Virus record (IMG/VR): IMGVR_UViG_3300026184_000140
Span: 1 to 42,799 of that record
Direction: 5' to 3' (one strand)
Length of the DNA: 42,799 nt
From: a virus
The notes beneath the pieces are model-generated. The model was given only the letters and a program-made list of their open reading frames with translations, was not told where the DNA came from and did not search any database. A program made the translations under genes and the position numbers. Below are positions 1 through 42,799 of this stretch, in pieces (position 1 is the first letter of the stretch; every line of letters starts with the position of its first letter).

Positions 1-127
1 ACTTCCACTTCGAAGGTATTCCCTTTCTCGGTTACCTCACCGATGGTGCCGGTGAAAAACGTCCAGATGGTATTGGCGATATCGTTATAGTCCGCCTTGA
101 AGATTGCCAGGGTGGCGCCACGCAGCC
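1..127. repeat. Terminal direct repeat, left copy
   Basis: The first 127 bases recur as the last 127 bases (42673-42799) with a single mismatch, G at 106 against T at 42778. The DUF2163 gene continues in frame across the join. This indicates a circular or terminally redundant molecule, most simply an assembler overlap. The mismatch changes Ala to Glu in that gene (GCA versus GAA) and may be a population variant. Confidence 0.9.
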
Positions 128-404
128 GGCCCTCAAACAGATCTTCCCGGGTGATATCGCTGGCATTGATGCTGCCCAGGGGCCCCTGCACGTTGACGTT
201 ATCGGAGGCCAGGTTGTTGGTCTTGTTGACATTAGTCGCCAGAAAGCCGGTGGCGGCTTTATACAGGATGCCGCCATAGCTGCGATCTTCATTGATATTA
301 GTAAAGCCGTAGACCTGGCCGTCCAGCCGGGAGATTTTCCAGAAATAACCCAGTGTCGTGGCCTGCTGCTGCGCGGCCGCCTTGAGTGCCGCCGGCGCGG
401 TCAT
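1..404 (-). CDS. DUF2163 tail protein, N-terminal part (continues at 42672)
   Basis: This is the 5' part of a 289-residue gene whose 3' part lies at the other end of the window. It starts with ATG at 404, which overlaps the TGA of the DUF2460 gene (ATGA), and runs off the left edge in frame with 42672-42207; 404 plus 466 bases gives exactly 290 codons. The family is seen in gene transfer agents and siphophages, where DUF2460, DUF2163, an NlpC/P60 peptidase and a large hub are encoded in this order and build the distal tail. The first residues are MTAPAALKAAAQQQ, and the YGGILYKAATGF stretch is typical of the family. The exact role in the baseplate is inferred from order. Confidence 0.85.
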   Translation of the reverse strand, partial: MTAPAALKAAAQQQATTLGYFWKISRLDGQVYGFTNINEDRSYGGILYKAATGFLATNVNKTNNLASDNVNVQGPLGSINASDITREDLFEGRLRGATLAIFKADYNDIANTIWTFFTGTIGEVTEKGNTFEVE

Positions 405-1021
405 ACCCGGATTTCCTCAATGGGCAGCGAGGAAATATAGAAATGCGCGATGCCGGTATCCGGATCATAGGCCTGGAAGGTAGACGTGAACTTATCCACC
501 CCGAAACGCACCGGCGTATCGAACTCGCATTCCACCTCGATGGTATCGCCGTTCGCCGGCGGTGCATCAAAGGTGATGATTCCGGTATTGTAGTCCAGAG
601 TAAACCCGGCGGCGGTTTCCACGCCGGCCAGCCATAAGGTAAACATGCCGTTGACGATTTTCTTGATGATTTTGGTATAGGCGGCGACGGTATCCGGATA
701 GATTTTGGCGATCTGGAAATCAGTTTGCATGCCGTCACCGACGCCAATGCCCTGCCTGGTCAGCTTGTAGTCAGACCATATCTTGGCGCGGAAACCATAC
801 GCCTGGCCGAAGCGGGCACGAAAGAATCCATCCAGATATTCCAAATCCGACAGGCTAATGACGCGCTCACCCAGCTGCCAGTCGCCCAGGTCCTGAGACC
901 ACTGGATATTGCGTTTTTCCCAACCGCCATGCGTCTTGGTGATATCGGTCTGGAAGACAGGGCCGCCCACAGCGCCGTAATCGATGCCCATATCCAGCTG
1001 TACCTCATGAAAATCCGGCAT
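401..1021 (-). CDS. DUF2460 family distal tail protein
   Basis: The 206-residue protein matches the DUF2460 (TIGR02217) family. It opens with PDFHEVQLDMGIDYGAVGGP, followed by a W-rich block (GGWEKRNIQWSQ) and FRARFGQAYGFR near residue 95. Relatives form part of the distal tail in Rhodobacter-type gene transfer agents and siphophages. The ATG at 1021 has a GGGAG Shine-Dalgarno about 5 bases upstream. The gene heads a tail-tip block coupled by ATGA to DUF2163. A strong intrinsic terminator lies directly upstream (1036-1071), so expression needs read-through. Confidence 0.87.
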   Translation of the reverse strand: MPDFHEVQLDMGIDYGAVGGPVFQTDITKTHGGWEKRNIQWSQDLGDWQLGERVISLSDLEYLDGFFRARFGQAYGFRAKIWSDYKLTRQGIGVGDGMQTDFQIAKIYPDTVAAYTKIIKKIVNGMFTLWLAGVETAAGFTLDYNTGIITFDAPPANGDTIEVECEFDTPVRFGVDKFTSTFQAYDPDTGIAHFYISSLPIEEIRV

Positions 1022-1035
1022 GCTCTCTCCCGCAT

Positions 1036-1071
1036 AAAAAAGCCGGGCATCCCCCGAAGGGGATCCCGGCT
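1036..1071 (-). terminator. Strong intrinsic terminator between moron and tail-tip genes
   Basis: Read on the minus strand, a stem of GCCGGG plus ATCCCC pairs with GGGGAT plus CCCGGC, with one bulged base and a CGAA loop (1042-1070). It is followed by six U residues (A tract 1036-1041). It would end transcripts from the small gene at 1118-1333 just before the DUF2460 start. Confidence 0.85.
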
Positions 1072-1083
1072 TTCCGCATGAAT

Positions 1084-1098
1084 GCGTTACGCCTTTAT
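1084..1098 (-). promoter_or_regulatory. 15-bp motif shared with 12549-12563
   Basis: GCGTTACGCCTTTAT (minus-strand ATAAAGGCGTAACGC) occurs identically here and at 12549-12563. Both copies lie 12-16 bases upstream of an intrinsic terminator in the direction of transcription. Just upstream here is a perfect minus-strand TATAAT (1112-1107) with only a poor -35. It could be a processing or antitermination site, or part of a duplicated terminator module. The function is unknown. Confidence 0.4.
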
Positions 1099-1117
1099 TG
1101 CAATGAATTATAGCAAG

Positions 1118-1333
1118 TTATGCCTCCGGCAACAGTTCTACCCGACCGATATCGCGCAACAGCGCCAGGGAAGTATTGCTGAGAGATTCCGCGAGATGCA
1201 GCAATTCTACGTCCGCATCACCTTTTTCCTCCTGCTCCAGCAAAGTGCCGAAAACAGCGTCGGATAGGGCGCAGACATGAACCAGTTCGCGGTGAATGCC
1301 GGCCGGCAAGCCTGGATTAGATTTGAGAATCAT
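1118..1333 (-). CDS. Small hypothetical protein (moron candidate)
   Basis: The 71-residue acidic, helix-prone protein begins MILKSNPGLPAG and resembles no family I can name with certainty. It faintly recalls DUF3077-like proteins. The start is supported by a strong Shine-Dalgarno, AGAGGAG, 8 bases before ATG. It sits between an outer-membrane protein gene and the tail-tip genes, has a 280-base leader region of its own and ends at a strong terminator. This is the layout of an independently transcribed moron. Confidence 0.65.
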   Translation of the reverse strand: MILKSNPGLPAGIHRELVHVCALSDAVFGTLLEQEEKGDADVELLHLAESLSNTSLALLRDIGRVELLPEA

Positions 1334-1613
1334 GATGAAGCTCCTCTTTGCTATTTAGTAGTTACCCTTGAATAGGGTGCCGGGCGCTACTAACCGCCAC
1401 AGAGAGCGGCTGGCTTCTTTCCCCCGAAGGGGTCTTGTATCCACCAACACCCGGCATAAAATCGCGGGCTGCCTGGCTTGGTCACCATTTTCAGTCAGAC
1501 ATGAAAAAACCGCGTTATCGGGGGCGGTGGACCGCTCTATGATGGTGTTAGTAGCACCTAGCATCAGAATAGGCCATCCCTGGCTCTTGTCAATCCCGAA
1601 CTGCGTATTTCTG
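1334..1613. other. Non-coding stretch downstream of the barrel gene
   Basis: No convincing gene is seen. It holds a weak minus-strand hairpin with a U tract (about 1502-1530, CCGC...GCGG then TTTTTT) that could end the Omp transcript. It also holds TTAGTAGCACC (1548-1558) and, on the opposite strand, TTAGTAGCGCC near 1384-1394. Both resemble TAGTAGCACC beside the divergent RHH genes at 35099-35108. It likely contains the promoter of the 1118-1333 gene, but no clear -35/-10 pair was found. Confidence 0.4.
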
Positions 1614-2264
1614 CTAGAAGCGGTAGCGCAGGCCAGCCAGGAAATTATGGCTCCTGAAGCTGGCCCTGGTTGTTCCGCCCAGTTCCGGGAACTCCGCATC
1701 CTGGCCGGTCATGAAGCGGTAGCGCAAATCCAGCGTCAGCCGGTCTGTCAGCGCATAGCCGATGCCCGCGCCGATCTGGTAGGACAGGATGGTATCCTGA
1801 TACTTGATCGAGAGGGCGGGGAAGCCGGAAACGGCAAATTTCGCCTTGATTTTTGAGAAGCCTACGCCGCCGGTCAGATAAGGATGCAGATTATTGCCCA
1901 GATCTAAATCATAATAGGCATTGACCATCCCCGACATGACCCGGGCATTCCCATTGATGCCTGCCGCCGAGGCATTGACCGAAAGGCCAGATGCGCCGAT
2001 GGAGGATACGCCGGATTTCTGATAGGAGAATTCCGCTTCCGATCGGTAGGCGCCTTCCACCATGCCGATAGCCGCCGTGAAGGCCGGCGCATTGTCAAAG
2101 CCATAATTCAGCTTCACGCCAGGCTGCGTTGAATTGGTCACTTCGGAATTCTCCGGCATGGAGATACCGCCATGACCACTTATATAGAAATCATATGCCG
2201 ATGCGGCAGGGATGCCACAAAAAATAAAAACGACCAATAAGGTCGTTTTGATTAATTTCTCCAT
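1614..2264 (-). CDS. Outer-membrane beta-barrel protein (OmpA/Lom-like)
   Basis: The 216-residue protein has a textbook signal peptide (MEKLIKTTLLVVFIF, then AASA with likely cleavage after residue 23). Alternating amphipathic strands follow, and the C-terminus is GLRYRF with the terminal Phe of outer-membrane barrels. The size fits an 8-strand OmpA/opacity/Lom-type barrel. GGAGG lies 6 bases before the ATG. It is embedded between tape measure and tail-tip genes, as lambda lom is embedded among tail genes. A role in surface change, superinfection exclusion or serum resistance of lysogens is known for relatives and only inferred here. Confidence 0.82.
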   Translation of the reverse strand: MEKLIKTTLLVVFIFCGIPAASAYDFYISGHGGISMPENSEVTNSTQPGVKLNYGFDNAPAFTAAIGMVEGAYRSEAEFSYQKSGVSSIGASGLSVNASAAGINGNARVMSGMVNAYYDLDLGNNLHPYLTGGVGFSKIKAKFAVSGFPALSIKYQDTILSYQIGAGIGYALTDRLTLDLRYRFMTGQDAEFPELGGTTRASFRSHNFLAGLRYRF

Positions 2265-2285
2265 ATCCCCCTCCTTTTTGAGTTA

Positions 2286-4487
2286 TCAGGTATTTCGTTT
2301 TAAAGCCCTCTGTATCAGTATGCCTGCATCCGTAGAGAGCTGTCCCTGTGATTTCCTGAAGGAATTCACATCCGGCGTTTGAATATGCATATTGACATTG
2401 ATCGGCCTGCCGCTTCCACCCATTTTGTTAAGCACCTGATTGGCGGGCATTATTGTCCCGGATCTGTCGCCCAGATAGAGGAATTCGCCGCCACGCTCGT
2501 TTACCCTTACGGCGGTATTTTTGCCGACGCCGCCGCCGATGGCCTTGCCGCCGCCGAAAATATAATTGGCGGCTTTGCCCGCCAGACCGCCGAGCTTGCC
2601 GGTTTTCCCGAAATCGCCCAATAAAAAATTCAGAAGCTGGGAGGCCAGCAGGTTCGCAACCATGCGATCCAGGGTTTTCTTGAAGCTGCCGACCAAGTCA
2701 TCGAACTTACCCTCCATGGCATCAAAGAAGAAATTACTAAATGCGCTTTGAATATCTCTGGCCGCCTGAATAGCATATTGCGTCATTCCATCATTAGAAT
2801 TTTTGCTAATCTCCTCAAGTTTGTTTTGATGAGCTTCCTGCTCTTTTTCAATTAAATTATTATATTCTTGCTGACTAATTTCTTTTCGGCTTAAAGATTC
2901 TGCCAACAAGGCGATTCTTTTTTCATATTCCTGCTGCTCCAGCTCTGTTTCCGTCCCAAGGCTATTTTCCAGTGCCTTGAGATCCGCCTGCCGTTGTTTT
3001 GTCTCCTGCTGGCGCGCCTGTTCCTTCTGCTGCAATTTTTCCTTGACATCCAGCTCCTTGGCCAGGGTTATCAGCTGTTCCTTCTGCGCCGCGCTCAGAT
3101 CCTGCAGCCCACCCTTCTGGGTTTCATATAGCACCGCGGCAGCCTTGGTATTGTCATCGAATAGTGCGAGCTGGCGCTGCAAGTCCTGCTGGACTTTCTG
3201 ATAATCATCCTGTGCCTGCTTGGCCTTGCTGGAGGCTGTAGCACTGCCCACTACTGCCGGAGCGGCGCCGGGCTGCGCTTGGCGTTTTTTCGGGATTACA
3301 CCAAGCAATTCACCATTGAGGCCGCGCACGGCCCGTTTTTCTTCCTCTGCGGATAGCTGTTTGGTGAATTTAAGTAAAAGCTCTACCTGTCGCAGCTGAT
3401 CCTTTAATGCCTTATTTGCTTCTTCAATATCTCTTTTGACACCACCGAAGTCATAGCCGTGCGTTTTCAGGTATGCCTCTTTCTTGCCAATCTGATCCAG
3501 CAGCTCGGCGCGTTTTTTCAGTAATTCATCATGCGAGAGATTAAAAAACTGGCCGCCACTGGAACCGGTTACAAATCTGGCAATATCTTCGCTAAGGCTC
3601 TGAACACCTTTAGTTAATTTAGCGATCGCATTAACCGCGAAAGTAACGCTGCGCACGATGGCCGCGCCGAAAGCCGTAATACTTTGTAATGTTGCCGGAT
3701 CGTCAATGAGATTCTTGAATTCATCCAGGGAGCCGATTAGATCATCGACATTGGTATGCGATAAATCTCTCTCGAAGGCATTTCTAATCTGGAGCAGTTT
3801 CTGGCCGATAGTGGGGGCGAGCTTGCTAAATTCCTGATCCAGTTTGTCTTTTTCTTTCAGGATGGCGGCGATTACCCTCTGTATATCCAGCTCGCCGTTA
3901 TTCGCCAGTTCCCTCAGTTTGCCGATGGTAATGCCCATGCCATCGGCGATGGCCCGGGCCAACCGTGGCATGTTTTCCATGACGGATCGAAAATCCTGCC
4001 CTCTCAGTATTCCGGCGGCCATGGCCTGCGAGAACTGGATGACGCCGTTGGCCGCTTCGGCGGTGGTCTGGCCGCCGATCTGGATAGACTGATTAGTGGC
4101 CTTGGTCAGTTCCAGTAGGGTTTTCTGATTCAGGCCCAGATCGCGGGTGTTGCGCGCGGCCCTGGCATAGAGCTTTACCGTGCTTTCATAATCGCTACGC
4201 GTCTGCTGGGAGAGTTTGAATAGATCGGTTTCGGTCTTTTTCAGTTCCTCCTCGGAATTCGTGACCAGTCTGATCTGGCTTTCCAGGAGGCGATATTTAT
4301 CGATGGAACTAGTGACGGAGCGGACCAGCAGGCTGGCGCCCAGGGCCAGGAAGGCGTTCTTGAGATTGACGACGCTGTTGACGGCCTTGCCGAGCCGGCT
4401 GTCGACGTAGCTACCGAAGCGGCCGATCTTGCGCCGGGCGTCGCTCAGGTCCGCGCGGATGCGGACGAAAAAGTCTTTAACGGCCAC
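2286..4487 (-). CDS. Tail tape measure protein
   Basis: The 733-residue protein sits directly after the tail chaperone pair. The N-terminal third carries the tape-measure domain (motif region TTAEAANGVIQFSQAMAAGIL, residues about 140-160). Long charged coiled coil occupies residues about 430-570, and a Gly-rich segment with FGGGKAIGGGVGK comes near the end. It sets tail length; family members also occupy the tube lumen and help DNA entry. Its start overlaps the frameshifted chaperone by 11 bases. Codon use in 2760-2900 is more AT-rich than neighbours. Confidence 0.93.
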   Translation of the reverse strand: MAVKDFFVRIRADLSDARRKIGRFGSYVDSRLGKAVNSVVNLKNAFLALGASLLVRSVTSSIDKYRLLESQIRLVTNSEEELKKTETDLFKLSQQTRSDYESTVKLYARAARNTRDLGLNQKTLLELTKATNQSIQIGGQTTAEAANGVIQFSQAMAAGILRGQDFRSVMENMPRLARAIADGMGITIGKLRELANNGELDIQRVIAAILKEKDKLDQEFSKLAPTIGQKLLQIRNAFERDLSHTNVDDLIGSLDEFKNLIDDPATLQSITAFGAAIVRSVTFAVNAIAKLTKGVQSLSEDIARFVTGSSGGQFFNLSHDELLKKRAELLDQIGKKEAYLKTHGYDFGGVKRDIEEANKALKDQLRQVELLLKFTKQLSAEEEKRAVRGLNGELLGVIPKKRQAQPGAAPAVVGSATASSKAKQAQDDYQKVQQDLQRQLALFDDNTKAAAVLYETQKGGLQDLSAAQKEQLITLAKELDVKEKLQQKEQARQQETKQRQADLKALENSLGTETELEQQEYEKRIALLAESLSRKEISQQEYNNLIEKEQEAHQNKLEEISKNSNDGMTQYAIQAARDIQSAFSNFFFDAMEGKFDDLVGSFKKTLDRMVANLLASQLLNFLLGDFGKTGKLGGLAGKAANYIFGGGKAIGGGVGKNTAVRVNERGGEFLYLGDRSGTIMPANQVLNKMGGSGRPINVNMHIQTPDVNSFRKSQGQLSTDAGILIQRALKRNT

Positions 4488-4758
4488 CGGTCAGTTGCCT
4501 CAGAAATTGCTTTATGTTGTCCTTGCCGCCCCAGCAGCCCATGTTCACACTTTCCATGATGAAGCCGCGCCAGGCATTATCCTGGTGCACGGCCTGCTCG
4601 TAGAACAGCTTCAGCTGCCGCGGCGTGTAATCCAGCACATCTGGCCAGCGGTGGCCGGCGGCGATCAGTGCGGCGAAGAGCTCTCCATGGCTGAGGGTGC
4701 GAGATGGCGCGCTTCCAGCATCGCGTTCATTTCCACCTTCAGCCTGCTCATAAAAAAA
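4477..4758 (-). CDS. Tail chaperone T-domain, made by -1 frameshift
   Basis: In the -1 frame this encodes the C-terminal extension of the upstream chaperone (FYEQAEGGNERDAG onward), ending just inside the tape-measure start. It has no good start of its own. Ribosomes enter from the 0 frame at a run of seven T residues in the mRNA (4758-4752). The resulting GT fusion is the lambda G/GT arrangement, in which the T part recruits the tape measure to tail tube protein. Confidence 0.8.
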   Translation of the reverse strand, partial: FFYEQAEGGNERDAGSAPSRTLSHGELFAALIAAGHRWPDVLDYTPRQLKLFYEQAVHQDNAWRGFIMESVNMGCWGGKDNIKQFLRQLTGGR

Positions 4759-5090
4759 GCATGGTTCACCATCCACATTGCCATCAGCAGGGCCGTGCCG
4801 TCGTCATCCTTGAGCTGCTTGACCCATTCCAGCGGCTGCCCGCTGCAGGCCGCCAGCAGGGCCTCGGTGGCATCCGGGTGCCGGCCGAAGGCCTTCAGGA
4901 TCCTGGAGACGCTGGAGGCCTCCTCGCGGCTGTTGGCTGCACCCAGCTGCTCGGCAATGGCGCCGATGATGGCATCCAGTTCCTCGGCCAGCTCCAGACC
5001 CTGGCGGAAGGTGAATTCGCCGACGGTGATCTGCTCGCCGGCAATGGTAAGCTTCCGGCCGGGCAGCAGGATTTCCGTGTCGTTGTTCAA
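4665..5090 (-). CDS. Tail assembly chaperone (G-like)
   Basis: The 141-residue protein has the shape expected of a tail chaperone: N-terminal ILLPGRKLTIAGEQITVGEF, then a helical region rich in Leu and Glu. It starts with TTG at 5090, overlapping the previous stop (TTGA). It lies between tail tube and tape measure genes, and carries the slippery T7 run that yields the longer GT product. Confidence 0.82.
   Translation of the reverse strand: MNNDTEILLPGRKLTIAGEQITVGEFTFRQGLELAEELDAIIGAIAEQLGAANSREEASSVSRILKAFGRHPDATEALLAACSGQPLEWVKQLKDDDGTALLMAMWMVNHAFFMSRLKVEMNAMLEARHLAPSAMESSSPH
4752..4758 (-). promoter_or_regulatory. Slippery heptamer for -1 frameshift
   Basis: In the mRNA, T TTT TTT follows GC in the 0 frame (GCT TTT TTT ATG) and re-pairs perfectly after a -1 slip (TTT TTT TAT GAG). 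The -1 frame is open up to the tape measure gene. This is the standard siphophage tail-chaperone signal. Confidence 0.8.
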
Positions 5091-5254
5091 ATTTTTCCCT
5101 GCTTCTTGAGCCGGTCCGCCTGGCGCGCGGTCAGTTGCACCTTTTCGCCCACCTCCAGCAGTTCGCCGCCGTGCTCATGCTCTGTCTTGAGCGTGTATTC
5201 CTTGCGCGGCTCCTGCCTGGGCTCGGTGGCGATTTCGGATTGATTGTTTTCCAT
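5087..5254 (-). CDS. Small tail-module protein
   Basis: The 55-residue charged protein begins MENNQSEIATEPRQE and ends in a Lys-rich helix (ARQADRLKKQGKI). It sits between the tail tube and chaperone genes, where many siphophages carry a short protein of this shape. Its stop overlaps the TTG start of the chaperone. The pattern ELLEVGEKVQLTARQADRL suggests a small beta-hairpin and helix. The function is unknown. Confidence 0.7.
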   Translation of the reverse strand: MENNQSEIATEPRQEPRKEYTLKTEHEHGGELLEVGEKVQLTARQADRLKKQGKI

Positions 5255-5295
5255 TGCTATTACCTCACGGTATGGATTGATTTTTACGGCCTGGC

Positions 5296-6045
5296 TCAGT
5301 CCTCGAGCTTCCAGGAGAACAGGCGATCTCCGGCGGCCCGGGTCATATCGGTCAGGAGCCGGCCGGTGATAGTCATTTCCGCTTGCTGCGCCTGGATGAG
5401 CCCCAGCACGCCCGGATCCAGTTTTACCCGGTACATTTCGCAGCGTGTCTGCTTATCGTTGTTGGCCCGGTTGAGGCCGGCAAACACCAGGTAATATTCC
5501 AGGTTGCCCGGATCCGCGGCGATATGGTGCTGATCGGCATAGTCGTAATCGAACAGTAGATCCTCGCCGTCGGTAATGGCGCCTATGGAGAGGATTTCGA
5601 TCAGGCCCTCATCGGCATGCACCACATAATCCATGTCGGCCACATAGGTGGTGACACCGGTGGAATCGGTGATCACGACGCTGCTGACCTTGGGATATTT
5701 CAGCGGCGTGAACTTATCCAGATAGCCCTTGTGCGCCTCGTCTGTGACGCTGCCGGCGGCCTTGGCGGTATTGCTGCCCTGCAGGGCCTGGGCCAGGTGT
5801 TCCGGCTTCACGGAGCGCATATTGATGCTGAGGCTGTATTCCAGGCTGTTGCGGATGCTGGATCCGATCAGGCGTTGGCCGGTGATGTTTTCGCGGACCT
5901 CGGAGGTATCCACGTTGGGCGTCAGGTTGGCCTCGCCCAGATCGCCGACGAACATCAGGCCGGCTGGCAGGCCGTTGGCGTCCCGCTGCGCGATAAACAG
6001 TGGCCCCTGCCCCGCGAAATAATAACTATCGAATTGTTCAGGCAT
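5296..6045 (-). CDS. Major tail (tube) protein
   Basis: The 249-residue protein begins MPEQFDSYYFAGQGPLFIAQ, contains a beta-rich core (LGEANLTPNVDTSEVRENI near residue 36) and ends with FSWKLED. Its position, just before the chaperone pair and tape measure, is that of the tube subunit of a long non-contractile tail. A central region with SSVVITDSTGVTTYVADMDY resembles an Ig-like or decoration loop. No sheath gene is seen, which supports a siphovirus. Confidence 0.87.
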   Translation of the reverse strand: MPEQFDSYYFAGQGPLFIAQRDANGLPAGLMFVGDLGEANLTPNVDTSEVRENITGQRLIGSSIRNSLEYSLSINMRSVKPEHLAQALQGSNTAKAAGSVTDEAHKGYLDKFTPLKYPKVSSVVITDSTGVTTYVADMDYVVHADEGLIEILSIGAITDGEDLLFDYDYADQHHIAADPGNLEYYLVFAGLNRANNDKQTRCEMYRVKLDPGVLGLIQAQQAEMTITGRLLTDMTRAAGDRLFSWKLED

Positions 6046-6058
6046 TGCTCTCTCCTCG

Positions 6059-6523
6059 CTACGATTGGCTGTTTCTCGGTGATACGGCGTGAATCATCCC
6101 GGCCACGAAGCCATAGGGATGGTTGCGCTGCTGGGAGAACCGGAATTCCTGCGGCAGCAGGCTCATGCCGGTGACGCCGGTCCGGCAAAAGGCTTTCATT
6201 TCCTCGATAAAGGTCACCTCAGCATCCTCGACAGCAGAGGCCGGATCATCTTCCGCGACGCGCAGGTGATAGACAACGATGAGCCGCAGGACGCCGTCCT
6301 TGCCGATCATGCCCATCCGGTCGGAATACTGGCCCTCGCTGTCCACCAGCAGCATGATCACGCCCTGGGTAAGCTCGTCATTGCTGTGCGTCTGCAGCGT
6401 CTTGAATTGGCGGATCACGGTATGTTCGGTATACGGACCGGCCGCGGCAAAGGCCGCGGTCAGGGCGGTGAATACGGCATCCCGCTTGTCGTTGATTGCG
6501 TCTTTGATCTGACCGATGGCCAT
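6059..6523 (-). CDS. Tail terminator/completion-like protein
   Basis: The 154-residue protein lies between the gp10-like head-tail protein and the tail tube gene, the usual slot of the tail terminator. It begins MAIGQIKDAINDKRDAV and contains GVIMLLVDSEGQYSDRMGMI. Its size and mixed alpha/beta pattern agree with Mu gp37 or lambda gpU-type proteins. The assignment rests mainly on position. Confidence 0.6.
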   Translation of the reverse strand: MAIGQIKDAINDKRDAVFTALTAAFAAAGPYTEHTVIRQFKTLQTHSNDELTQGVIMLLVDSEGQYSDRMGMIGKDGVLRLIVVYHLRVAEDDPASAVEDAEVTFIEEMKAFCRTGVTGMSLLPQEFRFSQQRNHPYGFVAGMIHAVSPRNSQS

Positions 6524-6524
6524 C

Positions 6525-7019
6525 TCAATGTCTCGCTATTTCATCCAGGGCGCGCGCCAGCGCCTGGTCATAATTCTGCAGCACCCTGGGCTGCAATTCC
6601 TCCGCGGCCGGCTCCAGATATGGCTGCGCCGGCGTACCTTTCTCGCTGATCGAACGGCTGATCACGAAAGCAAGCTGATCCGCGCTCATGAGCGGATTCT
6701 CCGGCACGACATGCCGGGCCCGGATCCAGTCCAGCATGGATTCCCGCGGCGGCCAGCCGCCGGGGCCGGTGCCCTTCTCCACCATTTCGCCATAGTCCTC
6801 GGACGGACCGGTGATGCCGTCCAGCGGGCCATGCATTTCCATCTCGATGGAATTGGCCAGGGTAGTGAGGGCCTTGGGCGCATTGCGCCGGGCCAGGAAG
6901 CTGATCTCGAGGAGGCTGCGGCGGGTGGCATTGCCCATGTTCCGGAGCAGGATCTCGGGGGATTGCCGCATGGCGGCGCTGAATTCGCGTGAGCTGGTTT
7001 CCCAGGTAATGACATTCAT
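6525..7019 (-). CDS. HK97 gp10-like head-tail joining protein
   Basis: The 164-residue protein has an N-terminal helix with MRQSPEILLRNMGNATRRSL and a central GPSEDYGEMVEKGTGPGG motif. The pattern 'YGxxVExGTGP' is typical of HK97 gp10 and Mu virion morphogenesis proteins. It precedes the tail terminator-like gene and overlaps the preceding adaptor gene by 4 bases. Confidence 0.72.
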   Translation of the reverse strand: MNVITWETSSREFSAAMRQSPEILLRNMGNATRRSLLEISFLARRNAPKALTTLANSIEMEMHGPLDGITGPSEDYGEMVEKGTGPGGWPPRESMLDWIRARHVVPENPLMSADQLAFVISRSISEKGTPAQPYLEPAAEELQPRVLQNYDQALARALDEIARH

Positions 7020-7651
7020 CGCGCCAGCCTCTCGAATTCGTCCAGCAGCTGCTCATGCAGGGCCGCCGGCGTGCCGTTTTTCGTTATTCCGCCGATATTG
7101 TCCTGCAGCTGCACCGGCTTGGTGATATTGCGCATGGCCATTTCCTTCATGGCCTCGGCCTGGGCCCGCAGCAGCAGCAGGCTGCGGTCGTCTTCGGCCA
7201 CGGTGGTGGCCCCGGCTCCGCCGGCGGCCTCATCGCTGAGCACGTGATACTTATTGCAGAGGAAGGGGAAGATCTCGCCCAAGTCGGTGATCTGGGCCGC
7301 GGTCGGCGCCGGCGTCAGCCGCAGCTGCTTGCCGGTGTAATTGCGGAAAATGGAGACTTCCGGGATGGTCGGATAATTGTCCTCCCAGGGCATGCGCAGG
7401 CGCTGCTCGTCGCGCCCCCAGAGAATGGTCCGGATCCGGACCAGGGCTGCCGGCGCGGCATAGTCGGTCTGGTCCGCCACCAGGGAGACGGAATCCTGCT
7501 CGATGCGCGGGCGGAAGCGGGCCAGGTCCGCGGCGGCCTTGTCCAGGAAACGCAGAAAATCGGCATCGCCGGCGGCGGTGAAAACGGTGGCGGCATCCTG
7601 CAGGCTGGCCTTCAGATCGTCCTTCAGCACCGTTTGCGTCATTTCCGGCAT
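7016..7651 (-). CDS. Head completion/adaptor-like protein
   Basis: The 211-residue protein begins MPEMTQTVLKDDLKASLQDA and contains the beta-rich block SVSLVADQTDYAAPAALVRI. It lies between the lysis cassette and the head-tail joining gene. Its length and position fit a connector adaptor. No diagnostic motif is visible, so the role is inferred from gene order. Confidence 0.55.
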   Translation of the reverse strand: MPEMTQTVLKDDLKASLQDAATVFTAAGDADFLRFLDKAAADLARFRPRIEQDSVSLVADQTDYAAPAALVRIRTILWGRDEQRLRMPWEDNYPTIPEVSIFRNYTGKQLRLTPAPTAAQITDLGEIFPFLCNKYHVLSDEAAGGAGATTVAEDDRSLLLLRAQAEAMKEMAMRNITKPVQLQDNIGGITKNGTPAALHEQLLDEFERLAR

Positions 7652-7948
7652 CTAGTCCTTCCCTTTCCCGAATTCCTTCTCCAGCGCCCGGATGCTGGCC
7701 TTGTCCGCGTTGCAATCGCGCAGCGCCCGCCGGTTCTCGGAGGCTAAGATGGCGATATCGCCCCAGGAGTCCGCGCGCAGCACCGGCTCAGCCGTCGGGC
7801 GGATCAGCAGCGCCGGCGGGTACACCGGTACCCGGACCTCCTGCCTCACCACAGTCGGCGTCTCGCAGGCACTCAAGGAGAGCAGGAGGGGCAGGCTGAT
7901 TAATGCAATCAGTCGCCGGGGCCTGCTGCTGTATAGTCCGCGTGACAT
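7652..7948 (-). CDS. Outer-membrane spanin lipoprotein (Rz1-like)
   Basis: The 98-residue protein starts at an ATG (7948) inside the preceding spanin gene, in a different frame. It has a lipoprotein signal: RRLIALISLPLLLSLSAC, with lipobox LSAC and lipidated Cys28. A Pro-rich segment (VRVPVYPPALLIRP) follows, as in Rz1 proteins. With the overlapping i-spanin it would fuse inner and outer membranes at the end of lysis. It is longer than lambda Rz1, with a charged C-terminal helix. Confidence 0.82.
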   Translation of the reverse strand: MSRGLYSSRPRRLIALISLPLLLSLSACETPTVVRQEVRVPVYPPALLIRPTAEPVLRADSWGDIAILASENRRALRDCNADKASIRALEKEFGKGKD

Positions 7949-8213
7949 AGCGTATTTTCTCGACCACCTCTCTGTGTTGTTCCTTGACCGCGGCATTGGC
8001 TGTGATTTCCTTTTCCTGTGCCGCCTTCTCCGCGATCAGCTTCCGGTAACGCCGGTTCTGGTCCTCAATCGTCTGCAGATACTGCTTGTTGTTATCCTCC
8101 AGCCTGGTGTTTTCCTGCCAGGCCCGGCGCAGCAGCCATCCTGCCCCTGATACGGCAATGACCAGGACCATCAGGGCCCCGGCCATTGCCTTCATGATCC
8201 AGCCGCTGAACAC
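7788..8213 (-). CDS. Inner-membrane spanin (Rz-like)
   Basis: The 141-residue protein has one N-terminal membrane segment (MAGALMVLVIAVSGAGWLL) followed by periplasmic coiled coil (residues about 33-90, rich in Glu, Gln and Lys). This is the Rz layout. The GTG at 8213 or the ATG at 8195 could be the start. Its 3' half overlaps the o-spanin gene in another frame. The tail beyond residue 100 is Pro/Gly/Ala-rich and may be dictated by the overlap. Confidence 0.75.
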   Translation of the reverse strand: MFSGWIMKAMAGALMVLVIAVSGAGWLLRRAWQENTRLEDNNKQYLQTIEDQNRRYRKLIAEKAAQEKEITANAAVKEQHREVVEKIRYVTRTIQQQAPATDCINQPAPPALLECLRDADCGEAGGPGTGVPAGAADPPDG

Positions 8214-8222
8214 CGAACAGGA

Positions 8223-8801
8223 TCAGGCCAGCAATACCATCCTGGTCCAGTAACCCCAGATCCGGGTTACATAGGTAATGGTCTCGCCGGCGGCATCCCC
8301 GGTGACCCGCGGCAGGCGTTTGATAATCGCGGCATAGCCGCTGACACCTCCCGCCAGTTTCTGCGCCTGCAGGACGTTGCCGAGTCCCGCGTTGTAACTT
8401 GCCAATGCCAGGGAATATCGGTCCGCCTCGGGCCGCGGCGCACTCCACATCGATCGCAGCCTAGCCATGTAATAGGCGCCGGCCTGGATGGCCGGCCCGG
8501 CCATGAATCGCGTTACCTGGTCATAACCCAGCTGCCGGCTGATCTCCCGCCAGGTGCCGGGCATGAACTGCGCCACGCCGGCGGCGCCGGCGGGCGAGAC
8601 TGCGGACGGATCCAGCCGGCTTTCCTGGAAATACTGGGCCTTCAGCAGGCGCCAATCGACGCCGGGCAGAAACTGATCGGCCGCCCGCTCGATCTGGTGA
8701 TCGTAGCGGTCAGGAAAAAAGGAGTCCGACCAGGATGCAGGCGCCCACGAAGCGAGCGCCAAGATACAGAGCAACAGCGAGATCGTCATTGCATTCCGCA
8801 T
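8223..8801 (-). CDS. SLT-family endolysin (lytic transglycosylase)
   Basis: The 192-residue muralytic enzyme has a hydrophobic N-terminus (residues 5-23, MTISLLLCILALASWAPAS) that may be a signal peptide or signal-arrest-release anchor. The SLT motif YFQESRLDPSAVSPAGAAG follows, with catalytic Glu60, then GVAQFMPGTW and YNAGLGNV. It cuts the glycan backbone of peptidoglycan. It is encoded between membrane proteins and spanins in the lysis cassette, and a GGAGG sequence lies upstream. Confidence 0.9.
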   Translation of the reverse strand: MRNAMTISLLLCILALASWAPASWSDSFFPDRYDHQIERAADQFLPGVDWRLLKAQYFQESRLDPSAVSPAGAAGVAQFMPGTWREISRQLGYDQVTRFMAGPAIQAGAYYMARLRSMWSAPRPEADRYSLALASYNAGLGNVLQAQKLAGGVSGYAAIIKRLPRVTGDAAGETITYVTRIWGYWTRMVLLA

Positions 8802-8928
8802 TGAGCCACCTCCGGAAATCGAAGCTGAGCAGGACGTCCAGGATCCTGAGCGAGCCCCAGGTGAAAAAGATGGCCACCACGGCCATCCCCAGTTTCAACA
8901 TTGCCGATGTCAGAATCACATCGTTCAT
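8710..8928 (-). CDS. Small membrane protein, holin candidate
   Basis: The 72-residue protein has two hydrophobic helices (ILTSAMLKLGMAVVAIFFTW and LGARFVGACILVGLLF) separated by a charged loop. The ATG at 8928 is preferred over 8943 because GGGAGA lies 7 bases upstream. It overlaps the endolysin start. Class II holins have this form, but the next gene upstream is also a membrane protein, so which is holin and which antiholin is unclear. Confidence 0.62.
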   Translation of the reverse strand: MNDVILTSAMLKLGMAVVAIFFTWGSLRILDVLLSFDFRRWLNAECNDDLAVALYLGARFVGACILVGLLFS

Positions 8929-8943
8929 GATGGTATCTCCCAT

Positions 8944-9228
8944 TTAACCGCCTCCATTAATCGCCTTTTTCAATGCACCAATAGCCGCCTGATAGGCCAT
9001 GACACCAATGCCGGCGAGGAAAACGATAATCAACCAGCCGAGTACGCTCTCCTCCAGCTTGGCGCGCAGTTCCTTGCTGCGCTGTTCCTTCTCCGCCTCC
9101 TTCTGCATTTTCGATTCCACCCATTTATGGTGGACGCGATGCTGGGCCTCATCGATGCTGCGACGCCGGTTCAGCACCTCGGTAATGGCGCCGACCAGAT
9201 CCTCCTTGTCCTCCCGCGAGAGGGCCAT
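8944..9228 (-). CDS. Membrane-anchored coiled-coil protein, lysis cassette
   Basis: The 94-residue protein has a charged helical N-terminal part (MALSREDKEDLVGAITEVL, then a Lys/Glu-rich coiled coil) and one C-terminal membrane helix (VLGWLIIVFLAGIGVMAY), ending KKAINGGG. It lies immediately before the holin candidate. It could be a holin, antiholin or anchor; the sequence does not decide. Confidence 0.6.
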   Translation of the reverse strand: MALSREDKEDLVGAITEVLNRRRSIDEAQHRVHHKWVESKMQKEAEKEQRSKELRAKLEESVLGWLIIVFLAGIGVMAYQAAIGALKKAINGGG

Positions 9229-9243
9229 GCCGGTGCGCCGTTA

Positions 9244-9762
9244 TCAGGCGCTCAGCAGTCCATCGATGGCGGCCAGCACCTCCTCCCGCTGCTGGCCGTT
9301 CTCGCAGGCCTCGAGCTCGCGCAGGGCCTGCAGCTGATCCGGCCGCATGGTCTCGAGCTCGCTGGAACCGACAATCGCCTCGGCATCCTGCTTCAAGAAT
9401 GTCTCCTGGCTCTCCTTCTCCGCGAGGCGCTCCAGTTGCAGGTTCTGCACCGCCTCGATAATGCCCTTGCGCTTTTTGCCGTTCATCTCCAGCTCCAATA
9501 CATCGGCGAGCTGCTCGTCGGTGAGTGACGGCAGTCCGGCCTTGATCTCGTTGGCATTGAGCTCCATGAGCTCCGCCACTGGATCCGCGGCCGCGGCTTC
9601 CTCGGCCGCCGGCGCTTCCTCCGGCAGCAGATGGCGCGGGACGTGATGGCGGGCGAAATGCCGGGTTTCGCCGGGATGAATCATCTGGCTGGCGACGTAC
9701 ATGACGGTTTTGCCGGTATTCTTGACTGGCAGCATTGCGTTGGGATCGGGTTTCTTTGCCAT
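9244..9762 (-). CDS. Head-module hypothetical protein
   Basis: The 172-residue acidic protein starts at MAKKPDPNAMLPVKNTGK (ATG 9762, GAGGA 8 bases upstream). A short beta region (TVMYVASQMIHPGETRHF) is followed by Ala/Glu-rich linker and two predicted SAP-like or helix-bundle segments (LPSLTDEQLADVLELE). It follows the capsid gene, after a terminator. Similar small beta plus helical proteins act as head decoration or completion proteins, but no family is claimed. Confidence 0.6.
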   Translation of the reverse strand: MAKKPDPNAMLPVKNTGKTVMYVASQMIHPGETRHFARHHVPRHLLPEEAPAAEEAAAADPVAELMELNANEIKAGLPSLTDEQLADVLELEMNGKKRKGIIEAVQNLQLERLAEKESQETFLKQDAEAIVGSSELETMRPDQLQALRELEACENGQQREEVLAAIDGLLSA

Positions 9763-9775
9763 GGCTCTGTTCCTC

Positions 9776-9809
9776 AAAAAGCCCCTCGCCCTTGGGGGGC
9801 GAGGGGGCT
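9776..9809 (-). terminator. Intrinsic terminator after the capsid gene
   Basis: On the minus strand, AGCCCCC/TCGCCC pairs with GGGCGA/GGGGCT with one bulged G and a short loop. Five U residues follow (A tract 9776-9780). It lies between the capsid stop and the Shine-Dalgarno of the next gene. Confidence 0.82.
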
Positions 9810-9841
9810 GGATTTACCTGTCTGCATCAGCGGTCCGGGGA

Positions 9842-12487
9842 TTACTCGGCCCGGGCCACCCTGGCAGTGGTGCTGTAAACCACGATCGAGGTATAGGCCT
9901 GTTTCAGCTGCGTGGGCGTATGCAGGATCAGGAACTGATCGCCGTAGGCCTCTTTCTTGCCGGTGAAACGCCCGTTGGCGTCCTTCTGGTCCTGCAGCTC
10001 GCCCATGGTCCAGGGCTTCATCATGCGCAGGCGCGTCTGGTTGCGCTCGCCGATAATGCAGCGGACATCACCCATCCACAGGCCCGGCGCGGTGGTCTTG
10101 AAGTTCGGCACATCCTTGATGCGCCCCACGTTGCCGTCGGTGGTGAGGTCGGTACCCGGGCGCTGGAAGTTGGCGCCGAACTGCCGTGCCTGTTCCACGC
10201 TGGTGCGCAGGGTGCCGCTCATGAGACCGAAGTTGGCCATGTAATAGCGGTCGTCCTCAATCACCGCCTTGCGCAGGCCGTAGCGGTACAGGAAGTTGTT
10301 CCAGTACAGGTCCAGATCCACGCCGCCGTTGTCGCTGTCGAAGGCGTAGACGTTGGTGGCATAGTAGTAATCCACCACCAGGGTGTCCGTATTCGCCGGC
10401 GTCTGAAGAGCGCCGGTCTCGTCCACGATACGGATCTCGCCCAGGTTGTAATCGAGGCTGTAATAATTCCCCGCCGCCTGGTTACCGGTGCCGTCGTATT
10501 CATCGATGGCCGCGGCGCCGCCGCCGTCGTTGTAGGTGACCGTGATGGGATTGCTGGTGGCCCCCACCTGGTTGCCCTGCAGGTCATAGACATTGCGCGG
10601 GCGCACCACGGGGAAATTGGCCAGCACGAACACATTGTTCGCTCCGTCGAGCTGCGCGTTAAGGGCCTCGGCGGCAACCGCCGTGGCGCCGTATTCGTCC
10701 GCGGCCCGCAGGATCTCGTTGAAGAGCATCCCTTCCAGGTCTTCGCCCACAATGCGGCTGGCATTGCGCTGGTTTTCCATGACCGAGTCCCAGTTGATGA
10801 TATTGGCACCGGTCAGGTAACGCAGCTCGTCGGACACCTCGAAGGCCAGCTTCTGCGGGATGGGATAGGCCGTCTCGGAGGTCTGGATTACGCCGGCCCG
10901 CGGGATGGAGCCGCCCTCGTAGACCCGGGTATTGTCGCGCCCGGCCGCGGCCGTATCCCGGTAGCTGTACGGGATGATATGCGAGCTGGCGAAGGGCAGC
11001 GTGCCGGTGTCCACGAACTGCAGACCCACCAGCATATACAGGGCCTCGCGGATGACGGTGCGCTCGAAGGTCGCCGGCACGGCCACGTCGGAAATAATGC
11101 CGTCGCCGCCGGCCAGGTGTTTGGCCTCGGCGTGCAGCTCGCGGGCATGCTCGCGGTCGTAGATCTCCAGGAACTTGTCGGCCAGGGCCTTGTTCTCCTG
11201 GGGCAGGCTGCCGCCGGTGCGGCCGTAGCGCTTGGACTCGGACATTTCCTTGAAGCCCAGGCGCTGGTCCACCGTCTCCTGCAGCTGCTTGATGGAGTTG
11301 GACTCATCGACGGAAATATGAATCTGTCCCGCCGCGCCCGGCTGCATGCCGCGCGCCGCCAGCTGCCGCTGCACCGCCAGCTTGTTGCCCATGGAGATAT
11401 GATGGTCGGCCAGGCGCTTCACCTGGTCCTCGGTCATGCCGGCGGTGATGAGCTCGCTGCCTTCCTTTTTCATTTCCGCGAGCTCGGTCTCGCCCAGGGC
11501 CTTCAGGCCCTCCGCGGCATCGATGGCATCCGTGAACGCCTTCACCAGTACGTCACGGTCCTCCTGCAGCTTTTTCGCGGCCGCGGCGTTCTCGTCCAGC
11601 TTTTTCTGGACGGCCTTGGCGATATCCTCCTCGGTCAGCTGCTTGGCCTCGCGGTCGCCGCCGGAGAGGTCGATCTTGATGGTGGCCTCCTTATCCAGCT
11701 TGCCGGCCTCGATCTGCTCGGCCAGCTGCTTGCCGGCTTCCTGGAATTTCTCCTGCAGGGCCTTGGCGTCCTTCTCCTCCGTGACATTGGTGACGGAGGC
11801 CTTGAACGAATCGCAAAGGGCCTTGATGGCGCCTTCGTCCAGCTGAACGTGCTTTTTCAGCTGTTCCTGGAGTTCTTTGATGAGCTGTTCCCACATGGCG
11901 GTGATCTCCTCTGAGAGCATTCGGGTAACGTTGGGTAACACGATGATCGGCGTGTCGTCGTCGGAATCCTCGGAGAGCATGGTGAGCTTCTCCGGATCAA
12001 TGGGATCCAGTCGCTTGACCCGCGGCCGTATCGTCAAAGCCGCCCCCAGCAGAACTGCCCCATGCCGCTTTTCCGTCTCCGGATCCTCCCAGTTCTCGGC
12101 GAACTCGGCGGAGAAATAACGGAAGCCGCGGTTACGGATGGCATCCAGGCCCATTTCGGTCCAGTCGATCTCTGCCTTCAGCTTGTTGCCCTGCTGAAAT
12201 AACCGGGTAATTTTCCCGGCTGCGCCTTCCCAGTCGTGATGCGCAATGTTGACGTAGATTTCCTGGCCGTAGGTATTGGCCTTAAAATTCTTCATCATCT
12301 CCGTCATCATCTTCCGGTTTATTTCCAGCTCGCCGTAGAAATGGTCGGAGTTGTACTTGAAGGTGCGGGTAATGGTCTCCACGGACCTGGCCTTTCCGTC
12401 TGCCAGGGAGATCCGATCACTCATGACCCTTATCACCCCATCCGGGCGATCGCCTTCCAGCTTGATAATGAGAGAATTTTTTATCAT
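9842..12487 (-). CDS. Prohead protease, scaffold and major capsid fusion
   Basis: The 881-residue protein joins three head functions. Residues about 1-190 resemble the Mu gpI-like prohead protease, with catalytic candidates in NIAHHDWEGAAGKI and RGFRYFSAEF. Residues about 190-400 are a charged coiled-coil scaffold (EELIKELQEQLKKHVQLDE-like, Lys/Glu-rich). Residues about 420-881 resemble a Mu/HK97-fold major capsid protein (YGRTGGSLPQENKALADKFL; IPRAGVIQTSETAYPI; VIREALYMLVGLQFVDTG). The reading frame is open throughout. The start at 12487 is uncertain; ATG 12424 is an alternative with AGGG close by. Maturation presumably needs self-cleavage. Terminators lie on both sides. Confidence 0.87.
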   Translation of the reverse strand: MIKNSLIIKLEGDRPDGVIRVMSDRISLADGKARSVETITRTFKYNSDHFYGELEINRKMMTEMMKNFKANTYGQEIYVNIAHHDWEGAAGKITRLFQQGNKLKAEIDWTEMGLDAIRNRGFRYFSAEFAENWEDPETEKRHGAVLLGAALTIRPRVKRLDPIDPEKLTMLSEDSDDDTPIIVLPNVTRMLSEEITAMWEQLIKELQEQLKKHVQLDEGAIKALCDSFKASVTNVTEEKDAKALQEKFQEAGKQLAEQIEAGKLDKEATIKIDLSGGDREAKQLTEEDIAKAVQKKLDENAAAAKKLQEDRDVLVKAFTDAIDAAEGLKALGETELAEMKKEGSELITAGMTEDQVKRLADHHISMGNKLAVQRQLAARGMQPGAAGQIHISVDESNSIKQLQETVDQRLGFKEMSESKRYGRTGGSLPQENKALADKFLEIYDREHARELHAEAKHLAGGDGIISDVAVPATFERTVIREALYMLVGLQFVDTGTLPFASSHIIPYSYRDTAAAGRDNTRVYEGGSIPRAGVIQTSETAYPIPQKLAFEVSDELRYLTGANIINWDSVMENQRNASRIVGEDLEGMLFNEILRAADEYGATAVAAEALNAQLDGANNVFVLANFPVVRPRNVYDLQGNQVGATSNPITVTYNDGGGAAAIDEYDGTGNQAAGNYYSLDYNLGEIRIVDETGALQTPANTDTLVVDYYYATNVYAFDSDNGGVDLDLYWNNFLYRYGLRKAVIEDDRYYMANFGLMSGTLRTSVEQARQFGANFQRPGTDLTTDGNVGRIKDVPNFKTTAPGLWMGDVRCIIGERNQTRLRMMKPWTMGELQDQKDANGRFTGKKEAYGDQFLILHTPTQLKQAYTSIVVYSTTARVARAE

Positions 12488-12498
12488 GCCATAAACGC

Positions 12499-12532
12499 AA
12501 AAAGGCCGGAGCCCCTTCCGGGGCACCGGCCT
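12499..12532 (-). terminator. Intrinsic terminator before the capsid gene
   Basis: On the minus strand, AGGCCGG pairs with CCGGCCT, with an inner GGGG/CCCC stem, one mismatch and a 4-nt loop. Five U residues follow (A tract 12499-12503). It ends the packaging and portal transcript just upstream of the capsid fusion gene. Confidence 0.82.
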
Positions 12533-12548
12533 CTCGCGTGGTTTTCTC

Positions 12549-12563
12549 GCGTTACGCCTTTAT
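12549..12563 (-). promoter_or_regulatory. Second copy of the 15-bp pre-terminator motif
   Basis: Identical to 1084-1098 (GCGTTACGCCTTTAT on the plus strand). It again lies just upstream, in the direction of transcription, of an intrinsic terminator in front of a major late gene. Confidence 0.4.
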
Positions 12564-12572
12564 CAGCTTACA

Positions 12573-12600
12573 GAATTAGCCTATATGGCTGAAAAGTCAA
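12573..12600 (-). promoter_or_regulatory. Candidate sigma-70 promoter for the capsid gene
   Basis: On the minus strand, TTGACT (12600-12595) and TAATTC (12578-12573) are 16 bases apart, in the gap after the Com-like gene. The predicted start would lie before the 12499-12532 terminator, so useful expression would still need read-through. Moderate match only. Confidence 0.35.
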
Positions 12601-12791
12601 GCATCACAATATTGTAACGGCAGTCGCACCCAGCGCTTGCAGCGGCATTTCCCCTCCGTGCTGCCGTCCGGATTTACCCGCACGACGCGGGCGCGCACTA
12701 CCAGGCGATCGAACAGGACGCGGTTGCAGCTGCAACGGACCTCCCGCCGTTCCTGCATGATATAGGCGGTATTATCCGTTGCTGCTGCCAT
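12597..12791 (-). CDS. Com-like zinc-binding regulator
   Basis: The 64-residue protein carries two Cys pairs: RCSCNRVLF and GKCRCKRWV, separated by about 25 residues. This arrangement resembles phage Mu Com and related small zinc proteins that bind mRNA or DNA. In Mu, Com activates translation of the overlapping mom gene; there is no mom homologue visible here. The ATG at 12791 has GGAGGAAAGG directly upstream and lies inside the previous small gene. Internal ATG at 12758 is an alternative start. Confidence 0.68.
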   Translation of the reverse strand: MAAATDNTAYIMQERREVRCSCNRVLFDRLVVRARVVRVNPDGSTEGKCRCKRWVRLPLQYCDA

Positions 12792-12930
12792 GCCTTTCCT
12801 CCTCAATCACATCACCGCGCGGCAATACGCCCAGCTCGATATCCGCGGCGAACTCAGCATCTTTTCGCGTCATATTGTGGTTTTCCATGAGCTGCATTAT
12901 CAGCGTCTCGCGGTCTATTTTTTCTGCCAT
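12772..12930 (-). CDS. 52-residue hypothetical protein
   Basis: A short ORF begins at ATG 12930 inside the end of the minor head gene and ends inside the Com-like gene. The protein (MAEKIDRETLIMQLMENHNM...) is acidic and helical, with a MTRKDAEFAADIELGVLP segment. Overlaps on both sides and a compact frame suggest translational coupling. No family is recognised. Confidence 0.6.
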   Translation of the reverse strand: MAEKIDRETLIMQLMENHNMTRKDAEFAADIELGVLPRGDVIEEERHGSSNG

Positions 12931-14732
12931 CCCAGTTTCACCATGAGTTTATCGATCTCCTTGGAGATATTCACGAAACTCTCCTCGCTCCATTGCCGCG
13001 GCAGTGACAGTTTCGCGTCCGAGTCCTGCCGGCGGATCATGTCCAGCTGATCCAGCATCTGCCTGTTGCCGGATTTCTTGGCTATATACTGCGCATAACT
13101 GCGGGCCCAGATCTCCTCGTAGGTAAGCAGATAATCCACGTATGCCATCGGAACGGGAATATGCCCGCCCGGCACCTCGGCGGATCCGCCGCCGCTCAAT
13201 ACGGCCCGAAGATGCGCCACTTCCGCGCTGTTGTCCACCGCCCTGCGCCAGTCTTCGAAATCCGCATGGCGGATGGAATTGAAGCCCTTCCCCGACGTGC
13301 CGGAATGGTCCAGGAAATGCCCGATTTCATGGGCCAGGGTCAGCTCCCGATGATTGCCGCCGGCGGTGATATTGATGCGCAGGGGATCGCCGGCACGGGT
13401 ATGGAAAAAAGCGCCGTAATAATTCGTCCGCGCCGGCGAGGTCTGGACCGGGATCATGGGCAGCCGGCCATCGCCATGCACGGCATCGATGGCGCCCAGA
13501 GCGCGATCCGCCACGTCCTTGGGGATATGAATATCCAAGGCCTCGGAGACCTGGGCGCCGCTGACAGTATAGGCCCTCGGCACCAGGCCGCTGTCCACGC
13601 CCAGGGGCTCCGCCGGCGTCGGCACTAGGTTCTCCACATCGATGCCCTGGCGGATATAGCGCTGTTTCAGCACCCGCCAGGGCGTGGCGATCTGGCTTTT
13701 CCGCAGCAGGCCCTTTTCCAGGGCCGCGCGCTTCTTGCTGGCGCCGAGTACCGCCTGCTGCATGCCGGGGGCCTGTTTTTTCAACCAGGTAAGCGGATCC
13801 TCCTTGCCCTGCCGGTCCTCCCCGGAAACCTCGTCGGAAAATACCACCTCAATGGTGCAGTTATCGTTCGGGTGGGCCGGGTATGGGCTCTGCCCCTGGG
13901 GATAGACGCCGGGGCCGAGGCCGTATTCATTCATGGAGGCATACATATCGCAGATGTCCGGCCGGGAATGGTTCGGCGAGAGAACGAACCGGACGCCGAT
14001 CACGTCCGGATGCTCGAATGCCGCGGATTCATAGGCCTTGTTGTGGGCCCGGTTGATCTCGGTCCGGAATACGCGCAGGGCGTTGCTGTAGGGATTGCCC
14101 TCGCCGGTCATCAGGGCCTGGCCGGCGGTCCTGGCCACCTTGTCAGCGCCGGCGGCGCCGAGCTTGACCTGGATATCCGCCGGCACCGGTTCGCCGCGGC
14201 TGAGGAAGTCCTGAGCCGCCATGCTGGCGCTGTGCCCCAGGATGATATTGCGCTCGATGGCATTGCCGACCAGGTCCCGGGCGCCGCGGTCGATGCGCCA
14301 GAGACGATCCGAGAGCTGCAGGCCGTCCGCGCCCACCAGGTTATGCACGAACTGCACGGATTCGTCATGGATCCGCGTGAACGACGTCGCCACGGCGGCC
14401 GCGGTGCCGCGGAACGGCTCGGTACCGGTCTCGGCGCCGTTGGCCAGGCCCTGGTTCAACAGATCGTTCCTGGAGCTCTCCAGATCGCGCAGGCGGGCAT
14501 TTACCTGGCCGCGCAGGTCCTGCAGCACCTGCAGGCGCAGCGTATTCTCGGAATCGGCATAGCTGCGGATGGCGGCCTCCAGATCGTGCCGGGCCTGCCG
14601 GTAGAGCTCCGTGGCCTGGTCCAGGTAATCCTGCTCCACGTTGCGCAGCCCGGCCACGGCCTTGCGCGTGCCGCGCTTGATGGCCGCCTTGCGGGCGGTG
14701 CGGACATTGACCTGGTCGGCCGGAACGGACAC
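12915..14732 (-). CDS. Minor head protein fused to HExxH metallopeptidase domain
   Basis: The 605-residue protein is two-part. Residues about 1-300 are a Mu F/SPP1 gp7-type head morphogenesis protein: helical N-terminus, RTEINRAHNKAYESAAFEHP at 223-242, SPNHSRPDICDMYA, then YPAHPNDNCTIEV. Residues about 390-605 form an extra domain with a zincin motif, LTLAHEIGHFLDH (HEIGH at 468-472), and a downstream Glu-rich helix (LLTYEEIWARSYAQYIAKK) that could give the third ligand. It starts with GTG 14732 after the portal gene. Extra C-terminal enzymatic domains occur in other minor head proteins. Substrate is unknown. Confidence 0.85.
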   Translation of the reverse strand: MSVPADQVNVRTARKAAIKRGTRKAVAGLRNVEQDYLDQATELYRQARHDLEAAIRSYADSENTLRLQVLQDLRGQVNARLRDLESSRNDLLNQGLANGAETGTEPFRGTAAAVATSFTRIHDESVQFVHNLVGADGLQLSDRLWRIDRGARDLVGNAIERNIILGHSASMAAQDFLSRGEPVPADIQVKLGAAGADKVARTAGQALMTGEGNPYSNALRVFRTEINRAHNKAYESAAFEHPDVIGVRFVLSPNHSRPDICDMYASMNEYGLGPGVYPQGQSPYPAHPNDNCTIEVVFSDEVSGEDRQGKEDPLTWLKKQAPGMQQAVLGASKKRAALEKGLLRKSQIATPWRVLKQRYIRQGIDVENLVPTPAEPLGVDSGLVPRAYTVSGAQVSEALDIHIPKDVADRALGAIDAVHGDGRLPMIPVQTSPARTNYYGAFFHTRAGDPLRINITAGGNHRELTLAHEIGHFLDHSGTSGKGFNSIRHADFEDWRRAVDNSAEVAHLRAVLSGGGSAEVPGGHIPVPMAYVDYLLTYEEIWARSYAQYIAKKSGNRQMLDQLDMIRRQDSDAKLSLPRQWSEESFVNISKEIDKLMVKLGWQKK

Positions 14733-14740
14733 GCCGGCGA

Positions 14741-16108
14741 TCAGTTCCGGGTGGAAATGGTCGTGGAGCTGCCGCCCTTGCGCGCGTTACCGGGCGTGAT
14801 GCTGACATTCCCGGGCTGCTTCGGTGCATCGGGATAAGGATCATTACTTGCGGCCTCGTCCTCGCGCCGCGCGATTTCCTGATCCGGATCCAGGCCGGCC
14901 GCCTCCCAGGTGGTGCGCTGACTGGCGCCCAGGGCCTGATACTTGAGGGCCCGGTCCGCGGCCTGGTTCGCGGTCTCCGTGCGCCGCTCGGCGAACTGCA
15001 CCTGGAAGTCCGAAGCCTGCGGATTGATGCCCCGGAGCAGCAGCTGCAGCTCGAACCCGAACTGGTAGATATCGGCGAGCTCGTCCTGCAGGGCATCGAT
15101 CTCCTCATAGAAGTCGCGCTTGATATCCTCAAGGACATCCCGCGCCATGCCGCCGGTATAGCCAAACAGGGCCTTGTCACCGGGGGCGCCGGAAAAGAAG
15201 GTATCCACCAGGTGCACGATATCCTCCATTTTGTCCAGGGTCTGATCGCCCTGCATGGCAGTCACGGACAGCTTGGAATTGCTGTAGAAGTCCCGCACGT
15301 TGCCGTTTTTGCGGGCCTGCTCGTTCTTTTCCTCGTATTCGGCCAGGTGATCATCGCTGGCGCCCTCGAGGGCATGCGCCAGGCGCAGCGGCGCCCGTTC
15401 ATGCCGGCGCACCACCAGGTCCGTTTCCGTCATGATCAGTTTGCGCCAGATGGCCCGCGAGGCGTCCAAATAGGGCCGGCCCATGGAGCCCATGTCATCG
15501 TAATTCTGCGGCGTCAGCCGGCCCAGGGTGAGCTGCCAGAGCGGGAAGGTAATGGCCTGGCGGCCGGTATTGAGATCGATCTGGGCATAGGCCCGGGTGA
15601 CGTCCTTGAACAGGCCGTCGCCACCCACCAGGGGCAGAATGGTCTCCGACGGCATGCGGATGCCGCCGACAATATTCCGGCCCTCGGTATCCAGTATCCA
15701 CTGCAGCGGCAGATTGCCCTCCATGACAAAGCCGCGGGCATCTGAGGTGAGCTTCTGGCGCTTGTCCAGTTTCAACCGCCGGACAAAGTCATGCCACTCG
15801 CGGGATATCCGCGTATTCTCGCGCTTCTGTTTCAGGATCAGGCCACCCTTGATGGCAGCCGAGGCAGTGCGCCGATGGATCTTCTTTACCCGCGGATCCT
15901 CCTGGTCCATCTTGCGGATATCCAGGACCTTGGCCCGCAGCCCGCTATCCACCCAGAGCAGGCGGCTGATATATTGCATGCGGTCCTCGGGTGTCGGCCG
16001 GTAGCCCAGCTCGTTGAAACCACGGCCGGATTCGCCCGGGAGATAGATGCCGGCACCGCCGGCGAACCTGGCGCCGGTGCGCTCGATGAAGTTGCTGATC
16101 GCCGTCAT
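14741..16108 (-). CDS. Portal protein
   Basis: The 455-residue protein follows the large terminase and precedes the minor head gene, the standard portal position. It begins MTAISNFIERTGARFAGG and includes SRLLWVDSGLRAKVLDIRKM, a helical stem region (residues about 340-380, DVLEDIKRDFYEEIDALQDE) and a polar C-terminal tail. It would form the dodecameric channel through which DNA enters and leaves the capsid. GAGG lies upstream of the ATG. Confidence 0.85.
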   Translation of the reverse strand: MTAISNFIERTGARFAGGAGIYLPGESGRGFNELGYRPTPEDRMQYISRLLWVDSGLRAKVLDIRKMDQEDPRVKKIHRRTASAAIKGGLILKQKRENTRISREWHDFVRRLKLDKRQKLTSDARGFVMEGNLPLQWILDTEGRNIVGGIRMPSETILPLVGGDGLFKDVTRAYAQIDLNTGRQAITFPLWQLTLGRLTPQNYDDMGSMGRPYLDASRAIWRKLIMTETDLVVRRHERAPLRLAHALEGASDDHLAEYEEKNEQARKNGNVRDFYSNSKLSVTAMQGDQTLDKMEDIVHLVDTFFSGAPGDKALFGYTGGMARDVLEDIKRDFYEEIDALQDELADIYQFGFELQLLLRGINPQASDFQVQFAERRTETANQAADRALKYQALGASQRTTWEAAGLDPDQEIARREDEAASNDPYPDAPKQPGNVSITPGNARKGGSSTTISTRN

Positions 16109-16121
16109 AGTCTCTGCCTCG

Positions 16122-17717
16122 TCAGTAGGAACCGGTGGGTAACATGGCCTGCTCGATATCGGCGGCCGGATCCCGGGTGGTCATGCGCACCACTGTGCGA
16201 ATATCGCCGATCCCGCGCGTCATCAGCGCCCAAACCGCTGCCATGAATGCATCGAAACCATCATCCCCGATTTTCGGGTTCACCATCTTGTAAAGTGAAT
16301 AACCCGCCTTGCTTTCATAGGGCACGATATTGGTCAGCTGCCGCGTAACCTGGCGCATAGCATCAGTGCCCGGATCCTTCATGTCATAGTCGTCGAAATA
16401 GGGGATTGCAACCCGGATCGGGGATTTATTGAATAATGCGCGCACCGCCTGGGCCATGGCATGCTTGGTCATGCCCTCGAACCGCAGCGGCGAAAAAGCC
16501 CAGTCCTTCCAGGTGCTGGCCACGGATTCACCGTTACCGATGGTCTGCCGATTGATCGTGATTAGTCCCTCCCGGTAGAGCATATCGTTCACATCGGTAA
16601 TCAATCCCACCCCAAAGGCATCGCCCATGCCGTAGTCCGGGCGGAAATAGCGCCATATCTCCACCAGCTCGCGTTTTACCTCCACTTCATCCGTGCCGGG
16701 CGGCCAGAACCTGGCGAAGATCAGGCAAGTGAAATTGCCGATCTGCTCCAGCACCACGCAGGCATACTTGGAGGCATGGGGGTTTTCGCCGTGGCCGGAA
16801 TGATCGTAGCCCATGGCGGTCAGGCCATGCTTTCTGTATTCCAGCCCGGGCACGGGCTCCTGCAGCTTGATATCTCCCTTCAGGCCGATAGTCATGGCAC
16901 GCCGCACCCAGATCTGCCAGATAAGATTACGGGAGCTGACGTTCTTGCAGAGCAGCTGCCGGATATACTCATCCGGGGCCAGCTGGTTCCGCATATCCTC
17001 CATGAAATTGCGATGCAGGATCCCCATTTCGACGCCTAGATAGACATTGACGATCGGCAGCACTGTATAGACGCCGGAATCAATGAGTTCCGTCAGTGTG
17101 TCATTGCCCTTGAATACGCCGGTGATCCGGATCTGGGGTGCATTATGGCTATCCTTTGCCGCGCCCAGGCGACGCTTGGAACCCAGCATGAGAAGGAAAC
17201 GGGAATGGAGCCGGTCCTTGGGCATATCATCCACCTCCTCCAGGGAGGCGGCCGTAAGATCACCACCATCCACATTGGCCATGATTCCGAAGGCGTCAGC
17301 CCGGGATCGGTTGGCGAACTGGTAATATGTATCCGCGATCTGCCGGCGGCCGCTCTTGTAATCGATGAAAGCACTCAGGATCTCGGAACGGCGGATGGCA
17401 TCCAGATGGTAATTGATATTCACCACGGACTGCGCCTGCCGTGGCGCCACGACACCCTCCTGCTGATCCGGATGACAGGCGTTATATTTCAGCTGGTAGA
17501 GCTCTTTCACGGCCGTCTTGCCAGTGCGCCGGCAGGAATAATCAATCGAATTGGGATTCTCATCCATCTCCAGGCATTTCAGTACCTGGACGGAATCCAG
17601 CTCGACGTTATGCACATGCTTGTGCCAGGCGGCATGATCGTCGGCATACCGATTAATCTCGGCCTCCGCCAGGGTGCGCAGCTGGATCCTCCGGGCCTGT
17701 GAGAGACGTTCCACCAT
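16122..17717 (-). CDS. Terminase large subunit
   Basis: The 531-residue packaging motor has a Walker A-like CRRTGKTAVK (residues 62-71), a Walker B-like AASLEEVDDMP near residue 155, and an RNase H-like nuclease part with GYDHSGHG, GMGDAFGVG and DDGFDAFMAA as acidic motifs. Its ATG shares a base with the stop of the small-subunit-like gene (TGATG). Family relatives use cos or headful packaging; the sequence alone does not tell which. Confidence 0.92.
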   Translation of the reverse strand: MVERLSQARRIQLRTLAEAEINRYADDHAAWHKHVHNVELDSVQVLKCLEMDENPNSIDYSCRRTGKTAVKELYQLKYNACHPDQQEGVVAPRQAQSVVNINYHLDAIRRSEILSAFIDYKSGRRQIADTYYQFANRSRADAFGIMANVDGGDLTAASLEEVDDMPKDRLHSRFLLMLGSKRRLGAAKDSHNAPQIRITGVFKGNDTLTELIDSGVYTVLPIVNVYLGVEMGILHRNFMEDMRNQLAPDEYIRQLLCKNVSSRNLIWQIWVRRAMTIGLKGDIKLQEPVPGLEYRKHGLTAMGYDHSGHGENPHASKYACVVLEQIGNFTCLIFARFWPPGTDEVEVKRELVEIWRYFRPDYGMGDAFGVGLITDVNDMLYREGLITINRQTIGNGESVASTWKDWAFSPLRFEGMTKHAMAQAVRALFNKSPIRVAIPYFDDYDMKDPGTDAMRQVTRQLTNIVPYESKAGYSLYKMVNPKIGDDGFDAFMAAVWALMTRGIGDIRTVVRMTTRDPAADIEQAMLPTGSY

Positions 17718-18667
17718 CAGCCCTCGCCCTGGTTGTATTCGATAAGAACGGGATCCTTATCCGTGCTTTGCTGGCTGCGTTCGATCATTCCCCGCAGATC
17801 ACGCAGCTGTTTTTGCTGCTCCTGCTGGAATTCCAGCGCATCCTGCTGCGGCCGCTCGCCGGCGGGCGCGTCCAGGAAGCCCTTGAGTGCATCCTGCTCG
17901 TCCTTGGCCTTGGGCGTCATTTCCAGATCGGCCATAGTGATATTGTTTTTGTGAATGAAGTCCATTAAATGCCGCAGAAGCGGGTGCGCCTTAATCTCCT
18001 CGAGATATTTCCGCTGCCCGGTATTGTCATCGATGAAGGAAACCAGCTTGGTCCAGCCCTTGTTATCTGTTGTCCAGACCGGCTGCCGGATTGACGGTCC
18101 GCCGTCCAGCGCGATCGCCAGGAACATCTGATTAATCATCGCGGAAATCGCCGCCTGGTTGGCGGCATGGATATCCATCAGCGCAGACGGATCCCGGCTG
18201 TCGAAAGCAATATGATGCTTCATGAACAGCTCGGTTTTTTTCAGGCAGGCCCGCTCAGATGGGCAAATGGTCTCCCGAAGTTCACAATCCTGGCATTCCG
18301 GATAGGCGCCGGGCTTGGCGGGGAAATAGGTCGCGGTCTGGGCATATATACCATGCTTGACTGCATTGAACCGGGTCCGCAGCGCCTCCTCCGGCGTCGG
18401 ATGCCCCTCCAGGTTCGCCGCCGACCGCTGCCGCCCCTCCGCCGTCCGCGGCCCGGTGGAGTTCGCCCAGGCCTTAAGCAGATTACGCTCCCACCAAGCC
18501 TGCTCCACCAGCTCGTGACAGACCGGGCAATAAGCGAAATAACGCCAGGGATGATAGTCATCCTCCGGCGCATCATTGATAAGCTCCGGCCTATCCCGGA
18601 ACTGCTCCCGGCAGGACCTGCAGAGAAAAGTAACGGAATCCTTCGGCGCCGCATTCCCGCCCATCAT
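17717..18667 (-). CDS. Terminase small subunit-like protein with zinc ribbons
   Basis: The 316-residue protein carries Cys pairs near the N-terminus (FLCRSCREQF, AYCPVCHELV) and in the middle (ECQDCELRETICPSERAC). It also has a NSTGPRTAEGRQRSAANLEG motif, common in proteins encoded just before terminase large subunits. The C-terminal third is charged coiled coil. Its ATG overlaps the stop of the serine integrase (ATGA). DNA recognition for packaging is inferred. Confidence 0.72.
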   Translation of the reverse strand: MMGGNAAPKDSVTFLCRSCREQFRDRPELINDAPEDDYHPWRYFAYCPVCHELVEQAWWERNLLKAWANSTGPRTAEGRQRSAANLEGHPTPEEALRTRFNAVKHGIYAQTATYFPAKPGAYPECQDCELRETICPSERACLKKTELFMKHHIAFDSRDPSALMDIHAANQAAISAMINQMFLAIALDGGPSIRQPVWTTDNKGWTKLVSFIDDNTGQRKYLEEIKAHPLLRHLMDFIHKNNITMADLEMTPKAKDEQDALKGFLDAPAGERPQQDALEFQQEQQKQLRDLRGMIERSQQSTDKDPVLIEYNQGEG

Positions 18668-20283
18668 GCGGCTTTCTTCCTCTGCAGCTCAGGCGGGAGC
18701 TCCAATACCAGTTCCTTGGTTCGCAGGAGCAATAGATTGGCTCCCCGCGCACTACTTCCTGCGAACCCATGGCGGTCAAAAATCATTTCAGGCCGATAAT
18801 AAATCACGGTAATCGTATCTTTTACCACTATCCTCTGAATGATAGACGAAAAAATAGCCCGCGCGGTTTTAACGCAAGTATCTGTTTTAATTATATGTTC
18901 GATTCTGGTCCGTATTCTAGTAATTTCAGGTTTATCGATATTTAATTTCTCGGGCTTGCTCACCTTGATTTCCATCAAATCAGCTTCCAGCTGCTGCATA
19001 CGCTGCTCGTTATAATTGATTCTGGAAAGCAGGCTACCGACATCAGCACCCTCCCCCTGGGATTCAATGACGGCCAGGAGCCGGTCATTTTTCTCCTGCA
19101 GTGATTTTAATTCTGCGGATATTTTGTTTTGTCGCGTGGAGGCCTGCCTAGTCCACTGCGCAATTGATTTATTCATATCCTTGAGCAGTAACTGCATATT
19201 GGTTTCATCCAGCAATTTATCCAATATCTCTGAGCTCAGGAAGTCATCCAGTATCTCGGCAGAACGGCGCTTATTGCTACAGGTGCCGTTTATCATGGCG
19301 TTACGGCAGTTGTAATAGGAATATGTTTTATTTCTTCCTGTGGCTGTTTGTATCTGCATGGAGCCGCCGCATTCTCCGCAAGTAAGCAGGCCGGTAAACA
19401 TGAAATTGCTCAATGCGGATCCGCCGGTATGCGTAACCTGTCCATCCATCATTTCCTGGACCTGGTTGAATATCTTTTCACTAATTATTGGCTCATGGCT
19501 TTTAACTACTATCCAGTTCTCACGTGGCTGTAATTTCCCGGTACACTTATCTTTTCTGCCATAGACCTGATAGCCCGCTATTTTCTGGTTCCGCAATAGA
19601 TCACATATTGAGCTTTTTGACCATTTTTTCCCGCGATTCAGCAGTTTTCTTTCATTGAGATAAACCGCGATCGCCTTCCCCCCCATTCCCTTAAGGCGCA
19701 TCTGGAATATTTTTTTTACGGTATCCGATTCAGAATCATTTATTTTTAAATATTTTTTCTTTCTATCGCTAGAGCTAACCTCCACGCCATATCCGAATGG
19801 AGTGTGGCCACCATTAAAAAACCCCTGTTTTGCGTTTAAAATCATGCTGCGCTTGGTATTTTTAGAATTGCTGCGACTCGCCAGCTCGCCCATTAACCTA
19901 CGCATTCCCACATTTAAAAATCGGGAGTCCGGATCCTCGCCGGCATTAAATCCAGAATAAATAATTTCAGTGCCTACCCGCTCCAGCCGTTCCTCCGCTG
20001 AATAGCCCACGGCCACACGCCTCGAGAACCTTTCCGTATCCCAGGTGATGAAATAATTCGGCAGATACCGCTCGCAATAAACCAGAGCCTTTTGGAACTC
20101 GGTGCGCTTGTCATGGTAGGCGGACCGTCCCGGCTCCACGAACTCGGCCATAATCCGTGCGCCCAGCTCCTGCGCTGAGCGCCGGCATTCATGCAGTTGG
20201 CTCTCGAGCGGCAATTCCCGATCAGCCTGTTTACCGGTCGATACGCGGACGTAAATCACAGCTGTTTTCGCCGCCGCCGTCAT
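18664..20283 (-). CDS. Large serine recombinase (integrase)
   Basis: The 539-residue protein starts at ATG 20283. The resolvase domain has IYVRVSTGKQ with catalytic Ser15, then a recombinase domain (GGHTPFGYGVEVSS; GKAIAVYLNERKLLNRG). A zinc ribbon (LLTCGECGGSMQ and CRNAMINGTCSNKRR, residues about 300-350) and a long coiled coil (about 370-480) follow. This is the full architecture of phage serine integrases, which recombine short attP/attB sites and need a directionality factor to excise. Codon use in 18800-19900 is clearly more AT-rich than neighbours, suggesting separate acquisition. Its stop overlaps the terminase small-like gene. Confidence 0.93.
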   Translation of the reverse strand: MTAAAKTAVIYVRVSTGKQADRELPLESQLHECRRSAQELGARIMAEFVEPGRSAYHDKRTEFQKALVYCERYLPNYFITWDTERFSRRVAVGYSAEERLERVGTEIIYSGFNAGEDPDSRFLNVGMRRLMGELASRSNSKNTKRSMILNAKQGFFNGGHTPFGYGVEVSSSDRKKKYLKINDSESDTVKKIFQMRLKGMGGKAIAVYLNERKLLNRGKKWSKSSICDLLRNQKIAGYQVYGRKDKCTGKLQPRENWIVVKSHEPIISEKIFNQVQEMMDGQVTHTGGSALSNFMFTGLLTCGECGGSMQIQTATGRNKTYSYYNCRNAMINGTCSNKRRSAEILDDFLSSEILDKLLDETNMQLLLKDMNKSIAQWTRQASTRQNKISAELKSLQEKNDRLLAVIESQGEGADVGSLLSRINYNEQRMQQLEADLMEIKVSKPEKLNIDKPEITRIRTRIEHIIKTDTCVKTARAIFSSIIQRIVVKDTITVIYYRPEMIFDRHGFAGSSARGANLLLLRTKELVLELPPELQRKKAA

Positions 20284-20733
20284 GGCGCAGGCCTGCGCGC
20301 GATTTTCCCAAGGTGGGGCCTGACAAACTGCAGATATCCGGGTACCCATCCCCCCGGCTGGGCCGGGGCCTGGGAGCTGCCGACCCCCCACCCCTGCGGC
20401 ACCAGGGCCGGCCGCGGCTGCCGGCGGGCACGGATCCGCTGATCGAACTGCGCACTACTGCGGCCGCGGCATCCGTAAGCCCTTGAGCCTGCTGGATCCG
20501 TATCGTGTCGAACTGCGCATTTATGCGAAGTGCGCAGCTGGTGCGTTACGTACCCCGGATTGTTTTTGCCCGTTCTCCAAGCGATTTTCCCAGCAGGCCG
20601 CGGGCCAGCCAAAAGATAGAGCCTGCCTAGTGCCACGGTTTCAGGAATGGGGGGCCTTTTCGAATTACATACCCTACTTGGAGACGGGGACATGCGCATG
20701 GCTTGAGCCTCAATATCTGTCATGGTCTGAGCG
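20284..20733. other. Non-coding stretch upstream of serine integrase
   Basis: No convincing gene. It contains two 12-bp direct repeats: GCGATTTTCCCA (20299-20310 and 20581-20592) and TCGAACTGCGCA (20443-20454 and 20508-20519). The second copy of the latter runs into an inverted repeat, CTGCGCA...TGCGCAG, at 20513-20537. Serine-integrase attP sites usually lie next to the gene, so this is the place to look, but no attP core can be named. Confidence 0.45.
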
Positions 20734-21753
20734 CTACCGTAATTTGCTGAGGTCGGTAATAACCGGGAGAGAAACCTTGGCCAGCGGGTTTGCCTGCTCG
20801 ATGGCTTTGCGGGCCTTGCGCATGGCCAGGTGCGTATACATGGTCTGGGATTTAATATCTGCGTGGCCCATGAGAGCCTGGCTGAGGCGGATATCCACAT
20901 CACTTTCATGCAGTTCGGTGCCGTACAGGTGGCGCAGGGCCTTGGGTGCGCACTGGTCCAGCGGGATGCCTGCCTTCCTGCCGTAGTACAGCATGAGCTT
21001 ATTGATGCGCTGGATGGACAGGCGCCTGGCCTCGCCATGGAAGTCGGCGGGGCTGATGCTGGTATCGGCTGTCTTGATAAACAGGACCTGATCACCATCG
21101 GCCAGGGAGCGGTCGATGCCGGCGAGATAAGGATGGCCCAGATAGGCGCGCAACAGGGCGCGGCATTCATCCGGCGCCGGCACGATGCGCTCCTTCTTCC
21201 CCTTTTCCCGGAAGCGCAGATAGAGCTTTTCCACTTGGCCGCGGCCGTCGTTCTCTCGGGAAAACAGCACGTCGGACAGGTTCAGGCCGACAATACCGGA
21301 GGGCCGCGGGCCGCAGCCGGCCAGGATGGTGAATATTGTCGTATCCCGCACGCCTTTAAAGCTACTGAGCCCAGGGGCCATGATGAGTTTCTGCATATAT
21401 TGCAGGTCCATTTTGATGCCGAGTTTGCGGCCGGTTTTCGGCTGTTTCAGGTTGCGGGCCGGGTTATCCTCGATGACGCCGGCGCGGTCAAGCCAGCTGT
21501 AGAACTTGCGGACCGCGGAGACCACCACCTTACGCGCCTGGGGGCTGAGACCCAGCTCATGCATATACAGGCCGGTGAAATGCTCGAGCTGCTCCTGGTC
21601 TATGGCCAGCGGATCCAGGTTCCGCTGCCGGCAATACTCGTCCAGGCGCAGCAGGTAGCCCTGGTACTTGCTGGCCGTCGCCGCCGCCAGGCCCTGATTA
21701 ATCTCGAGCTGAATACAGAATTTCTCCAGCAGCAGGGGCATATCAGCAGCCAT
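20734..21753 (-). CDS. XerC/XerD-like tyrosine recombinase
   Basis: The 339-residue protein has an N-terminal core-binding domain (residues about 5-95) and a catalytic domain. Visible catalytic residues are Arg150 (AGCGPRPSG), Lys184 (REKGKK), Arg274 (PKALRHLYG), His297 (LMGHADIKS) and Tyr306 (TMYTHL). The His of the usual HxxR box is Lys here. ATG 21753 is chosen because GGAG lies 8 bases upstream and an upstream Met lacks one. It could resolve replicon dimers, or act as a second integrase; neighbours are a serine integrase and an iteron-like array. Confidence 0.9.
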   Translation of the reverse strand: MAADMPLLLEKFCIQLEINQGLAAATASKYQGYLLRLDEYCRQRNLDPLAIDQEQLEHFTGLYMHELGLSPQARKVVVSAVRKFYSWLDRAGVIEDNPARNLKQPKTGRKLGIKMDLQYMQKLIMAPGLSSFKGVRDTTIFTILAGCGPRPSGIVGLNLSDVLFSRENDGRGQVEKLYLRFREKGKKERIVPAPDECRALLRAYLGHPYLAGIDRSLADGDQVLFIKTADTSISPADFHGEARRLSIQRINKLMLYYGRKAGIPLDQCAPKALRHLYGTELHESDVDIRLSQALMGHADIKSQTMYTHLAMRKARKAIEQANPLAKVSLPVITDLSKLR

Positions 21754-21784
21754 CAGCGGCTCCAAAAAAAATGATAAGGGAGAA

Positions 21785-22084
21785 AAAAAACTGTGGAACT
21801 GTGGAGCCCGGGACAATTCTCACATAAGTCATTGAGCCGCCTGGAATAGTGCCTGCACGGAAGTCCCACACTTTTTGCTGATCTGGACGAAAAAAGTGTG
21901 GGACTGTGATTTTTACAACAAAAAAAACTGTGGGACTACCCCTATCCTCTTCCACGCCTCTATTTATATATCTTTCTCTTTTTAAATTAAGAAGATGAGA
22001 GAGAGAGATAGGCGCCGCAACCGAAAAGGCCGGTGTGGGGCAATATAAATAATGTGTGTGACTTTTATAAAAAAGTGTGGGGCT
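21785..22084. repeat. Iteron-like array of a 16-bp motif
   Basis: The motif AAAAAARTGTGGGACT, allowing one or two changes, appears at 21785-21800, 21890-21905, 21922-21937 and 22069-22084 in direct orientation. It also appears inverted at 21862-21876. Partial copies occur near 22033 (GTGTGGGGC) and 22147 (GTCCCACT, inverted). Clustered oriented repeats beside a primase-helicase gene suggest an initiator-binding region or origin. Confidence 0.65.
21862..21905. repeat. Perfect 15-bp inverted repeat in the iteron array
   Basis: AGTCCCACACTTTTT (21862-21876) pairs exactly with the following AAAAAGTGTGGGACT (21891-21905) around a 14-nt loop. It could extrude as a cruciform, form an RNA hairpin, or be a pair of head-to-head iterons. 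Confidence 0.75.
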
Positions 22085-22260
22085 ACAGATAAAAATCGTT
22101 CCCACCGTTCTGGGCAAACACAGATATATCAAAAAGTTATAAACCTGTCCCACTAAAAAGAGAACATTTGCCCTGCAGTCTCCGCCTTTATTTTTGAAAA
22201 ACGGGCATGGAGCGTGCTGTCCTGCTTCTTCACAGCTCCATTTCGGCGCCGTCAATTTTT

Positions 22261-22287
22261 GGGGGGAACGGGGGGTCATGGGGGAGG
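22261..22287 (+). other. G-quadruplex-prone tract
   Basis: Three runs of six, six and five G residues, spaced by 3 and 4 bases and followed by another GG, lie at the end of the primase-helicase gene and run into the iteron region. The run fits the pattern of a DNA G-quadruplex on the plus strand. Confidence 0.5.
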
Positions 22288-25017
22288 ATACATATCGCCG
22301 GTAGCATCGGTGGGGGCCGGCTGCAGGCCGTAGCGTTCCATGACACGCGGATCCAGCACCAGCATGTGATTGACCCGGCGCCGGTTGATGGTCTTGTCGC
22401 CCTTGTCGCTCAGGATGACGCCAGCACGCTGCAGATGCTCGCGCAGGACCTTGGAGGACTTGATGGTGAGGCTGTTCCAGACCTCACGCAGGCGCGTGTT
22501 GTGCTGGATATGATTCATCATGTCCTTGTGGCGAATGTAGAGGCAGCCATCGACATCCTGCCACGGATCCCAGGTATAGGGGTGCCGGTACTGGTTGGAA
22601 TCGATCTCGGACAGGATGATCTCCATGATCCAGACCCAGGGTTCGCGCTCGCTCTCCGTATCCATGATATGGCGGTTCATTTGCTCCACCAGGTCTGCCG
22701 GGAAGGGATAATCCCGGCGATCGAGCTGGGCGAACTCCAGCAGCAGGCTCCAGGCCGTCAGCACGGCTGCGTAGTTCTCGCGCATGCGGTTGGCGCCCGG
22801 ATCCTCGGCTTTGCCGGCGGACGTCTCCCTGCAGAACTCCAGGCAGCGCTGATAGAGCTCGTTGACCTGTTCCCGCGTGCGGCCAGCCAGGAACTCCAGC
22901 CACTGGCGCACCGGGAACAACGGCAGGTTGTCAGGCAGCTTGTCGCCCTTGCGGTCCGTCAGGTCTGTGCGCACCAGCTTGCCTTCCAGGCTCTTCACCG
23001 GCACGTCCTCGCCGGCGAGCAGCACCGGCGCACAGATCAAGAATTCCAGCATCCTGGCGCCGCGGCGCGTCAGGCTGTACTGGTAGGCCTGCTGCAGGCT
23101 GGAAACGGCGCTATCGATGATTTCCTGACGGCCGGCGGAGATCTCCTCCCAGCCGACCGGGTGCGAGGTATGGCTGAGGCTGGTCAGGACGCGGAAGGCG
23201 CTCTCGATGGATTGGCGGCCGAACACGGTCATGCCGATGGTGGATTCCAGCTTCTTGCAGAGCGTGGACTTGCCCGAGCCCTTGGCCGCCTGCATAACCA
23301 GGTGCGGCCAGAAGCCCATCAGCGCCTTGAGGTGCGCACCCAGGGCCCAGACCAGGGTGAGCAGCCCGGCGCTGTGCTGGAAGGTCTTATGATAGGCCTG
23401 GATGACCCTCTGGGCGTCGCTGACGGTCCCGGAGGGGAAAATCAGCTTGCTGTAGGGGCACTGCTGGTCCGGATCCGTGAAATAGCAGTGATGCCCCTCA
23501 TTCACCATTAGGCGGTTATTGAGCCAGCCCAGGCCGACAAAATTAATGGCCTCGCGGCTGCCCAGGTCCGAGGAGCGCTCGAGGATGTTCACCATGCGGC
23601 TGAATACCGCCTTCTTGAATACCGGGCCGAACTTGCCCCACTTGTCGGCGTTATGCAGCTCCTCATCCTCGAACACGCGCCGCTGCAGCACCGGCCCGTG
23701 CCGCGGCGTCTGCACCGAGACGGCAAACAGTGTCTGTGGCATGACGTCCTCGCCGCCGGATAGCACGCTGTTGGCACTGGCGATGGTGACCCGGGAAATG
23801 GACGCGACACGGAAGCCGCAGACGTCCTCGAAACGCATATTGTCGCGGCCGCTCTCGCTGTCCTGCTCCACCTTGTCCACGTAGGTGGTGAAATCCTCCT
23901 TTACCCGGTAGCGCCAATAACGGGCATAGTCGTGGGACGGCAGGTAAAGCCGGGAGCGCCCTTTCATGAACTTGACTTCACCGGGCAGGCCCTGCAGCGC
24001 CCAGGGCTCCAGGCGCTTCAGGGCAAACTTCAGTTCCTCCGCGCCGGCAGCCTGCAGGATATCGTTAACGTCGTTGTGCTCCCATTCGCCCTGGTCCACC
24101 AGCATGGCGGCGATGTTCTTGCCGGCGAGAATGTCATAGAGCTGCCAGGCCGCCTCCTGGCCGGCACAGCGGTTTTTCTTGTCCGGCTCATCGTTATCGA
24201 AACACAGGATCAGCTGCTGGCCATGAAACCAGGTCCAGTCGATAGCATCCAGCGCCCGGATGGCGCGCACGGCCACCGCGGCCGTGTACGGCATGCCACA
24301 GCATTCGATGGATAGCGCATTGATGGCGGATTCCACCACATAGACCGTCCGCGCGTCGCGCAGGCGCTGGATATCCAGATAATAGGGATAACCGGCCTTC
24401 TCGCCGAAGGTCTGGGTCTTGGTGCCGCCGTTCAGTTCCGGATCCAGATAGCGCAGATCCACGCTCTTGACCGCGCCCGGGTTCAAGCTTTTCACGATAA
24501 AGGCCACTGCCGGCCCGCCGTGCCCGAACTGGCCGGCGTCCACCTTCGGCGAGGTCCAGGTATTGAAGCCCACGGCGCCGGCCTTGATGGCCTTGTCCAC
24601 CAGCTCCTCTGTGAGCCCGCGCTCAGTAATCAGATAATCCCGCGCCTGGTCCGCCTCCTTCTGGGCGAACCAGGCGATTTTCTCATGCAGTTCGCGCGGC
24701 GCATCTTTCCGGGGTGCAAGGGGTTGATCCTTCTCCATGGGGATCTGCAGCAGCTCGTGCAGCCGGCGCACCGCGGCCGAGACGTCGCAGCCCTCCACGT
24801 ACATGACCAGGTCGACGCAGCTGCCGCGCGCCTCGTCACCGCCGGAATGATCCGTCCAGAACCAGCGGCCATGACGCTGAAAAATAGAGAGCGAGGGATT
24901 TTTGTCCTCATGCTGCGGGCTGCGGTAATTGCCACGATTGCCGGCCGGCCGCTCCAGTCCCAGGAGCCGGGCTATCTCATGGAGATCGTAGGTCTTGAGG
25001 TCATTGATGGATGCCAT
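22276..25017 (-). CDS. Primase-helicase (Toprim plus P-loop ATPase)
   Basis: The 913-residue replication protein has an N-terminal region shaped like a CHC2 primase finger (YRSPQHEDKNPSLSI; SCVDLVMYVEG), but the first Cys is replaced by Ser. A Toprim domain shows VYVVESAINALS (Glu229) and LCFDNDEPDKK (Asp274, Asp276). A DUF927-like helicase has Walker A AAKGSGKSTLCKKL at 577-590. The C-terminus may be a winged helix (residues about 840-900). It probably unwinds and primes DNA at the adjacent iteron-like region. Confidence 0.87.
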   Translation of the reverse strand: MASINDLKTYDLHEIARLLGLERPAGNRGNYRSPQHEDKNPSLSIFQRHGRWFWTDHSGGDEARGSCVDLVMYVEGCDVSAAVRRLHELLQIPMEKDQPLAPRKDAPRELHEKIAWFAQKEADQARDYLITERGLTEELVDKAIKAGAVGFNTWTSPKVDAGQFGHGGPAVAFIVKSLNPGAVKSVDLRYLDPELNGGTKTQTFGEKAGYPYYLDIQRLRDARTVYVVESAINALSIECCGMPYTAAVAVRAIRALDAIDWTWFHGQQLILCFDNDEPDKKNRCAGQEAAWQLYDILAGKNIAAMLVDQGEWEHNDVNDILQAAGAEELKFALKRLEPWALQGLPGEVKFMKGRSRLYLPSHDYARYWRYRVKEDFTTYVDKVEQDSESGRDNMRFEDVCGFRVASISRVTIASANSVLSGGEDVMPQTLFAVSVQTPRHGPVLQRRVFEDEELHNADKWGKFGPVFKKAVFSRMVNILERSSDLGSREAINFVGLGWLNNRLMVNEGHHCYFTDPDQQCPYSKLIFPSGTVSDAQRVIQAYHKTFQHSAGLLTLVWALGAHLKALMGFWPHLVMQAAKGSGKSTLCKKLESTIGMTVFGRQSIESAFRVLTSLSHTSHPVGWEEISAGRQEIIDSAVSSLQQAYQYSLTRRGARMLEFLICAPVLLAGEDVPVKSLEGKLVRTDLTDRKGDKLPDNLPLFPVRQWLEFLAGRTREQVNELYQRCLEFCRETSAGKAEDPGANRMRENYAAVLTAWSLLLEFAQLDRRDYPFPADLVEQMNRHIMDTESEREPWVWIMEIILSEIDSNQYRHPYTWDPWQDVDGCLYIRHKDMMNHIQHNTRLREVWNSLTIKSSKVLREHLQRAGVILSDKGDKTINRRRVNHMLVLDPRVMERYGLQPAPTDATGDMYPPP

Positions 25018-25020
25018 GTT

Positions 25021-25428
25021 TTACTTTTCATTATTATCGGTTACGGCGTGGGCACCATGGTTTTTTCGATTTTGAGAAGTAATAATCGCACGCTGGAGTC
25101 CCAGGAATTGCGCCATAGATTTACAGGCATTGCGGGATCGCCGAAATCCATTTTTCTCCATGGTGAGTGAGACCAGATCATAATGAACCTTTCCGCGATA
25201 TTTTTTCTGTCGCGTAACGATATCGATTAGTAGCTCTTTTTCCTGCTTGCTCCAGTTGAGCTGACGGCGCCCATGATTGGTACGGATATACCCCATACTC
25301 CATGCCTTGTTATAAATCGCCTGTCTACTCCGATGGGGAAGCGCTGCCTGTACCAGATCTGCACCACCTATTTTGTAGAAGAAGCGCATACAGAATGTTT
25401 CATAAAGATTAAAATAATTGGATGCCAT
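25021..25428 (-). CDS. Hypothetical DNA-binding-like protein
   Basis: The 135-residue basic protein has a helix-turn-helix-like segment (LPHRSRQAIYNKAWSMGYIR) and an aromatic SANT/Myb-like stretch (LNWSKQEKELLIDIVTRQKK). Two such elements in tandem are seen in phage Myb-like or GcrA-like regulators. Lower GC than its neighbours. It lies 3 bases before the primase-helicase. No named family is claimed. Confidence 0.6.
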   Translation of the reverse strand: MASNYFNLYETFCMRFFYKIGGADLVQAALPHRSRQAIYNKAWSMGYIRTNHGRRQLNWSKQEKELLIDIVTRQKKYRGKVHYDLVSLTMEKNGFRRSRNACKSMAQFLGLQRAIITSQNRKNHGAHAVTDNNEK

Positions 25429-25430
25429 TT

Positions 25431-25850
25431 TTATCCGGTAACGATATCGCCCTGGGTTGCTTTCAGCTCCCGCAACTCGCGTGTTACCTCCGCCAGCTTG
25501 TCCTGCAGGCTGGTATTGTGCTGCAGCAAGCAGACGGCCCAGGCCTCGAAATACTCCAGGCGATAGCCGTCCATAATTAGCTGTTGCAGAACGTCACAGA
25601 GGATATCCTTCAGCTGCGGCCAGTCATCGAGCGGCTGGGGAAAGCAGCCTTTGCCATAAGGCTCGAACCGGGTCAGTACCTGGGCCCGGTCGGCGTCATC
25701 CTGGATTTCCTCCAGGGCCTGGATATAGCGGGCCAGCCGGCGCAGCGCGCCATCCAGGTCCTGCTGCACGATCGGCTGCCGGAACTTCGCGGTCTGGGAT
25801 AGGAAATAATGGCAATCCTTGAGGGTATTAATAATGGTTGAATCGGTCAT
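25431..25850 (-). CDS. Hypothetical early protein
   Basis: The 139-residue, mostly helical protein starts MTDSTIINTLKDCHYFLS at ATG 25850, which overlaps the upstream stop by 4 bases. The central part is rich in Gln, Asp and Leu (QQDLDGALRRLARYIQALEE). It is part of the coupled early operon. Function is unknown. Confidence 0.65.
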   Translation of the reverse strand: MTDSTIINTLKDCHYFLSQTAKFRQPIVQQDLDGALRRLARYIQALEEIQDDADRAQVLTRFEPYGKGCFPQPLDDWPQLKDILCDVLQQLIMDGYRLEYFEAWAVCLLQHNTSLQDKLAEVTRELRELKATQGDIVTG

Positions 25851-26101
25851 GCTTTGCCCTTCCCTTTCGGAAATGGATAATCCGGCGTTACCAGCACCGG
25901 CGGCTGGGAGGATCCGCTGATCACCCAGAGCCACATTTTCCCGGTGAAGAGAAACCGCAGGCGATCCCGGAATCCGCCGCGCCAGCAGCTGATCGAATTC
26001 TTGCCGTCGTTATAGACCGGCAGCGGCGTGCATTCCTCATCCGTCATACTGCTTGGTTTTTTCAAAACTTGTGTCTGCTCTGGAAATGAAATCGGTTTCA
26101 T
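25847..26101 (-). CDS. Conserved small phage protein
   Basis: The 84-residue protein has the pattern MTDEECTPLPVYNDGKNSIS followed by CWRGGFRDRLRFLFTGKMWL and WVISGSSQPPV. I recognise this as a widespread hypothetical protein of temperate phages. It is coupled to the Cys-rich gene upstream by ATGA. Its Trp/Phe-rich centre suggests a membrane-surface or protein-binding role, which is unproven. Confidence 0.75.
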   Translation of the reverse strand: MKPISFPEQTQVLKKPSSMTDEECTPLPVYNDGKNSISCWRGGFRDRLRFLFTGKMWLWVISGSSQPPVLVTPDYPFPKGKGKA

Positions 26102-26262
26102 GTTGTTACCTCGATATCGTCATCATCAGAACATTCGCAATACTGTTCAGGAAGATTACAGCCCTCACAGATTGCCCAGCACGCCGGGTCATGGCAGTTA
26201 TCACAGCCGCAGCCCCCGAACTGGTCAGAGGCGCAGCAGACGAATCCGCAGGCATTACACAT
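26098..26262 (-). CDS. Very Cys-rich 54-residue protein
   Basis: The protein begins MCNACGFVCCASDQFGGCGC and has 12 Cys in 54 residues, ending in an acidic tail (SDDDDIEVTT). The Cys spacing suggests two or three zinc or metal sites. An ATG at 26271 is an alternative start, but the AGAGG site fits 26262 better. The stop overlaps the next ATG. It resembles small Cys-rich proteins found next to the same neighbours in other phages; the function is unknown. Confidence 0.72.
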   Translation of the reverse strand: MCNACGFVCCASDQFGGCGCDNCHDPACWAICEGCNLPEQYCECSDDDDIEVTT

Positions 26263-26533
26263 CGTTGTCATTCCTCTTTCGTTCCCAGCGCGGGCAGGCC
26301 GGATCCCGGGCGCGGATATCGGTAGTGCGGCTATGCGTCCAGCTGGATCTCATCAGGCCGCATTTCGGGAATGTCTTGCCGCTGCCCACCCTCGCGCTGC
26401 AGTAGTGCCGGCAGGTCCTGCAGGTCTCGCCGGCAGGCCCGCGGCCGGGGATGCCGGCGTGGCCGCGGGGCTCGATATAATGCTTGCCCCGGGCCGGGGG
26501 CGGAGGATCTCCGAATAGATCAGGCGTCGGCAT
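26255..26533 (-). CDS. Conserved zinc-binding early phage protein
   Basis: The 92-residue protein begins MPTPDLFGDPPPPARGKHYI and has a four-Cys pattern: GETCRTCRHY, FPKCGLMRSSWTHSRTTDIR, then PACPRWE. This pattern recurs in hypothetical early proteins of temperate phages. It follows the methyltransferase remnant by one base and overlaps the Cys-rich gene. DNA binding is possible but not shown. Confidence 0.72.
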   Translation of the reverse strand: MPTPDLFGDPPPPARGKHYIEPRGHAGIPGRGPAGETCRTCRHYCSARVGSGKTFPKCGLMRSSWTHSRTTDIRARDPACPRWERKRNDNDV

Positions 26534-26534
26534 A

Positions 26535-27122
26535 TCAGCCCGTTATTGCCTTAACTGCCCACATGACTGATTCTTCCAGCTTTGTCTTGGCCAGTGCACG
26601 TTCCCGTGTCGAGGCCCGCGAGATGTTCCCGCAGCAAGATGCTTCCGCCTTGTCTTCAGTTCCTGCAATGAGGTCCACAGGATCGTCCTGCCAGGCTTCG
26701 CACATGAGCCAGATCCCGCGCAGGGTGAGTGCATTCAGGGCCTGGTATTTCTCCGTGGTGCTGCGCTTCTGGGACAGCAGGCCGGAGAAGCCCTTGCAGG
26801 GCGCGGAAAGGAATACGATATGCGGATGCTCATCGCCGGCGGCGCAGCGGATATCCGCCGGCATCGCCTCGCGCCAGACCGTAGGCGGCTCCTGGCCGTG
26901 GTAATGGCGGTATTGCTCGCGGCTGAACAGATCCATGCAGGTGCCGCGCACGCCGGCCAGGCGCTCGAAATCCCGGATCGCCGCCGGCTCGCTATCCACG
27001 CCGCCCAGGCAGCGGAACCGGGCCTCCATGCTGCCGACGCGGGCATGGCCCTGATTGAACCCCTTGGCGCCGCCGCCCAGGCCGCAGAAGAAATGGAAAT
27101 GCCGGATTTCAATCGGGGTCAT
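26535..27122 (-). CDS. C5 cytosine methyltransferase, degenerate C-terminus
   Basis: The 195-residue protein has the SAM-binding motif FFCGLGGGAKGF (residues 11-22) and the catalytic SAPCKGFSGLL with Cys109. From about residue 145 the sequence departs from the family. Where an ENV motif is expected, GNISRAS appears, and the target-recognition domain and last motifs are absent; full-length phage relatives are about 300 residues or more. It is either inactive, or a SAM-binding remnant. The start overlaps the ASCH stop by ATGA. Confidence 0.75.
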   Translation of the reverse strand: MTPIEIRHFHFFCGLGGGAKGFNQGHARVGSMEARFRCLGGVDSEPAAIRDFERLAGVRGTCMDLFSREQYRHYHGQEPPTVWREAMPADIRCAAGDEHPHIVFLSAPCKGFSGLLSQKRSTTEKYQALNALTLRGIWLMCEAWQDDPVDLIAGTEDKAEASCCGNISRASTRERALAKTKLEESVMWAVKAITG

Positions 27123-27484
27123 AACGGCAGCACCCCCTGATCCGGCGCATTGAACAGGCCCAGGCGGCCGACGCAGTTATAGAACTGCACCGGCTCGACC
27201 TCGGTGATGACCAGGCCCCAGGGGCCGAAGAACCAGGGCGAGTTCATGGCCTCCACGCAGTTCACGAGGCGGCCGCGGGCGACGATGCCGCCGCGGGGGA
27301 GATTGCCGGGGACCTTTATGCCCATGGTGTCCTGGATCCAGCGCTTGCCCTGCAGATCGAAGGTTTTGCTGGCATGGAGCAGCAGCGGGCCGCGGTAGGT
27401 GGTGCGCCAGCTGCGGTTCTCCACGTCCTTGCCGGCATGGAGAAAGGCCCAGATCCACGGCTGACGGATGGAGAGTGCCTTCAT
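27119..27484 (-). CDS. ASCH-domain protein
   Basis: The 121-residue protein starts MKALSIRQPWIWAFLHAGKD at ATG 27484. The pattern SIRQPWAxxI...GKDVENRSWRT is the ASCH signature, with HASK further on. ASCH proteins bind RNA or modified nucleic acids and are frequent in phages beside methyltransferases, as here. Its specific target is unknown. Confidence 0.85.
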   Translation of the reverse strand: MKALSIRQPWIWAFLHAGKDVENRSWRTTYRGPLLLHASKTFDLQGKRWIQDTMGIKVPGNLPRGGIVARGRLVNCVEAMNSPWFFGPWGLVITEVEPVQFYNCVGRLGLFNAPDQGVLPL

Positions 27485-27485
27485 A

Positions 27486-27662
27486 TCAGGCTGTCGCCTT
27501 GTCCTGCTGGATGCGCTGGTGGACTTCCTCGCGGTGCACATCGATATCCCTGGGCGCTGTCACGCCCAGGCGCACCTGATTGCCGCGAATTTCGATCACT
27601 TCGACGATGATATTGTCATTTATCACCAGCCGTTCACTCTGCCTGCGGGTCAGTATCAGCAT
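27486..27662 (-). CDS. csrA: CsrA carbon storage regulator
   Basis: The 58-residue protein is a complete CsrA. It begins [18 protein letters not shown], followed by [20 protein letters not shown] and [11 protein letters not shown], with the RNA-contacting Leu4, Arg6, and Arg44 present at the usual places. CsrA dimers bind GGA in mRNA leaders and block or aid translation. AGGAG lies 9 bases before the ATG. Carried by a phage it may retarget host post-transcriptional control or regulate phage mRNAs, many of which have GGA-containing leaders. Confidence 0.93.
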
Positions 27663-27675
27663 TGCATGGCACTCC

Positions 27676-27873
27676 TTACGTGGTTTTGATTTGACCGCTG
27701 AACTGGATCAGCTTGTGATTTTTCGCGGCGTCCGAATTGAGGAATTCCCGGTGCTGCCGGATCTCGAGATCTGCCTCCTCCGGCGTCCGCCCCTGCTCTA
27801 TGAGCCAGCCGCGGAATTCCTGCAGGGCCTCTTCAAGCTGGTCATGGTTGAAACAGAAATAGCTGTTACTCAT
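27676..27873 (-). CDS. Small hypothetical protein
   Basis: The 65-residue protein begins [20 protein letters not shown] and has helical segments ([16 protein letters not shown]). It overlaps the end of the HerA-type ATPase gene by 8 bases and precedes csrA. No family is recognised. Confidence 0.62.
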
Positions 27874-29617
27874 AAGGGAACAGGACCTCCGTGGCTTTAA
27901 CGTAACCGGATTGCGGATAATCGATGGCGCCCAGGGTGCGCAGTTTGCCCAGGTTGTTGCCATAGCCCCCACTGGTCGGCGAGCAACCCAGGCGCTCAGC
28001 CAGAGCATGCTTGCTGATGGAATCGGGATAAATGGCAATCACTTCCTCGAGGATCCGCGCCTGGGAATTGCTGACCATGTCCTGCCAGCATTCGTGATAC
28101 TCCTCCAGGTTCATGGGCTCTGATGCCTGGACCAGGGTGCGGCCGGCATCAGTAAGGCTAATACGGCCCGGTGCTGGATAATCCACATAACCCATGGTGC
28201 GTAGCTTGCCCAGATTATTACCATAACCGCCGCTCTTGGGGCTGAACCTGCAGAAGCCCGCCAGGGTAGCCTTGAGCGGCGTGAGGACGTCGGCGGCCTC
28301 GAGCTCGCCCAGGCGCGTCAGAATACGCTGCTGCGAAGAGGATATGTTGCTGTCCGCCGGCGGCGCGGCCGCGGAGCTGGCGGGCGGCCTGGATGGCGGT
28401 AATGGCTGCCGGTGAGATCCGCTGCCTCGGTGAGCGGCGAACTGTCCGAGCTTCCCAGTGCCGGCTTTCGACTGGGCCGGGGCCAGCTGCTCCGGTAATG
28501 GATAGTTATCGGCAGTCTGCAGCAGGCTCTCCAGATGCTTGCGGATGCCGGCAGCGTCCTGCTGCAGCAGCCGGGCGTGGCGCTGCAGCTCCTTGCCCAG
28601 GGCCGTCAGAATTGTCTGGCGCTCCTTTTCCACGGCCGCCTGTACCTGCTCCCGGACCTCGGCCGGATCCGCGCCGCCGGCCTTCCTGGCGCGCGTCAGT
28701 TCGCTCCTGAGGCGCGTTACCTCCTGCCGGAGCTCGGAGGCCGTGGTGAGCTCCTTTTGTGCCTCCGTGGGCAGATCCTGCAGCTCGGCCAGGATTTTCT
28801 TGATCCGGGCCGTGGGTGGCGGCGGCTCGGCGATGATCTGCTGGTTCGGATCCGGGTGGGTGGTCTTGACGCCGCCCACCTTGACGCGGGTGACGTCGTT
28901 GATCAGGGCCGGACCATAGCAGTAGAACTCGCCCTCGCCCAGGTGCCGCAGGGACTGGCGCTGCTCGCGGTCGGTGAAGCCCAGTTCCTCGGCGGCGCGT
29001 TTCACGTCCACATCCAGGATGGTGCGGCCCACCAGCTTGTTGTTCATTTCCGCGGCCAGGTCCTTATTGAGCTTGGCCAGGCGCTGCGTGGCGGCGAGGA
29101 GACAGAAACCGCGCTTGCGGCCGCGGGTACCTACTGCGATGACACTGCCGGCGCTCTCGGCCTGAGTCTTCTCAGGGCAATAATCGTGCGCCTCGTCCAG
29201 GCCCACCAGCACCGGGTGCCAGAGCTTCTTGGGCGCATTTACCAAGGCATCGCAGAAGAGCTTGACGAACCGCTGGCGGTCGCGGGGATTTAAATCAAAA
29301 ATATCGATGACCGCGCTGACCTGGGTTTCCAGCAGGCGGGTAGCCAGCAGCCTCGCCGTCGCCGGCGTGGCCACGACGTCGGCGTCCGCCGGCGCGCAGA
29401 TAATGTAATCGTTCTTTTCCCGCAGGGTATGAAACTCGCCCTCCGGATCAATGATGATCTGCTGGATGCTGCCGAAAGTCTGCTCGAAGATACGTCGCAG
29501 CAGCCAGGACTTGCCGGCGCCGGAATTCGCGGTGACCAACAGCCGGGTTTTCATCAGGCGCGCGATATCAATATAGATATTCTTGCCATCCGCCTTGCCT
29601 ATATTCGGTATGCTCAC
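27866..29617 (-). CDS. HerA/FtsK-type ATPase with tandem winged-helix C-terminus
   Basis: The 583-residue ATPase has Walker A TANSGAGKSWLLRR (residues 29-42), Walker B VLVGLDEAHDY (DEAH at 141-144) and a TRGRKRGFCLLAATQ sensor region. Coiled coil occupies about 280-380, followed by a disordered Pro/Ser linker. Two near-identical C-terminal repeats each contain SGGYGNNLGKLRT and end in DYP, probably winged-helix DNA-binding units. Family members are common in phages and act as DNA pumps or in DNA processing. Its start overlaps the upstream stop by ATGA. Confidence 0.85.
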   Translation of the reverse strand: MSIPNIGKADGKNIYIDIARLMKTRLLVTANSGAGKSWLLRRIFEQTFGSIQQIIIDPEGEFHTLREKNDYIICAPADADVVATPATARLLATRLLETQVSAVIDIFDLNPRDRQRFVKLFCDALVNAPKKLWHPVLVGLDEAHDYCPEKTQAESAGSVIAVGTRGRKRGFCLLAATQRLAKLNKDLAAEMNNKLVGRTILDVDVKRAAEELGFTDREQRQSLRHLGEGEFYCYGPALINDVTRVKVGGVKTTHPDPNQQIIAEPPPPTARIKKILAELQDLPTEAQKELTTASELRQEVTRLRSELTRARKAGGADPAEVREQVQAAVEKERQTILTALGKELQRHARLLQQDAAGIRKHLESLLQTADNYPLPEQLAPAQSKAGTGKLGQFAAHRGSGSHRQPLPPSRPPASSAAAPPADSNISSSQQRILTRLGELEAADVLTPLKATLAGFCRFSPKSGGYGNNLGKLRTMGYVDYPAPGRISLTDAGRTLVQASEPMNLEEYHECWQDMVSNSQARILEEVIAIYPDSISKHALAERLGCSPTSGGYGNNLGKLRTLGAIDYPQSGYVKATEVLFPYE

Positions 29618-29877
29618 TTAGTTGTTGCCTCGATGGCTATGGGGATCTCGGCGTCGAATTCACGGGCCAGGCGCCGAAACCATGGATCCCGAATAAGCTG
29701 ATAAAACTCCGGCTGCTCGCGCTGCAGGTATTTAATAGCGCCGCAGAGTCGATCCAGGGGCAGCCGATTGAGATAAATAATCTTATATTTGCGGCCGGCC
29801 CTGATGCCGATGGCATGATAGTCACAGCCCTTGCGTTCCGATTCAGATAAAGGTCTGATCGTCATTCCATCCATCAC
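29614..29877 (-). CDS. Hypothetical early protein
   Basis: The 87-residue basic protein begins MMDGMTIRPLSESERKGCDY and carries IGIRAGRKYKIIYLNRLPLD. It is coupled to the HerA-type ATPase gene. No family is recognised. The start could be any of three nearby ATG codons. Confidence 0.62.
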   Translation of the reverse strand: MMDGMTIRPLSESERKGCDYHAIGIRAGRKYKIIYLNRLPLDRLCGAIKYLQREQPEFYQLIRDPWFRRLAREFDAEIPIAIEATTK

Positions 29878-30079
29878 GGCCCTTTTTCCCCATGATAGAA
29901 ACCAGGATCAGTGCCAGCGGCGCGAGAACCGGCCATAAATAGATCATCAGCAGGGTGAAATACCAGTTCTCCAGCCAGCGACTGAATGCCGGGCGGGTTT
30001 CCAGTACCAGCGCGAGCAATATGCCGATAGTGGTATAGATAATTCCCATCACAAACGCAGTAAACAATGCGGTAATCAT
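29843..30079 (-). CDS. Small membrane protein
   Basis: The 78-residue protein has two hydrophobic helices (MITALFTAFVMGIIYTTIGI and FTLLMIYLWPVLAPLALILV) and a positively charged C-terminus. Its ATG overlaps the stop of the 46-residue ORF. GGAGG-like AAGGAGG lies upstream. It could be involved in superinfection immunity or membrane anchoring; nothing specific is visible. Confidence 0.65.
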   Translation of the reverse strand: MITALFTAFVMGIIYTTIGILLALVLETRPAFSRWLENWYFTLLMIYLWPVLAPLALILVSIMGKKGRDGWNDDQTFI

Positions 30080-30216
30080 GGCTGCCTCCTTGGTGGATAA
30101 GTTGCCAGGCCTGGACACTGCCGGTCATACACCGTCAATTTCGGCTCGTGCGGGGTCCGCCTGGCCTCGGCTGGTGGGGGGATGGATGAACCGCACCTGG
30201 CCACGCATGCGCTCAT
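30076..30216 (-). CDS. 46-residue ORF, possible small gene
   Basis: This ORF fills an otherwise empty 136-base gap. Its ATG shares one base with the preceding stop (TGATG) and its TGA overlaps the next ATG (ATGA), exactly as expected in this coupled operon. The product starts MSACVARCGSSIPPP and ends KLTVYDRQCPGLATYP plus six residues. No family is recognised, and the evidence is positional. Confidence 0.45.
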   Translation of the reverse strand: MSACVARCGSSIPPPAEARRTPHEPKLTVYDRQCPGLATYPPRRQP

Positions 30217-30608
30217 CACTCAGCCGCCCCTGCCCGGGTTGTACTTGCCGGCTTGGTACCGGCAGGGGTTTTAGCGGGAGACCCGGGCTTGCTCCCTTCC
30301 CCCTGGGTGGTGGTTCCACCCAGGACTGCATAAACCTGTGAGAGAATTTCCTTTACGCCCTCGTCAATATGGCGGGGATAAAGCGAGCAATAGGCCATGA
30401 CCTTGCCAAGGACGTCCCCGCTCTGTTCCGATGGGAGATAGCGGATGCCGCGCTGGCGCAGCTTGCCCTGCTTGCAGGTGACCAATAGCAGGCCGCGGCG
30501 GTTTAATTTGATGGCATCGATGAGCTTGCCGCGCCGGCGGTACTGCACGTTGATATGGCCGTGCCAGTCGATGAAGAGTGCGAAATGGGCGGGGTTGAGT
30601 TTAATCAT
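30216..30608 (-). CDS. Hypothetical early protein
   Basis: The 130-residue protein begins MIKLNPAHFALFIDWHGHIN. It has a basic beta-rich half (LIDAIKLNRRGLLLVTCKQG), then a helical part, and ends in a low-complexity Pro/Thr/Ala tail. The ATG overlaps the upstream stop by 4 bases. Function is unknown. Confidence 0.66.
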   Translation of the reverse strand: MIKLNPAHFALFIDWHGHINVQYRRRGKLIDAIKLNRRGLLLVTCKQGKLRQRGIRYLPSEQSGDVLGKVMAYCSLYPRHIDEGVKEILSQVYAVLGGTTTQGEGSKPGSPAKTPAGTKPASTTRAGAAE

Positions 30609-30793
30609 ACCAGCGCTTCCTCCGGCAGGCGTACCCAGCCATAGACCCAGCCGCCGCCGGCGTAGGTCCTGCCCTCCTCGTCCAGATCCTCGATATCCTC
30701 GATGCGGCGCAGGGCCCGATACCAGCGACCGGAGCAACAGCGCCTGGCGTTAATCTCATCGAACCAGTCATGATTGCCACTGCGGCAGATCAT
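30605..30793 (-). CDS. Small Trp-rich hypothetical protein
   Basis: The 62-residue protein begins MICRSGNHDWFDEINARRCC and ends GGWVYGWVRLPEEALV. It has four Trp and three Cys. ATGA overlaps join it to the genes on both sides, which supports it as real. Unknown function. Confidence 0.62.
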   Translation of the reverse strand: MICRSGNHDWFDEINARRCCSGRWYRALRRIEDIEDLDEEGRTYAGGGWVYGWVRLPEEALV

Positions 30794-31056
30794 CGCTGCT
30801 CGGCCTTCAGGTAATACAGCAGCTGCGCCAGCCAGATGGCGTTCACCAGGGCCAGGCAGACGCCGGCGCGGAAACTGAGCAGCTGCTGCAGATGCGGGTA
30901 ATAGAACAGATTCCAGACGCCCCAGGCGGTGAAAAACAGCACCGGCGCCCAGTGCACGCCGCGCACCAGCTTGTCCCGGTGCAGCCGGTGAATGCTGAGC
31001 AGCACCAGGGTGGCGCCGCAGGCCTCGAACAGGGCATTGATCAGATCCGGCGTCAC
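30790..31056 (-). CDS. Conserved phage membrane protein
   Basis: The 88-residue protein has three hydrophobic segments. The motif FEACGATLVLLSIHRLHRDK, followed by VRGVHWAPVLFFTAWGVWNL and FYYP, is one I recognise from hypothetical membrane proteins common in temperate phages. It is coupled to the small recombinase gene by ATGA. Function is unknown. Confidence 0.72.
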   Translation of the reverse strand: MTPDLINALFEACGATLVLLSIHRLHRDKLVRGVHWAPVLFFTAWGVWNLFYYPHLQQLLSFRAGVCLALVNAIWLAQLLYYLKAEQR

Positions 31057-31655
31057 GCCGCTCGCTCCAGCTCCAGTTCCATATCCTCCTTGTCCGGCCA
31101 GGTATAGATATCCGTCGATCGCCGATCGGAATGGCCCAGGGCGGCCATGACGATTAGCTGCGGATCCGCAGACTCGGAGGTTTTCATCAGATGCTTGGCG
31201 AGGGTATGCCGGAACCAGTGCGGCGAGAGGCCCAGATCCAGGCCGGCCTCGCTATCCCAATAGTTGCAGCGGTCCTGATAGCCGCGCACGGACAGGGCGC
31301 CGCCCTTGCGGCTCAGTACCAGGGGCGCGTCCTGATCCAGCTCATGGCCCTGCCGGCGGCGGATCTTGAGCAGGCGATCGAAGGCCTGGCGGCCGCGCTT
31401 GCAGACATAAATGCTGTGGCCCTTCTTGCGCTTCTGGATCGCCGGCTCGAGGGTCAGGTAGTAGGTTTTCACCACCTGCAGGGCATGGCGCACGGTGAGC
31501 CGGGAAAAGGCATCGATGCGCACGCCGGTATAACGCAGAGCCTGCATCCAGGCCAGGTCCCGCTCGGCCGTCAGGCCCTGGCGGGCGCCCATGGCACGGA
31601 ACAGCCGGCGCTCCTCCTGGACGGTCAGGTATTCCTTGAAGTAGGAGCGGCTCAT
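31053..31655 (-). CDS. Short tyrosine recombinase
   Basis: The 200-residue protein starts MSRSYFKEYLTVQEERRLFR. Catalytic residues are visible: Arg46 (YTGVRIDAF), a Lys near residue 78, HWFR at 146-149, His175 (ALGHSDRRS) and Tyr184 (DIYTWP). There is almost no N-terminal core-binding domain, so it is much shorter than usual phage integrases. It lies deep in the early operon. It could be a minimal recombinase or assist another. Confidence 0.83.
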   Translation of the reverse strand: MSRSYFKEYLTVQEERRLFRAMGARQGLTAERDLAWMQALRYTGVRIDAFSRLTVRHALQVVKTYYLTLEPAIQKRKKGHSIYVCKRGRQAFDRLLKIRRRQGHELDQDAPLVLSRKGGALSVRGYQDRCNYWDSEAGLDLGLSPHWFRHTLAKHLMKTSESADPQLIVMAALGHSDRRSTDIYTWPDKEDMELELERAA

Positions 31656-31960
31656 TTGCACTCCTCCAATAACTTCAGGGCACGGCTGGCGGTAATCTTT
31701 TTCAGCCCTTTCCACTCGCAATCATCAACGGCACACATGAATCTATAGGCCCAACGAGGCAGCTTTGTGACGATAATGCCGTGAAAATTCATCGGGGTGA
31801 GATAAGCAAACTTCTGGGGGCCGGCGGAATACGTAGCGCGATAACCGGTATAAGTCGATAGTGGACAGCCGCAGGACGAGCTGGGACGGCCAACAATCTG
31901 CCCGGGCCTGAATGATTCCAGCCAGGCCCTGAACTGGTCATACGTGACACGTTTTATCAT
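31652..31960 (-). CDS. Hypothetical early protein
   Basis: The 102-residue protein begins MIKRVTYDQFRAWLESFRPG and contains QIVGRPSSSCGCPLSTYTGY. The 'VGRxxxxCxCPL' pattern is one I associate with hypothetical phage proteins. The stop overlaps the recombinase ATG. No function is assigned. Confidence 0.66.
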   Translation of the reverse strand: MIKRVTYDQFRAWLESFRPGQIVGRPSSSCGCPLSTYTGYRATYSAGPQKFAYLTPMNFHGIIVTKLPRWAYRFMCAVDDCEWKGLKKITASRALKLLEECK

Positions 31961-31962
31961 GG

Positions 31963-32181
31963 CTACTTCCCTCCTTGTCGGTATTGCCGATCGAACTGTT
32001 CCAGATACTCCGGGCATTCACTGCAGACGCCCGCCTGTTGCTTGTAATCCACCACCAGCCAGCTGCAGGGCTGGCCGGCATCGGTAATGCAGGCGTCGAA
32101 ATCATGGCAGTTGCAGCCGATGCAGCTGGCGCCGACAGGCTGCACGGGCTCCGCGCCTTTGCGGATGATGTTAAAGCTCAT
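31963..32181 (-). CDS. Cys-cluster small phage protein
   Basis: The 72-residue protein begins MSFNIIRKGAEPVQPVGASC and has seven Cys in a CxxCxC...C...PCxW...CSEC pattern (CIGCNCHDFDAC; PCSWLVVDY; CSECPEYL). This is a metal-binding signature seen in many small phage proteins. The ATG at 32181 overlaps the upstream gene. An in-frame ATG at 32199 is possible. Confidence 0.72.
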   Translation of the reverse strand: MSFNIIRKGAEPVQPVGASCIGCNCHDFDACITDAGQPCSWLVVDYKQQAGVCSECPEYLEQFDRQYRQGGK

Positions 32182-32407
32182 ATTGGTTCCGGTTCGCATT
32201 CAGGCTTTTTTCGCATTTCGAGCAGCGACCATGATGATTTACGATATTCTCCGCATTGCTGAGCCCGACCCTGCCCTCGGTCAGGCCGCATAATGAACGG
32301 GCCAGGGAGCTGCCACCCATCCATGCCGGCGCCCTGGGGAAGAAATGCAGCTTCTCCGCGCCGAAAAACCAATACCAGCCGCCACGTAATTTTTCCTCAC
32401 CTATCAC
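32171..32407 (-). CDS. Hypothetical early protein
   Basis: The 78-residue protein begins with a GTG at 32407 that overlaps the stop of the preceding frame (GTGA). It contains GGWYWFFGAEKLHFFPRAP and a CxxC (GRCSKCEKS). No family is recognised. Confidence 0.6.
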   Translation of the reverse strand: MIGEEKLRGGWYWFFGAEKLHFFPRAPAWMGGSSLARSLCGLTEGRVGLSNAENIVNHHGRCSKCEKSLNANRNQYEL

Positions 32408-32687
32408 GCCGTCTCCTCCATGCAGAAATAGGGCCGGTCAATACACTGCGAACCGCGCCGGTGCGGATAGGGATAACCCAGGCACCAGCAGGTAAAGCGC
32501 TTTCGCTCGAGGCCAGCAGTCCGGTACCAGTCCACGCGCCAGCGGCGGCTGCCGCACGCACACCGGGGGGGGGGCGCAGGTAATGATCCGGATGCCGGCG
32601 CAGCGTGCGCCGGTGTTCGCAGTGGTAGCAGCGGACGCAATAGCGCGAGCGGCGGCGGTTTTTATGACTGGAATAGTCATGCTTCAT
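32404..32687 (-). CDS. Cys-rich protein interrupted by a G10 tract
   Basis: Two overlapping frames look like one gene. Frame one starts MKHDYSSHKNRRRSRYCVRC (ATGA overlap with the upstream stop) and carries CVRCYHC. After the run of ten C residues in the mRNA (G10 at 32565-32574), Cys-rich coding continues in another frame (PRCACGSRRWRVDWYRTAG; TCWCLGYPYPH; YFCMEETA) and ends at the expected GTGA junction. A one-base slip in the tract restores a protein of about 94 residues. Either a sequencing error, a mutation or slippage-based control explains it. Confidence 0.6.
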
Positions 32688-33004
32688 ATCAGGCAGTCCA
32701 GCAGCACGCGGCGGACGCCACCCTCCCGGGTCAGCTCCACGGCCCGGGGCAGCGCCATGAGCCCGCAGATTTGGATCAGGTCCAGCCAGGTGCCGGTATC
32801 CAGCTCCAGGCGCAGGCTGCGGCATTGATTGCGGTAGACGCGCTCGATCTCCACCTTGGGAATATATTCCTCACCGCAGCGATCCACGTAGAGGCGCATG
32901 CAGGTGCCGCGGCAAAGCTCGATGGTATGCCCGGCCTCGATCCAGATCGTACGGGTATCGCCATCCGGACGGATCAGATGCTGATTCATGAGCCGCACAA
33001 TCAC
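32684..33004 (-). CDS. Hypothetical early protein
   Basis: The 106-residue protein starts with a GTG at 33004 (GTGA overlap). It begins MIVRLMNQHLIRPDGDTRTI and contains AGHTIELCRGTCMRLYVDR. Beta-rich by pattern. No family is recognised. Confidence 0.65.
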   Translation of the reverse strand: MIVRLMNQHLIRPDGDTRTIWIEAGHTIELCRGTCMRLYVDRCGEEYIPKVEIERVYRNQCRSLRLELDTGTWLDLIQICGLMALPRAVELTREGGVRRVLLDCLI

Positions 33005-33201
33005 GCCGCCCTCCCCGGCCGCGGGTGGCGGGCGTTATAGACGATGCGGCGCAGGCATTGCTTCAGCAGCGGATCCGCCAGGTATTCCTCGAAGGAGGCC
33101 TTGCGGATCCCACCGGGTATGCTGAGATAAGCCACCTTGAGCTGCTCCTCGTCGGGCAGATCGTCGGGAATGTTCAGCCGGAGTTCCGCTTGGCCGCACA
33201 T
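33001..33201 (-). CDS. Small hypothetical protein
   Basis: The 66-residue protein starts MCGQAELRLNIPDDLPDEEQ at ATG 33201, inside the end of the upstream gene. It contains KASFEEYLADPLLKQCLRRI. Start choice is supported by the loss of protein-like sequence upstream. Function is unknown. Confidence 0.62.
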   Translation of the reverse strand: MCGQAELRLNIPDDLPDEEQLKVAYLSIPGGIRKASFEEYLADPLLKQCLRRIVYNARHPRPGRAA

Positions 33202-33359
33202 GGCCGCTGCTCCCCCAGGCAATAATCGCGCAGCTCCGGCTCGAGGAACTGGAACAGAACATGATGGCAGATCACCTGCTCGCCCTCGGCCAGGTTGTCC
33301 TCGAGGCCGGTCAGGCCCTGGCGCCGCAGCGGTTCCGGTACCGGGCGTTCGCTTTTCAT
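33174..33359 (-). CDS. Small hypothetical protein
   Basis: The 61-residue protein begins MKSERPVPEPLRRQGLTGLE and contains EGEQVICHHVLFQFLEPELR. ATGA overlap with the upstream gene. No family is recognised. Confidence 0.58.
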   Translation of the reverse strand: MKSERPVPEPLRRQGLTGLEDNLAEGEQVICHHVLFQFLEPELRDYCLGEQRPCAAKRNSG

Positions 33360-33547
33360 GCATCCTCCCGGATCCGGGGCAGATGGAAATGGGCGCGCTT
33401 GAAATTCTCCACCGCCAGATCCGAGGCCTTCACATCCGGATCCATGGTGGTCAGCCCGGTCTTGCCCTCGTGTTCGATATCCACGACGGCGAACAGGCCG
33501 GACTTGTCACGGCGGATGGTAGTTTTCATGCGCGGGGTGGGGATCAT
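33356..33547 (-). CDS. Small hypothetical protein
   Basis: The 63-residue protein begins MIPTPRMKTTIRRDKSGLFA and has a beta-rich centre (VVDIEHEGKTGLTTMDPDV). Coupled on both sides by ATGA overlaps. Function is unknown. Confidence 0.62.
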   Translation of the reverse strand: MIPTPRMKTTIRRDKSGLFAVVDIEHEGKTGLTTMDPDVKASDLAVENFKRAHFHLPRIREDA

Positions 33548-34017
33548 GACGGCTGCATCCCGCTCGCGTCTTTCGTCGGCAGGCCCTGGGCCTGGCGCAC
33601 GCGATCGTCATGTTCGTTGCGCAGGTCCAGCTCCTCGATCGCGGATTCATACTCCGGGTTATCCTCATCCGCCGCGATACGCTCCAGCTCTTCCTCAGTC
33701 ATATCCTTGATGCCCTTGGCGTAGCGGGGAACGAAACAGTTCTCCAGCTTGCCGGTCTCTCGGTTGAGGTGGTACTCGATACCGGCCACGTCGTGGATGA
33801 AGTTGAAGTCATCCGTGTGCAGCAGTTGCTCCAGTTTCAGCGGACACTGGTGATGCACCGCGGTGATATCCATCACCACGTCCTGCTGATCCCTGGGCGG
33901 CGCGTCCATTTCCATCAGCTTCGCGCAATAGCGTGCCGCGATTTTCGTGATGAGCTTAATCTCCTCTTTCGAGAGCCACGGATCACCGAAGATGCGTTGA
34001 TAGGTGTCGTTGTCCAT
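33544..34017 (-). CDS. Conserved phage protein, DUF6874-like
   Basis: The 157-residue protein begins MDNDTYQRIFGDPWLSKEEI. It contains the pattern MDITAVHHQCPLKLEQLLHT, then DDFNFIHDVAGIEYHLNRET and GKLENCFVPRYA, which I associate tentatively with DUF6874. GGAGG lies ahead of the ATG. It is the first gene after the CII-type regulator and the repeat-bearing small gene. Unknown function. Confidence 0.7.
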   Translation of the reverse strand: MDNDTYQRIFGDPWLSKEEIKLITKIAARYCAKLMEMDAPPRDQQDVVMDITAVHHQCPLKLEQLLHTDDFNFIHDVAGIEYHLNRETGKLENCFVPRYAKGIKDMTEEELERIAADEDNPEYESAIEELDLRNEHDDRVRQAQGLPTKDASGMQPS

Positions 34018-34028
34018 ACGGACCTCCT

Positions 34029-34292
34029 TTAATGGCAGAGGATGAAGGTAAGAAAAAAACCGGCGGCGGAGAGCAGGATTGCCACCAGCTCGGTGAGAAA
34101 GGTTGATGTCAGGATGTGATCAATGAGACTGGCGAGCTGCCTTTGCGAAGGGGCCGGCGCCACCCGGCCAACCTTCTCCCCGCTTCGTGCTACGCAACCC
34201 CGGGATGAGGTACGGGTACATGAGCGTTCTGATTTCCGGGACGCTGGCAAACGCCCCTCAATCCCTTCGCAAAGGCAGCTCTTGGGATTCAT
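34029..34292 (-). CDS. Small membrane protein with in-frame repeat insertion
   Basis: The 87-residue frame begins MNPK at an ATG overlapping the CII-like stop (ATGA) and ends in a clear membrane helix (LTELVAILLSAAGFFLTFIL). Residues about 5-52 are encoded by a 148-base element with 19-bp inverted ends. That part is basic, low in protein-like character, and keeps the frame open. The ancestral protein was probably about 40 residues with one membrane helix. Whether the long form is made is unknown. Confidence 0.5.
   Translation of the reverse strand: MNPKSCLCEGIEGRLPASRKSERSCTRTSSRGCVARSGEKVGRVAPAPSQRQLASLIDHILTSTFLTELVAILLSAAGFFLTFILCH
34134..34281. repeat. 148-bp element with 19-bp perfect inverted ends (MITE/REP-like)
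   Basis: GAGCTGCCTTTGCGAAGGG (34134-34152) is the exact reverse complement of CCCTTCGCAAAGGCAGCTC (34263-34281). The 110 bases between hold smaller inverted arms. It sits inside the N-terminus of a small gene. No target duplication is obvious. It resembles a non-autonomous mobile repeat, or encodes a long-stem RNA. Confidence 0.65.
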
Positions 34293-34753
34293 GCATCCAC
34301 CGCCAGGCACTGCAGCCGCGCGCGCAGTTCCAGCATGGCGCGGATATCCTCCATGAACTCGCGGTCGATCTCGTTGAATTCCTGCCTGGTTATCTCTCCA
34401 TCCGCAATGGCTGCCCTGATGGCGCCGGCGGTCTCTCCGATTTCCGAATGCATATGCGCGTAGGCATCCAGCAGCGCCATATCAGACAGGTGGCAGAAGT
34501 CGCCCAGATCAATGCAGGAGTGATGACAGGCATGGGCGACGGCGTGGAGGATCCGGTAATCCTGCGCCTGGTTCATAATGGCGATCAGTTCCGGACCGGT
34601 GAAATGGTGATTGAGCATGGCGGGGTTTGCCTTGTTGGCAAACGTGCCCGGGTTTCTGCCCAGGAGCTCAGCCAGGCCGGCCGCCCCCCTGCACTCACCG
34701 CGGCGGAAATCATGCACGGTGTTATAAATAGCCAGTTCCACGTTGCTGATCAT
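34289..34753 (-). CDS. CII-type phage regulatory protein (CP76 family)
   Basis: The 154-residue protein begins MISNVELAIYNTVHDFRRGE and has ELLGRNPGTFANKANP followed by HHFTGPELIAIMNQAQDYRI. This is the pattern of the P2/186-type CII (Phage_CP76) family, which activates integrase or repressor promoters during the lysogeny decision. It is the first gene of the leftward early operon. A hairpin (34764-34792) encloses its Shine-Dalgarno, so translation may be regulated. Confidence 0.82.
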   Translation of the reverse strand: MISNVELAIYNTVHDFRRGECRGAAGLAELLGRNPGTFANKANPAMLNHHFTGPELIAIMNQAQDYRILHAVAHACHHSCIDLGDFCHLSDMALLDAYAHMHSEIGETAGAIRAAIADGEITRQEFNEIDREFMEDIRAMLELRARLQCLAVDA

Positions 34754-34763
34754 GTGAAATACC

Positions 34764-34792
34764 CCTCCATGTCCACATGGTTATCATGGAGG
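34764..34792 (-). promoter_or_regulatory. Hairpin sequestering the CII Shine-Dalgarno
   Basis: In the mRNA, CCTCCATG pairs with CATGGAGG around a 13-nt loop. The 3' arm contains GGAGG, the ribosome site for ATG 34753. The loop region also contains the perfect DNA palindrome CCATGTCCACATGG (34767-34780), so a protein operator is an alternative reading. Confidence 0.55.
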
Positions 34793-34823
34793 CTACCGGC
34801 GACACACCGCGGCGCTATGCTAC

Positions 34824-34852
34824 ACTACACGCCGAGGTGAAATGGTGACCAA
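34824..34852 (-). promoter_or_regulatory. Candidate leftward early promoter
   Basis: Minus-strand TTGGTC (34852-34847) and TGTAGT (34829-34824) are 17 bases apart, upstream of the CII-like gene. Each box matches consensus at about four of six positions. Confidence 0.35.
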
Positions 34853-34869
34853 GCCAGTAACCTCAACCC

Positions 34870-34901
34870 TTCCCCGCCGGCGGTGCAACGTCGGCGGGGA
34901 A
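34870..34901 (-). terminator. GC-rich hairpin after the leftward RHH gene
   Basis: TTCCCCGCCG (34870-34879) pairs perfectly with CGGCGGGGAA (34892-34901) around a 12-nt loop. It lies 30 bases after the end of the RHH gene. No U tract follows on the minus strand, so it is a weak terminator or an RNA-stabilising stem. Confidence 0.45.
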
Positions 34902-34932
34902 CCTTATATCAATTCTTTGTCCGTTCTATAGT

Positions 34933-35100
34933 TTATGCCGATACTTCTTGGATTCTTTCGGAGGCAAACCGCAGCAGAAAGATGATCTCTGTATTCCGGG
35001 AGCGGCCGTTCTTCCTGGCGGAAGTCTCCAGCTTCTTCACCAGATCACGGGGCAGCCGGATATTGATCTGCGGATCGGACCTTTTCGCTATCGCGCTCAT
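34933..35100 (-). CDS. Arc-type ribbon-helix-helix regulator
   Basis: The 55-residue protein starts MSAIAKRSDPQINIRLPRDL at ATG 35100. The beta strand (QINIRLP) followed by two helices (LVKKLETSARKNGRSRNTEI) is the Arc/Mnt fold, which binds DNA as paired dimers. It is transcribed leftward from a good promoter (35158-35130) and faces a second RHH gene across 84 bases, like a genetic switch. Confidence 0.82.
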   Translation of the reverse strand: MSAIAKRSDPQINIRLPRDLVKKLETSARKNGRSRNTEIIFLLRFASERIQEVSA

Positions 35101-35184
35101 AGTAGCACCGTAATACATTAATGGAGCTAAATGTAGCTGACTACTATATTGCCGTCAAGCAGTTTATATAGCACAGTACTATCT
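35101..35184. promoter_or_regulatory. Divergent switch region with candidate operators
   Basis: This 84-base gap separates two RHH genes. It contains GTAG-CTGA-CTAC (35133-35144) inside the leftward promoter spacer, TAGCACAGTACTA (35169-35181) next to the rightward start, and TAGTAGCACC straddling the leftward start (35099-35108). TAGTA/TACTA half-sites recur, as in P22 Arc and Mnt operators. A rightward -10 may be TATATA at 35165-35170, giving a very short leader. Confidence 0.5.
35130..35158 (-). promoter_or_regulatory. Leftward promoter of the RHH gene
   Basis: Minus-strand TTGACG (35158-35153) and TACATT (35135-35130) are separated by 17 bases. The -35 matches consensus at five of six positions. 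An inverted repeat lies in the spacer. Confidence 0.62.
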
Positions 35185-35607
35185 ATGGCTAGAAACGATG
35201 CACAGATTAATCTCTATGTTCCGCCGGATTTTAAGCGGGAAATTCAACAACTTGCGAAGGCGCATCAGCGTAGTGTCACAGCAGAGATAATCTCCCGGCT
35301 GCAGGCCTCGATAAATGCGGATGAATTTAGCCGCGGCGCCGAATCCGGCGACCCCTACGCGGCCGCCTTGGCCGCCTCCGAAACCATTCGGACGGCAACC
35401 AAGGTCTTGGATAAGGCATTGCTGAAAATCGGTGTGGAGGAAGGCAGGGTCCAGATCGGAGAGGAGACGGAAACCTATCAGATAAGCCCCGTGAACGACG
35501 ATGAAATGGAGTTGCTGCAGCGCATGCGCCAGGCATCGCCGGAACTCAGAAAGGCAGTGTTTGATCTGCTCACAGCACTCGGGCGGAAACAGGGCCCCCT
35601 ACCCTGA
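35185..35607 (+). CDS. Arc-type RHH repressor candidate, the only rightward gene
   Basis: The 140-residue protein starts MARNDAQINLYVPPDFKREI at ATG 35185. An Arc-type RHH domain (residues 1-50, QINLYVP, then QLAKAHQRSVTAEIISRLQA) is followed by a C-terminal helical extension of about 90 residues with Ala-rich and Gln/Glu-rich parts, probably for oligomerisation. It has no Shine-Dalgarno and a very short leader. Being divergent from the lytic direction, it is the best candidate for the prophage repressor. Confidence 0.83.
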   Translation: MARNDAQINLYVPPDFKREIQQLAKAHQRSVTAEIISRLQASINADEFSRGAESGDPYAAALAASETIRTATKVLDKALLKIGVEEGRVQIGEETETYQISPVNDDEMELLQRMRQASPELRKAVFDLLTALGRKQGPLP

Positions 35608-35615
35608 ATGGTTTT

Positions 35616-36056
35616 TCATATAGTCCCCTCATCCGGCGCCAATATTTCCGCCCGTCTCGCCTCTGTGATAAGTCCCGCCTGCACGAGCTGATCCATGCCG
35701 GATAAAGTATCAATATCGTCAGCATAGACGCGGCGAGCGGTGCGGAGCATGTCCAGGTAATCCTCCATGAGGGGCTCCTGCCGCGCCGCCGCTCGAATAT
35801 TGATGCGCTCCTGCCGGGTGAATCGGCCAAGAAAATCGCGAGGCGTCCAGGAAGTTCGCGGCGGCGGTGCTTCGCCACCGATGACAATAAGTTCCGGCGT
35901 GGTGACGCCGGCCTGTAGAATCAGATCTTCCAATTCAGCACTACCGATACCAATCCGCGCCAGAGTCTTCGCATCACAGTGATGCAGCGTGATGAGCGCC
36001 CGCTCATAGTCATTGCCCTGCAACGACAGCAGATATTGTTTGCTCTCGATTCTCAT
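35616..36056 (-). CDS. Hypothetical protein at the end of the late operon
   Basis: The 146-residue protein starts MRIESKQYLLSLQGNDYERA at ATG 36056. The C-terminal part has the pattern WTPRDFLGRFTRQERINIRA followed by ARRVYADDIDTLSGMDQL and a last helix ending AEILAPDEGTI. I have seen this pattern in phage proteins encoded after tail fibres. It overlaps the Avd-RT remnant by 47 bases in another frame. Confidence 0.68.
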   Translation of the reverse strand: MRIESKQYLLSLQGNDYERALITLHHCDAKTLARIGIGSAELEDLILQAGVTTPELIVIGGEAPPPRTSWTPRDFLGRFTRQERINIRAAARQEPLMEDYLDMLRTARRVYADDIDTLSGMDQLVQAGLITEARRAEILAPDEGTI

Positions 36057-36507
36057 GTTCGATCTCCAGGTAGGATAACAGGTTATGGCTGTCCGCCCAG
36101 CCGGCGTGCCCGGTCCAGGCCGACAGGAATCTTGATAATGCTTCCTCGTCGCCACCCTCGCGCAGGGACTTGATGGCTCTCTTTGCCCGCGTCACGCTAC
36201 TGCGGCGGAGCAGCTTGTGTTTGGGCCAGATCCGGTAACCGAGGAAATTAACGCCCCGAGTCACTGGCGCGATGGTCCATTTGCTGAGCTTGAGGCCGAG
36301 ACGCTCTTTCGAGACCGCACGCATAGCGTTGAGCGTGCGTCTCAATATTTCCGTATCCAGCATCGCCCGCAGAAACAACTCACGCGCGCATCCGTGCTTG
36401 CGTGGGACGTTCTGCGCGACGGGGTACATGTAATTAATAAATTTTTCATATTTCTCCACAATCGCCAGTTGCTCGATCGGCGCATTCTCATCCTTAATCG
36501 TTTCCAT
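36010..36507 (-). pseudogene. Avd-reverse transcriptase deletion fusion (DGR remnant)
   Basis: The 165-residue ORF has two unrelated halves. Residues about 1-52 (AIVEKYEKFINYMYPVAQNV, PRKHGCARELFLRAML) match the N-terminus of Avd, the four-helix DGR accessory protein. Residues about 53-145 (ERLGLKLSKWTIAPVTRGVN, FLGYRIWPKHKLLRR, SAWTGHAGWADSHNLL) match the thumb and C-terminal end of DGR reverse transcriptases. The rest of Avd, the template repeat and the catalytic YxDD core are absent. The junction is near 36348-36360 and stays in frame. It cannot be an active polymerase by itself. Confidence 0.78.
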
Positions 36508-36545
36508 ACCTCGCTCCCATTATTACGACAATGGATCATGACAAC

Positions 36546-36565
36546 GGCAGCGCTACCGCGCTGCC
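36546..36565. promoter_or_regulatory. DGR-type hairpin at the end of the variable repeat
   Basis: GGCAGCGC pairs with GCGCTGCC around a 4-nt loop, starting at the tail-fibre stop codon. An 8-bp GC-rich stem with a 4-nt loop just downstream of the variable repeat is the known target-site hairpin of BPP-1-type DGRs. Confidence 0.75.
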
Positions 36566-38223
36566 TAAACAAGTCTCAGGTGGTCACTGCAGCCGCGAGC
36601 CCCGATGACGCCGCCCGAGTTGGACGGCTGAAAGCCCCAGTTCGAACAGCGCGACCCGGCCTGGACGCCGAGGCTCCAGTGGCCGCCGAAAAGCACGACA
36701 TTATCCACCTCATACGTCTGGCCACGGCCTTGCGTGATGTTTTCCCAAACGCCGGCGGCGGCGTCGGGATTGCTGCCGCCGAACTCGCTGCCCCAAATAT
36801 ACATCACGCCGGTCGACTGGATTACGCCCCAGCGACTGGTGAATTTTTCGTCAGTGTTGTTGGTGCCGATATTGCTATCGCTGATACCCGTTGTCACTGA
36901 ATCGTTGCCGCGAAACACTGCTTCACTCGTGCCGTAGGCCAGCGCGGCAAACTCCGCGTAACTGGGCAGACGCTTGCCGTGCGCAGCCAACACCTCGGCC
37001 AGGCTCCACCAATTGGCATTACTGTAGACGCTAGTACCGTCGCCGCCGAATTCGTCCGGGAGCTTCGGCGAGCTCGCTCCGTCGGCAATCGTGACGCCGT
37101 GCGCCGAGGTGCCGTTGACGTGATGATCCACGCCGAGCAAGTAGATATCCGCCCAGAAATTCCCAGCCACCAATGTCATCCCCCGAGGATCATCACAAGC
37201 CGGACGCCATTTGAGATCCCAGAAGGAATACTCGTTGATCTGCGCGGTGGTATTGCCGCCCGACTGTGCGGATGCGTTGCCGCCGGGCGCGTAATGAAAG
37301 CCGCCGATACGGCGGGCATCAGTGACCGGCGGTGTGACGTAACTGCTAGTGGCCTCCAGCGTCCCATCCGGATGGATCCAGATCACATAGTCCGTGCCGG
37401 CGGCCGGCGAGCCGGGCATGGTGATGGAGGTGGCGGCGGCGATCTCGTACACCATGCCGCTGACCTCGATGCTCAGCGCCTGCGCTGTCTCTGCGGTGAA
37501 ATTGCCGGTTTTGGACCAGGCGACGGTGTCGGGGGAGGATTTGGCGAAAAGGGAGGAGACGTACGCGAGACGCCAGATGCGGTTGCCGGCGGCGTCCGTG
37601 CCATACACCTTGTTGTTGCCGGGCGCGTCCTGGTCCCCCACCAGCTGCAGATCGCCGCTGTCGATCTCGACGCTGCGCTTGATGCCGGCGGTCGCGGCCG
37701 TGCCCAGCTCGTCAATGGTGAGCGTGGCGCTCTCCCAATGGGCGGCGCCGACATTGGCATCCAGACACAGGAAGACTTCCGTAGTAACGGTATTGAGCCA
37801 TTTGGATCCGATGCTATATCCGGCGCTGCTGTCATCATTTACCCCGGGGTCCGCTACGGCGGTGAAGTTGTTCTGATGATAGGCTGCATAGGCGGTCACC
37901 CATGCGGCGCCATCCCACCGGACTGTGACATCCTCGTCCAGGAGCGAGGCTGTCATCCATTCCCTGGGGGCAATGAATTTCCACACGCCATTCAGGTAAT
38001 AGGCGATCTCGTTTGCATGTCCCGCCCAGAGGCCGGTTGCGCCCGGGCCGACGATGTAGGCATCCCCGTCCGCAGGCGTGCCTGGCGGCACGGTAAGATC
38101 GCGATCTATGGCCACGAAATGCTGCGCGCCCTGTTCCAGGCGGCGGAAAGCCTCGTTGGCGGTCAGGTATTTGCTGGCCTGGGCCTGGTTGATTTCTGTG
38201 ATTCCGAGTATGGGGCTGGGCAT
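36565..38223 (-). CDS. Tail fibre with DUF2793 N-terminus and DGR-type variable domain
   Basis: The 552-residue protein has an N-terminal DUF2793-like domain (residues about 1-110: ITEINQAQASKYLTANEAFR, GPGATGLWAGHANEIAYYL), a beta-rich middle, and a C-terminal C-type-lectin/FGE-like fold (residues about 400-552). The last 40 residues (GGHWSLGVQAGSRCSNWGFQ and onward to SDHLRLV) match DGR variable regions. It is presumably the receptor-binding tip. Its ATG shares one base with the tail hub stop. Confidence 0.85.
   Translation of the reverse strand: MPSPILGITEINQAQASKYLTANEAFRRLEQGAQHFVAIDRDLTVPPGTPADGDAYIVGPGATGLWAGHANEIAYYLNGVWKFIAPREWMTASLLDEDVTVRWDGAAWVTAYAAYHQNNFTAVADPGVNDDSSAGYSIGSKWLNTVTTEVFLCLDANVGAAHWESATLTIDELGTAATAGIKRSVEIDSGDLQLVGDQDAPGNNKVYGTDAAGNRIWRLAYVSSLFAKSSPDTVAWSKTGNFTAETAQALSIEVSGMVYEIAAATSITMPGSPAAGTDYVIWIHPDGTLEATSSYVTPPVTDARRIGGFHYAPGGNASAQSGGNTTAQINEYSFWDLKWRPACDDPRGMTLVAGNFWADIYLLGVDHHVNGTSAHGVTIADGASSPKLPDEFGGDGTSVYSNANWWSLAEVLAAHGKRLPSYAEFAALAYGTSEAVFRGNDSVTTGISDSNIGTNNTDEKFTSRWGVIQSTGVMYIWGSEFGGSNPDAAAGVWENITQGRGQTYEVDNVVLFGGHWSLGVQAGSRCSNWGFQPSNSGGVIGARGCSDHLRLV
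36568..36687 (-). other. DGR variable repeat (VR)
   Basis: This covers residues 513-552 of the tail fibre. Invariant positions (GG.W..G, AGSRCSNW, PSNS, IGARG, SDHLRLV) alternate with odd codons CAC, AGC, CTC, GTC, GGC, TTT, GGC, GGC and GTC. Nearly all end in C or T, as expected if AAC/AAT codons of a template were changed at adenines. The exact 5' limit is unknown because no template is present. Confidence 0.7.
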
Positions 38224-41200
38224 CAGACGGTGACCTCTTTGCGGTGGCCGCGGCCGATCTGCTGGGACAGCTGATAGATCCGGAGATCGATATTGGCCGG
38301 ATCCGGCACGCCGTCGGCAGTCTGCTGCGCATTGCTGTAGGAGAAAGTGACCCGATCGGCCAGATTGAACATGGCCGGATCGTCATCGGAACTATAGGTG
38401 GCCAGGACCGCGCCGCCATTCATGACATCAATCTCGTAGACCTCCCGATCCTCGTCCAGGGGGGCATTAATGAAATCCACCCAGGCGTTGTTCAGGCGGG
38501 CGCGGCGGATGAATTCTACGGTGAGATCGCCGGCGGTGGCGCGGGCGGCCTCCACGTCCCAGACGGTGAAGGGCTTGAGGATGCGGCCGCTGTAGGACAG
38601 CTCCTGATATTCATTTTCGTCCAGGCTCTCACCGATGGAGACCACGGCGAAGCGGCGCGGGGTATTCAGGTCATTGATCGAAGTCGGCACGAAACGCACG
38701 CCGGCGGTCTGCAGCAATACGAACCGCTCCCCGATGTAATGGCCGTCCATTTCCGGCTCGGTGCCCTGACGGCCGCGCAGGAAGCCTGAGAGGCGATATA
38801 GGTTATCGCCCAGGGCCGTGACGTCCTTGAACTGCAGGATCTCGTTACCGATCAGGGCCGCGTTGGCGCCGTTCAGGACGGCCAGCTCGCCTGAGGCCGA
38901 GGCCAGGGTCCCGGCGCCCAGGATCTGCACATCCACGGTATGTATATAGTCCCAGACGGCACTCTCGCCGCCGCCCAGTGCGGTGATTGTCTTGCCGATG
39001 GCCGTCTGCTCGGTGAAAGAATCGAAAAACTGCCAGGTCTCACCGTTATCCACGGAGCGATATAATGCGCAGCCGCGCCAGCTGCTGGTGAAGCCGGAGA
39101 CGGCAATATAATAGCCGGGACCGGTATCGCCGGAACGAATGGCATTGATATCCAAGATATCCATGATGGTGGGGCCGGAGAGCTGCAGGCCACTGCCCAC
39201 CTGATTGGCGCCCGTATCGCCGGCGGCGGCGTCATTGGTCAGCACGGCCGCGGAATACGGGATGCCTTCGAAACTGATCAGGCTGGAATAGCCGACCCGG
39301 GTCAGCAGGATCACATGGCTGATGCCGTTCACGGTCACGGTAATAGCATCGCCTGGCAGCAGGCCGATATAATCCATGGGCAGATGATCCTTGTACCGCC
39401 GGCGCTGGGTCCACGCCAGGGATAACAGGATATCCGCCACCTGGGCGGCCTCATCGGCGGTGAATACCACGGGAATATTCAGTGTCTTTTTATTCTCGCC
39501 CACGGAAGTATCACGCAGGGCGCGCATGGTATTGACTTCGAAGTCCCGGCCGGCATCCATATAGGAAAAATCGATGGCCTTGGGCAGCTCGAAATCCGGG
39601 GTGGTGGTAAACGGCAGCAGATCGCCCTGGGCCTGGTCGACGCCGGTGCGCAGATCATCGGCATCCACGCTGATCGGTAACAGGGTGGTCAGATCCACGA
39701 ATTTCAGCACGGAGCCTTCCTGGCGGACCATGAAGCGGAAAATATTCATCAGCTGCTCAAGGGGCCGACGGGCCTCCATGCGACGATCCCGGACATAACC
39801 GCGCACGCTGGTGCCGGCGAGATCGGTCACGTCATACTGGCCCGCCTGCAGGCCCGCCTCCTGGCAGATGGCGGCGACAATGGTATCCAGGGTCGGATCC
39901 GCGCCCGGTGTGCTGCCGAATACATACCAGCGGCTGTAATAGATATTATCCGGGCTGCCGCTGTTATACCAGGAACGCAGGCCGCCGACGTTTTCCGCCA
40001 TGGCCAGGGTCAGCGGCAGGGTGGCGGAATTGAGATTGGAGACAAAACTATCGATCATTTCCGCCTGCAAGGGGACGTTCGCCTGATCCAGATCGATGCG
40101 ATACAGCGTAAATGTGCCTGAATAATACCAGGCCAGATACAGCCAGTTATTCACTACCTGCAGCGGCGCGAACGAGGGAGATCCGAAACCGAAGCTCTGA
40201 GCTGTTTCTTCAAAGGTCTTGACGGCGGAGCCATGCGCCACGGCGCAAACATCATAATCCGATCCGTTCTGACGCAAATAATAGAATTTCGTGGCGTGGA
40301 TATAACAGGCGATGGCATAGCTGGTGGTACCGCGCGGTACCTGATCGATATAGACCTGGGTATTGGTATCCAGATCAAGATAAACCAGGTATTGGGCATC
40401 GATCAGGTAATACAGATGCTGGCCGTAAATGGCGACGGCAAAGGCCTCGTTGCCGGCCGGGTTGTAACCGCCCGGGAGGATGCTTGTATCCACTGCGATC
40501 AATCGCTCCGGATCATCGCTATCCACGTCACAGAACCACAAATTTTCCCCGTATGGTTTGTTGTATAACTGCCGGCAGATTACCCGCCGGTTTTCCGGCG
40601 AGACAAGCTGGTGGCCGATACCGTTGAGGCTGCTGCCCAGGTTCAGATCGCCGCCGTCCTTGAAGAGCGGATATTTGTGCAGATACTTGACGCGGGTGGT
40701 CTGGCCGCCGCCGGCGCCCATGGCATCCGACCAGGAAATCACGATGAGCGTGGAACCCTTGGGCAATTTATAAGCCACACTGCCGTCTGCGGGATCTTCG
40801 AACCAGCCCACTTTTTTGTATTCACAATAGGCCGCATGGATCCAGGCGCGGCTGTTCTTGTCGATCAGGCCTGGCGTCCAGGTGGTGAAGGTATAGGGCT
40901 TCGGAAAAATCAGGCCATCGTCACCGGCGGTAATCGTGAGCTGCTTGTCCACCTCCACCGCGCTTTCCGTATCGTAATCAATCAGGCTGCCGGCGTGGAT
41001 TTTCCAGAACCAGTCATCATCCGTGGTGCCGCTGGGATTCCTCTGCAGGTAAACGTCGGCCGCCTTGCTGAGGCCGCTGAGCTGCGAACTGGAGGCAATC
41101 AGGGCGGCGATAGTCGGCGGGCGATTGCCGTATTTCTTCAGTTGCAGACCCTCGAAAACCACATAGGTGTAGCCTCTGAAGCCGGAAGCATTGCCGGCGC

Positions 41201-41765
41201 CGACAATGGATTCCACCACCGGATCCGGAAGCTGATCCTCTGTGCCGGTGTAAATATTCATGCTGGTGAAATTCTGGTTGGCGGAGACTATTGCGCCTTT
41301 GGTCAAATGGTCCAATACTGGGAACAACTCGGGTGGATATCCCTGCAGGCCGGTAAAATTAATCAGCTCCTCACCATCCGCGTAGATCTTGAGTATATCC
41401 GCCGACCCCTCACAAAACAGCACGGCACAATCAATGGTATAGGTATAGGTAGTGCGTTTTTGCGTGGGCTGACCGCCCTTGCCGCCGGCCTCCTCCGTAT
41501 GGGCATGCTCCTGCAGATCCGTGGAAACAATATAATGCCCGCCGACCGTGGCCTGGCCGTAGACGCGCGGGATATCCACGCCATAGCCGGACGTGGTGAC
41601 CTTGAGATTGTCCAGGCGCGGACCTTGCGCGCTCGGCAGTTCCGGGGGAAAGAGCGTGGAACCGACCACGGAACCGACAGCATAGCCCAGGGCCGGATTG
41701 CCGAAGAAGGCGCCGACGACGCCGCCGACAATGCCGAAACCCAGGGAAATGGTATTGTCGGACAT
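38223..41765 (-). CDS. Tail hub / host-specificity protein (J/GTA gp15-like)
   Basis: The 1180-residue protein starts MSDNTISLGFGIVGGVVGAF, a Gly-rich hydrophobic stretch typical of this family. A beta-rich region with PRVYGQATVGGHYIVSTDLQ follows, and a Phage-tail_3-like central part (DLAGTSVRGYVRDRRMEARR, then PLEQLMNIFRFMVRQEG, residues about 640-690). It corresponds to lambda J or GTA gp15, the central hub to which fibres attach. It follows the NlpC/P60 gene and precedes the tail fibre gene. A segment about 350-600 looks like a beta-propeller-type insertion (DLDTNTQVYIDQVPRGTTSY). Confidence 0.87.
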   Translation of the reverse strand: MSDNTISLGFGIVGGVVGAFFGNPALGYAVGSVVGSTLFPPELPSAQGPRLDNLKVTTSGYGVDIPRVYGQATVGGHYIVSTDLQEHAHTEEAGGKGGQPTQKRTTYTYTIDCAVLFCEGSADILKIYADGEELINFTGLQGYPPELFPVLDHLTKGAIVSANQNFTSMNIYTGTEDQLPDPVVESIVGAGNASGFRGYTYVVFEGLQLKKYGNRPPTIAALIASSSQLSGLSKAADVYLQRNPSGTTDDDWFWKIHAGSLIDYDTESAVEVDKQLTITAGDDGLIFPKPYTFTTWTPGLIDKNSRAWIHAAYCEYKKVGWFEDPADGSVAYKLPKGSTLIVISWSDAMGAGGGQTTRVKYLHKYPLFKDGGDLNLGSSLNGIGHQLVSPENRRVICRQLYNKPYGENLWFCDVDSDDPERLIAVDTSILPGGYNPAGNEAFAVAIYGQHLYYLIDAQYLVYLDLDTNTQVYIDQVPRGTTSYAIACYIHATKFYYLRQNGSDYDVCAVAHGSAVKTFEETAQSFGFGSPSFAPLQVVNNWLYLAWYYSGTFTLYRIDLDQANVPLQAEMIDSFVSNLNSATLPLTLAMAENVGGLRSWYNSGSPDNIYYSRWYVFGSTPGADPTLDTIVAAICQEAGLQAGQYDVTDLAGTSVRGYVRDRRMEARRPLEQLMNIFRFMVRQEGSVLKFVDLTTLLPISVDADDLRTGVDQAQGDLLPFTTTPDFELPKAIDFSYMDAGRDFEVNTMRALRDTSVGENKKTLNIPVVFTADEAAQVADILLSLAWTQRRRYKDHLPMDYIGLLPGDAITVTVNGISHVILLTRVGYSSLISFEGIPYSAAVLTNDAAAGDTGANQVGSGLQLSGPTIMDILDINAIRSGDTGPGYYIAVSGFTSSWRGCALYRSVDNGETWQFFDSFTEQTAIGKTITALGGGESAVWDYIHTVDVQILGAGTLASASGELAVLNGANAALIGNEILQFKDVTALGDNLYRLSGFLRGRQGTEPEMDGHYIGERFVLLQTAGVRFVPTSINDLNTPRRFAVVSIGESLDENEYQELSYSGRILKPFTVWDVEAARATAGDLTVEFIRRARLNNAWVDFINAPLDEDREVYEIDVMNGGAVLATYSSDDDPAMFNLADRVTFSYSNAQQTADGVPDPANIDLRIYQLSQQIGRGHRKEVTV

Positions 41766-42226
41766 TAGCCTATCCCCCGGTACCGATAGGCTTCCACGAC
41801 CCGCTCGCGCCAGGCCGGGGTCATGCGATGCTCCACGCAGCGCCCGGCCTCGGAATAGGAATGCAGGATATAGGGCGCCTTCCCGCCGGCAATATACCGC
41901 GTGATATGCATGGCCATGTGCTGCGGCTGGCGTGAGAAAGCCATGTAATACCAGTCACCGTCGGCAACGGCGGCGACGGGGATCTGATCAAAATACTGCC
42001 GCAGATAGCCCCGCATCAGGCGCGGATTCGGGCAGCGCGAATAATTGCGCACGTCCTCGTCCGGCAGCAATCCCAGCACCTTGCCGACATTTATCAGCAC
42101 GCCGGCACAGTCTATGCCCTCGCCATGGCGGCCGCGGCCCTGATGCTGGAACGGCATACCCACATAACGCCGGGCCTCTGCGACAATGCGCGCGCGGATT
42201 TCGCTGTCAGGCGCCGGGATGGGCAT
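41765..42226 (-). CDS. NlpC/P60 tail peptidase
   Basis: The 153-residue protein belongs to the phage cell wall peptidase group (TIGR02219). Catalytic Cys40 lies in GEGIDCAGVLINVGK, and His candidates are in QPQHMAMHITRY (His103, His107). Relatives sit in the tail tip and cut peptidoglycan cross-links during DNA entry. It overlaps the DUF2163 gene by 20 bases and abuts the hub gene. Confidence 0.88.
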   Translation of the reverse strand: MPIPAPDSEIRARIVAEARRYVGMPFQHQGRGRHGEGIDCAGVLINVGKVLGLLPDEDVRNYSRCPNPRLMRGYLRQYFDQIPVAAVADGDWYYMAFSRQPQHMAMHITRYIAGGKAPYILHSYSEAGRCVEHRMTPAWRERVVEAYRYRGIG

Positions 42227-42799
42227 AACGGATCAGGAACTTGTCGCCGGGGATATCCGGAAAGCCGCGGTGATTGACCACATTATCGAATTTGTCGCGG
42301 CAATCGGTACTGCGGCGCTTGCGGCAGCCGGCCAGGGCATCGAAGGTATCACCGGCCTGGATATCGTTGGGCATGGCATCATAGAGTGTGAACTTCTGTC
42401 CACCGCTAAAGGTCTTGATATCCGCCTTCAAACCGGCATTGGCGCCGCCGGTCCAGGTCAATACGCCGGCGCCGAAATAATCCGCCGCCTTGCCGGTAAT
42501 CGCCGGCGTGGTGGTATCGAAAAACGTGGCATTGTCCGTTACGGCGGTCACGGTGCCGGAGAAGGTGAAGGCGCCCGCGACCAGGCCACAGCGGGCATCC
42601 GTGAATTCAGCATCGCAGAGCGGGCCGATAATGCGGCCGATAGACTGGCGCAGCTTGTGATCAAGCGCCAGCACTTCCACTTCGAAGGTATTCCCTTTCT
42701 CGGTTACCTCACCGATGGTGCCGGTGAAAAACGTCCAGATGGTATTGGCGATATCGTTATAGTCCGCCTTGAAGATTTCCAGGGTGGCGCCACGCAGCC
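42207..42799 (-). CDS. DUF2163 tail protein, C-terminal part (continues at 404)
   Basis: This is the 3' part of the gene that begins at 404 and crosses the circle join. It contains LALDHKLRQSIGRIIGPLCD, then AEFTDARCGLV, which is the DUF2163/BR0599 C-terminal signature, and CRKRRSTDCRDKFDNVVNHR near the end. In this copy of the terminal repeat one codon differs (Glu for Ala). Read as a circle, the protein is 289 residues. Confidence 0.85.
   Translation of the reverse strand, partial: LRGATLEIFKADYNDIANTIWTFFTGTIGEVTEKGNTFEVEVLALDHKLRQSIGRIIGPLCDAEFTDARCGLVAGAFTFSGTVTAVTDNATFFDTTTPAITGKAADYFGAGVLTWTGGANAGLKADIKTFSGGQKFTLYDAMPNDIQAGDTFDALAGCRKRRSTDCRDKFDNVVNHRGFPDIPGDKFLIRYAHPGA
42673..42799. 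repeat. Terminal direct repeat, right copy
   Basis: Same 127 bases as 1-127 with one difference (T at 42778 for G at 106). See the left copy for interpretation. Confidence 0.9.

Follow-up and report, generated by a model that had tools for sequence, protein, structure and literature searches.

Results

Genomic context and layout of the locus

The locus lies in IMG/VR virus record IMGVR_UViG_3300026184_000140, analysed here at its full length of 42,799 nt (the window). Read along the minus strand, it comprises a tail tip gene, an Mtd-like tail gene with a variable repeat (VR), a hairpin, a single ORF that joins a piece of avd to a piece of the reverse transcriptase (RT) gene of a diversity-generating retroelement (DGR), and a downstream gene (Table 1). 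The two ends of the record share a direct repeat of 127 nt with one mismatch (1-127 and 42673-42799), which suggests that the record is a nearly complete genome, circular or circularly permuted; it is classed as having no end repeats despite this terminal repeat. Three regulators are encoded beside the DGR relic at 34289-35607, one CII-like (CP76) and two, divergent, of the Arc/ribbon-helix-helix type; together with an apparent site-specific recombinase at 31053-31721, they point to a temperate phage.

Table 1. Coordinates of features at the collapsed DGR locus, in gene order
Feature	Position	Strand	Basis
Tail tip/host-specificity protein (Phage-tail_3, Rcc01698_C), upstream of target gene	38223..41765	-	Library matches
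Mtd-like tail target gene (DUF2793, Mtd second domain PF21916, phrog_11262)	36565..38223	-	Library matches
Variable repeat (VR)	36579..36699	-	Alignment to L089 template repeat
Target hairpin/cruciform, GGCAGCGC-GGTA-GCGCTGCC, perfect 8-bp stem, GRNA loop	36546..36565	-	Consensus from PMC3240598
Avd-RT fusion ORF, 165 aa, collapsed DGR cassette	36010..36507	-	Translation, profile and PDB matches
avd remnant, codons 1-50 (first ~52 of ~122-130 Avd residues)	36358..36507	-	Profile, 8ub7, L089 comparison
Deletion junction, after L50, at or near D51-T52	36352..36360	-	Alignment with L089
RT remnant, thumb and C-terminal region (profile 224-325; BPP-1 RT 223-322)	36055..36357	-	Profile, 8ub7
GGAG Shine-Dalgarno for downstream gene, within RT remnant	36064..36067	-	Motif scan; functional role inferred
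Downstream gene MRIESKQYLL..., phrog_25252	35616..36056	-	PHROG match, L089 homology

A fusion of the start of Avd to the end of a DGR RT

The fusion ORF begins with ATG, contains no internal stops, and divides cleanly at residues 51-52, a split on which profile and PDB matches agree. In curated libraries, its first part matches the NCBIfam Avd family NF033474 (residues 14-63, E 2e-7) and Pfam PF22296 bAvd (residues 15-62, E 1e-6), both scores falling under the curated cut-offs because the fusion holds just half of the Avd family, and its second part matches the PHROG RT family phrog_1423 (residues 51-149, E 2e-23). Custom profiles made from intact relatives (lengths 122 for Avd and 327 for RT) assign fusion residues 1-52 to Avd positions 1-52 (E 2e-22) and residues 52-153 to RT positions 224-325 (E 3e-43). 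Against the solved BPP-1 bRT-Avd complex (PDB 8ub7), residues 1-52 correspond to Avd 1-52 and residues 51-150 to RT 223-322. The RT remnant carries neither YMDD nor (I/V/L)GxxxSQ. A sequence-only reading had proposed that this ORF begins as Avd and finishes as a DGR RT C-terminus, and both halves bear this out, with the coordinates, identities and gene order that it gave.

Comparison with an intact syntenic counterpart reveals what the window has lost. This locus, L089, retains avd, a template repeat (TR) at 463-583, the full RT and a downstream gene homologous to that of the window. Alignment to it places the junction near 36357, inside the interval of 36340-36370 named beforehand, and sizes the missing stretch at ~1,159 nt (L089 232-1390); the equivalent span in 130 intact loci has a median of 1,168 nt. 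L089 is the closest intact relative, and it is only ~77% identical to the window at the breakpoint, with 77% DNA identity over avd. The nearest phage relative (L189), 85% identical in DNA over the tail tip gene, was useless for sizing the deletion, its entire fibre and DGR region having been exchanged: the fibre C-terminus and DGR region (L189 4574-6399, window 36000-37980) are swapped for a different fibre without a DGR, and such module swaps may be another route to DGR loss.

Searches of the whole 42.8-kb record found no second DGR RT, the sole match being the fusion fragment, and no TR copy of the VR, in a search that recovered the TRs of two control loci (L013 and L015). Compared with what a functional DGR contains, the locus thus has no RT with YxDD and (I/V/L)GxxxSQ, only RT profile positions 224-325; no TR that matches the VR with adenine-specific differences; and only residues 1-52 of ~122 of the accessory protein Avd. 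It does have a target gene with a VR at its 3' end and a GC-rich hairpin with a GRNA loop 3' of the VR. Synteny with L089 puts the avd and RT pieces in canonical order, at the orthologous position and between orthologous flanks, as expected of a relic. Profiles, the TR search, the 8ub7 comparison and L089 together support the earlier proposal that a single deletion of roughly 1 kb or more took the template and catalytic core, at a size of ~1.16 kb.

The target gene retains its variable repeat and hairpin

The C-terminus of the Mtd-like target protein is a typical DGR variable region. The VR differs from the L089 TR at 13/22 TR adenines and at 25/99 other sites (Fisher p = 0.004), and because the differences are enriched at TR adenines, an L089-like template probably wrote this VR before the loss. 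The hairpin starts at the last base of the target stop codon. Phage VRs are followed, 4-34 bp downstream, by 7-10-bp GC-rich stems with GRNA loops, and in BPP-1 the hairpin structure is required for efficient homing (Guo et al., PMC3240598). In our collection, a hairpin with a GRNA loop and a stem of 6 bp or more lies 3' of the target in 68/104 intact loci, against 1/14 targets without a recognised DGR and 0.05% of shuffled sequences. Elsewhere, L006 carries three tandem Mtd-like tail genes (3530, 4807 and 6070; L006-L009), with avd-like fragments after two and decayed hairpin-like sequences after all three, which we read as a target array after DGR loss.

Loss of the native RT stop and age of the collapse

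In relatives, the RT stop TGA overlaps the next ATG (ATGA). Directly before this overlap, at 36057-36060, the window is one base short, so that the fusion frame misses the native stop of RT and continues for 15 added codons within the next gene. The fusion is otherwise little altered: among highly conserved columns (at least 90%), 0/23 are changed in RT and 1/9 in Avd (L>M). The collapse is probably recent, since the conserved columns are nearly unaltered and the hairpin is perfect. The same undecayed hairpin and conserved residues would also suit continued use of the target or the fusion.

The end of RT carries the start of the next gene

Why does the end of a dead gene persist? The downstream gene overlaps the fusion ORF by 47 nt and is homologous to the gene that follows the intact RT in L089 (MRIESK vs MRLESK); used as a query against viral_contigs, it returned no relatives. 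The gene after RT starts within the RT gene in 123/146 RT-bearing loci, the RT end of 84/116 distinct intact loci combines an ATG and a Shine-Dalgarno motif, and in 82/84 of these the motif falls inside the RT ORF. The ATG and a GGAG at Shine-Dalgarno spacing are kept in all ten decayed loci, the window included. From these ten remnants we infer that the RT 3' end persists because it bears the Shine-Dalgarno of the next gene and overlaps its start codon, the embedded ribosome-binding site determining which part of RT survives; selection on the next gene would purge deletions that reach beyond the GGAG, or such deletions would for that reason escape observation. Retention of the RT 3' end is in part expected, since deletions that destroy the next gene would go unseen. 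Nor is the RT tail indispensable, because six DGR-less relatives (L012, L019, L043, L049, L063 and L080) start a similar downstream gene from other upstream sequence, without an RT tail. The ribosome-binding site would account for the last RT codons, not for the ~100 RT codons in the window, which we take to reflect a chance breakpoint position.

Other decayed cassettes and the question of the frame

Besides the window, nine loci carry decayed cassettes, one of them in an isolate genome, and they range from an internal deletion in RT to the mere last few RT codons. At the mild end, L177 has lost RT 128-225 including YMDD and has kept its TR. Two further loci are in-frame fusions: L085 joins Avd 7-34 to RT 187-322, and in L179, which comes from an isolate (Thiocystis violacea DSM 207), a nearly complete Avd runs into RT 298-326. 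An RT tail follows avd out of frame in L042 and L011; L078, also out of frame, retains six codons of avd and the final ones of RT. In L023, L036 and L039 nothing but the final RT codons is left behind the tail gene; in other relatives the tail gene directly adjoins the next gene. The RT-tail remnants align to intact RT ends with DNA scores of 20-61 (shuffled sequences at most 13), the weakest being that of L036, much of which also falls in the start of the next gene. The ten events are not all independent, as L011 and L023 carry one and the same remnant (5880-5963 and 6948-7010). L011 has a complete avd and L023 has none; the TTAA(A)GGGC present at either end hints at a second deletion, by microhomology.

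The frame is kept in 3/6 avd-to-RT collapses (window, L085 and L179), all three of which came from queries favouring in-frame fusions or from the sequence-only reading, and in 0/3 of those for which the tail gene served as the search anchor (L011, L042 and L078); given these out-of-frame cases, we dropped frame preservation as a sign of selection. The breakpoints also differ widely (Avd 34/RT 187, 52/224 and 119/298). The sequence-only reading had taken the open frame as a hint of a collapse either recent or selected: recency is favoured by the conserved columns and the perfect hairpin, and selection is left unsupported by the frame statistics and the lost RT stop.

A scan of viral_contigs for a VEKYE-to-NFLGY gap of 181-241 nt found only L085; at a gap of 241-301 nt, L213 was a chance match. 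Among 369 gammaproteobacterial genomes there were no Avd-RT fusions beyond that of Thiocystis, whose whole genome contains no second VR copy; one of its other RTs resembles a group II intron RT. Two further loci are candidate inactivated DGRs of other kinds: L166 (6726-8309), whose RT has an apparent insertion of ~21 residues, and L185 (6018-7274, Herbaspirillum MAG), whose RT is truncated after ~147 residues.

Discussion

The locus is, with good probability, a dead DGR of the BPP-1 type, in which the RT 3' end has been kept for the Shine-Dalgarno of the next gene, and an intermediate in the stepwise erosion of such cassettes. A single deletion of ~1.16 kb joined avd codon 50 to the codon for RT residue ~223, so that RT has lost its fingers, palm and YMDD core, and the TR and the remainder of avd are gone as well. 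By the established requirements of DGRs, the cassette should be incapable of mutagenic homing alone, because the TR, the catalytic core and most of Avd are gone, and the tail protein would therefore be fixed, barring a matching DGR in trans. The VR sequence would then be frozen as it stood at the time of loss, and receptor specificity would no longer shift by mutagenic homing. We regard the hybrid protein as most likely inert, a mere by-product. Deletions that took the RT 3' end as well would silence the next gene.

The alternative that survives best, although we consider it unlikely, is that the target is still diversified in trans: a DGR of the host or of a co-resident prophage, with a matching TR, would supply Avd, RT and TR-RNA, and the phage would keep VR, IMH and hairpin. 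That the window has a perfect hairpin of a kind so rare in DGR-less tail genes fits such an arrangement, and BPP-1 lacking avd-TR-brt does switch tropism once a plasmid supplies the three (PMC3240598). A recent deletion accounts for an undecayed hairpin equally well, however, the window genome holds no TR, the parallel isolate genome of Thiocystis violacea lacks a second VR copy, and nothing positive points to a partner DGR. It is less probable still that assembly created the junction as a chimera, or that the deletion is a minority variant in a phage population that holds the intact cassette. The source is a metagenome contig, and VR/TR repeats can confuse assemblers, but the breakpoints lie in avd and RT, outside VR and TR, collapses are present elsewhere, including one in an isolate genome, and the fusion shows, at the end of RT, a 1-nt change of its own. 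Least probable is selection for the fusion protein, whether as a dominant-negative, by binding the Avd or RT that superinfecting DGR phages bring in, or as a repurposed nucleic-acid-binding thumb: the open frame, the unaltered conserved columns and the two further in-frame fusions would suit it, but the scattered breakpoints imply no common product, the frame is not kept once query bias is removed, and the 1-nt shift removed the native RT stop and added codons from the next gene.

A broader pattern, somewhat less likely than not, can be put forward tentatively. Tailed phages could recurrently end host-range diversification by internal deletions that spare the VR and hairpin, and the RT 3' end as the ribosome-binding site of the next gene, yielding phages of fixed tropism in which recombination, or a DGR in trans, could restore diversification. 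DGRs have mostly been catalogued intact, as searches require RT and TR. Relics such as these show how phages cease to diversify a receptor-binding protein, and the loss leaves a legible trail, from fusion, to avd and RT tail, to RT tail alone. The embedded ribosome-binding site would account for the persistence of a piece of a dead gene, and it would make 'fixed' ex-DGR tail proteins easy to find and let the loss be dated by hairpin decay.

How does the window compare with known systems? It resembles the BPP-1 DGR (mtd-avd-TR-brt; PDB 8ub7, 4dwl) in gene order, Mtd-type target, Avd and RT homology, the GRNA hairpin after the target and an RT that overlaps the next gene; unlike BPP-1, it has lost the 3' part of avd, the TR and RT residues 1-222, and its avd is fused to the RT thumb. 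In the papers open to search, we found inactivated DGRs and no Avd-RT fusion or nested DGR erosion. The DiGReF survey described inactivated DGRs with a destroyed RT (PMC3521204), apparently recent as here. Those arose by transposon insertions and by nonsense or frameshift mutations and kept their VR/TR pairs, whereas the window has an internal deletion, no TR and avd joined to RT, and decay at the loci described here recurs as a nested series. The laboratory deletion BPP-1 deltaATR (PMC3240598) likewise keeps target, VR and hairpin with avd-TR-brt removed, but it was engineered and complemented in trans, whereas the window is natural and retains the avd 5' end and the RT 3' end. Inactivated DGRs were thus already known; the Avd-RT fusion and the nested erosion series appear to be new.
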